Under the pieces are notes generated by a model. The model worked only from the letters and a program-made list of their open reading frames with translations. It was not told the DNA's origin and did no database searches. 39,270 nucleotides of DNA from a virus. This document shows positions 1 to 39,270 of this stretch, piece after piece. Positions within the stretch are counted from its first letter, which is position 1. Each line of letters begins with the position of its first letter. The DNA is taken from positions 1-39,270 of IMG/VR virus record IMGVR_UViG_3300046455_000267, one strand, 5' to 3'. Both the position numbers and the translations under genes were made by a program.

Positions 1-21
1 GTTGAGAATGTTGAAATCCAT
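1..21 (-). CDS. Start of a gene running off the left edge (probable lysis-cassette gene)
   Basis: Only the first seven codons are inside the window (M-D-F-N-I-L-N). An ATG on the minus strand at 21 follows a TTTGGA-type ribosome site, just after the terminator hairpin at 34-57. Phage genes next to the 75-residue neighbour are often holins or endolysins, but seven residues cannot show that. An alternative ATG at 28 reads another frame. Confidence 0.35.
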
Positions 22-33
22 CGGTCATCCAAA

Positions 34-57
34 GAAAAATCCGCCCGAAGGCGGCTT
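34..57 (-). terminator. Intrinsic terminator after the 75-residue gene
   Basis: On the minus strand CCGCC and GGCGG (41-54 on plus) form a perfect 5-bp stem around a four-base loop, followed by ATTTTTC. It sits 13 bases past the stop codon of the 70-297 gene. Confidence 0.75.
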
Positions 58-69
58 GTGTGTGATGCG

Positions 70-297
70 TCAGTCGGGTATGACTGCGCGCGCTCCCTCG
101 TCAGGTTCGAGCGACCGGAGGCAATGATTCGCCTGCACGAAATTCAGCAAGCGGCAGAGCACGCAGCCCCATCGCTTACCCTCCTGCATGGCTTTCGCTG
201 CTCTCGACGAAATCGTTTCATCAGGATCACCGAAGGCGAGCGCGTTCACGAGTTGGTCGAGCGCGATAAGCACGTTCCAAAACCATTTTTTGAACAT
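70..297 (-). CDS. Small conserved phage protein found near lysis genes
   Basis: This 75-residue protein begins with a hydrophobic/aromatic helix (residues 1-20, WFWNVLIALDQLVNAL), then has a G-DPDET-SSRA motif and later a Cys-rich middle. From memory, the pattern (aromatic helix, then PDETLSSRA, then a D/NHC motif) recurs in small phage proteins beside holin/endolysin genes; its function is not known. No convincing ribosome site precedes ATG 297, and no in-frame upstream ATG or GTG exists before a stop. An intrinsic terminator follows. Confidence 0.75.
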   Translation of the reverse strand: MFKKWFWNVLIALDQLVNALAFGDPDETISSRAAKAMQEGKRWGCVLCRLLNFVQANHCLRSLEPDEGARAVIPD

Positions 298-357
298 GGC
301 GATTTCATTGGCGCGTAAAATAGCCCATCACTCCGCGCCAAAAAGGGATAGGCACAA

Positions 358-501
358 ATGACGAACCCGGATCGAGAGCAGCTTTACCGCGCGCACTTTC
401 CAGACGGCAGCACGCGACTTCTCACGAAAGTAGAAGTCGATGCACTGCTCGCCAGCAAGTACGGAAGCAGGGTAATCATCGAGCCGGTATCGAAGGCTTG
501 A
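358..501 (+). CDS. 47-residue hypothetical protein, opposite to the late operon
   Basis: ATG at 358 follows an AAAGGGA ribosome-site-like stretch. The product has a normal composition (MTNPDREQLYRAHF...VIIEPVSKA) and the frame uses many G/C third bases. It ends one base before the convergent stop of the fibre-chaperone gene, which fits a real gene packed into the gap. I do not recognise the family. It would be a short plus-strand gene in a minus-strand operon. Confidence 0.5.
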   Translation: MTNPDREQLYRAHFPDGSTRLLTKVEVDALLASKYGSRVIIEPVSKA

Positions 502-502
502 A

Positions 503-1078
503 TCAAGCCCAGGCGATCGCGTTCACCGCGTCGACCGTTGACGCTGCCGCGACCTGTCCGGCGAGCGCTTGATTCTTCGCCATCGCAGCGAGAACCGCGG
601 CTTTCCCGTCTTGGCCGACCTTCTGAATCTGCGCGGCGGTGTGCGCGCGGAATTCCCAATCGCCCGACGCATCAGCGCACCAGAACGGCGTAACCCATCC
701 GGCGGCGCCGTTAGCCAACAGCGAGTCGATGACCGACGACGCGAGGTTTTGCTGATCGGTGTCCTTTGCCGGGTACGTGTACGCGGCGCCGAGCGCGTTC
801 GAAGTGAAGCCCGCGACAATCGAGGCTTTGCACGCAGCCGACAGTTCAGCGAACTTCGCGACTTGCGCTGCGGCGAGCAGTTCGGCGGCGGAAGGCGGCG
901 GTACGTCCGCGAGCGCACCGTTCTCGACGAACTTCGACCCTTGGTTATTAATGCATTCCTGCCATTCCGCTTCCGTGATGTCGATCACTTGCGCGCCTTG
1001 CGGCGCCGGGCTGTCGATGCTGTCGTAAAAGGCGATGATTGCGCCGCTTGCGTCATACGCTGCTTGTTTTTGTCCCAT
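503..1078 (-). CDS. Tail fibre assembly chaperone-like protein (DUF4376-type C-terminus)
   Basis: 191 residues. The N-terminal third resembles tail-fibre assembly proteins (G-AIIAFYDSIDSP, then an EAEWQECI segment). The C-terminal part has the DUF4376 signature: a CKASIVAGFTSNALGAAYTYPAK stretch, D-Q-NL, then W-T-PFWC and W-F-HTAAQ, ending in an alanine-rich helix. Such proteins lie directly downstream of tail fibres and are thought to help fold them or sit at the fibre tip. It follows the fibre gene by 5 bases, so co-expression is expected. The chaperone role is inferred from the family and position. Confidence 0.75.
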   Translation of the reverse strand: MGQKQAAYDASGAIIAFYDSIDSPAPQGAQVIDITEAEWQECINNQGSKFVENGALADVPPPSAAELLAAAQVAKFAELSAACKASIVAGFTSNALGAAYTYPAKDTDQQNLASSVIDSLLANGAAGWVTPFWCADASGDWEFRAHTAAQIQKVGQDGKAAVLAAMAKNQALAGQVAAASTVDAVNAIAWA

Positions 1079-1083
1079 GTCTC

Positions 1084-2349
1084 TTAGTATCCAATTCCGA
1101 TGATTCGCGTTCCTGAAATTGATTTTCCAGTCGTGCCGCTACCTTCGCCGATGGTTACCAGCGTATTCGTGAGCGACACGATTTCCGTCGTCCCCTGCGA
1201 GGTTCCGACCGGCGTCGCAGTGCAAGTCAATACCGCATTAGGAAACGCGATCGGCCAGTTCGTCGAAAGCGTGCCGGCCGGAGCCATAGCGCCCCCCGAC
1301 ATCCACTGGATAATGAGCCCGCTCGGCAGCTTTTGATAGCCTGCTGAGGCAAGGAATGCGCCGAATGACGCGGATTTTCCAAGTTGCACCGAGCCGCCGA
1401 CCGCATACCACTGCGAAGGGCCGGCAAGTTCGAGAACAAGCGTATCGCCAACCCCGAGCGTCATTGACGTAACGGTATTCACGAAGTCACCCGAAATCGT
1501 GTCTGAGCCGGCGGCTTGGACTACGCCAGCCGCAACACCGCTCACAAACTCGATTCGACTTCCGACAGGAAGCGACGCAGCGCTCGGAAGCGTCAGCGTT
1601 TGATTGCTCAACTGCATGTTAAGCGTCGCGCCGGCGATGCTTGCGGGAAGTGTTCGGCTGCCAGTCGTCGAGATAAGCGTGCTTGCCTGAAGGCCGCGAG
1701 AGAACCCGAATAATTTCGGGGCGCCGAATACGCCCGCGATATTGCTCGCCGTGACGCTCGACGCGCCATATGCGACCGTGACCGTATAAAGCGCGGTCTG
1801 CCCGACCGGCGTTGCCGGCGTCGTCTGCGAGCCGGTCGTCGCGGGAACGCCCGCGGTGAGCGTCAATTGAACCGTATCCTGGCGCAACGTGTTCTGCGAC
1901 GTGCCGAGGTTGTTCGGGCCGCTGTACGCTTGCGCCGGGTTCGACGCGTTGTAATACGGAAGCACGGTCGCGCCCGTATCGGCTTCGAGGAACGATGCGG
2001 AAATCAAATAGACGATCGACTGCCCGGACGTCACCGGCGCCGGCGTCGCGAAGGTCTGAGCCGTCTTGAGAATGCCCTGCTTCATCGTCACGGTCGAGTC
2101 GGCCGCGAGCGACGAGTAAGCCGTCGCATCGAGCGCCGCCTGCGCATACACCGCGCCCGGCTGCACGACGACGTTCATCGCCGCCGGCGTGTTCGGCACG
2201 CACGCGAGGCCGGTGAAAAACGGGCCGGTCACGCCTTGCCCGAATGCGTCTTGGCACAACTGCCCGAGCGCGAACATCGCATTTTTGTTCGTGTTCAGGA
2301 GGTCGGTTTCGAGGGGGACCGAACCGCTATAAACAATCTGACGATCCAA
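1084..2349 (-). CDS. Tail fibre / receptor-binding protein
   Basis: 421 residues, reading from a TTG start at 2349 after a GGAG ribosome site. The N-terminal part (1-130) looks like a baseplate-attachment region. The middle is Thr/Ser/Ala/Gly-rich beta repeat, with a TLTLPSAASLPVGSRIEF segment typical of carbohydrate-binding fibre modules. The C-terminus (about 335-421) has the gp53-like fibre tip pattern: YQKLPSGLIIQW, PIAFPNAV, then a terminal ISGTRIIGIGY. It should set host specificity. It is separated from the tail protein I gene by a terminator-like hairpin (2361-2389), unlike the overlapping genes upstream. Confidence 0.8.
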   Translation of the reverse strand: MDRQIVYSGSVPLETDLLNTNKNAMFALGQLCQDAFGQGVTGPFFTGLACVPNTPAAMNVVVQPGAVYAQAALDATAYSSLAADSTVTMKQGILKTAQTFATPAPVTSGQSIVYLISASFLEADTGATVLPYYNASNPAQAYSGPNNLGTSQNTLRQDTVQLTLTAGVPATTGSQTTPATPVGQTALYTVTVAYGASSVTASNIAGVFGAPKLFGFSRGLQASTLISTTGSRTLPASIAGATLNMQLSNQTLTLPSAASLPVGSRIEFVSGVAAGVVQAAGSDTISGDFVNTVTSMTLGVGDTLVLELAGPSQWYAVGGSVQLGKSASFGAFLASAGYQKLPSGLIIQWMSGGAMAPAGTLSTNWPIAFPNAVLTCTATPVGTSQGTTEIVSLTNTLVTIGEGSGTTGKSISGTRIIGIGY

Positions 2350-2360
2350 AGTGAATCTCC

Positions 2361-2389
2361 AAAAGAAAAAGCCCGCGCGAGGCGGGCTT
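2361..2389 (-). terminator. Terminator-like hairpin before the tail fibre gene
   Basis: GCCCGC (2371-2376) pairs with GCGGGC (2382-2387), extended by flanking A-T pairs. On the minus strand it is followed by a T-rich tract (plus-strand AAAAGAAAAA, 2361-2370). It lies between baseplate and fibre genes and would reduce fibre transcription. Confidence 0.7.
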
Positions 2390-2409
2390 GGTGATGCGTG
2401 TCGGCGGGA

Positions 2410-3078
2410 TTAGTTACTGATGGCGACCCATGCAATCGTCGCGGCGGGAATAACGGAGGCGATCGCGGCATAGATCGCCGCATCGGTGACGCCGGTCGTC
2501 ATGTCGCCGATGTTTGCGTAAGCGGCGCGCGATGGCGTCGCGTATCCGCCGGGTGATGTGCCGTAGCCTTGGATATACGGAAGGCCGGAGCCGGCCGGAC
2601 GGTACGCGGTGACGAAGGCTTGATAGTTGAGTAGCAGCGAGCCGTATGCACCGGCGACGCCGTAGCCGATGCCGCCCGAGCGGTATGCTCCCGTATCCTG
2701 CGGCCGGGTCGGCTCGACGATCGTCGGAGCGCGCCCGGTGAGGTCGGTCAGAATCTTCGTGATTGCCGCGCGTGTGCCGCGCTCTCGCACGATGTTGATT
2801 TTGATCCGCGTCCGATAATTCGCGTCGGTCTCGTTCTGCAAGCGCCGAAGCCCGTTCTCGCCGAAATAGTCGGCGGCGGAAATGTCGAGCCAACCATCCG
2901 TCGACGTCTGAAGCCGGGTTTGCGCGAGCAGGTATTGATATGCCGCATAGACCGACACAAACGCCGACGCGATGCCGCCGAGCAACGCATCGAGAATCGG
3001 CGAGTCGGTTCCGAACCAACCGCTCGGCATGCGCGCCTTGATGCGCGCGAAAAAATCCGCTTGGTCTCCTGTTGCCAT
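2410..3078 (-). CDS. Baseplate tail protein I / Mu gp48-like
   Basis: 222 residues. Position directly after baseplate J matches P2 gpI and Mu gp48, the outer baseplate proteins that join the fibre. Visible features are an N-terminal amphipathic region with PSGWFG, a LQTSTDGWLDISAADYFGENGLRR segment, RTRIKINIVRERGTRAAI, and a Gly/Tyr-rich C-terminal half. Start and stop overlap the J gene by one base (TAATG). Confidence 0.7.
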   Translation of the reverse strand: MATGDQADFFARIKARMPSGWFGTDSPILDALLGGIASAFVSVYAAYQYLLAQTRLQTSTDGWLDISAADYFGENGLRRLQNETDANYRTRIKINIVRERGTRAAITKILTDLTGRAPTIVEPTRPQDTGAYRSGGIGYGVAGAYGSLLLNYQAFVTAYRPAGSGLPYIQGYGTSPGGYATPSRAAYANIGDMTTGVTDAAIYAAIASVIPAATIAWVAISN

Positions 3079-4229
3079 TAGCTCACCGATACCGAAGACG
3101 ATTTGATGACCTGCTGATTCGTCGCCGACAAATCAACCGTCGCGCCGTTCACCGTGAGCGTGAGCACACTGAGAACGTCGCTCGATGCGTCGATGGCGAT
3201 CTGCCCGAGCTTGAAGTAAGGGAGCGTCGCGCCGAGCGGGAGTGTGTTGATATACGAGAGAAGCGCCGTTTGCACGAGCGAGCACGTCGTCGCGTGATCG
3301 ACGCCGGTCGACGTCGTTTTGAGCGTCATCACAACCGTTGCATTGACGACGGTCGGGGCGAATACGCCGAACGTCGACGTGAAGGGGCGCACCGCGTCGA
3401 CCGCGTTATAAACCGCCGAGAGCACGGTCGAGCCTGGGGCGCCGGTTCCGTCATCGACGACGACGAAGAAATACCCCATCTGCGTAACGCCGGCCTTCGT
3501 CTGGTTCTCGGTGATCGAGTAGGTGAAGTTCGCGCCGAGCGCCGTGATTGCCGCGCCGATTGCCGCTTTCGTTGCTCGCGCGAGTGACGCGAGGTATCCG
3601 ACGAAGCGAATGCGCGCTGCGGCGTCCGTTTCCGCGTCGACGCCGTTCGTGAAGGCGAGCGCATTCGTCACCGTGTCGACGAAAGGAATCGACTGGTAAA
3701 GCGCGCTGATGGCGCCCGCGCTCACGTTGCCCGAGGAATCCGGCAGACTCAGCGAGTTCGAGCCGGCGGTGATGCTCACGACCGAGCACGTAACAGACGC
3801 CGAGCCGGCCGCGATCACGAAGCCGCCGAGCGTCGCGCTATAGGCGGCGTTCGTCGTGTCGACGACGACTTGATATTGCTGCGATCCGTCGCCAGTCTGA
3901 ACGATCGAGCCGACCGGAACGACCGCCTGCTGCGTGGTCGTGAAGCGGGAGAACGTGACCTGACCGCTTGCCGCTGTCGGGGCGAGCCGCGTGAATCCGT
4001 ACTGCGCGAACCATGTGTCGAGGTCCGCGCCGTTCGACGTCGCCGCGCGCGTGAGTGCGATCGCGCTCAGAATGAGACCTTGGAGCCAGAGCGCGACCCA
4101 TGCCGTGCCTTCGCCGATGGCGCGGAGAACCGAGCCGATGACGAAGTTCACGAGAGTGGATGCTGCGCCCTGCACCGTCGTCGCGAACCCGGTGAGGATT
4201 TGCGTGAAGGATTGTGTGTTGACGCTCAT
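3078..4229 (-). CDS. Baseplate J-like protein (wedge component)
   Basis: 383 residues. The diagnostic central part of the Baseplate_J family is present: YQSIPFVDTVTNAL...G-D-ETDAAARIRFVGYLASLARATKAAI, followed by beta-rich repeats and the TLPLGATLPYFKLGQIA segment near the C-terminus. In P2 and Mu this protein builds the wedges around the hub and triggers sheath contraction. It overlaps the gp25-like gene by 4 bases and ends at the first base of the tail protein I start. Confidence 0.9.
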   Translation of the reverse strand: MSVNTQSFTQILTGFATTVQGAASTLVNFVIGSVLRAIGEGTAWVALWLQGLILSAIALTRAATSNGADLDTWFAQYGFTRLAPTAASGQVTFSRFTTTQQAVVPVGSIVQTGDGSQQYQVVVDTTNAAYSATLGGFVIAAGSASVTCSVVSITAGSNSLSLPDSSGNVSAGAISALYQSIPFVDTVTNALAFTNGVDAETDAAARIRFVGYLASLARATKAAIGAAITALGANFTYSITENQTKAGVTQMGYFFVVVDDGTGAPGSTVLSAVYNAVDAVRPFTSTFGVFAPTVVNATVVMTLKTTSTGVDHATTCSLVQTALLSYINTLPLGATLPYFKLGQIAIDASSDVLSVLTLTVNGATVDLSATNQQVIKSSSVSVS

Positions 4230-4627
4230 CGGTTGATGTCGAAGGAAAGAAGTTCGGTTTCGCCGGTTATGACGTCGGCGTACTGGATATTCACGGTCGC
4301 GCCGTTGTTAAACGGGATGACATCGATCACCGGCGCCGGCGTGCGCGCGACGCCAGGGAATGAAACGACGATGCTGCGCACGAGTGCGCGAATCTCGTTC
4401 ACGTTGAGCGTGCTACCGATGCGCCGCGGGAGTGACGCGCCGAAGTCGGGATGATCCGAGTAATCAGCGGTCGCAAGCGGGTTTCCGGCGCGGTCGAAGA
4501 GGGCGGCGTTCGTGAGCAAGCCGCGCAAGATTTGTTGCTGCGTCGTGTCGGTCGAGTTCGCGAGCGCGAGGTCGCCCGAGGGGGAGACGTTTAGATCATT
4601 GCCCCAATAGTGATAGACATCGCTCAT
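4226..4627 (-). CDS. Baseplate wedge protein, gpW/gp25-like
   Basis: 133 residues with the gp25/gpW order: N-terminal SDVYHYWGNDLNVSPSGDLALAN, a QQILRGLLTN helix, a region of G-DYSDHPDFGASLPRRIG, and a C-terminal strand segment ADVITGETELLSFDI. The family is named for a lysozyme-like fold but acts structurally, linking sheath to baseplate. It lies between spike gpV and J as in P2 (V-W-J). Confidence 0.85.
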   Translation of the reverse strand: MSDVYHYWGNDLNVSPSGDLALANSTDTTQQQILRGLLTNAALFDRAGNPLATADYSDHPDFGASLPRRIGSTLNVNEIRALVRSIVVSFPGVARTPAPVIDVIPFNNGATVNIQYADVITGETELLSFDINR

Positions 4628-5274
4628 ACTGGCGCCCCTGTGTTCGCACCGCCGTTGCCGTTCGTGTGAACGTGCGTGCTGCCGATGCTCTTGCCGTTGT
4701 TGGTGATCGAGCCGGTTGTCGCGAGGTTGCCCGTCACGGTCGACGCCGCACCGCTGCCGTTGTCGCCAGAAACAGCCATGCCACCTTGACCGGTCATCGT
4801 TTGTTTGACGAGCAGCGTGTTATCCATCACGACCGGGCCGACGAAGTGATGTTGCGAGCCGGTGTAAGTGATCGTCGACGGAGCAGTGACGACAATCGTT
4901 CCGTCGCCGTTGAACTTGAGCGCGCTGCCGCTTTTGTGCACGATGTACGTGTCGCCAGAAGGAACCGCCGGCGGCACATTCACGTTCGAAAAGAACCGCC
5001 CGAGGATGCGCGGTGCGGCCGGGTTCGCTTCACTGAACGCGACCTGCACCATATCGCCCAGGTTCGGGCCGCATACGATTCCGAAGCCGTTGCCGACGCC
5101 GATCGCACCAAGCGGAATCCAGCCGGCAACCTCAACGCCTTCGGGCTGAATCGTGACCTTTACCGCGTGCTTCGCCGGGTCGTATGACGTGATGATTCCG
5201 GTCAGCGGCTTCGAGAGGTCGAGCATCGCGAGCGCCGCGCGCTGACTCATCGCGTTAGCGAGATGGCGCCCCAT
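4624..5274 (-). CDS. Baseplate spike protein gpV-like
   Basis: 216 residues. Residues about 20-95 look like the OB-fold part of gpV (PLTGIITSYDPAKHAVKV, GPNLGDMVQVAF, APRILGRFFS). A beta-helical repeat follows (VVMDNTLLVKQTMTGQGGMAVSG). The end contains H-V-H followed by a Gly-rich G-ANTGAPV tail; in P2-type spikes an H-x-H pair at the apex binds iron and sharpens the tip that pierces the outer membrane. Overlaps its neighbours by 1 and 4 bases. Confidence 0.85.
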   Translation of the reverse strand: MGRHLANAMSQRAALAMLDLSKPLTGIITSYDPAKHAVKVTIQPEGVEVAGWIPLGAIGVGNGFGIVCGPNLGDMVQVAFSEANPAAPRILGRFFSNVNVPPAVPSGDTYIVHKSGSALKFNGDGTIVVTAPSTITYTGSQHHFVGPVVMDNTLLVKQTMTGQGGMAVSGDNGSGAASTVTGNLATTGSITNNGKSIGSTHVHTNGNGGANTGAPV

Positions 5275-6404
5275 CAGGTTAGCTCCTGGGTGTCGGGTGA
5301 ATGGTTCTTTGCGCTGACGGTCAGCGTGTAGCCGCTATCGAAACTCAGCGCGCGCCGCAGCGAATCGGGGTAATAGGTCTGATCGAACGCCGTGCCAGTG
5401 CCGACGAGTTGAACGAGGCTTGCGACCGTCAGCGCGTCGTTTCCCGCGGCGGGAATCGTGAACTCGCAACGCATCTCGTGTTGAATGATCTGCGCGTACT
5501 TCGCTTGCGCGAACTGCAAGACCTTTTCCTGCGTCAGATTCGGGACGCTGTAATAGTAGGTTTGCGATCCGCTGCCGATTTGCGAGGCGCCCGGCTTGAC
5601 CGCCGTCTGCTTGTTCGGCGGATAAGTCGTCGTGAACGTCTTTTGCGCGGCGTCATTCCACGACCGCACGACGACGACGATTCCTTTCGATACCGTCAGC
5701 GCGCGTTCGAGCTTGAGCGCTTCGACGTTGCTGCGCGAGTAGCCGGTTTCACTGTCGGGCGGCGTCCAGGTGACGAGGAACGGCGTGACGCTCGCCGGGT
5801 CCGGCTTCGGCTGAAAGTTGAGCGTCTGACCGCTGACCCATACGTAAAACTGCTCGTTGCGCGCGAGTTCGCAGAGCAAATCCCATTCGGTGCGCGCCGC
5901 GGTCATCTTTTCGTGATCGATTTCGTAAAACTTGCCGGCGAGCGTTTTAGTCGCGGCGATGTTGGCTTTCATGCCGTGTCGATCGGCGAGGATTTGCGCG
6001 ATCTGTGACGCGGTTTTGTTCTGCCATTTTTCCGTCGTCTTCGAATCGATTAGAACTCGGGTGAGGTCGCGACCGGATATGTGCACCGTGCCGGCGACTG
6101 GATCGTATTCGAGCGCGTCGACCTGCCCGTAAATGAGCGAGGTCAGTTCTTCGGCCGTCCAGTTCAAGCCGTCCGCAGGGATGCCCGCGAATATCTCAAC
6201 GAAAATTTCGGTCTGGCTCGCGATCCACGCGAGACTACGGTCGGCCGGCAGTTTGTTCGCGGCGAACGTGACGGAAAATGTGTCGGCGCTCAGGAAATTG
6301 TTGTTGTCAACTTCGAACGCCGTCCATCCCTTGATCGGCGAAAGAGTTCCGCCCTTCGTCGCCAACTTCACCGCGCCGCGTACCGCCTGGGCGGTGTTAG
6401 GCAC
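5274..6404 (-). CDS. Baseplate hub protein gpD / Mu gp44-like (late control D family)
   Basis: 376 residues. The start is a GTG at 6404, chosen because AGGAGGG sits six bases upstream. Family features: GWTAFEVDNNNFLSADTFSVTF, G-VDALEYDP-AGTVHISGRDLTRVLIDSKT, then A-QIA-ILADRHGM. Later comes RTEWDLLCELARNEQFYVWV-G-TLNFQPKP. These match the hub that connects tube to spike. The name 'late control' comes from P2 D; the known role is structural. Its first 8 bases overlap the end of the LysM gene, whose last codons carry this gene's ribosome site. Confidence 0.85.
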   Translation of the reverse strand: MPNTAQAVRGAVKLATKGGTLSPIKGWTAFEVDNNNFLSADTFSVTFAANKLPADRSLAWIASQTEIFVEIFAGIPADGLNWTAEELTSLIYGQVDALEYDPVAGTVHISGRDLTRVLIDSKTTEKWQNKTASQIAQILADRHGMKANIAATKTLAGKFYEIDHEKMTAARTEWDLLCELARNEQFYVWVSGQTLNFQPKPDPASVTPFLVTWTPPDSETGYSRSNVEALKLERALTVSKGIVVVVRSWNDAAQKTFTTTYPPNKQTAVKPGASQIGSGSQTYYYSVPNLTQEKVLQFAQAKYAQIIQHEMRCEFTIPAAGNDALTVASLVQLVGTGTAFDQTYYPDSLRRALSFDSGYTLTVSAKNHSPDTQELT

Positions 6405-7350
6405 TTAGAATCCCTCCTGAATCGTCGGTGTATGGCGGAATCGTGATCGCCTGATTGCCGCTGATGTTCGTGTCGCCGCCGAGCTGCGGGTTCGCCTTCT
6501 GCAACGCCGTCCAGCCGCTCACCTTGCCGTAATACTTCGAGGCGAGGTCGAAGAGCGAGCCGCCGGAGACTTGAACGGTTTTCACGCCACTGTTTATCTG
6601 CCCGACGTTCGAACCCATGCGCCCGAGCACGCTGTTCAGGTTCACGAGCGCGGCTTGATTCGTCATCGCGTTGATTTGCGTGCTGAGTTTCGCGACGTTC
6701 GTCGACAGCGGGTTATTCGGCAGAATGCCGCCGAGCGTCGTGACGCTCATCAGCGTGTTTTCGGTCGACGAAATCAAAACCTTAACCTCCGAGCGCACGG
6801 CGTTGAGCGGTTGCAAAACGCTGTTGAGCGTGCTTTTCGCCGCGCTCGCGAACGACGAAACGGCGCTAATCGCCGAGCCTAGCGACGCCATCGGCGCGGC
6901 GAGCGAAGGAAAGCCCGACGCCAGCGTGTTCGCGGTCGAGAGGTCGCCGTTCATCAGGTCGTCGATCGTCGGCACTGCGCCGCCGCCGTCGTCGTTCAGA
7001 TAGTCTTGAACGACCGTGCATGAGATGCGGTAGGGAATCTGATAGTCGCGCTGATAGTCCGCTTCGAACTCGGTGATGACGACTTTGTAAAGGAACTCGG
7101 ACCACGACAGCGTGAGCGGCAAGCCGTCGTCGTGCATCGACTTCAGCGTGAGCGCGCGATCGAGCGCCGTCGTGCCGACGAGCCAGCCGGACCAGTCGAG
7201 CGGCGCGTGATCGGCGCCGAGCATGTCGACCTGTCGAGCGCCGCCGACCAGCCGGTGAACGATCGCCTGATGCCGCGACCGAACGTTGATGTGTTCGGGG
7301 ATTTCGTACTCAGTGAATACGAAATCGCCCAAGGTGAGAACGGTCGCCAT
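6397..7350 (-). CDS. LysM-containing baseplate/tail-tube initiator protein
   Basis: 317 residues. The N-terminal 110 residues resemble tail proteins of the DNA-circularisation/baseplate type (GDFVFTEYEIPEHINVRSR, LDWSGWLVG, LKSMHDDGLPLTLSW). The middle is Ala/Ser/Leu-rich helix. Residues about 258-305 form a LysM-like motif: GGSLFDLASKYYGKVSGWTAL, then ANPQLGGDTNISGNQAITIP. LysM modules in tail proteins usually mediate baseplate packing at the hub. It sits between tape measure and hub and overlaps both. Confidence 0.75.
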   Translation of the reverse strand: MATVLTLGDFVFTEYEIPEHINVRSRHQAIVHRLVGGARQVDMLGADHAPLDWSGWLVGTTALDRALTLKSMHDDGLPLTLSWSEFLYKVVITEFEADYQRDYQIPYRISCTVVQDYLNDDGGGAVPTIDDLMNGDLSTANTLASGFPSLAAPMASLGSAISAVSSFASAAKSTLNSVLQPLNAVRSEVKVLISSTENTLMSVTTLGGILPNNPLSTNVAKLSTQINAMTNQAALVNLNSVLGRMGSNVGQINSGVKTVQVSGGSLFDLASKYYGKVSGWTALQKANPQLGGDTNISGNQAITIPPYTDDSGGILSA

Positions 7351-9185
7351 TAGTAAGCCATCCCTGCGGACGCTTGTCCGAACGTGAAATCGAAGGTGTT
7401 CGAGTTGCCCGGCGCGCTCGCGTCTTTCGCCATTTGCTTAGACAGCACTTGACCGACCTTCTTCGAGTCGAGATAGACGTCGCCTTGCTTGCCGCCCGCC
7501 TTCGAATCAGCCGCGGTCCTTACGTGAGGGTCAGCCGGCGTCGCCGCCTTCGGGCTATCCGGCGCAGAATCCGGCGTCGCCGCGGGCGGTGCATTGCCGG
7601 GCTTGCTGGCGCCGACCAGGAAATCGGGAAGGAACGACTTCACTTTCGCCCACATGCCCGAGACAATCTCGACCACATACGAGGCGAACGACGTGAACCC
7701 GCTTTTGATGTCACCCCAAAAGCCGACGAGAAGACCCGCGACGACCGGAATCACGACCATCGCCGCAGCGATGCCGGCGGTCAATGCGCCGCCGATAATG
7801 CCGCCGAGCATCACGAGCGTTCCGCCCACGACCGCGACGACGCCGCCGACGACGAGCAGCGCGGCAAAGAGCGCCGCCGCAACTGCGATCGCCTTCACCA
7901 GGCCGGGATTGTTCTTCGTGAACGACTCGACGCCGCTCAGAACCTTGTTGAACGCATCCATGCCGCGATTCACGATCGGCAAAACGTGCTCGCCGATGTT
8001 CGTCAGAATCTTTTCCCACGATGCGGCGGCGGTTTGCTTCTTGCCGTCGAACGTGTTCATCAGCGTTTGATACGCCGGATTGATGCCCTTTTGCTGCGCG
8101 ACCGCGTGCTCTGAGTCGAGCAGCGTCTTACGGTTGCGATCGACCTGCGAATACAGCATGCCGCCAGTTCGCCCGAACAACTTGACGTTGTAATTGTCGC
8201 GATCGGCTTGGGTCTTGAGACCCATCTTGTCGTACATCGGGCGCACGAACTTTTCATACCATTCGGCCGGGTCTTGCTGAAGCAATTCACCGCCCGCGAG
8301 CAGGCCTTTCGACTGAATGTTCGCGACGCCGCCGTGCGGGTTGAACTTGACGTTCTGCCCGTTCCACAAACCCGAGTTGATGAGTTCGTGCACGATCTGA
8401 TTCGGCAACTTGATATTGCCGTTCAGCCGGTTGTATGCCGTCATCAGCGCCGTACCGGCTGACGTGCCTTTCATCGAACCCATGATAGGTTCAAGCTTCG
8501 AGAGGCCGGAGTCGGTGAGGTTGAGCGCCGAGACGCCGCCCCGCGCGAAGAACGCGCGCAAGTCTTCGTATTTGATATTGCCCTGCGACGAATTCACCAT
8601 GCGGTAATACAAATCCGCTCGCCGGTTGAATTCGGTCGCGCTATGCAAGCCGCCGGTTTCTTCGATCGCGCGCAGAAAGTTCATCTCGTCCGCGTGCGAC
8701 ATTTCCTTTCCGCTCGCCTTCGACAGCACAGCGAGTTTCGAGAGCGTCGGCGCCGCGAGCTTTGCGCCTTCGAGCGCCGCGCTGCCGGTGAGGCCCGATT
8801 CCCGAAACACGCCTTGCGCTTCGGTCATCTTTTTGAGGTTTTCGACATACGACGAGCCGGCGATGTTCATGTTCTTAGCGAACTCGAACGCCTCCTGATT
8901 TTGCTTGTCGGTCATCCCGAACAGGCTAAAATTGGCTTTCGCTTTCTCCCACTTCGACGCGGCATCAATGGCGGGCTTCAGCGAGGCCGCGATCGAAAGC
9001 CCCAGGCCGATTGCGATCGTTCCGCCGAAAGCGGCTTTGCTCGCGCCGCTCATGTTTCGAATTGAGCGCTGAAGGCGTTGCACCGTGCCTTCAACGTGTG
9101 AAAACTCACGCGCCATCTGCATTAAGCCGTGCGATACTCCATTGACGAGCGAGATGCGCACGCCAATTTTAAAGGCTTCATACAT
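7350..9185 (-). CDS. Tail tape measure protein
   Basis: 611 residues and one of the longest genes of the tail block, in the position expected for a tape measure (after the tail chaperone). The N-terminal 60 residues are helical, followed by MSGASKAAFGGTIAIGLGLSIAASLKPAIDAASKWEKAKANFSLFGM, which is typical of these proteins. Residues about 425-495 hold a long hydrophobic, Gly/Val/Ala-rich membrane stretch, used in DNA passage. The length implies a short tail. ATG 9185 has AGGA 8 bases upstream. The start codon overlaps the start codon of an opposite-strand ORF within CATG. Confidence 0.9.
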   Translation of the reverse strand: MYEAFKIGVRISLVNGVSHGLMQMAREFSHVEGTVQRLQRSIRNMSGASKAAFGGTIAIGLGLSIAASLKPAIDAASKWEKAKANFSLFGMTDKQNQEAFEFAKNMNIAGSSYVENLKKMTEAQGVFRESGLTGSAALEGAKLAAPTLSKLAVLSKASGKEMSHADEMNFLRAIEETGGLHSATEFNRRADLYYRMVNSSQGNIKYEDLRAFFARGGVSALNLTDSGLSKLEPIMGSMKGTSAGTALMTAYNRLNGNIKLPNQIVHELINSGLWNGQNVKFNPHGGVANIQSKGLLAGGELLQQDPAEWYEKFVRPMYDKMGLKTQADRDNYNVKLFGRTGGMLYSQVDRNRKTLLDSEHAVAQQKGINPAYQTLMNTFDGKKQTAAASWEKILTNIGEHVLPIVNRGMDAFNKVLSGVESFTKNNPGLVKAIAVAAALFAALLVVGGVVAVVGGTLVMLGGIIGGALTAGIAAAMVVIPVVAGLLVGFWGDIKSGFTSFASYVVEIVSGMWAKVKSFLPDFLVGASKPGNAPPAATPDSAPDSPKAATPADPHVRTAADSKAGGKQGDVYLDSKKVGQVLSKQMAKDASAPGNSNTFDFTFGQASAGMAY

Positions 9186-9393
9186 GAGAAAATCCTATAG
9201 GTTTCGACTCCATGAATTCGCGGCGGATCGGTTCTCATTCGTCCAATACCCGAACGTGCGGCGCGTCGATGCGCGAAGCGCGCCGACCCTGGCGAAGCGT
9301 GCCGCCGCCGCTGTCGCGCTCGCGGTCATCGTGCCGCCCGCGTTCGCGCTGTTGTTCGTGCTGACGTATGTCGTCGCGAAGGCGTTTAGCTGA
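9184..9393 (+). CDS. 69-residue single-pass membrane protein on the opposite strand
   Basis: ATG at 9184 shares the CATG palindrome with the tape-measure start on the other strand; AAAGG lies 8 bases upstream. The product (MRKSYRFRLHEFAADRF...) is basic, then has one hydrophobic span at about residues 40-66 (VALAVIVPPAFALLFVLTYVV). Third codon positions are strongly G/C, as in real genes here. It fills the only gap between the two minus genes and overlaps the stop of the 9386 gene by 8 bases. I do not recognise a family; an upstream in-frame ATG at 9085 would lie inside the tape-measure gene and is less likely. Confidence 0.6.
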   Translation: MRKSYRFRLHEFAADRFSFVQYPNVRRVDARSAPTLAKRAAAAVALAVIVPPAFALLFVLTYVVAKAFS

Positions 9394-9877
9394 TTTCGCG
9401 AGACGTCATTTGCGTGCTCACGTCGACGCCTTCACCGAGAAAGCCGGAGACGAACGCGCGCCCGAGTAGGCGCTTTATCCATTCCTCGTTGTGAAGCACC
9501 GCCGGCCCGAGGAAAGGGCGGGGCGGTATTTTATTGGTCCCGAGTTCCTGATATACCGCGACGTCGGACTCGGAGCCGATCACCGCCTCTGTGCGGTTGT
9601 GTGCCGCCTTGATCGACTCGCGCAAATCGCCGGAGCGCAGCAGCGGGTCGTTCTCTGTGAATCCCTTGCGAACGCGATCATCTTTCGTCGCGTCAGCGAG
9701 TTCCGGCCATGCGTCAAAGTGGCCGATTGCCGGCTGATAGTGGCCTAGTTCTTCGCGCGCGGTGTCGCGCACGCGTTGAGCGACCGCTTCAAGCCCCGAT
9801 TGCATTGCAAACGCGACAGCCGCATCGCGCGAGAGCAAGTGAGCCGCGAATGAGCCGAGACTGTTGAATGTGCGCAT
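9386..9877 (-). CDS. Tail completion / HK97-gp10-like or gpG-like morphogenesis protein
   Basis: 163 residues. The pattern GDLRESI, then VAVYQELGTNKIPPRPFLGPAV is the hallmark of the HK97-gp10/virion-morphogenesis families (E-GT-x-P-RPFLG). Such proteins complete the neck or tail. The location is unusual: it lies between the tail chaperone and the tape measure instead of beside the neck genes. ATG at 9877 directly follows the TAA of the frameshifted chaperone frame. Confidence 0.7.
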   Translation of the reverse strand: MRTFNSLGSFAAHLLSRDAAVAFAMQSGLEAVAQRVRDTAREELGHYQPAIGHFDAWPELADATKDDRVRKGFTENDPLLRSGDLRESIKAAHNRTEAVIGSESDVAVYQELGTNKIPPRPFLGPAVLHNEEWIKRLLGRAFVSGFLGEGVDVSTQMTSREIS

Positions 9878-10434
9878 TTACTCTTTCTCGAATTCCATGC
9901 GCTCGTAGTTGAATTTATTGCCTTCGAACTCCGAGAACACGATTGAAAAAGCCGTCCGCGTCGCGTCATCAACAGAGAACGCGACGTCGAACGGCACGCC
10001 ATTCCGAACCAACCAGAGCGCTTCGCGAACCGCAACGGAGCGCGCTAGTTTTTTACTTCGGCCTTCTGCTCGTCGGGCGATTCGCCGCCGAAGTTCTCCG
10101 CGACGGCTTGCATGACCGCGGTCACACCTTCCTCGTCGAGGCGCGTGATAATCGCTTCGATTTCGCGTTCGGTGTTCGGGTAGTTGACCGCGACGCCATT
10201 GATCGAGGTCACGAAGGTGATTGGGATCACCATGCCGACGTAGACCTGATTTTTTGCCGCTTCGCCGAGAATCTTCACGAGCCGGAACTGCGACAGAACG
10301 CCCGGCTTCTTCAGCGTCACCGTCAGGCCGTTCGCCGTGTCGATCGTGACCGCTTCGGCGGCTTTCTTCACGAGTTCTTTCGAAGGGGTATCGGCGGGTG
10401 CCGCTGCTTTCTTTCGGACGTTGACTGTCGTCAT
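9878..10434 (-). CDS. Tail assembly chaperone, -1 frameshift product (E-E' type fusion)
   Basis: The 0-frame chaperone ends in GTA AAA AAC TAG. This contains the canonical slippery heptamer A-AAA-AAC in exactly the right phase (10054-10048), one codon before the stop. After a -1 slip the frame stays open for 56 more codons (LARSVAVREALWLVRNGVPF... to ...MEFEKE) and stops with a TAA touching the next ATG at 9877. The fusion is 185 residues. In P2 (E/E'), Mu and lambda (G/GT) the extended form binds the tape measure while the short form coats it. The extension has no start codon of its own, supporting frameshifting. Confidence 0.85.
10045..10434 (-). CDS. Tail assembly chaperone, short form
   Basis: 129 residues, between tail tube and tape measure as in P2 gpE and Mu gp41. 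Composition is typical: a lysine/alanine-rich N-terminus, a beta region with L-VTLKKPGVLSQFRLVKILGEAAKN, then a helical charged end (TEREIEAIITRLDEEGVTAVMQAVAENFG). The two products of this gene would chaperone the tape measure in the cytoplasm during tail assembly. See the frameshift product at 9878-10434. Confidence 0.8.
   Translation of the reverse strand: MTTVNVRKKAAAPADTPSKELVKKAAEAVTIDTANGLTVTLKKPGVLSQFRLVKILGEAAKNQVYVGMVIPITFVTSINGVAVNYPNTEREIEAIITRLDEEGVTAVMQAVAENFGGESPDEQKAEVKN
10048..10054 (-). promoter_or_regulatory. Slippery heptamer AAAAAAC for -1 ribosomal frameshift
   Basis: Minus-strand AAAAAAC in phase X-XXY-YYZ immediately before the UAG of the chaperone gene. The downstream open frame is 56 codons and ends exactly at the next gene. 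Confidence 0.85.
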
Positions 10435-10450
10435 TTATGTTCCTTGTGGA

Positions 10451-10879
10451 TTAGAGCTTGATGCGCTGTTCTGCGACGAACGAAAGCTTTTGTTTCACGG
10501 TCTTGTCGCCTTCCCAATCGCCGGCATCGTCGAGTTTGAAAATCACGCCGACGAATTGATACTGCGACACGACGCCGCTCGCTTCGGTGATGGTTTCGGT
10601 GATGGTCGACGGCGCGAGGTCGAGACCGGCGTAATAGTTCGCCTCTTCGCTCGCGAAATAGTCGTCGAGCGTCGAGTCCTGTCGTTCGACTTCGAACGAG
10701 CCGGACCAGCCATCAGGGAAGCGAAGGTGACGCGTGCGACCGTCGAGACCCTTCACCTTGACGTCGGTGATGTCGGGTTTCGCGGTGAACTTGGTAATCA
10801 GCGCGAGATTCAATTGACCGGCCGGCGTCTGGATATTCACCGAGAGGTCGCGACCGATAGTAAAGCCGTTGAGCGGCAT
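10451..10879 (-). CDS. Major tail tube protein
   Basis: 142 residues, directly after the sheath gene and before the chaperone, the usual tube position. It is a compact beta-rich protein: GFTIGRDLSVNIQTPAGQLNL, DVKVKGLDGRTRHLRFPDGWSGSFEVERQDSTLDDYFA, then SQYQFVGVIFKLDDAGDW. The G-W-G-F-x-E-R pattern is common to phage tube proteins. It would stack as rings inside the sheath. A terminator-like hairpin (10891-10916) separates it from the sheath gene. Confidence 0.8.
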   Translation of the reverse strand: MPLNGFTIGRDLSVNIQTPAGQLNLALITKFTAKPDITDVKVKGLDGRTRHLRFPDGWSGSFEVERQDSTLDDYFASEEANYYAGLDLAPSTITETITEASGVVSQYQFVGVIFKLDDAGDWEGDKTVKQKLSFVAEQRIKL

Positions 10880-10890
10880 GTTTGAGCCTC

Positions 10891-10916
10891 AAAGAAAAAG
10901 CCCGCGCGAGGCGGGC
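10891..10916 (-). terminator. Terminator-like hairpin between sheath and tube genes
   Basis: GCCCGC (10900-10905) pairs with GCGGGC (10911-10916) and is followed on the minus strand by TTTTTCTTT. The hairpin and loop are nearly identical to the one at 2371-2387. Confidence 0.7.
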
Positions 10917-10922
10917 CGGGTT

Positions 10923-12473
10923 TTACTGAACGCTCGACTGGATTTGAACCGTCTGACCGCCTTGCAGGTTGATGACGAAGAACAGCACCACCGACAGGTA
11001 TTTCACCTTGACGTCGGCTTGCATGTACCCGTTCGCGACTGCCGAATCAGGGTTGTTCGCCTTGTCGATCTGCACCGAGAACGGCGCTTGCGTCGGGTTG
11101 TTGACGTCGCCGATCATGTTCAGGCGCCAGAGGTTCGACAGGAACGCTTGCATCGCCGACTTGACGTCGTTGCGAAGGTCGACCGTCTGGTTCTTACCGA
11201 TCACCGTGCCGAATGCCGCCGCGAGCGTGAGCGCGAGGTAATTCGTCATTCGAGTGTAGTTGTCGCCGTCCTGGCCCGCCGTGCTCGATGCGTTGCCGCC
11301 CGTTTGCGTCGCGTAGTAATTGCCGCCCGGCGAAGGGTTGCCGATCACGTCGAGACGCGCGGTATTGATCGCGCCGATTTCCGCGCTCGTGTAGGGCAGG
11401 TTTTGCGCGGTGCGTTGCGTGCCGACGATGCCATACAGCGGCTTGTTCAAGCTCGACTGTTCCGGCGACAGCGCCGCTTGCTTGCCGGCCCAGAACGTAG
11501 CCGGCCCGAGCAGACGGTTTTGCTGATTGGTGCCGTCGAAATACGTGATCCAGTCGCCGACGAACACCTTGACGCCGTAGCCATCGGCGCCGGCCGTGTT
11601 CAGTGCGGTCGAGACCGTCGTGTAATTCGCGCTCGGTGCGCCCTGCAAGCCGAAATAGATGCCTTCGGAGAGAGCGAACGCGAGCACCGTCGACGCGGCG
11701 GCGAGGTCCGAGTGATCGACCAGAACGCCGACCTGGGCGCCAGTGCCGCGCAAGCAATACATGCCCTTGCGCGTGCCGGCGTTGCCATCGACGCCGACGA
11801 GCAGCGCGTCGGTGAGCGTCGACGTGCCGTCCGTGCCGGTCGTGAACGCTGCCGGAGTCGTGATGTTCGGTGCAGCGGTTGCCGGGCCGGTCGTTGCGAC
11901 GACGAGTTGCGAGGGTCCGCGAACGTTCGACTGACCGTTGTTGATCGCGTTGACGACGTTCGTCCAGAACGCAGCGCCCGTTCCGGGAATGTTGTCGAAC
12001 ACTTCGGCTTGAACGCCCGGAAGCGAAATCGTCAGCTTGAACGTGCTCGCCTTCGTGCCGGCGGTCATCGCCGCGGTGATCGAGTTGCCGCGCGTGCCGG
12101 TGTAGAACGCCGTCAGGTTCGCGCCGATCGCCGGCGTCGCGTTCGTGTCCATCAGCTTGCCGGTCGCCGCGAGGTCGGTGCCGTCAGTGACGCGCACGTA
12201 TTGAACCGCGGTCGCGCCTTGCAGGAAAAACACGTTCATCGCGGTCGCGAGGTCGTATTTGCGGACCATCGGCGAACCGAGCCATTGCGCGACGTCATTC
12301 GGCGAGCCGACGAGCACCGGCGCATTGACCGGACCCCATGAGCCGATACCGACCGCGCCGAGAATGTTCGACGGTACGCCGTTGATGATGAGGGGCGGCG
12401 GCTGAATCGACAGATAGACGCCGGGAGCCGAGAGGGCTGAAAAATTCAAACTGCCAGCTTGATAAATCGGCAT
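10923..12473 (-). CDS. Contractile tail sheath protein
   Basis: 516 residues. The N-terminus (FSALSAPGVYLSIQPPPLIINGVPSNILGAVG) and NAPVLVGSPNDVAQWLG-P are classic sheath features. A variable middle follows. The conserved C-terminal domain includes DVIGNPSPGG, RMTNYLALTLAAAFGTVIGKNQT, LRNDVKSAMQAFLSNLWR, and the end strand VKVKYLSVVLFFVINLQGGQTVQI. It forms the contractile outer tail and establishes that this is a myovirus-type particle. The start overlaps the 55-residue gene by one base (TAATG). Confidence 0.92.
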   Translation of the reverse strand: MPIYQAGSLNFSALSAPGVYLSIQPPPLIINGVPSNILGAVGIGSWGPVNAPVLVGSPNDVAQWLGSPMVRKYDLATAMNVFFLQGATAVQYVRVTDGTDLAATGKLMDTNATPAIGANLTAFYTGTRGNSITAAMTAGTKASTFKLTISLPGVQAEVFDNIPGTGAAFWTNVVNAINNGQSNVRGPSQLVVATTGPATAAPNITTPAAFTTGTDGTSTLTDALLVGVDGNAGTRKGMYCLRGTGAQVGVLVDHSDLAAASTVLAFALSEGIYFGLQGAPSANYTTVSTALNTAGADGYGVKVFVGDWITYFDGTNQQNRLLGPATFWAGKQAALSPEQSSLNKPLYGIVGTQRTAQNLPYTSAEIGAINTARLDVIGNPSPGGNYYATQTGGNASSTAGQDGDNYTRMTNYLALTLAAAFGTVIGKNQTVDLRNDVKSAMQAFLSNLWRLNMIGDVNNPTQAPFSVQIDKANNPDSAVANGYMQADVKVKYLSVVLFFVINLQGGQTVQIQSSVQ

Positions 12474-12640
12474 TATTTAGCCTCCTTCGCGACCTTCACG
12501 CATTTGTCGGCGTGACCTTCGTCGATCACCTTCTGAATTTCGGCCGAATCACTGATACGCGTGCCGCGCTCGGTGAAGCCGAATTGATGCAGCACGACGA
12601 GTTCGTATTCGAACGTCGGCGCGTCGTCTTGCTTTGCCAT
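12473..12640 (-). CDS. 55-residue protein preceding the sheath gene
   Basis: MAKQDDAPTFEYELVVLHQF...KVAKEAK, from ATG 12640 to TAA 12473, translationally coupled to the sheath (TAATG). The pattern 'G-TERGTRISDSAEIQKVIDEGH' suggests a small alpha/beta protein. Mu-like phages also carry a very short gene just before the sheath, but I see no clear similarity to it. Function unknown; it is probably a tail accessory because of the coupling. Confidence 0.75.
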   Translation of the reverse strand: MAKQDDAPTFEYELVVLHQFGFTERGTRISDSAEIQKVIDEGHADKCVKVAKEAK

Positions 12641-12654
12641 GTGGGAGAGGGTTC

Positions 12655-13491
12655 CTAGACGGGTTTTAGAACGGCGCCTGCATCGGTCACGATGTTGAGG
12701 TCGCCGACAATGACTTGCGGCGCATTGATGACCTTCGTCGTCGAGTAATCGACGCGATAACGGAGGTCACGACGAAAGAGCCGCGCTTTCTCGCCGATGT
12801 CCTGCTGCGGGCTGTCCGCGTAGATGATTCGCGCGTTGAAGCCATCGGGCATCGCGAGAAACACGAGGTCGGCGAGATTCGGGTCGATCACGTTGACGAG
12901 CGCCGAGCGTTGCGCCGGCGTGCTGCACCAAAGCGTGATTTGAAACATGCGGTCTTGGTTTTTGATGACCTTGATCGCGGTTCCAGTGCCGCCCGTTCGC
13001 AGCGCGCCGAGCGCTGCATTCGCGGGCAGAGTGATGTTCGCGCCCGAGCTTGTCGCGCCGGGATAGTCCTGCGCGATGACCGCGGCGAGCGCGGCGGCGA
13101 TGCTTGTCAGCGTGTCGGTCGGCTGCACTGCGTAGGAATACGGCGAGTTCCCGACGAAGACCGCGAGGTTTTGCGCCGAGAACGGAACAGGCATTGCGCC
13201 GCCGACTGTTACGACGCGGCCCGCCTTCGCGAGCGTGATCGTCGGGGCGAAGGTCGCGAGCGGTTGCCAACCCTGCATGTAGCGGGTCGTTTTGCGCTCG
13301 GTTGCGGTTGCGTAGATCGACACATGCGCGACGCCGGCCGCGAGGTCGGAATCGAGCGTTGCGGCAGTGGGCCAACCGGCGCCCACGCGCACAGGAAAGC
13401 CGACCGCTGAAGGGTTGTTCGTGCCGTTCGGGTAGAGCCAACCGGCGATCAACCCGACGAGCACGTTCTGAACGTCTGCTAGATCGCTCAT
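12655..13491 (-). CDS. Tail completion / tail terminator-like protein
   Basis: 278 residues. The N-terminal 35 residues (MSDLADVQNVLVGLIAGWLYPNG) and the following PVRVGAGWP-AATLDSDLAAG-AHVSIYA pattern resemble terminator proteins that cap the tail in myoviruses. An insertion about 80-170 (KAGRVVTVGGAMPVPFSAQNLAVFVG, TDTLTSIAAALAA) resembles an Ig- or sheath-like accessory domain. C-terminal RLFRRDLRYRVDYSTTK fits the family. It overlaps the 13488 gene by 4 bases. The assignment rests on position and general pattern. Confidence 0.55.
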   Translation of the reverse strand: MSDLADVQNVLVGLIAGWLYPNGTNNPSAVGFPVRVGAGWPTAATLDSDLAAGVAHVSIYATATERKTTRYMQGWQPLATFAPTITLAKAGRVVTVGGAMPVPFSAQNLAVFVGNSPYSYAVQPTDTLTSIAAALAAVIAQDYPGATSSGANITLPANAALGALRTGGTGTAIKVIKNQDRMFQITLWCSTPAQRSALVNVIDPNLADLVFLAMPDGFNARIIYADSPQQDIGEKARLFRRDLRYRVDYSTTKVINAPQVIVGDLNIVTDAGAVLKPV

Positions 13492-14132
13492 GTCTGCCCC
13501 TGTTGTGCGGTGATGCGCCAGCCGAGGTCCGTCAGTTCCGCGCTCGACACGATGTAGCGGCGCCCGAGTTCGTCAGCGATCAGGTCGCCGGCGCGCAGGA
13601 TGACGCCAGGCGCCTCCGGGAGCAGCACCGCACACCACGCATCGCGAACGTCACCAGGCAGCGCGACGCCGCCTTTCTCGCCCTTCGTGCCTTGCAGCAC
13701 CGAAGCCGGCCAACCGCTCATCAGCGGCGTCTCGTTCGCCGCGGTCGTGCCCTCATAGTCTGAGACGGCGCCATATGCGGTTTGAACCTGCGGGCGCGTG
13801 ATATTGACCGTGCGATTGCACTCGACGACGAGAATCGGCAAAAGCGGTTGTTGAGCGGCGACGAAGAATTTCCCGGTATCGCCGATGAGGTAATCGCCAA
13901 CCTGCGTAACGCGACCGTCCATCACGGCGAACCATGTCGGCTTGCCGTATTTGTTCGGGCGCCGATAGGTCATGTCTTCGGCGTTCAGACTCGCGAGAAA
14001 GCTTGTCGCAACGATCGTCGCGGCGCTCATGTCGACCGACGTCGGCCGGTAGAGCGTGAACGAACTGCCGAGCCGCTTCGCGACCTGCGCATATCCCTTG
14101 TAGACCTGGGCTTGTGCTTTGGCGCCGTCCAT
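13488..14132 (-). CDS. Neck / head-tail joining protein, function unassigned
   Basis: 214 residues from ATG 14132, which overlaps the previous stop by one base (TGATG). A longer reading frame to 14534 exists, but its first third is an out-of-frame copy of the 14132-14518 gene with an Arg-rich, non-protein-like composition. The product has an N-terminal helix (GAKAQAQVYKGYAQVAKRLG), then FTLYRPTSVDMSAA and repeated beta segments (DYLIGDTGKFFVAAQQPLLPILVVECNRTVNITR), consistent with a head-tail connector. No family name is justified. Confidence 0.65.
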   Translation of the reverse strand: MDGAKAQAQVYKGYAQVAKRLGSSFTLYRPTSVDMSAATIVATSFLASLNAEDMTYRRPNKYGKPTWFAVMDGRVTQVGDYLIGDTGKFFVAAQQPLLPILVVECNRTVNITRPQVQTAYGAVSDYEGTTAANETPLMSGWPASVLQGTKGEKGGVALPGDVRDAWCAVLLPEAPGVILRAGDLIADELGRRYIVSSAELTDLGWRITAQQGQT

Positions 14133-14518
14133 CAGACCACCAGCGCGATAGAACCGCCGCCGCCCGAGATGCCGAAGCCAGGTCCGGGCGGAATGCCGAA
14201 GAACGCGCACAGGCGCCGGCGCGTCGAGTCGAACAGCGCTTCGCGGTCGCGCTGCTCGTTTTTGTTGTGCGTCCATACCGCGGCGACGTCGGTATCGAGG
14301 TTGTCGCTCGTGCCGTAGATCGCCGTTTCGAGCGCGGTGAGGTTCGTCAGGTAGTTGACGACAACCGCCTCTTCGGCGTCTTGCATGTGCGACACGCGAT
14401 ATTCGAGCGTGCCGTAATGCTGATAAAAGCGATGCCCGAACGCTTGAACGGGATCGCCACCAAAGAGCGCAAAGCCGCAAAAGCGTCGAACATCGACCCG
14501 TTGAGCGTCGGTGAGCAT
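14132..14518 (-). CDS. Head-tail connector-like protein
   Basis: 128 residues: MLTDAQRVDVRRFCGFALFGG, then GHRFYQHYGTLEYRVSHM, then VVNYLTNLTALETAIYGTSDNLDTD, and a Gly-rich C-terminus (IPPGPGFGISGGGGSIALVV). A helical bundle of this length after the capsid gene fits gp6/gp15-type connector proteins. It overlaps both neighbours by one base. Confidence 0.6.
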   Translation of the reverse strand: MLTDAQRVDVRRFCGFALFGGDPVQAFGHRFYQHYGTLEYRVSHMQDAEEAVVVNYLTNLTALETAIYGTSDNLDTDVAAVWTHNKNEQRDREALFDSTRRRLCAFFGIPPGPGFGISGGGGSIALVV

Positions 14519-14793
14519 TAGCCTTGCTCTCCATTGATGCCGAGCAAGCGCGCGCCGCGCTCGATCAGCAGTTTGATTTCGGCTTTTGCCGTCACGACTT
14601 CACCCGCGAGCCATGCTTGCAGGTCGCCGGCTTCGTCGTAAAAGCCGTGAGGCGCCGCGAGCGTCACCGATTCCGGGAGCGCGGGCGCATTCTTTGCCGC
14701 CTTGGCGGGCTTCGTGACCTTCGGTGCGTCTATCGGTGCATCCGAGGTCGCGAGAGGCGCCTGTGCGCCTTCTGGCGCGGTTGCGTCACTCAT
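14518..14793 (-). CDS. Small Ala/Pro-rich capsid-adjacent protein
   Basis: 91 residues from ATG 14793, chosen over 14829 because GAGGAAATC precedes it and the longer start would lie inside the hairpin at 14810-14827. Residues 1-45 are low-complexity Ala/Pro/Lys (disordered). The C-terminal half (SVTLAAPHGFYDEAGDLQAWLAGEVVTAKAEI-LLIERGARL) looks like a small folded domain of the type found in capsid-neighbour proteins. Possible capsid decoration or neck protein. Confidence 0.65.
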   Translation of the reverse strand: MSDATAPEGAQAPLATSDAPIDAPKVTKPAKAAKNAPALPESVTLAAPHGFYDEAGDLQAWLAGEVVTAKAEIKLLIERGARLLGINGEQG

Positions 14794-14809
14794 GATTTCC
14801 TCGTGAAGA

Positions 14810-14827
14810 GGGGCGCCGAAGCGCCCC
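14810..14827 (-). terminator. GC-rich stem-loop after the major capsid gene
   Basis: GGGGCGC and GCGCCCC form a perfect 7-bp stem with a four-base loop, 9 bases after the capsid stop. It lacks a long T-tract, so it may be a processing or stability element as easily as a terminator. Confidence 0.45.
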
Positions 14828-14835
14828 ATGACCGA

Positions 14836-16146
14836 TTAGGCCGATTCGATCACGACAGCGCGCTTGTAATAGCTGTTCGTCGCGGTCGGGATGATGTTCT
14901 GGTTCGCCGTGACGTCGGTCGGAACCGCGAAACCGCCGATCCAATACCACGATTGCGCGATGATCTGTTGCAGGCGGTCGAGCGGCTCGCGCGTGACCAT
15001 TGCAACGCCGTCGATCATTTCAATCAGCGCGTTGTCGTCGCCGATTTCGTTCTGCGTGATCGCCTCGTAATCGCCTTCGATCAGCGCGCCTTGACCGCAC
15101 ATGATGCCGCGGTGAACAGCGACCGAACCGAGCGTCTGTTGCGGTGCTTCGACGGTCGGGATGATGCGCAGGCCCATCAATTCCATGACCTGACCCGTCT
15201 GATACGCTTGCGAGCCGTACTGACCTTGATAGAGCAGCTTGAAGTCCGCATCCTTGAACAGACCCTTCAACTGCGCGTTGTCGGCGTAGAAGTTGTACAG
15301 GCCGCCGATCGTCGGCACGCGGTTGTTGCGCAGCACCGTCACGCCGGCGAGCAGGTCTTGCATCGTGAGCAGGTCGCCCGCGACGATTGCCGAGGTCGAG
15401 AGACGAGCGTTCGGACGCAGCACCGAAGCGGCGTTCGAGGCGATGACCGAGTTGCCGGCCGTCGCGTCGGCGACGGTCACGTTGCCCGAGAACGTCAGCG
15501 TGCCGCTCACGCCTTGCGGTGCGGTCGACACGTTCGAGCCGTCGACAGCGACGCCGGTCAGCGTGTAGCTGTTGCCGTTCGCGAAAACGACCGTCAGCGT
15601 GTTCGTGCCGGAGACCGGAACGAGAACACCGTTCACGCTCACGTACTGGAAGCCGCGCACGTCGTCGACAGCAACCGTTGCCGCCGGAGCGCCGAGAGTC
15701 GTGCGAACGCGGGTGTTGCCCGACAGGTATGCGCCGAACAGCTTGTTGCGCGCGAGGCGGTCGAGCGATTGCAGCGCTTGAACGCCGTTCACATGCGCGT
15801 TCTGAAGGAACTGCGACGCGATGCCGACGCGAGTCGTGACCATGTTCAGGTCCATCGTGTCGCCGTACATGTCGATACCGAGCGTGTACTGCTCGATCGT
15901 CCAACCGCTCGGCGTCAAGCCGTTGTCGAGGTTGGTGTTGCCGGCCGGGTTCAACGGAGCCGTAACGGGCGCCTTCAGGCCGCGGCGGGTCTTGGTGATC
16001 GTTTCACCGACCGCGTTCGCGAACTTCTCGCGATCGGCGACAGCGCGGTACGTGATTTGCGATTCGAGGCCCGATTGAAATTCGCGAGCCAGGAAACCTT
16101 GCTGAATCGCCGGTTGAAGAGCGGCGGGGAAATTGCTGATCGGCAT
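14836..16146 (-). CDS. Major capsid protein
   Basis: 436 residues. It follows the scaffold-like gene and resembles HK97-fold capsids: an N-arm (MPISNFPAALQPAIQQGFLAREFQSGL), LGIDMYGDTMDLNMVTTRVGIASQFL (helix region), RNKLFGAYLSG, and a C-terminal domain with VEAPQQTLGSVAVHRG, EALIEMIDG-AMVTREPLDR. Residues about 165-235 contain a Thr/Val/Gly-rich beta insertion (VVFANGNSYTLTGVAVDGS) that looks like a surface domain inserted in the fold. The ribosome site lies within the 16161-16192 hairpin area. Confidence 0.85.
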   Translation of the reverse strand: MPISNFPAALQPAIQQGFLAREFQSGLESQITYRAVADREKFANAVGETITKTRRGLKAPVTAPLNPAGNTNLDNGLTPSGWTIEQYTLGIDMYGDTMDLNMVTTRVGIASQFLQNAHVNGVQALQSLDRLARNKLFGAYLSGNTRVRTTLGAPAATVAVDDVRGFQYVSVNGVLVPVSGTNTLTVVFANGNSYTLTGVAVDGSNVSTAPQGVSGTLTFSGNVTVADATAGNSVIASNAASVLRPNARLSTSAIVAGDLLTMQDLLAGVTVLRNNRVPTIGGLYNFYADNAQLKGLFKDADFKLLYQGQYGSQAYQTGQVMELMGLRIIPTVEAPQQTLGSVAVHRGIMCGQGALIEGDYEAITQNEIGDDNALIEMIDGVAMVTREPLDRLQQIIAQSWYWIGGFAVPTDVTANQNIIPTATNSYYKRAVVIESA

Positions 16147-16160
16147 GTGTGATGCGTCCT

Positions 16161-16192
16161 TAAAAGCAAAAAGCCCGCACAGTGGCGGGCTT
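16161..16192 (-). terminator. Terminator-like hairpin before the major capsid gene
   Basis: AAGCCCGC (16171-16178) pairs with GCGGGCTT (16185-16192), with T-rich sequence after it on the minus strand. It lies between the scaffold and capsid genes, where readthrough would be needed unless a local promoter exists. Confidence 0.7.
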
Positions 16193-16226
16193 CGTTGGAT
16201 GGGTTACTGCTCGGTTTCGGGCGGGT

Positions 16227-16826
16227 TTAGCGCGACGCCTTCAGGTACGCCGCTTTCTGTGCCTCGTAATCCTTCGCGTCTGCGGTGCGAACATCGACCG
16301 GCTTCGGGTCGCCGGCAGGCGGCGTCTTGCTCGTGCTCGACGTGCTCACTGCGGCGAAGAGGTACGGTTTCGCTTTCTTCGCGGCGTCGAACAGTTCGTC
16401 GGCGCCGATGAGGTCGCCTTTCTCGTCGAGCTTCACGCCGGCGAGGTCGAGCACCTTCAGCGCGTCGTTCACGTCGACGACGCCGTGCTTTGCCGCGACC
16501 GCTTTCAATTCGGCGCGCAGCACGCGATCGTTCGCGGCTTGTTCGGCGGCGGTGAGCGCGTCTTTGCTGCCGGTTTCGAGTTCCGCGACCTTCGCTTTGA
16601 GCGTCGAGAGTTCGGTGTCGCGTTCGCTGATCTTCAGCCTCCACGACTTGTTTTCTTCGCGCAGTTCGCTCACGTACTCGCGGGAAAAAGACTCTTTCGG
16701 CGCTTGTCGGTTGTCCGGTGCGTTGCCGCCAGCGTCATCGCCATCGGCGCCGAGGCGGAACGTTGCGGAGAAGCCGAGCAGGAAGGAAAGGAGATTCGAG
16801 ATTCGCATGTGTGTGGATTCGGGCAT
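16227..16826 (-). CDS. Capsid scaffold-like coiled-coil protein
   Basis: 199 residues between portal and capsid. Residues about 48-120 form a charged coiled coil (SREYVSELREENKSWRLKISERDTELSTLKAKVAELE), followed by helical DDALKVLDLAGVKLDEKG and a PPAGDPKPVDV linker, typical of scaffolds. No serine-protease motif is visible, so capsid maturation here may not need a scaffold-fused protease. A hydrophobic patch lies near the N-terminus (SNLLSFLLGF). ATG 16826 has AGGG upstream; an alternative ATG at 16808 lacks a ribosome site. Confidence 0.75.
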   Translation of the reverse strand: MPESTHMRISNLLSFLLGFSATFRLGADGDDAGGNAPDNRQAPKESFSREYVSELREENKSWRLKISERDTELSTLKAKVAELETGSKDALTAAEQAANDRVLRAELKAVAAKHGVVDVNDALKVLDLAGVKLDEKGDLIGADELFDAAKKAKPYLFAAVSTSSTSKTPPAGDPKPVDVRTADAKDYEAQKAAYLKASR

Positions 16827-16840
16827 CTGCCCGCCCTAAA

Positions 16841-16867
16841 AATGAAAAAAGCCCGCATCGAGCGGGC
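16841..16867 (-). terminator. Terminator-like hairpin between portal and scaffold genes
   Basis: GCCCGC (16851-16856) pairs with GCGGGC (16862-16867); the minus-strand continuation is TTTTTTCATT. Same stem as the hairpins at 2371, 10900 and 16173. Confidence 0.7.
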
Positions 16868-16893
16868 CGTTCGGTGTTGCGCATCGAGCGCGA

Positions 16894-18372
16894 TCAGTTG
16901 CCGGTGTTATCCGGCACTGGTTTCAGTGCAACCGCCTTCGCGACCTCGCGAGCGTCCGCATCAGCGGTTTCGCCCTTGATCCGCGCGAGTTCGGCGGGAA
17001 CGTCTTCGACGTCGTATTGCTCGGCGATCGATTCCGTTGCGGTTTGCTTCGAGAGCAAGCCGCCCGACGTCAGTGCGCCGAGCGTCGTCGCTTCGTTGGT
17101 CTTATCTGCCCAGGTCGGGGCATACCATGCCGGCCATTTCAGCGCGAACGGCTTGTCGGTCTGGATGGCGGGAATCTTCTCGCCTTCGGAGTTGACCAAC
17201 GCGGCTTTCTGCGACGCCTTCGCGATCATGCGATAGAGTTGCAGCAAGCCCTTTTCGCCGTATGAAATGCGCAGCTTGTCGGCGAGCCAGATAAGCGCCT
17301 GATTCATGAGTTCCATCGCGCGACCCGACTGCGCTGCGGCGATCTTGTCGGCGTCGGCCTTGTTGCCGTGAATCGATTCGAGCGCAACCTGTCGCGCGAG
17401 ACGCACGTATTCGAGCAGCGCGTTCGTGCCGTCACCGCTCATTTCGAGCAACTTCGCGTCGCCGTCAGCGCCGACCGTGATCGCGTTGCCGGCGCCCTTG
17501 ACGAGCGAGCCGCCTTGACCGGTTGCCGGCTCTTTAATCATCAGCGTCGGGTCGCTCGCGTACTTCAGCGCGCGCCCGCCTTGCGAGAGCAGGTAATCGA
17601 GTTCGATGTTCGTGTCGATCGCCTTCGAGAACGTGCATTTGCCGTCGATGTCGTCGCCGCCTGGCAGGTTGCGAATCCAGACGATAGGCACGAAGCCGAG
17701 CGAGTGCGAGACCGAGCGCGAGGCGTCGCGCGTCATCGTTTCCGGTTCGTTGCCCTTTGCGACTGGCATCGGCTCGAACCATGATTCGGCGCTTTGGTCC
17801 CACTCGCGCCGAAACCAGAAGTCTTTCGCGAGGTCGTCGTCGCCGATCGGATAGCCGAGCGCCTTCAGTGCGCGGCCCTTCGTCTTGTAGAGTTCGACGA
17901 CTTTCGCGAGCGAGTCGGGCGCGTCGTCTTGCCACACCGGCGTGAGGTATTGCGTGTTGAGCGCGTCGAAGAACAGCCGATTTTTCAGCACGCGCATCAG
18001 CACCGCGACCGAGCCGACCGCGCCGCGCGTCGCCGCGTCGATCATGGTCTCGTTCAGGTGACAATCCTTCGCGATCGCTTCGAGCGCTTCGGCCGCGTCG
18101 GGGTTCTCGCTCGTGACCTTCGGAAAGTGTTCTTCGGAGAACAGCAGGCCGACAGAATCATCGACGACCGACGAGCAGAGCGCGTAACGCACTGACGGTC
18201 GGCGATCGCGCAGCGGAATGTACTCTTCGGCGTCGTTCTTCTCGGTGTGAAACGAGTAGGGCAGCACGTCGTATTGCGTGCCGTCGAGAATCGCCGTCAG
18301 GCATCCGATCAGGTGCGCTCGATCGGGCAAATCTTTATCTTTCGTGTGCCGCTCTTTGAGGGTTTGCCACAT
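16894..18372 (-). CDS. Portal protein
   Basis: 492 residues. It follows terminase and fits phage portals of the SPP1 gp6 type: an N-terminal helical region with YIPLRDRRPSVRYALCSSVVDDSVGLLFSE, wing beta regions, GFVPIVWIRNLPGGDDIDGKC, and a stem/crown helical end with ALLEYVRLARQVALESIHG and QSGRAMELMNQALIWLADKLRISYGEKG. It forms the 12-mer DNA gate of the capsid. The start overlaps the stop of the small upstream gene by one base. Confidence 0.85.
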   Translation of the reverse strand: MWQTLKERHTKDKDLPDRAHLIGCLTAILDGTQYDVLPYSFHTEKNDAEEYIPLRDRRPSVRYALCSSVVDDSVGLLFSEEHFPKVTSENPDAAEALEAIAKDCHLNETMIDAATRGAVGSVAVLMRVLKNRLFFDALNTQYLTPVWQDDAPDSLAKVVELYKTKGRALKALGYPIGDDDLAKDFWFRREWDQSAESWFEPMPVAKGNEPETMTRDASRSVSHSLGFVPIVWIRNLPGGDDIDGKCTFSKAIDTNIELDYLLSQGGRALKYASDPTLMIKEPATGQGGSLVKGAGNAITVGADGDAKLLEMSGDGTNALLEYVRLARQVALESIHGNKADADKIAAAQSGRAMELMNQALIWLADKLRISYGEKGLLQLYRMIAKASQKAALVNSEGEKIPAIQTDKPFALKWPAWYAPTWADKTNEATTLGALTSGGLLSKQTATESIAEQYDVEDVPAELARIKGETADADAREVAKAVALKPVPDNTGN

Positions 18373-18551
18373 CAGTGAATCCGGTATTGTGTGAGATGGG
18401 TCGAGCCGATCACGCCATCAGGAACGCGCGTCATGACTGCGGAAACCGTGTCGAAGCCCGTTTGCTCGAACACCGCTTCGAACAGCCGCGGCTCATGTTC
18501 CGGTTCGTAATGCTCCATTTGAAGCAACGTCGAATAGGTCTTGATTTTCAT
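18372..18551 (-). CDS. 59-residue protein between methyltransferase and portal
   Basis: MKIKTYSTLLQMEHYEPEHEPRLF... from ATG 18551 with GAGG six bases upstream; the longer frame to 18674 is a shadow of the methyltransferase. The first 59 bases overlap the methyltransferase C-terminus in another frame. It ends one base into the portal start (TGATG). Acidic, helical, unrecognised; coupling to the portal suggests a head-assembly role. Confidence 0.65.
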   Translation of the reverse strand: MKIKTYSTLLQMEHYEPEHEPRLFEAVFEQTGFDTVSAVMTRVPDGVIGSTHLTQYRIH

Positions 18552-19299
18552 GTGCCGCCTCGATGCGCTTGCGCGCGATGTCGAAATAACCGGGATCGCG
18601 CTCGATGCCGATGAACTTGCGGCCGGTGTTGGCGCATGCGACGCCAGTCGTGCCGGAACCCATGCAGTTATCAAGCACCGTGTCGCCTTCGTTCGTGTAC
18701 GTGCGAATGAGGTATTCCATCAGCGCGACCGGCTTTTGTGTCGGGTGAACCGTTCGCGACTCACTCGCAACGCTCAGGATTGAATGCGGGTATCCATCAA
18801 ACTCCTGCAGCACGTCACGATCAGAGGGGCGGGCGCCCTGAACGGCGTCCGAACTGCCGCCTTTCTTTCGGATGGTCGGCGCCTCTTTGCGTCGAAGCCC
18901 TTGCGGGTTGTATGTCATTCTGCGAACGCCTAGCAGCGACGCATGGCCCATTGGAGCGCCCGAGAATACGCAAACATCCTCGTGCTTTTTCATCGGCTTG
19001 TTCTTCGCGTGAACATGACCGGTAGCGCGCGTCTTTTCCCACACGAGGCAATACTTGAACATTTCCATGTTCGACGCGATCAGCGCCGTCGTGAACGGCT
19101 GGCTCGCGGTAAGCACAATCGCCGCGTTCGGCTTCGCAATGCGCCGGTATTGCGTCCAAAGTGCATCGAACGGAATCACCGAATCCCACTTGCAAGCCGT
19201 CGTGCCGTAAGGCAAATCGCACAGGATCAAATCGACCGACGCCGGCGCGAGCGTTTCCATCACCTGAAGGCAATCGCCCAGGCGCAAGTCATGAGTCAT
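18493..19299 (-). CDS. Beta-class DNA methyltransferase (N6-adenine or N4-cytosine)
   Basis: 268 residues. Motif IV DLPYG (residues 28-32) precedes motif I NCMGSGTTG (211-219), the beta-class order. HPTQKPVALMEYLI (185-198) is the conserved approach to motif I, and the C-terminus carries GIERDPGYFDIARKRI. The region at about 95-170 is the probable target-recognition domain. It sits inside the packaging operon, 3 bases before large terminase, with no restriction partner nearby. It probably modifies phage DNA against host restriction or affects packaging; target site unknown. Confidence 0.9.
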   Translation of the reverse strand: MTHDLRLGDCLQVMETLAPASVDLILCDLPYGTTACKWDSVIPFDALWTQYRRIAKPNAAIVLTASQPFTTALIASNMEMFKYCLVWEKTRATGHVHAKNKPMKKHEDVCVFSGAPMGHASLLGVRRMTYNPQGLRRKEAPTIRKKGGSSDAVQGARPSDRDVLQEFDGYPHSILSVASESRTVHPTQKPVALMEYLIRTYTNEGDTVLDNCMGSGTTGVACANTGRKFIGIERDPGYFDIARKRIEAAHENQDLFDVASNGALRTGT

Positions 19300-19302
19300 G
19301 TT

Positions 19303-20625
19303 TTATCGGTTCATGTGCTCGGATTGATGGCGTTGCGCCGGTATCCAAACGTGTTTTGTCCACAGGTAGTAACCGACCGAATCAGGCATGTGATCCGCGC
19401 CGCTCTTCTTCTCGGGCTGCCCGGTGTTCGGGTCATACACAAGCTGCTCGAAGCACTGGATGACGTTCTCGCACGACGGGTCGACGAAATAGCGCCGCAC
19501 GCGGTTCGCGTTGAGCAGCCAGCCGTTCACGTAGTTGATGCGGTCGCGAATGAGCGGGTGCGCGTTCATGTGAATGACGCGGAATCCCTTTTCGCGCAGA
19601 ATCGAAATGTCCGTCTTTCCCTGCGCGCTCGTTTTCTGCTGCGTGCCGGCCGGGTCGGGATAGATCGTGATGTGCGAGAGGTCCGGCTTATCCGGGTCGA
19701 ACGATGGGCGCCCGTAGCGCGCCGCAATCTTGTCCGCGAGGTCGTGCGTGTTGCTCGTCATCTCCGTGAACTCGCCGACGCACCAGATTTCGCCGTTCGG
19801 CTGCTCCTGGTGAACGCTCGCGCTCATCGGGTTGACGTTAAAGTCCATGCCGATGTGAAGCGGCAGCGCCGGGTTATACGGGCATGGCTTCACGCTCTGC
19901 GCGCGGTCGAAGCACAGATAGACCGTGCCTTGCGTCAGGTTGACGAACTCGCCGCGCAGATACGCCGCGATCAACTGCGGCGGGTATGAGTCCATCAAGC
20001 CCTGAATGTAGTCATCGGGCAGGAACGGATTCGAGGCGGTCGCAGCTTGCAGCATGCGATAGCCGTTCTTCGGGTCTTTTTTCCACGTCTTATACGTGAA
20101 CTTGAACCCTTCCGGCGTCGTGTACGCGCTGACGCGGTTCAGCATCTTTTTCCACTTGCCGTCCGCCTGCTTCACGCGCACGCGCTGACGATTCCGCGCG
20201 ATGATCTTTTGCCAGGCGAGGCGGGCTTTGTCTTCGGGCAGCACATCGAGTTCGTCGACGTGCGCGCGGTAGCTCTCATATCCGACGATCCGCGCCGGGT
20301 TTTCGAGCGTGCGCAACACGAAGTCGCCGATACCGCTCGACGACGTGTAAATGATGTTCTCGGTCTTGTTGTATTTGTACCGAACGCCGATTTCGGAGAG
20401 TTTTTCCTCCATTCGCGGCGCCATGATGAGGCGTATCAAGTCGTATGTCGGTTCGTACAGCGCGACCATCGCCGTCGACGAGTGCATGGCGTCGCGCACC
20501 GCGCAGTTCGCCATCGTTTCCGACTTGCCAGTGCCGAAGCCCGCGACGAAGGCGCAATACTTTTCCTCCATCATGAAAAACTCAGACTGCGGCGCGGTCA
20601 TGACGAGATTAAGCCTCTTCGTCAT
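19303..20625 (-). CDS. terL: Terminase large subunit (packaging ATPase/nuclease)
   Basis: 440 residues from ATG 20625; the following KRLNLVMTAPQ is conserved in related terminases. A start at 20601 is also possible. Walker A GFGTGKS lies at about 29-35 and the Walker B-like VDELD at 123-127. The nuclease domain has D261 (MDFNVNP), D324 (YPDPAGT) and a late D-H-M-P-D-SVGYYLW at 411-421, giving the three acidic positions of the RNase-H-like fold. It cuts concatemers and drives DNA into the portal. It overlaps the small subunit by 17 bases. Confidence 0.92.
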   Translation of the reverse strand: MTKRLNLVMTAPQSEFFMMEEKYCAFVAGFGTGKSETMANCAVRDAMHSSTAMVALYEPTYDLIRLIMAPRMEEKLSEIGVRYKYNKTENIIYTSSSGIGDFVLRTLENPARIVGYESYRAHVDELDVLPEDKARLAWQKIIARNRQRVRVKQADGKWKKMLNRVSAYTTPEGFKFTYKTWKKDPKNGYRMLQAATASNPFLPDDYIQGLMDSYPPQLIAAYLRGEFVNLTQGTVYLCFDRAQSVKPCPYNPALPLHIGMDFNVNPMSASVHQEQPNGEIWCVGEFTEMTSNTHDLADKIAARYGRPSFDPDKPDLSHITIYPDPAGTQQKTSAQGKTDISILREKGFRVIHMNAHPLIRDRINYVNGWLLNANRVRRYFVDPSCENVIQCFEQLVYDPNTGQPEKKSGADHMPDSVGYYLWTKHVWIPAQRHQSEHMNR

Positions 20626-21178
20626 TGCCTTCGTCCCGGTACAGGTGCACGTTCTCAGCCGTGACGACGTGAACGGCAATCTCCGTCACCGGCGAGTCGT
20701 CGGCGTCAGGGTTCTCGCGCGCGAGCTTCGCCAGTTCTGCGCGCGTGCGTTCGAGCGATTCCACGCGCCGCGCGATGCGCTCGACGTGCTCGCCGTAGTC
20801 GACGCGCTTGCGCACCGTTTCATCGCCTGGGCCGAACTCGGACGCCTCGCGATCGTGACGCTGCACGACTTCGAGGCCGTCGACGTCGCTCTCGAACGCC
20901 TTCGCTTCAGCATCGAGCGCGCGGCGCATGCGGAACCGCAGCAGCGTTATTTCCGCGTCAAGCGTGCCGATGCGCGCCGTCACCGCGTCGAAGTCGCCTT
21001 TTTCCTCGTCGGTCAGGAACTTCCCGTAAATGCCATGTTTCGTGGCGTGTTGGTTCTGCTTGGGCGCCCCGTCCGATGCGCCGCCGTGAATGCGGCAGAC
21101 GGTTTTACCTGGGACCGCCTTCGCTTGGCACTGCGCGCCAGTGGAGCGCGCGAACGCCTTGCATTGCGCGCGCTTCAT
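20609..21178 (-). CDS. terS: Terminase small subunit
   Basis: 189 residues from ATG 21178, chosen because AGGAG sits 7 bases upstream; longer frames run through the divergent promoter. The N-terminus has C-x11-C-x10-C-RIHGGASDGAPKQNQHATKHG, the Cys/HGG-x-G-P pattern typical of small terminases. The rest is helical (DEEKGDFDAVTARIGTLDAEITLLRFRMRR and a later coiled coil), consistent with ring formation and DNA recognition. It is the first gene of the late operon. Confidence 0.8.
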   Translation of the reverse strand: MKRAQCKAFARSTGAQCQAKAVPGKTVCRIHGGASDGAPKQNQHATKHGIYGKFLTDEEKGDFDAVTARIGTLDAEITLLRFRMRRALDAEAKAFESDVDGLEVVQRHDREASEFGPGDETVRKRVDYGEHVERIARRVESLERTRAELAKLARENPDADDSPVTEIAVHVVTAENVHLYRDEGNDEEA

Positions 21179-21189
21179 TGAATCTCCTG

Positions 21190-21218
21190 TTGACATATGC
21201 TCTCGTTCGGGTAGTATT
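21190..21218 (+). promoter_or_regulatory. Sigma70-type early promoter with palindrome
   Basis: TTGACA (21190-21195), 16-bp spacer, TAGTAT (21212-21217). TTCGGGT (21206-21212) and ACCCGAA (21232-21238) form a perfect 7-bp inverted repeat over the start site. On the minus strand 21202-21215 reads ACTACC-CGAA-CGAG, the element shared with four other promoters. The same 70 bp must contain the late operon's promoter in the other direction; no good sigma70 match is visible there. Confidence 0.7.
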
Positions 21219-21251
21219 TCAGCACAGCACAACCCGAAAGAGAGGATACGA

Positions 21252-21596
21252 ATGAAACCGTTTGATTTGGAGCGCGCCAAAGCAGGCGCAAAGTTGGCGA
21301 CGCGCAACGGGCGGGGCGCCCGATTCATCGCGCACGAACCCGGATGCGCATACGACCATCGCGTGCTCGCGCTTATCGATGGCGACACCGCTGTTTCGGC
21401 GTTCACGGAGGGCGGCGCCTACTTCACCGACACCGAGACGAATGCCGATCTTTTCATCTCACCCGAAACCCGCACGCTGTACGTCAACCTCTTTCCGGGC
21501 GGTCACGCCGACTGGTTCGACACCGAAGCCGAAGCCCGCGCCGGTCTCAACGCCCGCGCGCTGAAAATCGCCGTGCCGGTCACCTTCGAGGTCTGA
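21252..21596 (+). CDS. Conserved small early phage protein
   Basis: 114 residues from ATG 21252 (AGAGGATACGA upstream). The pattern KPFDLERAKAGAKLATRNG-ARFIAHEP, then VLALIDGD, a FTEGGAYF-DTETNADLFISPETRTLYVNLFPG is a recurring phage accessory family known to me only as hypothetical. First gene under the 21190 promoter. Function unknown. Confidence 0.75.
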   Translation: MKPFDLERAKAGAKLATRNGRGARFIAHEPGCAYDHRVLALIDGDTAVSAFTEGGAYFTDTETNADLFISPETRTLYVNLFPGGHADWFDTEAEARAGLNARALKIAVPVTFEV

Positions 21597-21597
21597 C

Positions 21598-21747
21598 GTG
21601 CCCTATGTGAAGTGGTGGATTTACCGGGGCGCCGCGCTTGTCGCGACGCTGATGCAAACGACCGAGAGCGGGGCGCTTGAACTCGCCGCGCTGATGACGC
21701 AGATTCCGAGCGGTCAACTGATCGCGCAGACTAGGGAGCGGAAATGA
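21598..21747 (+). CDS. 49-residue hypothetical protein
   Basis: GTG at 21598 after GAGG (6 bases), one base past the previous stop. The product MPYVKWWIYRGAALVATLMQ... is partly hydrophobic at its N-terminus and ends in TRERK. It overlaps the next ATG by 4 bases (ATGA), which supports translation. Unrecognised. Confidence 0.55.
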   Translation: MPYVKWWIYRGAALVATLMQTTESGALELAALMTQIPSGQLIAQTRERK

Positions 21748-22013
21748 CAGACAACAAACGCGCGGCAGACGATGCGGAGCGGGAAAAATTCAATGCTTGG
21801 TTCAAAAGCGAACACACCCGCATGGCGGTGAGTCCGTCTTTCGCTTGCAAGGCGTGGGCGCGTGCGGCATGGCAAGCCGCGCTGTCGTCCCGTGCCGATG
21901 GCGGCAAGGATTCGAGCGATGCGCGGGATGCGGAGCGGTATAGGTGGCTCGTTGTTCGCGGCCAAGTCAATAGCTCCAAGATCGACGCCGCCATTGCCAA
22001 GGAGAAGAAATGA
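21744..22013 (+). CDS. Small phage protein (DAERYRWL type)
   Basis: 89 residues. Acidic/basic helix at the start (DNKRAADDAEREKFNAWF), a Trp-rich middle (ACKAWARAAWQAAL), then DAERYRWLVVRGQ, a motif common in small early phage proteins of unknown role. Overlaps both neighbours by 4 bases. Confidence 0.7.
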   Translation: MTDNKRAADDAEREKFNAWFKSEHTRMAVSPSFACKAWARAAWQAALSSRADGGKDSSDARDAERYRWLVVRGQVNSSKIDAAIAKEKK

Positions 22014-23089
22014 CAAAAGATCAAATACGCACAATTTTCATGCAGCGTGGCTTCACGATCAAAGAAGGTCAAGATGACCTCAAGGATTACGTGTATGAAG
22101 CCGCAAACGACTTGATCCGCGCGCGAGACGAGGAAGCCCGCGCCCTTCTAGCCGATGGTGGCAAGGGTGAGGCGCAACCGATCGACATTCTGCTTGATCG
22201 GCTTAAAAGCGGAGGCGATTACACGACGCCACTCACCACCCCGCAAGCCGAGTGCGCACCGCGTGAGGCGCAGCCGGAGCCGGAAAGCGCTTGCAATCCC
22301 GCCGACATTTGCGCCGGTTGCCGATGCGAGTACAGCCAATCCGCCGCCCCTACGCCTGAGCGTGCGGACGCCGAAACAGCGGTGGCGTGGCAGCCAATTG
22401 AAACAGCGCCGAAAGATGGGCGCATGTTCTTGGGGTGGGTGAACGCTGTTCAATATGGCGAATCGGACGAAGGGCGTCAATTCGAGGCGGACGTATCCGA
22501 TCACGATTTCTGTCAATGGCGCGATCATGGCGGTTACTTCGAAAACATGATGGGCCGAGTCGGAGACGCATCGCACATCACGCACTGGATGCCGCTACCG
22601 GCCGCCCCTAGCACAGCAGCAGGCGCGAGTGAGCGTGCGGACGCCGACACAGCGGGGGCGTGGACTTACGATCAGGTCGTAATGCTTTGCGAAACTGATG
22701 GGGTGCCTCTTCCCGTCGATTTTATCGAATGGGTCGCAGAGAAAATGACCAGAGCAGCAAACGAAGCGTTTATTGCAGCAGGCGCGAGTCAGGAGCGTGC
22801 GGACGCCGGGAAGGATGCGGCGCTGACGGATGAGCAGATTCGGGACATATGGTTGCGTGAGACAGGTTTCGACGAACAAGCGGCACCTTTCGCGATTCTC
22901 GAATTCGCCCGCGCAATCCTAGCCGCGAACAAGGAGACGCCTGAGCGTGCCGAGCCGCGTGCGCTGACGGATGAGCGAGCAAAGGAAATCGCGCAACAGG
23001 TTCACGCAGAATGCTCGCGGATTCCGGGTGCGACGTTCTATAACGCGGCGATGAGCGCCATCGAGCAGGCAGTGAAGGAGCGCAAATGA
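22010..23089 (+). CDS. Mosaic early protein with DUF551-like module
   Basis: 359 residues made of separate modules. Residues 1-60 are a helical unit. Residues about 124-205 match the DUF551 pattern (AWQPIETAPKDGRMFLGW ... ITHWMPLPAAP). Two or three further helical units begin with a LTDEQIRDIW or LTDERAKEIA motif. They are joined by near-identical linkers (PERADAETAVAW, SERADADTAGAW, QERADAGKDAAL, PERAEPRAL). A Cys cluster (ICAGCRCEY) lies near 103. The repeated linkers look like recombination joints that fused formerly separate small genes. No activity can be assigned. Confidence 0.7.
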   Translation: MTKDQIRTIFMQRGFTIKEGQDDLKDYVYEAANDLIRARDEEARALLADGGKGEAQPIDILLDRLKSGGDYTTPLTTPQAECAPREAQPEPESACNPADICAGCRCEYSQSAAPTPERADAETAVAWQPIETAPKDGRMFLGWVNAVQYGESDEGRQFEADVSDHDFCQWRDHGGYFENMMGRVGDASHITHWMPLPAAPSTAAGASERADADTAGAWTYDQVVMLCETDGVPLPVDFIEWVAEKMTRAANEAFIAAGASQERADAGKDAALTDEQIRDIWLRETGFDEQAAPFAILEFARAILAANKETPERAEPRALTDERAKEIAQQVHAECSRIPGATFYNAAMSAIEQAVKERK

Positions 23090-23352
23090 GCAAGCCGCAT
23101 AACCACTACTTCAAGCCGTGCCCGTTCGAGTCGATCGACGTCTATCGCGTGCTCGACCTGTTCGCTGTGACCGATCCGTGCCTGCAACACGCGACGAAAA
23201 AGCTGCTCGTCGCCGGCGGTCGCGGTCACAAGGGCATCGAGCGCGACGTTCAAGACGTGATTGACTCGCTCGAACGCTGGAAGGCGATGCGCCTCGAAGA
23301 AACCGCCGCAATATGCGCAGAGCACGAGCGCCTAGACGCTCGCGACCTCTAA
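23086..23352 (+). CDS. Small conserved phage protein
   Basis: 88 residues: FESIDVYRVLDLFAVTDPCLQHATKKLLVAGGRGHKGIERDVQDVIDSLERW. The block from YRVLDLF to the GRG-x-K and IDSLERW segments is a recurring early phage family of unknown function. Overlaps the upstream stop by 4 bases. Confidence 0.7.
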   Translation: MSKPHNHYFKPCPFESIDVYRVLDLFAVTDPCLQHATKKLLVAGGRGHKGIERDVQDVIDSLERWKAMRLEETAAICAEHERLDARDL

Positions 23353-23451
23353 CCGATACTCTGCGTCATGCGCTCGTCATCCGACCGGATGGCGGGCCGT
23401 TTGCGCGCTAGAATCGAATCTCACGCCCGCCAGGGCATCACGAGAGAGACC

Positions 23452-23739
23452 ATGAAAACGATAATCGCCGCAGTTCTCGCCGCAGCTTCGCTCAACGCGC
23501 ACGCCGTCATTTACAGCCCGCCCGATGAAAAGTGTCCCGATGGCGTCATCTGGTCCGATGGCATGCGCTCATGCCGGCATCTCGACGAAGAGCGCCAGCG
23601 CGCGAAGATTTCCGAGGCGAACGAGCGCTATGCGTCGAAGCGGATTCAGAGCATTCCCGGCATTTGCACAGGTGACGATTGCAATCACGTCGTCAAGATT
23701 CAGCATTGGGACGCGCGAACCGGCGCGATGCTGAACTAA
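23452..23739 (+). CDS. Secreted or periplasmic Cys-containing small protein
   Basis: 95 residues from ATG 23452 (longer frames lack a ribosome site). Residues 1-18 are a Sec signal peptide (MKTIIAAVLAAASLNAHA) with a cleavage-like AHA. The mature part has four cysteines (EKC-PDG, MRSC, GIC, DDC), so two disulfides are possible. A TAGAAT -10-like box lies at 23409. An exported protein in an early region suggests a lysogenic-conversion or superinfection role, but I do not recognise the family. Confidence 0.7.
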   Translation: MKTIIAAVLAAASLNAHAVIYSPPDEKCPDGVIWSDGMRSCRHLDEERQRAKISEANERYASKRIQSIPGICTGDDCNHVVKIQHWDARTGAMLN

Positions 23740-23754
23740 CAGCGAAAATAGTTA

Positions 23755-23793
23755 TTGACTGTGCCATCTCTCCGTGAGAGTATTTGTCTCACG
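23755..23793 (+). promoter_or_regulatory. Early promoter with 7-bp palindrome
   Basis: TTGACT (23755-23760) with GAGTAT or TATTTG as the -10 candidate. CGTGAGA (23773-23779) and TCTCACG (23787-23793) form a perfect inverted repeat over the -10. A GCGCTG/CAGCGC hairpin (23793-23808) lies in the leader. Confidence 0.6.
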
Positions 23794-23820
23794 CGCTGAC
23801 CGCAGCGCAGAACCGGAGAG

Positions 23821-24078
23821 ATGAAAATGAACGCAAACCAAATCGCATACGACGCAGCGCTCGACACTTTCCGCGCAGCTTCGGCAAAGTTTCGCGCCGT
23901 GACCGCGGCATACCGCGCGCTGGAAATCGGCGACGACGAATTCTTGGCAGCAAAGGCGGTTTTCAACGCAGCCCTGGCAGCGAGCGACGAAGCCGAAGCG
24001 ATCTACGTTGCGAACTACGTCGAAGAGGCGGAAGTCGAAGAAGTGATCGAGTCGACGCAAATCGACCTGTTCGCTTAA
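23821..24078 (+). CDS. Helical early protein ending in a sliding-clamp-type motif
   Basis: 85 residues, nearly all helix and Ala/Glu-rich (ANQIAYDAALDTFRAASAKFRAVTAAYRAL). It ends in an acidic stretch and STQIDLFA. Q-I-D-L-F fits the bacterial beta-clamp binding consensus (QL-S/D-LF) and sits at the C-terminus, where such motifs commonly occur. Clamp binding is inferred from the motif alone. Ribosome site CCGGAGAG. Confidence 0.6.
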   Translation: MKMNANQIAYDAALDTFRAASAKFRAVTAAYRALEIGDDEFLAAKAVFNAALAASDEAEAIYVANYVEEAEVEEVIESTQIDLFA

Positions 24079-24079
24079 C

Positions 24080-24169
24080 ATGACCCGCCTCGCGTACTAC
24101 CGCCACCTTCGCGCGCAAGGGTTCGCCGCCCTTGACGCGTTCCGATACATCAAGCATTGGAGCGCGTAG
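24080..24169 (+). CDS. 29-residue hypothetical peptide
   Basis: MTRLAYYRHLRAQGFAALDA..., starting one base after the previous stop. Short basic peptides of this kind (aromatic, Arg-rich) recur in phage early regions. No ribosome site is clear; translation would be coupled. Confidence 0.45.
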   Translation: MTRLAYYRHLRAQGFAALDAFRYIKHWSA

Positions 24170-24180
24170 GAGAGCAGCAG

Positions 24181-24205
24181 CGCGCCCCGACCAAGTGCGG
24201 GCGCG
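24181..24205. terminator. GC-rich stem between convergent genes
   Basis: CGCGCCC (24181-24187) pairs with GGGCGCG (24199-24205), in the gap between the plus-strand genes and the minus-strand HNH gene. It has no T-tract, so it is only a candidate bidirectional terminator. Confidence 0.35.
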
Positions 24206-24242
24206 AGCACCACCAGCAAAGGACCTCGCGCGCGTCACCGGG

Positions 24243-24725
24243 TTAATTCACCCGCGCGAAGTTCGTTCGTCCGTGTTCACCATGCAATTTCACACTTGCC
24301 GCATCGTATGCGCGCGCAGCTTCAATCTCAGTCGGAAACAAGCCCAAATATTTCGATGCGCCATCGCTTCGAATAAGAACCTGCCATTTCCTTCTGCCTA
24401 CGTGCCACGAAACACCCTTAAATCGGGACGTCGCATTTTCGAGCCGTTGCTTCGGCAGGTTCTTCATGTTCTGACCGTGCGTCACGATGCGGAGATTCGC
24501 CCGCCGGTTGTTCAGCGGGTTTCCGTCGATATGGTCGACCTCATCACCTTCGCGCGCGCCCATCAATATCCGATGCAGCGAGAGCGTCGCAGCCTTCCCG
24601 TTGATCCGCTTGCCATACACGACATAGCGACGCCCATGCATCAGGCGCCAATTGTGCGCGAGCATCACATGATCGTCGGCGTCATCGACATCGACGAGCA
24701 TTCCTCGAACGTTGAACGTGCTCAC
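24243..24725 (-). CDS. HNH endonuclease with AP2-type DNA-binding domain
   Basis: 160 residues from a GTG start at 24725. An HNH core lies at about residues 50-85 (LHRILMGAREGDEVDHIDGNPLNNRRANLRIVT: H, D-H, N-N). The C-terminus (98-158) is an AP2-like domain (SRFKGVSWHVGRRKWQVLIRSDGASKYLGLF-TEIEAARAYDAA). This architecture belongs to free-standing homing endonucleases. It is the last gene of a minus-strand accessory block and starts immediately after the previous stop (TGAGTG). Confidence 0.85.
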   Translation of the reverse strand: MSTFNVRGMLVDVDDADDHVMLAHNWRLMHGRRYVVYGKRINGKAATLSLHRILMGAREGDEVDHIDGNPLNNRRANLRIVTHGQNMKNLPKQRLENATSRFKGVSWHVGRRKWQVLIRSDGASKYLGLFPTEIEAARAYDAASVKLHGEHGRTNFARVN

Positions 24726-24902
24726 TCACAATCCCCCGAAACTAATTTTCCCGCCCGCACCACCTTTCGCGTCGAGCGGATGCGGTCGAATCACGATCGG
24801 GTAATTGCGCATCGCCTTCACCTCTTCGCGCAGTTCCCGCACCTCTTTCAGCACGTCATCGAGCGTTGTCGCGGGTTTCATCAGCACGTCGTCGCCTTCC
24901 AT
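24726..24902 (-). CDS. 58-residue protein with coiled coil
   Basis: MEGDDVLMKPATTLDDVLKE... from ATG 24902. Residues 13-33 are a heptad-like charged helix (LDDVLKEVRELREEVKAM), followed by a Pro/Gly-rich tail ending KISFGGL. It overlaps the stop of the Acb2-like gene by one base, so the two may act together. Unrecognised. Confidence 0.65.
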   Translation of the reverse strand: MEGDDVLMKPATTLDDVLKEVRELREEVKAMRNYPIVIRPHPLDAKGGAGGKISFGGL

Positions 24903-25186
24903 CACCCAAACCTCGCAATGCGCATCCCGAGAATGTGCGCGTAGTCCCGCATGTGGCTCAACTGAACGCCGAGCAGGTGACGATCGATGTCGCCCAGGTC
25001 GCGATATGCGCCGCTTCCGAAGAAATCGCAGAGCTTGCCGATCCGCGCGTCGAGTTCGGCTTTCTCGTCGATCACGTGTTGTTGCCAGTCGGGGCGGCAC
25101 GCGCCGCACATTGAGCGCTCGGCACTCATGCAACGCGGTTCGCTCGTCGTGTCGACCAGCATCGAGAACCCGGCTTCGTCCATCAT
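24902..25186 (-). CDS. Acb2/Tad1 hairpin-like protein (candidate anti-CBASS or anti-Thoeris sponge)
   Basis: 94 residues from ATG 25186 (GGAG seven bases upstream; a longer frame exists). Residues about 33-93 read DWQQHVIDEKAELDARIGKL, then DFF, a loop, then DRHLLGVQLSHMRDYAHILG and RIARF. That is the recurring pattern of Acb2/Tad1-type proteins: V-EK-ELD-KI-KL-xF, a helical turn, LL-QL-xM-xYxxIL-xRI. Those proteins bind and sequester cyclic nucleotides or TIR-derived signals. The N-terminus adds a Cys patch (C19, C27, C30), an extra element. Assignment is pattern recognition from memory, without a search. Confidence 0.6.
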   Translation of the reverse strand: MMDEAGFSMLVDTTSEPRCMSAERSMCGACRPDWQQHVIDEKAELDARIGKLCDFFGSGAYRDLGDIDRHLLGVQLSHMRDYAHILGMRIARFG

Positions 25187-25245
25187 CTCTTTCTCCGAAC
25201 AGCGAAAACGGCGATTGACTGTGCAAATAGAAATCCCGACCATGC

Positions 25246-25566
25246 GGTGCTTTGCAGAGGGTCGGGACGTATTGAGGCGAGAGCGGCCGAGATAGTCCCA
25301 ACCCGACGCAGCTGGAATTCAATCCAGCGACCTGCGCTTGACTCTCATGTGACGATCCGACCTAGAGCGGATTTCAGGTCCGCCCGGCGCCAGCCTGTTT
25401 TGTCAGTCAGCGCGTCACATGAGACTCCGAAGGTAGGGAAGGAACGCAGAGCGGCGCGCGACCTTATCGCCACTTTCGGCCGAAAGCCCTTCGGCACATC
25501 GGCGGTAGGCGGAACGCTTTCGCATCACTCGCGCATTCACGCGCCGCGCCCCTTCCCATGATCGAG
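25246..25566. ncRNA. Structured non-coding stretch inside the accessory island
   Basis: About 320 bases with no credible gene on either strand. It contains many exact inverted repeats: GTCGGG/CCCGAC (25261-25266 with 25302-25307), GCTGGA/TCCAGC (25311-25328), GACCTG/CAGGTC (25329-25334 with 25375-25380), ATCCG/CGGAT (25355-25359 with 25368-25372), a 14-of-15 match between 25339-25353 and 25412-25426, and palindrome CTTTCGG-CCGAAAG (25473-25486). Some pairs are mutually exclusive, so alternative folds are possible. An RNA, a recombination site or a protein-binding site would all fit. Confidence 0.4.
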
Positions 25567-25716
25567 TTACCGCAGGAACTTCACGATCGGCAGCACGACG
25601 ATCGACAGCACGCCGACCGCGCCAGCGACCCAGGCGGCGCCGAGCGCGAGACCGATCACCAGTTCTTTCGCGTGATAGAGCGCGGCCGATGCGCGGCGGA
25701 TTCGAATTGCTTTCAT
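25567..25716 (-). CDS. 49-residue small membrane protein
   Basis: MKAIRIRRASAALYHAKELV... followed by one long hydrophobic segment (residues about 19-46, LVIGLALGAAWVAGAVGVLSIVV). The N-terminus is strongly basic, giving a cytoplasmic N-terminus. It overlaps the 25713 gene by 4 bases (ATGA). Could be a membrane effector, holin-like or inhibitor; function not recognised. Confidence 0.65.
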   Translation of the reverse strand: MKAIRIRRASAALYHAKELVIGLALGAAWVAGAVGVLSIVVLPIVKFLR

Positions 25717-26087
25717 GCTGCGGTTCCTTCTGTGATCGTCACGCACTCGCCAGGCGCTTTCGCCTCACGGATATGCGGCGCCTCGCGTTGCAGATACTTT
25801 TCGTCGTATGCCGGCTTGCGGTCAGGTTCGCCGCCCGGCTCTTCGTCATCCTTCGTGGGCGCGATCGCGAGCAGAACGTGTTCAGCGATGCGGCTTGCCG
25901 GCCCGAGCGCGCGCGACACTTCGAGAGGGTCTGATTCGCCAGTCATGACGCGCCTCACAAGGCCAGTCATCGCAGCCCGGTATTGCATCGTGTGATCCGC
26001 CCAGGCGGGTTCGCTATGCCGGCCGGTGTCGATGTGCCACTGCCGAACGACTTCATGAAGGATTCGCGCGCATGTTCCGGGAGTCAT
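25713..26087 (-). CDS. 124-residue accessory protein of unknown function
   Basis: Helical N-terminal half (TCARILHEVVRQWHIDTGRHSEPAWADHTMQYRAAMTGLVRRVM), then DPLEVSRALGPASRIAEHVLLAI, and an acidic/Pro-rich C-terminal third (PTKDDEEPGGEPDRK). Overlaps both neighbours by 4 bases, forming a minus-strand operon. I do not recognise it. Confidence 0.65.
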   Translation of the reverse strand: MTPGTCARILHEVVRQWHIDTGRHSEPAWADHTMQYRAAMTGLVRRVMTGESDPLEVSRALGPASRIAEHVLLAIAPTKDDEEPGGEPDRKPAYDEKYLQREAPHIREAKAPGECVTITEGTAA

Positions 26088-26215
26088 CTAAGCCCTCGCA
26101 TTGGTGTGAGATGCAAGGCATGACCGAAGGGAACCGCCCCTGTCGTCGAATACCCTGCGACGTGCAGAGCATATCGTATCATATCCGCGAGATAGTTTAG
26201 AAGCGCATTTTTCAT
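26084..26215 (-). CDS. 43-residue protein, first gene of the minus-strand island
   Basis: MKNALLNYLADMIRYALHVA... from ATG 26215 with AGGG nine bases upstream; an upstream ATG at 26290 would lie in the divergent promoter. An amphipathic helix is followed by GYSTTGAVPFGHALHL. Overlaps the next gene by 4 bases. Unrecognised. Confidence 0.55.
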   Translation of the reverse strand: MKNALLNYLADMIRYALHVAGYSTTGAVPFGHALHLTPMRGLR

Positions 26216-26252
26216 CGGTATTTGCCCTATCGAATCACAGCGAGATATTCTG

Positions 26253-26282
26253 TTGACTGTTGGAATCTCTGTGCGATATGAT
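26253..26282 (+). promoter_or_regulatory. Early promoter opposite the minus-strand island
   Basis: TTGACT (26253-26258), 18-bp spacer, TATGAT (26277-26282). GAATC and GATTC flank the spacer and -10. It faces the 26316 gene; the divergent minus operon must start within the same 100 bp. Confidence 0.65.
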
Positions 26283-26315
26283 TCAATCACTGGATCAACA
26301 CCGCGAGGGACCGAA

Positions 26316-26441
26316 ATGCTGCGCTACTATGACGACTTCGAAGCCGACAACTACGACGAAGAAGAGATGACAGACGAAGAGCGCCGCGCAGCACGCGACG
26401 AAGCGCAAGCCGATCGACACTTTGCCCGGATGGATGACTGA
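26316..26441 (+). CDS. 41-residue highly acidic protein
   Basis: MLRYYDDFEADNYDEEEMTD... from ATG 26316 with GAGGGA upstream; the longer frame starting at 26253 would start in the promoter. Over a third of its residues are Asp or Glu. Highly acidic tiny phage proteins can be DNA mimics that block host nucleases or repressors, but nothing specific is visible. One base overlap with the next gene. Confidence 0.6.
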   Translation: MLRYYDDFEADNYDEEEMTDEERRAARDEAQADRHFARMDD

Positions 26442-26779
26442 TGAACCGCCCGCAACTGAACAAGCTCCCGAAACACCTGCTCGTCGAGCTTCACCGCAAG
26501 GTGATCGGGGCGCCCGGCGACTATGCCCGGAACCCGAAAGAGCATTACGTCGACGCGCTCGAAGCGCGAGGCTCGGCAGAACTTTCCGACGCGCTCGCGA
26601 CCATCGAGCGCAAGCCGCGCAAGGCTTCGCAGCGATCCATCGACAAGAAAAACGCACTGGCGAATGCGCGCGAGTTTCACGCAATCGCAAGGGCGCTCGT
26701 TTCCTGGGGTGATGACCTCGCCAACAATCCCGAAGCTATCCGCACGCTACAGGCGCGCGCGAAAAAGGCGCTCGGATAA
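26441..26779 (+). CDS. 112-residue early protein of unknown function
   Basis: Basic, helical: NRPQLNKLPKHLLVELHRKVIGAPGDYARNPKEHYVDALEARG, then RKASQRSIDKKNALANAREFHAIARAL, then ARAKKALG. A mixed Lys/Arg pattern suggests nucleic-acid contact. Not recognised. It is followed by two hairpins (26789-26808 and the terminator at 26853). Confidence 0.6.
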   Translation: MNRPQLNKLPKHLLVELHRKVIGAPGDYARNPKEHYVDALEARGSAELSDALATIERKPRKASQRSIDKKNALANAREFHAIARALVSWGDDLANNPEAIRTLQARAKKALG

Positions 26780-26788
26780 ATTCGGCTT

Positions 26789-26808
26789 GCCCGTCAACCT
26801 GGACGGGC
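26789..26808 (+). terminator. Stem-loop after the 112-residue gene
   Basis: GCCCGTC (26789-26795) pairs with GACGGGC (26802-26808). It sits 9 bases past the stop and is followed by TTCCG and a weak T-run. Confidence 0.45.
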
Positions 26809-26852
26809 TTCCGACCGTTTGCATTGTGATCTAGTGGCATAGACCACGCCGC

Positions 26853-26881
26853 GCCGCTCCGTTGAGCGGCTTTCGTCATTT
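26853..26881 (+). terminator. Terminator of the plus-strand early unit
   Basis: GCCGCTC (26853-26859), loop CGTT, GAGCGGC (26864-26870), then TTTCGTCATTT. Strong stem with T-rich tail. Confidence 0.65.
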
Positions 26882-27110
26882 GACGCCTGAAACATCGCGC
26901 GGTCGCGCAGTTGAGCGCACCGCCCTTCGGGGAAAGGGCAGCACTTGGCCTTCCTTCGGGTCTCGCGCCTCGCCATCTTTCGAGAGGGGAGAGGGTCGCG
27001 AGAGAGATGACCGCGGCGCATTGCGCACCAGACAAAGCGCGAGACCCGAAGGGATCGGTTACGCCGATCAGTCGGCCCGATGTGGACTCGGGACTTGTGT
27101 CGCAGCGGGG
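26882..27110. ncRNA. Strongly structured non-coding stretch between two terminators
   Basis: This piece is bounded by a plus-strand terminator (26853) and a minus-strand terminator (27111). It contains GCCCTT/AAGGGC, a perfect 16-bp inverted repeat between 26953-26968 and 27037-27052, GCGCATTGCGC inside that loop, GATCGG/CCGATC (27053-27069), and CCCGA/TCGGG (about 27077-27093). Frames on both strands are open here, but the composition is Arg/Ser/Pro-rich in several frames, as expected of a GC-rich non-coding stretch. It could be an RNA or a repeat element. Confidence 0.4.
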
Positions 27111-27151
27111 CAAAAAGAAAGGGGCGCCAGCCTTTTAAGCTCGCGCCCCTT
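27111..27151 (-). terminator. Terminator of the minus-strand immunity unit
   Basis: GGGGCGC (27121-27127) pairs with GCGCCCC (27143-27149), extended by A-T pairs on each side. On the minus strand it is followed by TTTCTTTTTG. It lies downstream of the 27260-27421 and repressor genes. Confidence 0.7.
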
Positions 27152-27259
27152 CAAGTACTACCCGGAGAATTCGGTACGGATTACTTCAACATGACAAAAT
27201 TGTAGCTCCTTGGAACACCCCTGTCAATACCCCTGAGAGATGAAACATCTCCGAACGAT

Positions 27260-27421
27260 TTAATGCGTTGCGCAGTGGCAACGAACGAACTCCCGACGCT
27301 CTTCAAGACTTAGCATGCTGAACGCCGCGGCGAATTCCTCTTCGGTCATCACACGCGGCGCCTCGATCAGCGCGCTGTCACTCAGTTGGCCCTTTACAGC
27401 TACGTTTTGCTCGCTCAACAT
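27260..27421 (-). CDS. 53-residue immunity-region protein
   Basis: MLSEQNVAVKGQLSDSALIE... from ATG 27421 with AAGGA upstream. The C-terminal half is a helical EEEFAAAFSMLSLEERREFVRC, ending HCATH; the Cys/His pair could bind metal but is short. It has its own promoter (27469-27497), separate from the repressor gene. A role as a small regulator or antirepressor partner is possible but unsupported. Confidence 0.6.
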   Translation of the reverse strand: MLSEQNVAVKGQLSDSALIEAPRVMTEEEFAAAFSMLSLEERREFVRCHCATH

Positions 27422-27468
27422 TTTCTTCTTTCCTTGGGTCTTGATCGACGCCGCCGCCGACTGAACAA

Positions 27469-27497
27469 ATCATACCTTTAGGTGATTTGCATTACAA
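27469..27497 (-). promoter_or_regulatory. Promoter for the 53-residue gene
   Basis: On the minus strand TTGTAA (27497-27492), 17-bp spacer, TATGAT (27474-27469). The box overlaps an ATACCTTTAGGTGAT palindrome (27472-27486). Confidence 0.7.
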
Positions 27498-27577
27498 GGA
27501 AATGATGCGAGGAAAATAACAGTTTGTTACGGGGTAACGGGAAAAATTACCCTGTCTTTCTCCTGTCTTTTCTGTGT

Positions 27578-28015
27578 TTAGCCGTGCAACTTTGTCCGCA
27601 GTGCGCGCAGGATCGCCGTTTGTGCGGCGAGCGGGTCGCGTCGGTAAAAGTCGATTGCGGTTTCCAGGAACTCTAATTCGTCCGCGTCGGTGGGGTGCGC
27701 GATCGCGGCGGATTGCTCTGCGTTGCTTGCTTGGACTGGCGCAATCGTCTCCGGCTCTCGTCTCTTCTCGTGCTGCTGATCCATCCAGCCATGAGGGAGC
27801 TTTAGCGCCTCTTCCATGAGTCGGGCCGTCTTCGGGCCGATGTTCTTATATTGGGTGTTGATGTGCGACATGTACGCCTCGCGCACGCCTAAGCGCTCTC
27901 CGAACGCCTTCATCATGCCTTTCTCCGGTGCGCCTGGGTCGTCGCGCCGAACCTCATCTTTGAAACGCTCGAACAAAACTTTGAAGTTTTTGAAGCGAAT
28001 TGAATTGATGTCCAT
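27578..28015 (-). CDS. Short HTH repressor (CI-like, no peptidase domain)
   Basis: 145 residues from ATG 28015 (GGAG upstream). Residues about 34-80 form an HTH: MKAFGERLGVREAYMSHINTQYKNIGPKTARLMEEALKLPHGWMD, the classic 'A-x2-YLS-x2-N-x3-NIG-KLARK-E-AL-LP-GWMD' repressor pattern. After residue 85 the chain is Gln/Ala/Glu-rich with a short helical end (ELEFLETAIDFYRRDPLAAQTAILRALRT). There is no S24 peptidase region, so RecA-triggered self-cleavage is not expected; another induction route, such as an antirepressor, is implied. It is divergent from the 28220 gene. Confidence 0.8.
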   Translation of the reverse strand: MDINSIRFKNFKVLFERFKDEVRRDDPGAPEKGMMKAFGERLGVREAYMSHINTQYKNIGPKTARLMEEALKLPHGWMDQQHEKRREPETIAPVQASNAEQSAAIAHPTDADELEFLETAIDFYRRDPLAAQTAILRALRTKLHG

Positions 28016-28039
28016 TAGGTAGCTCCGGCCGTAACAAAT

Positions 28040-28045
28040 ATTATA
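28040..28045 (-). promoter_or_regulatory. -10 box of the repressor promoter
   Basis: Perfect TATAAT on the minus strand, about 25 bases before ATG 28015. No good -35 match is 17 bp upstream, so activation or autoregulation may be required. Confidence 0.5.
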
Positions 28046-28145
28046 TTTTGGGTCTGATGGGAGGAAACATATCACGCCGGTACGTCAGTTGCAACTTTTT
28101 CAATCAGTAATATCACTGTATGAAGGTAATACAAATGCCCGCTTA

Positions 28146-28192
28146 ACTCTCTTTTTGGCTTGCATACTCTCTTAAGGGTGGCTATACTCTCT
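28146..28192 (+). promoter_or_regulatory. Switch promoter with three 20-bp-spaced ACTCTCT repeats
   Basis: TTGCAT (28160-28165), 17-bp spacer, TATACT (28183-28188) drives the 28220 gene. ACTCTCT occurs at 28146, 28166 and 28186, exactly 20 bp apart: one upstream of the -35, one just downstream of it, and one starting inside the -10. Two helical turns of spacing would place a bound protein on one DNA face. Confidence 0.7.
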
Positions 28193-28219
28193 CCATCGAC
28201 TACCGGAGAGGGGTGACAA

Positions 28220-28558
28220 ATGCAAGGCCAAAAGAACATGTACGGCGTTCCAGCAGAGTACGACACACAGATTCGAGCACTTCCGGCGCTGACCGCTCAC
28301 CGGGTCTGGAAGCAAGCCGGAACGCCCGTCATGATGGCAATTTGTGAGGCGGCGGGAGTGAGCTACAGGGGTTTCGAGATGGTTCGCATTGGACAAAAGA
28401 ACCTCTCGTATGCAAGCGCTCGCGTGCTCCAGTACGGGATTTTTATGTCGCTCGGCGTCGCCGTCGACCTCGATACTCTGTGCAACGCGATCAACTACCG
28501 CGAGCACCAAGAAGAATTAGCGCGCCAGGAGTTCGAAGCGGCAAGGGCGGTCGCGTGA
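28220..28558 (+). CDS. Putative switch-region DNA-binding protein (Cro/CII-position)
   Basis: 112 residues. The middle (ALTAHRVWKQAGTPVMMAICEAAGVSYRGFEMVRIGQKNLSYASARVLQYGIF) looks like a helix-turn-helix of the type found in phage regulators opposite the repressor. The end is an acidic helix (YREHQEELARQEFEAARA). First gene after the switch promoter, with GGAGAGGGG as ribosome site. A Cro-like or CII-like role is inferred from position. Confidence 0.6.
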   Translation: MQGQKNMYGVPAEYDTQIRALPALTAHRVWKQAGTPVMMAICEAAGVSYRGFEMVRIGQKNLSYASARVLQYGIFMSLGVAVDLDTLCNAINYREHQEELARQEFEAARAVA

Positions 28559-29427
28559 ACTACTACAAACATCACATCGGCGATTACAAGGCGGCGACAG
28601 CGCATTTGACGCTGATCGAACACGGCGCCTATCGGCAACTGCTCGACCTCTACTATCTCGACGAAAAGCCGCTCCCGAAAGAAACCCAACTGGTTTTTCG
28701 TCGGTTATGCGCTAGAACCCAAGATGAGCAAAACGCCGTCGAAATCGTGCTGCGCGAGTTCTTTCAAGAGACCGAAAACGGGTGGATGCACAAGCGCTGC
28801 GAGTCGGAACTAGCGCAGTACAGCGCGAAGGCGGACGCCAACCGAGAGAACGGAAAGCGAGGCGGGAGGCCGAAGAAAACCCAGATGGTTTCTGATGGAA
28901 ACCCAAGCGATAGCGAAAGCGAACCGAAAATAACCTTAACCACTAACCATAAACCACTAACCACTAACCAAGAACCAGAAGAAGATTCTCCTTCGGAGAA
29001 TAAGCGCGTGCCGCGCTTCAATGCCCGCAAATACCTTGTCGACAAGGGTGTTGACGAACAAAACGTCAACGACTGGCTTGCAGTGCGCAAGCAGAAGGGT
29101 CAGGCGAACACGTTGAGCGCGATGCAGCTTGCCGAGAGCGAGGCATTGAAGGCCGGGGTTTCGCTGAACGACGCGATTCGCTTCAGCGCACAACGCAGCT
29201 ATGCCGGCTTCAAGGCGGCTTGGCTGGCGAACGAGCAGTCGGGCGAGCGACCGAGCGCCCATGACCTTGCGCAACAGGTTCAGCGCACAGCGGGGCCGCG
29301 CCAGTCGGGCGGGTACGTGAGCAAGCAGGAGCAACTCGAACGCAACAACCGCGCCGTTGTCGAGCGATTCGCAGCGCGTCTACAGGCCGAAGAGGCCGCA
29401 AAGGGGAATAGCGATGAAACAGAGTGA
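28555..29427 (+). CDS. Replication initiator-like protein (DUF1376 N-terminal domain)
   Basis: 290 residues from GTG 28555, which overlaps the previous stop by 4 bases. Residues 1-80 match DUF1376 (MNYYKHHIGDYKAATAHLTLIEHGAYRQLLDLYYLDEKPLPKE). A Lys/Arg/Thr/Asn-rich linker (about 100-155, with low-complexity TTNHKPLTTNQ repeats) follows. The C-terminus has a second helical domain (FNARKYLVDKGVDEQNVNDWLAVRKQKGQANT). DUF1376 proteins occupy the lambda O position and are thought to bind the origin; a phage origin might lie in the Asn/Thr-rich DNA here. Confidence 0.75.
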   Translation: MNYYKHHIGDYKAATAHLTLIEHGAYRQLLDLYYLDEKPLPKETQLVFRRLCARTQDEQNAVEIVLREFFQETENGWMHKRCESELAQYSAKADANRENGKRGGRPKKTQMVSDGNPSDSESEPKITLTTNHKPLTTNQEPEEDSPSENKRVPRFNARKYLVDKGVDEQNVNDWLAVRKQKGQANTLSAMQLAESEALKAGVSLNDAIRFSAQRSYAGFKAAWLANEQSGERPSAHDLAQQVQRTAGPRQSGGYVSKQEQLERNNRAVVERFAARLQAEEAAKGNSDETE

Positions 29428-30085
29428 TCAACTTCGCCTTGCCGCAGTGCTGGCGGACGTGCATGCGTTCTACCGGCAGGATTTTTCCGAGTTCGCGCTA
29501 ACCGTCTGGACGCAGGCAATGGCGCCGTTCGACGTTGCTGCGGTCGAGCGCGCGCTCGGTCAGCACGCAATGAACCCCGATTCGGGGCAGTGGTGCCCGA
29601 AGCCCGCCGACATCGTGAAAATGCTGCAAGGGTCGACAAAGGATTCGGCCAATACCGCATGGTCGGCCGTCGATTACGCGATTCGCACGCGCGGAGACCA
29701 ATATTCGGTCGTGTTCGACGATCCGCTCGTGCACCGCGTCGTCGAGGATATGGGCGGCTGGATCAAGCTCTGCCGCGTCGACGTCGAGCAGTACCCGTTC
29801 ACGCAGAACGAGTTCGTGACCCGGTATCGGGGCTACAAGATGCGCGGCGAGGTTCCGCCCTATCCGGCGAAGCTCATCGGCGCACCGGAGGATTTCAACG
29901 CTCGCCAGGGGTATCCCGTTGCGCCGCCGGTGCTGATCGGCGACGCCAGAAAGGCGCAACTCGTTTTGCAAGGCGGCTCGAATTCGCCGCGCATCGCATT
30001 CACCGAAGCCGGTCGCTTTTTGCCCGCTTCCACTACCCGCGCGAGAGTAATTGCGTTAAAATCTCCTGAGGATATTTCAGCGTAG
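29414..30085 (+). CDS. DUF6475-like replication accessory protein
   Basis: 223 residues from ATG 29414, 14 bases inside the previous gene. The pattern QLRLAAVLADVHAFYRQDFSEFALTVWTQAM, FDVAAVERALGQHAMNPDSGQWCPKPADIVKML, and YSVVFDDPLVHRVVEDMGGW is the recurring partner of DUF1376 proteins in phages. Position matches a helicase loader (lambda P-like), but that activity is inferred. Confidence 0.7.
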   Translation: MKQSDQLRLAAVLADVHAFYRQDFSEFALTVWTQAMAPFDVAAVERALGQHAMNPDSGQWCPKPADIVKMLQGSTKDSANTAWSAVDYAIRTRGDQYSVVFDDPLVHRVVEDMGGWIKLCRVDVEQYPFTQNEFVTRYRGYKMRGEVPPYPAKLIGAPEDFNARQGYPVAPPVLIGDARKAQLVLQGGSNSPRIAFTEAGRFLPASTTRARVIALKSPEDISA

Positions 30086-30094
30086 GCATGCCCA

Positions 30095-30379
30095 ATGATC
30101 GCACCGACCAGCATTCAAGCACGCGACGAGCACGAAGCCGAAGGCAAGGCCGATCGGCAGCGCATCGCCGTCGCGCGCTTTCTGCGGACGATCTACCCGG
30201 CCGGCGTCACGCGAAACGCCATCTCGCGCGCGCTTCGCCTTCCGATTCAATCCGTCACCGGTCGCGTGAACGAACTGCTCGCGACTGGCGCTGTGATCGA
30301 GCCGGGCGCCAGGATCAAAGACCCGATCACGCGCCGCACATGCAAGCTCGTCGCGAGCGCGCCGGACCTGTTTTCATGA
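30095..30379 (+). CDS. Small winged-helix-like regulator
   Basis: 94 residues. IAVARFLRTIYPAGVTRNAISRALRLPIQSVTGRVNELLATGAVIEPG is a clear winged-helix pattern with a recognition helix and wing, followed by DPITRRTCKLVAS. Such small wHTH proteins serve as regulators or initiator partners. Confidence 0.7.
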   Translation: MIAPTSIQARDEHEAEGKADRQRIAVARFLRTIYPAGVTRNAISRALRLPIQSVTGRVNELLATGAVIEPGARIKDPITRRTCKLVASAPDLFS

Positions 30380-30603
30380 CATGGGAGCGCCGCGGCGACA
30401 CGCGCGACCCGATGATCGTGCTCATTGAGCGCGAGGAACGAAACCCGACGTGCCGACAATGCGTTTGGTCGATCGGCAAATATGATTTTTTAGGCGAGGC
30501 GATATGCGCACAGAACAAGCCAATGCGGGAACGGTGCGGAGAATGGCGGTCTTTACAAGCGTACATCGAGCGCTCGAAAGCATCTTCGAAACGCTCGCAC
30601 TGA
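30376..30603 (+). CDS. 75-residue putative zinc-binding protein
   Basis: ATG 30376 overlaps the previous stop by 4 bases. Four cysteines are arranged CRQC...C...C (TCRQCVWSIGK, AICAQNK, RCGEW), a compact zinc-ribbon-like spacing. The N-terminus is Arg/Asp-rich and the C-terminus is basic. It overlaps the start of the next gene by 100 bases in another frame. Confidence 0.65.
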   Translation: MTWERRGDTRDPMIVLIEREERNPTCRQCVWSIGKYDFLGEAICAQNKPMRERCGEWRSLQAYIERSKASSKRSH

Positions 30604-31178
30604 TCGACGCAATCAAAGTGCCCGGCTATTCCGAGTCCGTTGCGCGCTCGACCGTTGTCGATAAGGTCGAATGGTCCGATCGCGTCACAGAAGCCGCTTG
30701 GGCGATGCAGGCGATCGACTCGACCCTGACCGCCATCGAGCGCGCCGCGATCGTCGCGCGCTATCACCGCGACCCAGGCACATTGCGCCGGTACGAGGGA
30801 CGCCGGTGGAGCGCGGCGAAGGCCGACGATGCCGACCAGAAGCACGCGCACGCGCTCGCGCTGCTCAAACTGCACCTGACGCACATGCACGCGAAATCCG
30901 AGCTACTCGAAGCCGTGATAGATCGCGAATTCGTGTTCGGCGAATCGTACATGCCGACAACGGAACAGATTGCCGAAGACATGCGCGGCCCGACGACTCA
31001 GCGGATTGGCAACGTGCACAAGCCAGCGAACCGAGAGATTGGTGACGCTCACGGCGTTTCGCACATGGCCGTATCCCGCCTCGCGCAGAAGGTCGCGCGC
31101 GCCGTGCGCTCTCTCGAAGTGCGGGCGCACGCAGCGCTGAAAGAGCGTTTCGCGGAGCTTGGATTCGTGCCGCGTTAA
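30504..31178 (+). CDS. Putative transcription regulator with C-terminal HTH
   Basis: 224 residues from ATG 30504 (AGGCGAGG upstream). Helical N-terminus (FTSVHRALESIFETLALIDAI), then an RNA-polymerase-like WAMQAIDSTLTAIERAAIVARYHRDPGTLRRYEGR segment, and a C-terminal HTH (GVSHMAVSRLAQKVARAVRSLE). The 'ERAAIVARY-x-D' segment resembles sequences in phage Q-type and sigma-like late regulators. It is a candidate for the activator of the minus-strand late operon. Confidence 0.55.
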   Translation: MRTEQANAGTVRRMAVFTSVHRALESIFETLALIDAIKVPGYSESVARSTVVDKVEWSDRVTEAAWAMQAIDSTLTAIERAAIVARYHRDPGTLRRYEGRRWSAAKADDADQKHAHALALLKLHLTHMHAKSELLEAVIDREFVFGESYMPTTEQIAEDMRGPTTQRIGNVHKPANREIGDAHGVSHMAVSRLAQKVARAVRSLEVRAHAALKERFAELGFVPR

Positions 31179-31188
31179 TTTCATCTCT

Positions 31189-31232
31189 CTCGGATAGAAA
31201 GTGCTTGACACTACCTATCCGAGTGATATGAT
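31189..31232 (+). promoter_or_regulatory. Promoter with 9-bp palindrome
   Basis: TTGACA (31205-31210), 16-bp spacer, TATGAT (31227-31232). CTCGGATAG (31189-31197) and CTATCCGAG (31215-31223) form a perfect inverted repeat across the -35. ACTACCTATCCGAG (31210-31223) is one of the shared elements. TTCATCTC is repeated on both sides. Confidence 0.75.
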
Positions 31233-31275
31233 TCATCTCAGCAGCACACACACAACAGCGAAAGGAAACACGATC

Positions 31276-31503
31276 ATGAGCCAAGCAAAAACCCTCCCGC
31301 AGTTCAAAGAACTCATCGAAGCCGCGCGCTTCAGCGCAAAGAGCGGCGTCGACGTCGCGAACATGCTCATCGAGCAAGACGGCGCATCCCGCAAGACCCA
31401 TCAAATCTATCTTCGCCAGCAGCAGGAGCGCGCCGCTGAAATCGAGCGCCAGATCGAGCGCCTTGAGCGCATGGCGACGTTCTTCGAACAGGTGTTCGCA
31501 TGA
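31276..31503 (+). CDS. 75-residue helical early protein
   Basis: MSQAKTLPQFKELIEAARFS... then VANMLIEQDGASRKTHQIYLRQQQERAAEIERQIERLERMATFFE: an almost continuous helix, probably coiled coil. ATG 31276 follows AAAGGA. First gene under the 31205 promoter. Unrecognised. Confidence 0.65.
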   Translation: MSQAKTLPQFKELIEAARFSAKSGVDVANMLIEQDGASRKTHQIYLRQQQERAAEIERQIERLERMATFFEQVFA

Positions 31504-31586
31504 CCGCCCGCGCGTTTGATTGGGCCGTTGCGATCGCCTTCGGGCTTTTCCTTGGCTACATGGCGGCGAAAGGAATCGCGCCATGA
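31500..31586 (+). CDS. 28-residue single-pass membrane peptide
   Basis: MTARAFDWAVAIAFGLFLGY...GIAP, nearly all a membrane helix. ATG overlaps the previous stop by 4 bases and the last bases overlap the next ATG by 4, a typical phage cassette. Could be a small membrane effector. Confidence 0.5.
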   Translation: MTARAFDWAVAIAFGLFLGYMAAKGIAP

Positions 31587-31714
31587 ATGACGACGATCGC
31601 GAAGTGCAGCAACACCTCGAAGAGCAGCAACGGCAATACCTCGAAACCACCGGAGAAAATCAAAATGAGCAACACACTGAAAGTGTACGAAGCAATTTGC
31701 AATGTGACTTCTGA
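31583..31714 (+). CDS. 43-residue Gln/Glu-rich protein
   Basis: MNDDDREVQQHLEEQQRQYL... continuing into the ERF gene in another frame. AAAGGA precedes the ATG by eight bases. The composition suggests a short coiled coil. The last third overlaps ERF translation, so it may be a leader-type ORF or a real small protein. Confidence 0.45.
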   Translation: MNDDDREVQQHLEEQQRQYLETTGENQNEQHTESVRSNLQCDF

Positions 31715-32324
31715 TATGTCCCGCGAGGGCATTGCGAAGAACAACCGCAACCAGCAACAAGGGTACAATTTCCGAGGCATCGACGACGTGTATAACGCGC
31801 TGTCACCGCTGCTCGCGAAACACAAGCTCGTCGTCATCCCGCGCATGATGAAACGCGAATCGACGGAGCGCACGACGAGCAAGGGCGGGGCGATCTTTTA
31901 CACGGTCGTCGAAGCTGAGTTCGATTTCGTGAGCGCTGAAGATGGGAGCCGGCACACGGCGCGCACGTTCGGCGAGGCGATGGATTCGGCCGACAAGTCG
32001 ACGAACAAGGCGATGAGCGCCGCGTACAAATACGCCGCGTTCCAGACCTTCGCGATTCCGACTGAAGGCGACAACGACGCGGACGCGACGACGCACCAGG
32101 TCGCGCCGACGGTGAGCGAGGCCGATGCGAAGGCGCACGTTGACGCCATCAAAAAGGCGACGACCGGCGACGCACTGCGCGCAGCATTCCATACCGCGAA
32201 GGCCGCAGCCGAAGCGGTGAACGACCGGCCGGCATTCGAGCGGTTCGTGACCGCAAAGAACGAGCGCGTCGCGGAGATGCAAGCCGCGGCGGCACAGAAA
32301 GCAGCAGAAACGCAACCCGCTTAA
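31665..32324 (+). CDS. erf: ERF-family single-strand annealing protein
   Basis: 219 residues from ATG 31665 (GGAG upstream). Residues about 1-140 match ERF: YEAICNVTSDMSREGIAKNNRNQQQGYNFRGIDDVYNALSPLLAKHKLVVIPR, then GEAMDSADKSTNKAMSAAYKYAAFQTFAIPTE. The C-terminus is an Ala-rich flexible tail. It anneals single-stranded DNA in phage recombination and circularisation, together with the SSB encoded 15 bases later. Confidence 0.9.
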   Translation: MSNTLKVYEAICNVTSDMSREGIAKNNRNQQQGYNFRGIDDVYNALSPLLAKHKLVVIPRMMKRESTERTTSKGGAIFYTVVEAEFDFVSAEDGSRHTARTFGEAMDSADKSTNKAMSAAYKYAAFQTFAIPTEGDNDADATTHQVAPTVSEADAKAHVDAIKKATTGDALRAAFHTAKAAAEAVNDRPAFERFVTAKNERVAEMQAAAAQKAAETQPA

Positions 32325-32339
32325 AAGGAGCGAACAAAC

Positions 32340-32816
32340 ATGGCTTCATACCAAAAAGTGATCGTCGTCGGCAACCTGGGGCAAGACCCGGAGGTTCGCT
32401 ATCTCACGAACGGCGACGCCGTTGCGAACTTCAGCGTCGCGGTCTCCGAGAACTGGAAAAACGCGGCCGGCGAGGCACAGGAGCGCACCGAATGGTTTCG
32501 CGTCGTCTGCTTCAAGCGCCAGGCGGAAATCGCCGGCGAATACCTGCGCAAGGGCGCGCAAGTGCTCGTCGAAGGCAAGATGCAGACGCGCAAGTATCAG
32601 GCGCAAGACGGAACCGATCGTTACGTGACGGAGCTTCGCGCCGACACGTTCAAGATGCTCGGATCGCGCAACGACAGCCAGGGTGAGCAGCCGCGCAACC
32701 CGAGCACCGGCGCACCGCGCCAGCAGCGCGCGAACACCGGCACGCGCCCGGCGCCCGCGAAGCAACAGCCGAGCGGCGGCGGATTCGACGAGATGGACGA
32801 CGATATTCCGTTCTGA
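32340..32816 (+). CDS. ssb: Single-stranded DNA-binding protein
   Basis: 158 residues with AAGGAG before ATG 32340. The OB-fold part spans about 1-108 ([72 protein letters not shown]). A Gln/Pro/Gly linker is followed by the acidic tip MDDDIPF that recruits partner enzymes. Standard partner of ERF and of replication. Confidence 0.93.
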
Positions 32817-32835
32817 AATCGGGTGTTTTTTTCTG

Positions 32836-32878
32836 TTGCATGACTACCTTTGCGTGAGTATGATTCCGCAAAGGTAGT
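32836..32878 (+). promoter_or_regulatory. Promoter with perfect 12-bp palindrome (operator-like)
   Basis: TTGCAT (32836-32841), 17-bp spacer, TATGAT (32859-32864). ACTACCTTTGCG (32843-32854) and CGCAAAGGTAGT (32867-32878) are perfect inverted arms 12 bp apart, so the -10 lies in the middle. This is the clearest operator in the window. Confidence 0.8.
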
Positions 32879-32894
32879 TCAACCGGAGAGGAAA

Positions 32895-33647
32895 ATGACA
32901 ACAAGCATCACCGGGTTTGACCCGATCGCCGCCAGCGTTGCGGCACTCAAAGCAAAGTTTGAGAACGTCACCTATGACGTGACGACGACGGACGGCATGA
33001 AAGCGGCGAAGGCCGATCGCGCGGAACTGAAAGAATTCCGCCTGGAAGTCGAAGCCGTGCGCGTGCGCCTGAAGGAACCGCATCTGCTCGCGGGCCGCGA
33101 AATCGACGATCACGCGAAAACGCTGACGAAGGAAATCACGACGCTCGAAGCCGCGCGCGACGAAGTGATTCGCGCCGAAGAGCGCCGCAAAGCGCAAATC
33201 AAAGCGGAGAGGGAACGCGCCGAGCGCGATCGCATCGCCGCCGAAGAGCGCGCGAAGGCCGCGGAGCGCGAAGAGCAGTTGCGCCGCGAGAACGAAGCGC
33301 TGCGCGCGCAGATTGAAGCCGCGAAGGCGCTCGAACCGGCGGTCGTGACGGTGCTCGACGACGGCACGTTCGAACCGGTCGCGACTGGCGTTCCGGCCGC
33401 GCACGATCCTGCGCTGCTCGACCTGATGGCTGACGACGGCTTTCGCCCGAGCAAGCCGGCGGCTCCTGCATTCGCTCACCGTCCGCAATTCGAGTCGCGC
33501 GCCGTGCGCCGGTTGTCGTTCGACAGCTTGCCGACAGCGAACGAGGTTGCCGCCGCTCTGAGCGCGCACGCGAAGCAACGCACGAACGTCCGACACGTTA
33601 CAGACGTGCTCGAAGCAATCCGCTCGATCATGAGCAAGGGGGAGTGA
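32895..33647 (+). CDS. DUF1351-like coiled-coil recombination partner
   Basis: 250 residues from ATG 32895. The N-terminus (FDPIAASVAALKAKFENVTYDVTTTDGMKAAKADRAELKEFRLEVEAVR) resembles DUF1351 proteins near SSAP genes. A long charged coiled coil follows (EERRKAQIKAERERAERDRIAAEERAKAAEREEQLRRENEALRAQ). The C-terminal third is Pro/Ala-rich, ending in a helical DVLEAIRSIMSKGE. Probably a structural or nuclease-modulating partner; the function is not established. Confidence 0.65.
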   Translation: MTTSITGFDPIAASVAALKAKFENVTYDVTTTDGMKAAKADRAELKEFRLEVEAVRVRLKEPHLLAGREIDDHAKTLTKEITTLEAARDEVIRAEERRKAQIKAERERAERDRIAAEERAKAAEREEQLRRENEALRAQIEAAKALEPAVVTVLDDGTFEPVATGVPAAHDPALLDLMADDGFRPSKPAAPAFAHRPQFESRAVRRLSFDSLPTANEVAAALSAHAKQRTNVRHVTDVLEAIRSIMSKGE

Positions 33648-33649
33648 CC

Positions 33650-33964
33650 ATGAGCGCGAAACATACGCCGCTCGTGAGCGGCGCATATTGCAGCGAGTGC
33701 GGAGCTTACGCGCAGGCGATTCACTTGCACCAGTGCCCGCCGCCGTTTCAGGTCAAGCGCGATTTGGAACTCGACTTTATCGCCACAGTTTTCGCGAATG
33801 ACGAAGCTGAAGCCGCCGAGAAGTACGCCGAGCACCTCGACAGCGGATTCGGCGGCGGCCCGCAGGAGCGCGCGATTATGGCGCGCCGGCCGGGCGCCGA
33901 GCACTGGAAACGATTCAATATCACTTTCGACGTCACTGTCGACTATTTCGCACACGAGCAATAA
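33650..33964 (+). CDS. 104-residue protein with N-terminal Cys/His cluster
   Basis: Starts at ATG 33650, preceded by AAGGGGGAG; a GTG at 33644 is an alternative. Residues 12-28 read YCSECGAYAQAIHLHQC, a C-x2-C-x-H-C zinc-finger-like cluster, then DLELDFIATVFANDEAEAAEKYAEHL. Small zinc-binding phage protein of unknown role. Confidence 0.6.
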   Translation: MSAKHTPLVSGAYCSECGAYAQAIHLHQCPPPFQVKRDLELDFIATVFANDEAEAAEKYAEHLDSGFGGGPQERAIMARRPGAEHWKRFNITFDVTVDYFAHEQ

Positions 33965-34186
33965 ATGACCGAACAGACCAAAAACAGCGCCGAAGCCCTG
34001 ATCGAACTGCGCGCAGCGCTGCACAAACTCGACCAGTCGATGACGAGCGGCGTGAATGCGGAGAGCGCGAAACTCGCCGCAGAAGTCGCGCGCCTCGCCG
34101 TTACGCTGGAAAACATCGTTGTCGACGAGCGCTGCGAAACTCTCGCCAAGCAAATTTTGGCGCATGCGGAACGCATCTCCGCTTGA
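33965..34186 (+). CDS. 73-residue helical protein
   Basis: MTEQTKNSAEALIELRAALH... all helix, with TSGVNAESAKLAAEVARLAVTLENIVVDERCETLAKQILAHAERI. Begins directly after the previous stop. Not recognised. Confidence 0.6.
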   Translation: MTEQTKNSAEALIELRAALHKLDQSMTSGVNAESAKLAAEVARLAVTLENIVVDERCETLAKQILAHAERISA

Positions 34187-34211
34187 CGGTATCGCACCGC
34201 AAAGGTATTCT
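34183..34211 (+). promoter_or_regulatory. Promoter before the exonuclease gene
   Basis: TTGACG (34183-34188), 17-bp spacer, TATTCT (34206-34211). GGTAT is repeated at 34188 and 34204. A terminator-like hairpin (34230-34257) follows, before the gene. Confidence 0.65.
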
Positions 34212-34229
34212 ATCAACGTCGTCACAGCA

Positions 34230-34257
34230 GGAGCGCCTTTAGAGCGCTCCCATTTTT
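34230..34257 (+). terminator. Leader terminator-like hairpin (possible attenuator)
   Basis: GGAGCGC (34230-34236), loop CTTTAGA, GCGCTCC (34244-34250), then CATTTTT. Perfect 7-bp stem between promoter and gene start, about 12 bases after the expected transcription start. Confidence 0.55.
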
Positions 34258-34286
34258 CGACTACACAACTACCCGCGAGAGATGAT

Positions 34287-35105
34287 ATGAACCAGCAACT
34301 CGAAGTCGTGTTTGATTTAGAGACCGTGCCGAGCCAGAACCCGGAACTGCTCGACTCGATCCGCGCTGACCTGCGCGAGAACTTCAAAGCGCCGAGCGAC
34401 ATGACCAAGGAACGCGCGTGCGCCGAACTCGGCATGACCGACCCGAATGAGGTCAAGTTCACGTCGAAGGCGCGCGCACTCGAACTTTGGGTTGATCGGT
34501 TCCGCGACGAAAAGCTCGAAGCGACCGCGCTCGAAACGCTGCACAAAACATGCTTCGACGGCGCGCTCGGACAAATCGCGGTCATTGGCTTCGCGCTCGA
34601 TGACGCGCCCGCGATGGTCTATCAAGCCGACTCGCTCGACATCGCCGCCGAGATGCGGCTTATCAGCGACTTTTTCACGACGCTCGAAGAGGCTTATTCG
34701 CCGTCGTCGATGCGCAATCCGCTGTTCATCGGTCACAACGTCGCCGGCTTCGATCTGCCGTTTTTGTTCAAGCGCGCCGTCGTGCTCGGCATCAAGCCGC
34801 CGGCGTTTATCCCGTTCGGCGCCGCCCCCTGGGCCGACAGCGTGTTCGACACGATGGTTCGATGGGATTCGCGCAATAACGTGTCGCTCGACAAACTCTG
34901 CAAGGCGCTCGGCGTGCCGGGCAAAACGGAAGGGATGAATGGCGCCGACGTGTGGCCGATGATCCAGGCCGGTCGCATCGGCGAGGTCGCGGCTTACTGC
35001 CTCGATGACGTCGACGCCGCGCGCAACGCGTTCCGCCGGATGACGTTCCGCCCGCTGCCGGTCGCGCCGGTCGTCATGCAGCTTGAGGATGAGTTCGCAT
35101 TTTGA
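34287..35105 (+). CDS. DEDD 3'-5' exonuclease (PolB exo-like)
   Basis: 272 residues from ATG 34287; longer frames are out of the promoter layout. Exo I: FDLET (D10, E12). Exo II: GHNVAGFDLPFL (D156). Exo III: AAYCLDDVDA (Y237, D241). This matches the PolB-type exonuclease domain found alone in phages. Possible partner of ERF/SSB recombination or of DNA degradation. Confidence 0.8.
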   Translation: MNQQLEVVFDLETVPSQNPELLDSIRADLRENFKAPSDMTKERACAELGMTDPNEVKFTSKARALELWVDRFRDEKLEATALETLHKTCFDGALGQIAVIGFALDDAPAMVYQADSLDIAAEMRLISDFFTTLEEAYSPSSMRNPLFIGHNVAGFDLPFLFKRAVVLGIKPPAFIPFGAAPWADSVFDTMVRWDSRNNVSLDKLCKALGVPGKTEGMNGADVWPMIQAGRIGEVAAYCLDDVDAARNAFRRMTFRPLPVAPVVMQLEDEFAF

Positions 35106-35287
35106 CCGAGCAACACCGCGCGGAATGCTATCAACGGTTCCGCGACGCAGTGCGCGATGGTCGCGCCGGCTATTACGGGAAAGCCGGCGCGCTCGTCGAG
35201 AGGATAAGGGCAGAGCACGGCGAGCAGGCCGCGCAAATCGCCCGAAGAGAACTGAACGCGTACATCAAAGACGACAAACGGATATGA
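35102..35287 (+). CDS. 61-residue hypothetical protein
   Basis: Starts at TTG 35102, overlapping the exonuclease stop by 4 bases. Helical and Arg-rich (AECYQRFRDAVRDGRAGYYGKAGALVERIRAEHGEQAAQIARRELNAYI). Overlaps the VRR-NUC start by 4 bases. Confidence 0.6.
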   Translation: MTEQHRAECYQRFRDAVRDGRAGYYGKAGALVERIRAEHGEQAAQIARRELNAYIKDDKRI

Positions 35288-35679
35288 AAGAGGCAAAGCG
35301 CGGCGTCGAGCATGTTCCGACCGAATCGACGGAGCAAATGATGTTCTTTCAATGGGTGAGGACAGCGTTCCCGAAACTGATCGCATTTCATGTGCCAAAT
35401 GGCGGGAAGCGCTCACTGCGAACCGCGGTGCGCCTGAAGAAAGAAGGCGTCACGACCGGGATTCCCGACATCATCATCGGCAAGGCATGCGGCATTTACT
35501 GCGGCATGTACATCGAACTGAAGCGCCAGAAGGGCGGCGCACTCAGCGAAGCGCAGAAAGACATGATTCGCGAACTGAAGGCCGAAGGCTATTACGTCGC
35601 GGTCTGCCGCGGGTTTGAAGAGGCCCGCCAGGAGTTGATTGCATATCTCGCGCTCGGGGAGCATCGCACCTATGGATGA
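35284..35679 (+). CDS. VRR-NUC domain nuclease
   Basis: 131 residues from ATG 35284. The VRR-NUC pattern is clear: ESTEQMMFFQWVR, HVPNGGKRS, KKEGVTTGIPDIIIG, then YIELKRQKGGALSEAQ (the E-x-K). This fold cuts branched DNA and is common in phage recombination or packaging clusters. It would resolve recombination intermediates made by ERF. Confidence 0.85.
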   Translation: MKEAKRGVEHVPTESTEQMMFFQWVRTAFPKLIAFHVPNGGKRSLRTAVRLKKEGVTTGIPDIIIGKACGIYCGMYIELKRQKGGALSEAQKDMIRELKAEGYYVAVCRGFEEARQELIAYLALGEHRTYG

Positions 35680-36070
35680 GGTTGCCGTCATTCTCAACGA
35701 TGCGACGCGCCAGCGGGCCGCGCAGGCGTTTGTCGACGCTCCCGATGGATGGGCGATGACGCTCAAGCCGCCGACCCGCACGACCGAGCAGAACGCGCTT
35801 CTGTGGCCTTTGCTAACCGAAGTCTCGCGCGGCGTGTGCTGGCACGGTCAATACCTGACCAAAGAGGCATGGAAAGACGTCTTTACCGCGTCACTTCGCA
35901 AGCAGCAAGTCGTTCCGGGTCTTGATGGCGGCTTTGTCGTCTGCGGGTTGTCCACGCGGGTTTTCAGCAAAAAAATGTTCTCCGACCTCATCGAATTGAT
36001 TCTGGCGTTCTGCGCAGAGCAAGGGGTTCGGATTTCCGCACCAAAGGGGTATGAATCATGGCAGCAGTGA
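35672..36070 (+). CDS. ninB: NinB-like recombination protein
   Basis: 132 residues from ATG 35672 (GGGGAG upstream). NinB pattern: APDGWAMTLKPPTRTTEQNALLWPLLTEVSRGVCWHGQYLTKEAWKDVF, then STRVFSKKMFSDLIELILAFCAEQGV. Lambda NinB (Orf) loads annealing proteins onto SSB-coated DNA. It fits beside ERF and SSB. Confidence 0.85.
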   Translation: MDEVAVILNDATRQRAAQAFVDAPDGWAMTLKPPTRTTEQNALLWPLLTEVSRGVCWHGQYLTKEAWKDVFTASLRKQQVVPGLDGGFVVCGLSTRVFSKKMFSDLIELILAFCAEQGVRISAPKGYESWQQ

Positions 36071-36597
36071 ACAAGCGCGGCGAAACCTATCACCGCTTGA
36101 TCGCGCTACTGAGCGCATCGGGCCGCGCGATGACCGAGAAGAGCATTCGCGACGAACTCGGCGTGTCGGCGTCGGTCTCCTGGAAGGTCATAACCCAGGC
36201 GCGCGAAGACGGTCAGGTCTATATCTGCAAATGGCTTCGCGCGACCGGCACGCCGACCGGCGGCGTCATGACACGCATGTTCCGATTCGGCACGCGCAAG
36301 GATGCAGCGCGGCCGGGCGCGTCGACGAACGCCGAGAATCAGCGGCGCTCACGCGAGCGCAAGGCGGCGGCGGCACAAAAAACCACTTGGGACGAGCGTC
36401 GCGCGGAGGCCCGCCGCATCGCCCGCGAAGCTCGCGAGAAAGCGAAGGTCGCGGCAGCAGAGAAAGCCCTGCGCGACGCCGACAAGGCGATTCGCGACGC
36501 GGCAAGGCAAGCGCAGCGCGAGACAGCCAAGCGACTGAGAGCGATCGTCGCGCAGCAGCCGCGCAATCCGTTCGCTTCGCTGATGGCTCAAGTCTAA
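36058..36597 (+). CDS. Winged-helix protein with long basic tail
   Basis: 179 residues. Residues 1-60 are a winged helix (GETYHRLIALLSASGRAMTEKSIRDELGVSASVSWKVITQAREDGQVYICKW). Residues about 95-168 are an Arg/Ala-rich coiled stretch (SRERKAAAAQKTTWDERRAEARRIAREAREKAKV). A DNA-bound regulator or nucleoid-like protein is possible. Starts inside the NinB end. Confidence 0.65.
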   Translation: MAAVNKRGETYHRLIALLSASGRAMTEKSIRDELGVSASVSWKVITQAREDGQVYICKWLRATGTPTGGVMTRMFRFGTRKDAARPGASTNAENQRRSRERKAAAAQKTTWDERRAEARRIAREAREKAKVAAAEKALRDADKAIRDAARQAQRETAKRLRAIVAQQPRNPFASLMAQV

Positions 36598-36610
36598 AAA
36601 TTCGCTCGGA

Positions 36611-36645
36611 AATACTATCTCGACGAGATGTTTTGAGGTAGTATT
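36611..36645 (+). promoter_or_regulatory. Operator-like palindrome before the C5 methyltransferase
   Basis: AATACTATCTC (36611-36621) and GAGGTAGTATT (36635-36645) are inverted with one mismatch. GGTAGTATT is also found at the 21190 promoter. TAGTAT or TATTCA could serve as -10, but the -35 is weak, so activity may depend on a regulator. Confidence 0.55.
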
Positions 36646-36668
36646 CAGCATCACCAGAGAGGGAACAA

Positions 36669-37994
36669 ATGGACTTCGGAAGCGTGTGCAGCGGGATAGA
36701 AGCGGCGAGCGTCGCCTGGCATGGCCTTGGGTGGCGTGCCGCATGGCTGTCGGAGATTGAAGCCTTTCCGTCCGCGCTGCTCGCGCACCGATACCCGGAC
36801 GTTCCCAATCTCGGCGACATGACAAAGATCGCGAGAGCGGTCTTGATCGGCGAAGTGAAGGCGCCTGGCGTGTTGGTCGGCGGCACGCCGTGCCAGGCGT
36901 TCAGCGTCGCGGGATTGCGCGAGGGTCTTTCTGACGCGCGCGGACAATTAACAATGAGTTATGTGAGGCTGCTCGATGCAATTGACTATGTTCGCGGACG
37001 CGCAGGAGAGCGCCCCGCCGTTGCCGTCTGGGAAAACGTTCCCGGCGTTCTCTCGTCCAAAGACAACGCCTTCGGCTGCTTTCTTGGAGCACTTGCCGGC
37101 GAAGATGTTGAACTCCAGCCGCCAGGGAAAAAATGGGCGAACGCTGGTTGTGTGTTTGGACCCTCGCGAACAGTCGCGTGGCGAGTCCTCGACGCCCAAT
37201 ATTTCGGAGTGGCCCAACGCCGCCGCCGTGTGTTCGTTGTCGCAAGTGCTCGAAAGGACTTCAATCCCGTCGACGTACTTTTTGAGTTCGACGGCGTGCG
37301 CCGGGATTCTGCGCCGAGCCGCGAAGCGGGGAAAGACGCTCCCGCCGGCACTCTTCGAAGCACTGACGGCGGCTGTGACGTCGATCACGCAATCGCCGGC
37401 CACTTGCAGGCATTCGGGGGGGGCAATACCCGAGGAAGCATTGACGTCGGAACCTGCCTGACGACAAGCGGGCAAAGGCTCGACTTCGACACGGAAACGT
37501 TCGTCGCGCAGGACTACAAGAGCGGCATGTTCTCGAGGACGGATTGCGCCAGCGCGCTCACGACATCGGAAGATAGGTCGCGCGCCGCGCCTCTCGCCGT
37601 CTGCGTCACTGGCGACATTACGCACACGCTAAAAGCCGAAGGGTTCGACGCGAGCGAGGATGGAACCGGGCGCGGACAGCCGATCGTCGCGGCCGACACG
37701 TATTCGATCTGCCTTGGCAGCGATCCAATCAATGCGCGCGAACTCGCGCAGCCGATTACGCGCCGCAATGGCGATCCCGGCACGATCGCATCGGGCGCAG
37801 CCGTGCGCCGCCTGATGCCCGTGGAGTGCGAGCGCCTTCAGGGATTCCCGGACGGATGGACGGATGTGCCCTATCGAGGAAAGCGTGCAGCGGACGGCCC
37901 AAGGTACAAAAGCTTGGGTAATTCGATGGCCGTTCCAGTTATGCGATGGATCGGCGAGCGCATCGAGCAAGCCAGTCGCAAAAATTTGTCCTGA
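36669..37994 (+). CDS. dcm: C5 cytosine DNA methyltransferase
   Basis: 441 residues. Motifs in order: I (DFGSVCSGIEA, 2-12), IV (GGTPCQAFSVAG, 71-82, catalytic Cys 75), VI (WENVPGVLS, 121-129), VIII (AQRRRRVFVVA, 182-192), IX (RRLMPVECERLQGFPDGW, 380-397), X (SLGNSMAVPV, 415-424). The target-recognition part lies between VIII and IX, with repeated D-T-ETF and GTGRG segments. Residues about 103-264 are also read in a second frame (see 36976). It likely protects phage DNA from restriction. Confidence 0.93.
   Translation: MDFGSVCSGIEAASVAWHGLGWRAAWLSEIEAFPSALLAHRYPDVPNLGDMTKIARAVLIGEVKAPGVLVGGTPCQAFSVAGLREGLSDARGQLTMSYVRLLDAIDYVRGRAGERPAVAVWENVPGVLSSKDNAFGCFLGALAGEDVELQPPGKKWANAGCVFGPSRTVAWRVLDAQYFGVAQRRRRVFVVASARKDFNPVDVLFEFDGVRRDSAPSREAGKDAPAGTLRSTDGGCDVDHAIAGHLQAFGGGNTRGSIDVGTCLTTSGQRLDFDTETFVAQDYKSGMFSRTDCASALTTSEDRSRAAPLAVCVTGDITHTLKAEGFDASEDGTGRGQPIVAADTYSICLGSDPINARELAQPITRRNGDPGTIASGAAVRRLMPVECERLQGFPDGWTDVPYRGKRAADGPRYKSLGNSMAVPVMRWIGERIEQASRKNLS
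36976..37461 (+). CDS. Complete ORF nested inside the methyltransferase in another frame
   Basis: 161 residues from ATG 36976 (GAGG eight bases upstream). The N-terminus is MQLTMFADAQESAPPLPSGK, then a TFPAFSRPKTTPSAAFLEHL region, then LDPREQSRGESSTPNISEWPN-AAVCSLSQVLERTSIPSTYFLS and ACAGILRRAAKRGKTLPPALFEAL. I recognise this pattern from memory as a widespread phage family of unknown function, so both frames appear to encode protein. The mixed composition and strong motif argue against a chance frame. Function unknown. Confidence 0.7.
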   Translation: MQLTMFADAQESAPPLPSGKTFPAFSRPKTTPSAAFLEHLPAKMLNSSRQGKNGRTLVVCLDPREQSRGESSTPNISEWPNAAAVCSLSQVLERTSIPSTYFLSSTACAGILRRAAKRGKTLPPALFEALTAAVTSITQSPATCRHSGGAIPEEALTSEPA

Positions 37995-38049
37995 TTAACT
38001 ACCTTTCTGAGAGCAAAGCCTGTATGATGAATCACATTGAGGTAGTTAA
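37995..38049 (+). promoter_or_regulatory. Promoter flanked by 10-bp inverted repeats
   Basis: TATGAT (38023-38028) is flanked by TTAACTACCT (37995-38004) and AGGTAGTTAA (38040-38049), perfect inverted arms 35 bp apart. The right arm overlaps the ribosome site of the 38050 gene. A repressor could loop or block translation and transcription together. The -35 is weak. Confidence 0.65.
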
Positions 38050-38382
38050 TTGAGCAAGGCAACACCGGCGGCAGAACGCAGATACATGGGTTTCGTCGCG
38101 GCGCGCGGGTGTTGCGTGTGCCGGCGCCTGGGATACGACGTCGACGGAATGCAGGCGATCGTTCATCACCGGATACACGGTCGCGGAGGGTGGGGGAAGG
38201 CATCGAACTATCACACGATCGGCCTTTGCCATTTTCACCACGTCGACCCGCACGAAGGCGTTCACGGTCTCAACAGCGAAGCATTCGAGGCGAAGTACGG
38301 ATTTAGCGAGATGGAACTGATCGACGAGACGCAGCGCGGACTAATCGTTCACGTACCAGAAAAAGAGAGGGTTTATCAGTGA
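38050..38382 (+). CDS. Ref-like RecA-dependent nuclease (HNH type)
   Basis: 110 residues from a TTG start (38050), preceded by GAGGT. The P1 Ref-type pattern is present: YMGFVAARGCCVCRRLGYDVDG, VHHRIHGRG, SNYHTIGLCHFHHVDPHEGVHGLNSEAFEAKYG. The Cys pair and repeated His residues form the metal site. Ref cuts DNA in RecA-formed D-loops; here it belongs to the recombination arm. Confidence 0.75.
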   Translation: MSKATPAAERRYMGFVAARGCCVCRRLGYDVDGMQAIVHHRIHGRGGWGKASNYHTIGLCHFHHVDPHEGVHGLNSEAFEAKYGFSEMELIDETQRGLIVHVPEKERVYQ

Positions 38383-38783
38383 AGTCGATCAGCACACAAC
38401 AGATTTTGAATTTCATGCGCGAAGGTCAAGCGTACTCGCGCGCATCGTTCTATCGCGAGTTCCCCGACGTCGACACGAAGCTCGTGAACGACGCGCTGCA
38501 ACTGCTCACGAGCCGCGGCGAGATTTGGAACGGGAACATGCTGACTTACGTCAAGTTCGCGCCGAAGAGCACGAAGGCGAGCACAGTGCCGCAGATTTGC
38601 CCTTCGCACACTTGGGGCGACCTGACCGGGTACGAATCGAACCTGCGGCGATTCCGCGGCACTGCCGAGGCAACGCGCGGCGAAGGGTATGCGGCGCCGG
38701 AGTTCGGCGGGAACGCGATGACCGGGCGCGCGAGCAATGAGAGTTTCCAGCAACGAGCGGTCTCGATTCGGGTGATGCAATGA
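38379..38783 (+). CDS. 134-residue protein with winged-helix-like start
   Basis: GTG 38379 overlaps the previous stop by 4 bases, with GAGAGGG upstream. The N-terminal 55 residues (TQQILNFMREGQAYSRASFYREFPDVDTKLVNDALQLLTSRGEIW) look like a winged helix. The rest is Gly/Ser/Arg-rich. Unrecognised regulator candidate. Confidence 0.6.
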   Translation: MKSISTQQILNFMREGQAYSRASFYREFPDVDTKLVNDALQLLTSRGEIWNGNMLTYVKFAPKSTKASTVPQICPSHTWGDLTGYESNLRRFRGTAEATRGEGYAAPEFGGNAMTGRASNESFQQRAVSIRVMQ

Positions 38784-38851
38784 TGTTCGCGCTCTGCTAT
38801 ATCGCCGCAGTCGGTCTCATCGTGATTTTCAATCGCGGCGCGCACAAATGA
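38780..38851 (+). CDS. 23-residue membrane peptide
   Basis: MMFALCYIAAVGLIVIFNRG... almost entirely hydrophobic. Overlaps both neighbours by 4 bases (ATGA), the same arrangement as the 31500 peptide. Confidence 0.45.
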   Translation: MMFALCYIAAVGLIVIFNRGAHK

Positions 38852-39039
38852 CCGATCACGACATTATCGGCGACGCGCTGAAGCTCTACGCGGCGCGCGC
38901 CATCGACGAGGCCGACAAGCTGGCGCAGAAGTCGTTCCGGTTCCCGAGCGGGGCGCCGGCGAGCGCGAAGCAGGTCAGCGCGGCGTTCCGGCTCGCGGAG
39001 CGCGCGCGGCAACTTTGGAAAAACCACCAGGGGAAATGA
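38848..39039 (+). CDS. 63-residue helical protein
   Basis: MTDHDIIGDALKLYAARAID..., Ala/Lys/Arg-rich, ends RQLWKNHQGK. Overlaps neighbours by 4 bases. Unrecognised. Confidence 0.6.
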   Translation: MTDHDIIGDALKLYAARAIDEADKLAQKSFRFPSGAPASAKQVSAAFRLAERARQLWKNHQGK

Positions 39040-39248
39040 TGACGAAGGGCGATGTATTAATCGGCAAGGCGTTCGCATATCTCGACGCCGAACATCCGAC
39101 CGTGCGCGATGCGCTGCGCGAAATAGAGCGCCTTCGCGTCGACGCGGAACGCTATCAAAAGTGGGTCAGCTATAGCGGATTCACGAAGGATCATTGCGAC
39201 GCGACGCTCGACGCAATCCAGGTGAACGATCTAGCCGACGCCACTTGA
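39036..39248 (+). CDS. 70-residue helical protein
   Basis: Starts at ATG 39036 (AGGGG upstream), overlapping the previous stop. Sequence includes DAEHPTVRDALREIERLRVDAERYQKWVSYSG. DAERYQKW is a motif shared with small early proteins such as the one at 21744. Function unknown. Confidence 0.6.
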   Translation: MMTKGDVLIGKAFAYLDAEHPTVRDALREIERLRVDAERYQKWVSYSGFTKDHCDATLDAIQVNDLADAT

Positions 39249-39270
39249 CATAACGTAATTTATCGAAATT
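39245..39270 (+). promoter_or_regulatory. Promoter start cut by the window edge
   Basis: TTGACA at 39245-39250 begins 3 bases after the last stop region. The expected -10 lies at or past the end of the window, so this is a truncated candidate only. Confidence 0.35.

Follow-up and report, generated by a model that had tools for sequence, protein, structure and literature searches.

The nested reading frame and its methyltransferase host gene

The window analysed here is the whole 39,270-nucleotide stretch of a viral record (IMG/VR IMGVR_UViG_3300046455_000267), in which a gene for a C5-cytosine DNA methyltransferase (MTase) encloses a second open reading frame (ORF). The nested ORF lies wholly within that of the MTase, in the +1 frame relative to it, and covers MTase residues 103-264, with motifs VI and VIII. 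The features of the locus are as follows.

36669-37994, + strand: C5-cytosine DNA methyltransferase (MTase) gene, 441 aa, the host frame and very likely the older one (PF00145 E 8e-37, TIGR00675 E 1.9e-34, phrog_116 E 3.4e-86)
36675-36710, + strand: MTase motif I
36879-36905, + strand: MTase motif IV, GGTPCQAFS
36964-36966, + strand: in-frame TGA closing the nested frame upstream, four codons before the nested ATG
36965-36968, + strand: Shine-Dalgarno GAGG of the nested gene, 7 nt 5' of the ATG, overlapping the in-frame TGA
36976-37461, + strand: nested gene, 161 aa (161 codons, ATG start; 0 stops in 97 divergent loci, core dN/dS 0.11-0.16)
36979-36993, + strand: QLTMF, candidate beta-sliding-clamp-binding motif, nested residues 2-6 (literature consensus pattern)
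37032-37046, + strand: MTase motif VI, ENVPG
37195-37386, + strand: conserved nested core, residues 74-137 (invariant and near-invariant columns, AlphaFold2 pLDDT, MTase third-position constraint)
37215-37241, + strand: MTase motif VIII, QRRRRVFVV
37288-37329 and 37345-37386, + strand: two confidently predicted core helices (AlphaFold2)
37416-37423, + strand: G8 tract close to the nested 3' end (as G9 in relatives, it makes the nested frame continuous with the C-terminal half of the MTase)
37809-37853, + strand: MTase motif IX
37917-37940, + strand: MTase motif X

By its motifs, the MTase is a complete C5 enzyme, with I, IV (PCQ), VI (ENV), VIII, IX and X in a single open frame. Its neighbourhood (35083-38382) is a recombination-type module, composed of a VRR_NUC nuclease, NinB, an unmatched ORF, the MTase and DUF968.

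A preliminary description, made from the sequence alone, had reported a 161-codon ORF with a ribosome site in another frame over MTase residues of about 103-264, motifs VI and VIII included, which held exactly, as did the presence of the expected motifs in the MTase frame (PF00145, TIGR00675 and the motif set). Profile searches of each frame, which it had also proposed, matched the MTase and returned no Pfam or NCBIfam family for the nested protein. The only PHROG of note for the nested family is phrog_16143, which matches 39 of 120 members (best E 8e-15) and the window protein weakly (E 0.02); it is labelled 'DNA methyltransferase', a name that describes the methyltransferase and not the nested frame.

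The start of the nested ORF bears the marks of selection in its own right. In the short form, the ATG is formed by an Asp or Asn codon followed by G, and 91 of 95 such codons end in T, against 38.5 expected. The anti-Shine-Dalgarno pairing 5' of this ATG reaches -3.83, in comparison with -1.80 under synonymous resampling, and is stronger than resampled in 77 of 97 loci (p 6e-11). These comparisons show that the nested ATG and Shine-Dalgarno are selected beyond the coding needs of the MTase, as in a separate translation start, although initiation and expression as such are inferred. A stop also lies close upstream of the ATG in many relatives, and its position in the window, four codons before the ATG, argues against the nested frame arising by frameshift from the MTase start.

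In the nested protein, a linker connects a variable N-terminus to a conserved core, in which L88, L92, L103 and R114 are invariant, GILRRA is near-invariant and the net charge is +3. The AlphaFold2 prediction, obtained for the short form and a long form, is confident only for the two-helix hairpin (pLDDT 86-98 over about residues 101-140). No significant match to the core was found in the PDB by fold comparison, which in a viral library gave an MTase entry and an 81-aa protein of mycobacteriophage Thibault, and a profile search of solved structures gave no match. The long-form relatives start about 40 codons farther upstream.

Conservation of the nested frame and selection on both frames

An open frame within a single GC-rich sequence is weak evidence of a gene, and in the window alone the overlap stays open in 58% of the permutations of the MTase's own synonymous codons, so that its openness is not significant and the question is decided by comparison. 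In 97 dereplicated loci (<92% nucleotide identity) the nested frame is open in every one, with 0 stops against 88 expected from permutation of each MTase's own codons and 193 expected with the codon usage of residues 1-100. Chance openness in a GC-rich gene is thus feasible for the window and ruled out by the 97-locus test. In low-GC phages, with 41-43% GC across the overlap, the nested frame is open over 135-140 codons (permutation P 0.01-0.04 each). No such conservation of an open frame across the 97 loci was seen for the third forward frame or for any of the antisense frames. On the minus strand, two ORFs cover this stretch (36948-37625 and 36986-37363); they were rejected as candidates, given that the antisense frames are open in just 7-40 of the 97 loci, and both lack a Pfam match.

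The pattern of substitution shows that purifying selection acts on both frames over the same DNA. Over residues 181-220, the third-position variability of the MTase is only 0.175-0.189, compared with 0.60 outside the overlap, and does not exceed that of the first positions; the chance that two sequences use differing codons for a shared amino acid of a four-fold family falls from 0.649 to 0.106. The drop in third-position variability is also present in the subset sampled without using the nested frame. In a simplified two-frame count over 73 disjoint pairs, the dN/dS of the nested core was 0.159 (95% bootstrap 0.120-0.217) and 0.111 (0.078-0.145), that of the MTase over the core was 0.12-0.18, and the same fictitious frame in a control stretch gave 1.5 and 0.83.

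A referee may ask whether this constraint reflects an RNA element rather than a protein. Doubly silent changes, which alter neither protein, are frequent (0.45 per site) and not suppressed, which excludes an RNA element and indicates constraint on two proteins rather than on the nucleotides as such. Those silent in the nested frame alone reach 0.078, up from 0.018 in the control, which indicates that the constraint follows the nested codons.

Distribution and age of the overlap

A tblastn search with the nested protein reached 147 phage records at 1e-5, and seeds of the long form and of low-GC loci extended to phages of Mycobacterium, Streptococcus, Ruminococcus, Bacillus, Akkermansia and Pseudanabaena. 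Relatives, P1 dmt among them, occur in phages with hosts in five bacterial phyla. Matches were also obtained in at least 500 plasmid records; most are E. coli plasmids, in which the match lies under a P1-type Dam/dmt gene, and Bifidobacterium is represented as well. Of 299 genomes from a single phylum, only 5 gave matches in a profile search. In both the viral and the genome collections, the core sits in the +1 frame of an MTase at nearly every locus, and the exceptions are damaged, split or truncated genes rather than independent ones.

To guard against ascertainment by the nested protein, sampling was repeated with MTase residues 1-101 alone, which lie outside the overlap, and the outcome was the same: the nested frame is present in each of the 80 best viral loci, with the usual frame relation in 79 and an indel in the remaining one (L183).

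No intact gene for the core was found away from an MTase locus. Two apparent standalone copies were rejected: gp104 of Thibault (81 aa) is the nested core preceded by an insert that carries HNH and divides the MTase gene, and the copy in locus L304 is a piece of an MTase that an insertion has interrupted. The core is lacking in ordinary PF00145 MTases sampled from Gammaproteobacteria and from three carrier genomes, and present in those that score high on a model of the window-type MTase. The absence of the core from generic PF00145 MTases, and of any intact copy outside the MTase locus, supports an overprinting event in which the MTase is the older gene. In the absence of expression data, translation remains an inference, and with this proviso the nested ORF is very likely a real, independently translated gene that was overprinted on an older phage C5 MTase gene.

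The preliminary description had proposed that one DNA segment encodes two real proteins, and this held more strongly than claimed, both frames being under purifying selection, with expression inferred; its suggestion that one gene was born from the frame of the other is supported, with the MTase as the elder. It had stated that frequent stops in homologues of the nested frame and a lack of purifying selection there would refute it, and neither was seen (0 stops in 97 divergent loci; core dN/dS 0.11-0.16). Its recognition of the core as a widespread phage family held only in part, since the family is real in sequence, is seen only as an overlap and is unnamed. It had missed the N-terminus with its clamp-type motif and the existence of long-form relatives, whose start is about 40 codons upstream.

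The clamp-type motif, fusions and possible function

The nested protein of the window begins with MQLTMF, in which QLTMF, located in a low-confidence stretch of the AlphaFold2 model, resembles the bacterial clamp-binding motif QL(S/D)LF, with Gln in first position, an aliphatic residue in second, Leu or Met in fourth and Phe or Leu in fifth (PMC11139829). With a search pattern written from that description, the motif was found 5' of the core in 53 of 120 loci, where synonymous shuffling predicts 2.1, and in the remainder of the nested protein in 2 loci; it was absent from the third frame and the MTase frame of the 120 loci. Its first codon falls at MTase residue 59, 62-63, 102, 105, 109 or 114, depending on the lineage, and the long forms likewise begin with it (QISMF, QLDLF, QLSIF or QLSLF). 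The recurrence of the same motif at differing positions is the pattern that selection for clamp docking would give. The motif is not family-wide, with no copy in more than half of these loci, among them those of the P1/enterobacterial clade, and the count must be read with care, given that the loci are related and not independent trials, and that the motif was noticed in the sequences before the test. No binding data exist, and the evidence inclines only modestly towards a clamp-linked function in the lineages that bear the motif.

In a few relatives the nested frame is fused to part of the MTase. The G8 tract near the nested 3' end, confined to the window's near relatives, is replaced in close relatives by G9 (or GGGGGGAAA in L009), whereby the MTase frame terminates and the nested frame runs on into the C-terminal half of the MTase, with motifs IX and X. 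The L009 variant argues against a plain homopolymer error, and L221 has the same arrangement independently. The fusion was found in only 8 of 248 loci, the fusion-related loci being L005-L008, L129, L013, L009 and L221, and the G8/G9 tract could point to phase variation, to slippage or to a stable split enzyme. In the viral library, an entry of 521 aa under the name cytosine methyltransferase matches the nested model and, judged by length alone, would be compatible with such a fusion. As a separate observation, an indel in L125 (Faecalibacterium phage FP_Toutatis, 2126-2731) and in L183 makes the N-terminal part of the MTase read into the nested core, which gives a product, annotated or predicted, that is a hybrid of both frames; the indel may be an error or a real change.

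The explanation preferred here is that the nested ORF would yield, by its own translation, a small and mostly disordered accessory protein, with a putative beta-clamp-binding short linear motif at the N-terminus in many lineages, a flexible linker and a C-terminal helical hairpin. This protein may dock on the host sliding clamp and work together with the MTase encoded by the same mRNA, which would bring methylation to newly replicated phage DNA. As a whole, with both expression and binding inferred, this account is judged rather better supported than its competitors taken together, by a narrow margin. The two genes are co-encoded throughout, and the partnership with the MTase rests on this co-encoding and the few fusions only. 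In the enterobacterial clade and P1, where the motif is missing, the core either functions independently of it or docks by other means. A bolder version, possible but less likely than not, is that an adaptor encoded inside its partner enzyme tethers the MTase to the replication clamp, so that phage DNA would be methylated during its synthesis; as part of the same tentative claim, the motif would have re-evolved several times as the nested start moved, and G8/G9 could fuse the adaptor to the C-terminal half of the MTase in the window's clade.

Two rival readings accept a real overprinted gene, and both appear unlikely. The nested protein may act independently of the MTase, by occupying the beta clamp of the host, whose replication or repair would be hindered, a form of host takeover that is consistent with the motif statistics and with a known clamp-targeting phage protein, Gp168 of Twort (PMC11139829). 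However, Gp168 binds the DNA channel of the clamp and not the motif pocket (PMC11139829), and takeover would not require constant encoding inside an MTase or the occasional fusion to its C-terminal half. Alternatively, the N-terminal motif may be incidental or secondary, and the basic helical hairpin may do the work, for example by binding DNA or the MTase, or by regulating the latter. The core is indeed the most constrained part, with its near-invariant GILRRA and net charge of +3, and is kept where the motif is missing, but the occurrence of the motif at several registers, far over expectation, is hard to explain if it has no function.

Less plausible still, and considered very unlikely, is a frame transition, in which slippage or frameshifting joins the nested frame to parts of the MTase and produces an alternative isoform rather than a separate gene. 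In its favour are the G8/G9 tract, the in-frame fusion to the MTase C-terminal half in a few relatives, and the reading of the MTase N-terminal part into the nested core in L125 and L183. On the other hand, the G tract is found only in near relatives and the fusion in 8 of 248 loci, while a stop lies just upstream of a nested ATG that is selected together with its Shine-Dalgarno. That there is no second protein, and that the signal is due to an element in the RNA or DNA or merely to chance in a GC-rich sequence, is all but excluded: the open frame of the window alone, kept in 58% of permutations, permits it, whereas the frequent both-frame-silent changes (0.45 per site), the nested-only-silent changes (0.078, against 0.018 in the control) and the 0 stops against 88-193 expected oppose it.

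Overprinted viral genes have been reviewed in general (PMC8227390), and overlapping phage genes are of a known kind; the novelty here lies in how broadly the overlap occurs, in a host gene that is catalytic and in the recurrence of a clamp-type motif. No description of the MTase overlap was found in the literature searched, which is not proof of absence, as most subscription journals were not covered. The Rz/Rz1 genes of lambda are a fully nested phage gene pair, and the present case is similar in having a second gene wholly inside another, in a different frame of the same strand and with a start of its own; it differs in that the host gene is catalytic and that the overlap, which the inspected records leave unannotated, persists in phages from five bacterial phyla. 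In the dcm/vsr genes of E. coli, a C5 MTase gene overlaps another gene in another frame at the ends only, by a few codons, whereas the nested gene lies fully inside the MTase, over motifs VI and VIII. Proteins that bind the clamp through QL(S/D)LF motifs include Pol II, Pol IV and Hda of E. coli (PMC11139829), with which the nested protein shares a short Gln-aliphatic-x-Leu/Met-Phe motif in a disordered tail, at the N-terminus as in Hda. It is not related to them in sequence, the motif is missing in a large part of its family, and its binding is inferred.

If the interpretation is correct, the nested gene would rank with the most widespread overprinted genes known from dsDNA phages, concealed in genes annotated simply as methyltransferase, including P1 dmt and those of hundreds of P1-like plasmids. 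Past genetics on such genes may have changed two proteins together, and MTase family profiles may contain residues that are conserved owing to the other frame. The clamp link, if true, suggests how phages could couple DNA modification to replication.

Finally, insertions interrupt the locus in some genomes. In several Omegaviruses (Thibault, Schatzie and Constella; L309, L310 and L311, around 1340-2870), a stretch with an HNH endonuclease gene interrupts both the MTase and the nested frame at one point; the annotators of Schatzie record undetermined intron boundaries, and no Rfam intron match was obtained in Thibault or Schatzie. In a contig of an Acidobacteria MAG (L120, 774-3930), an insert of about 1.7 kb, without an Rfam match, lies within the MTase, between its N-terminal part and the nested core.
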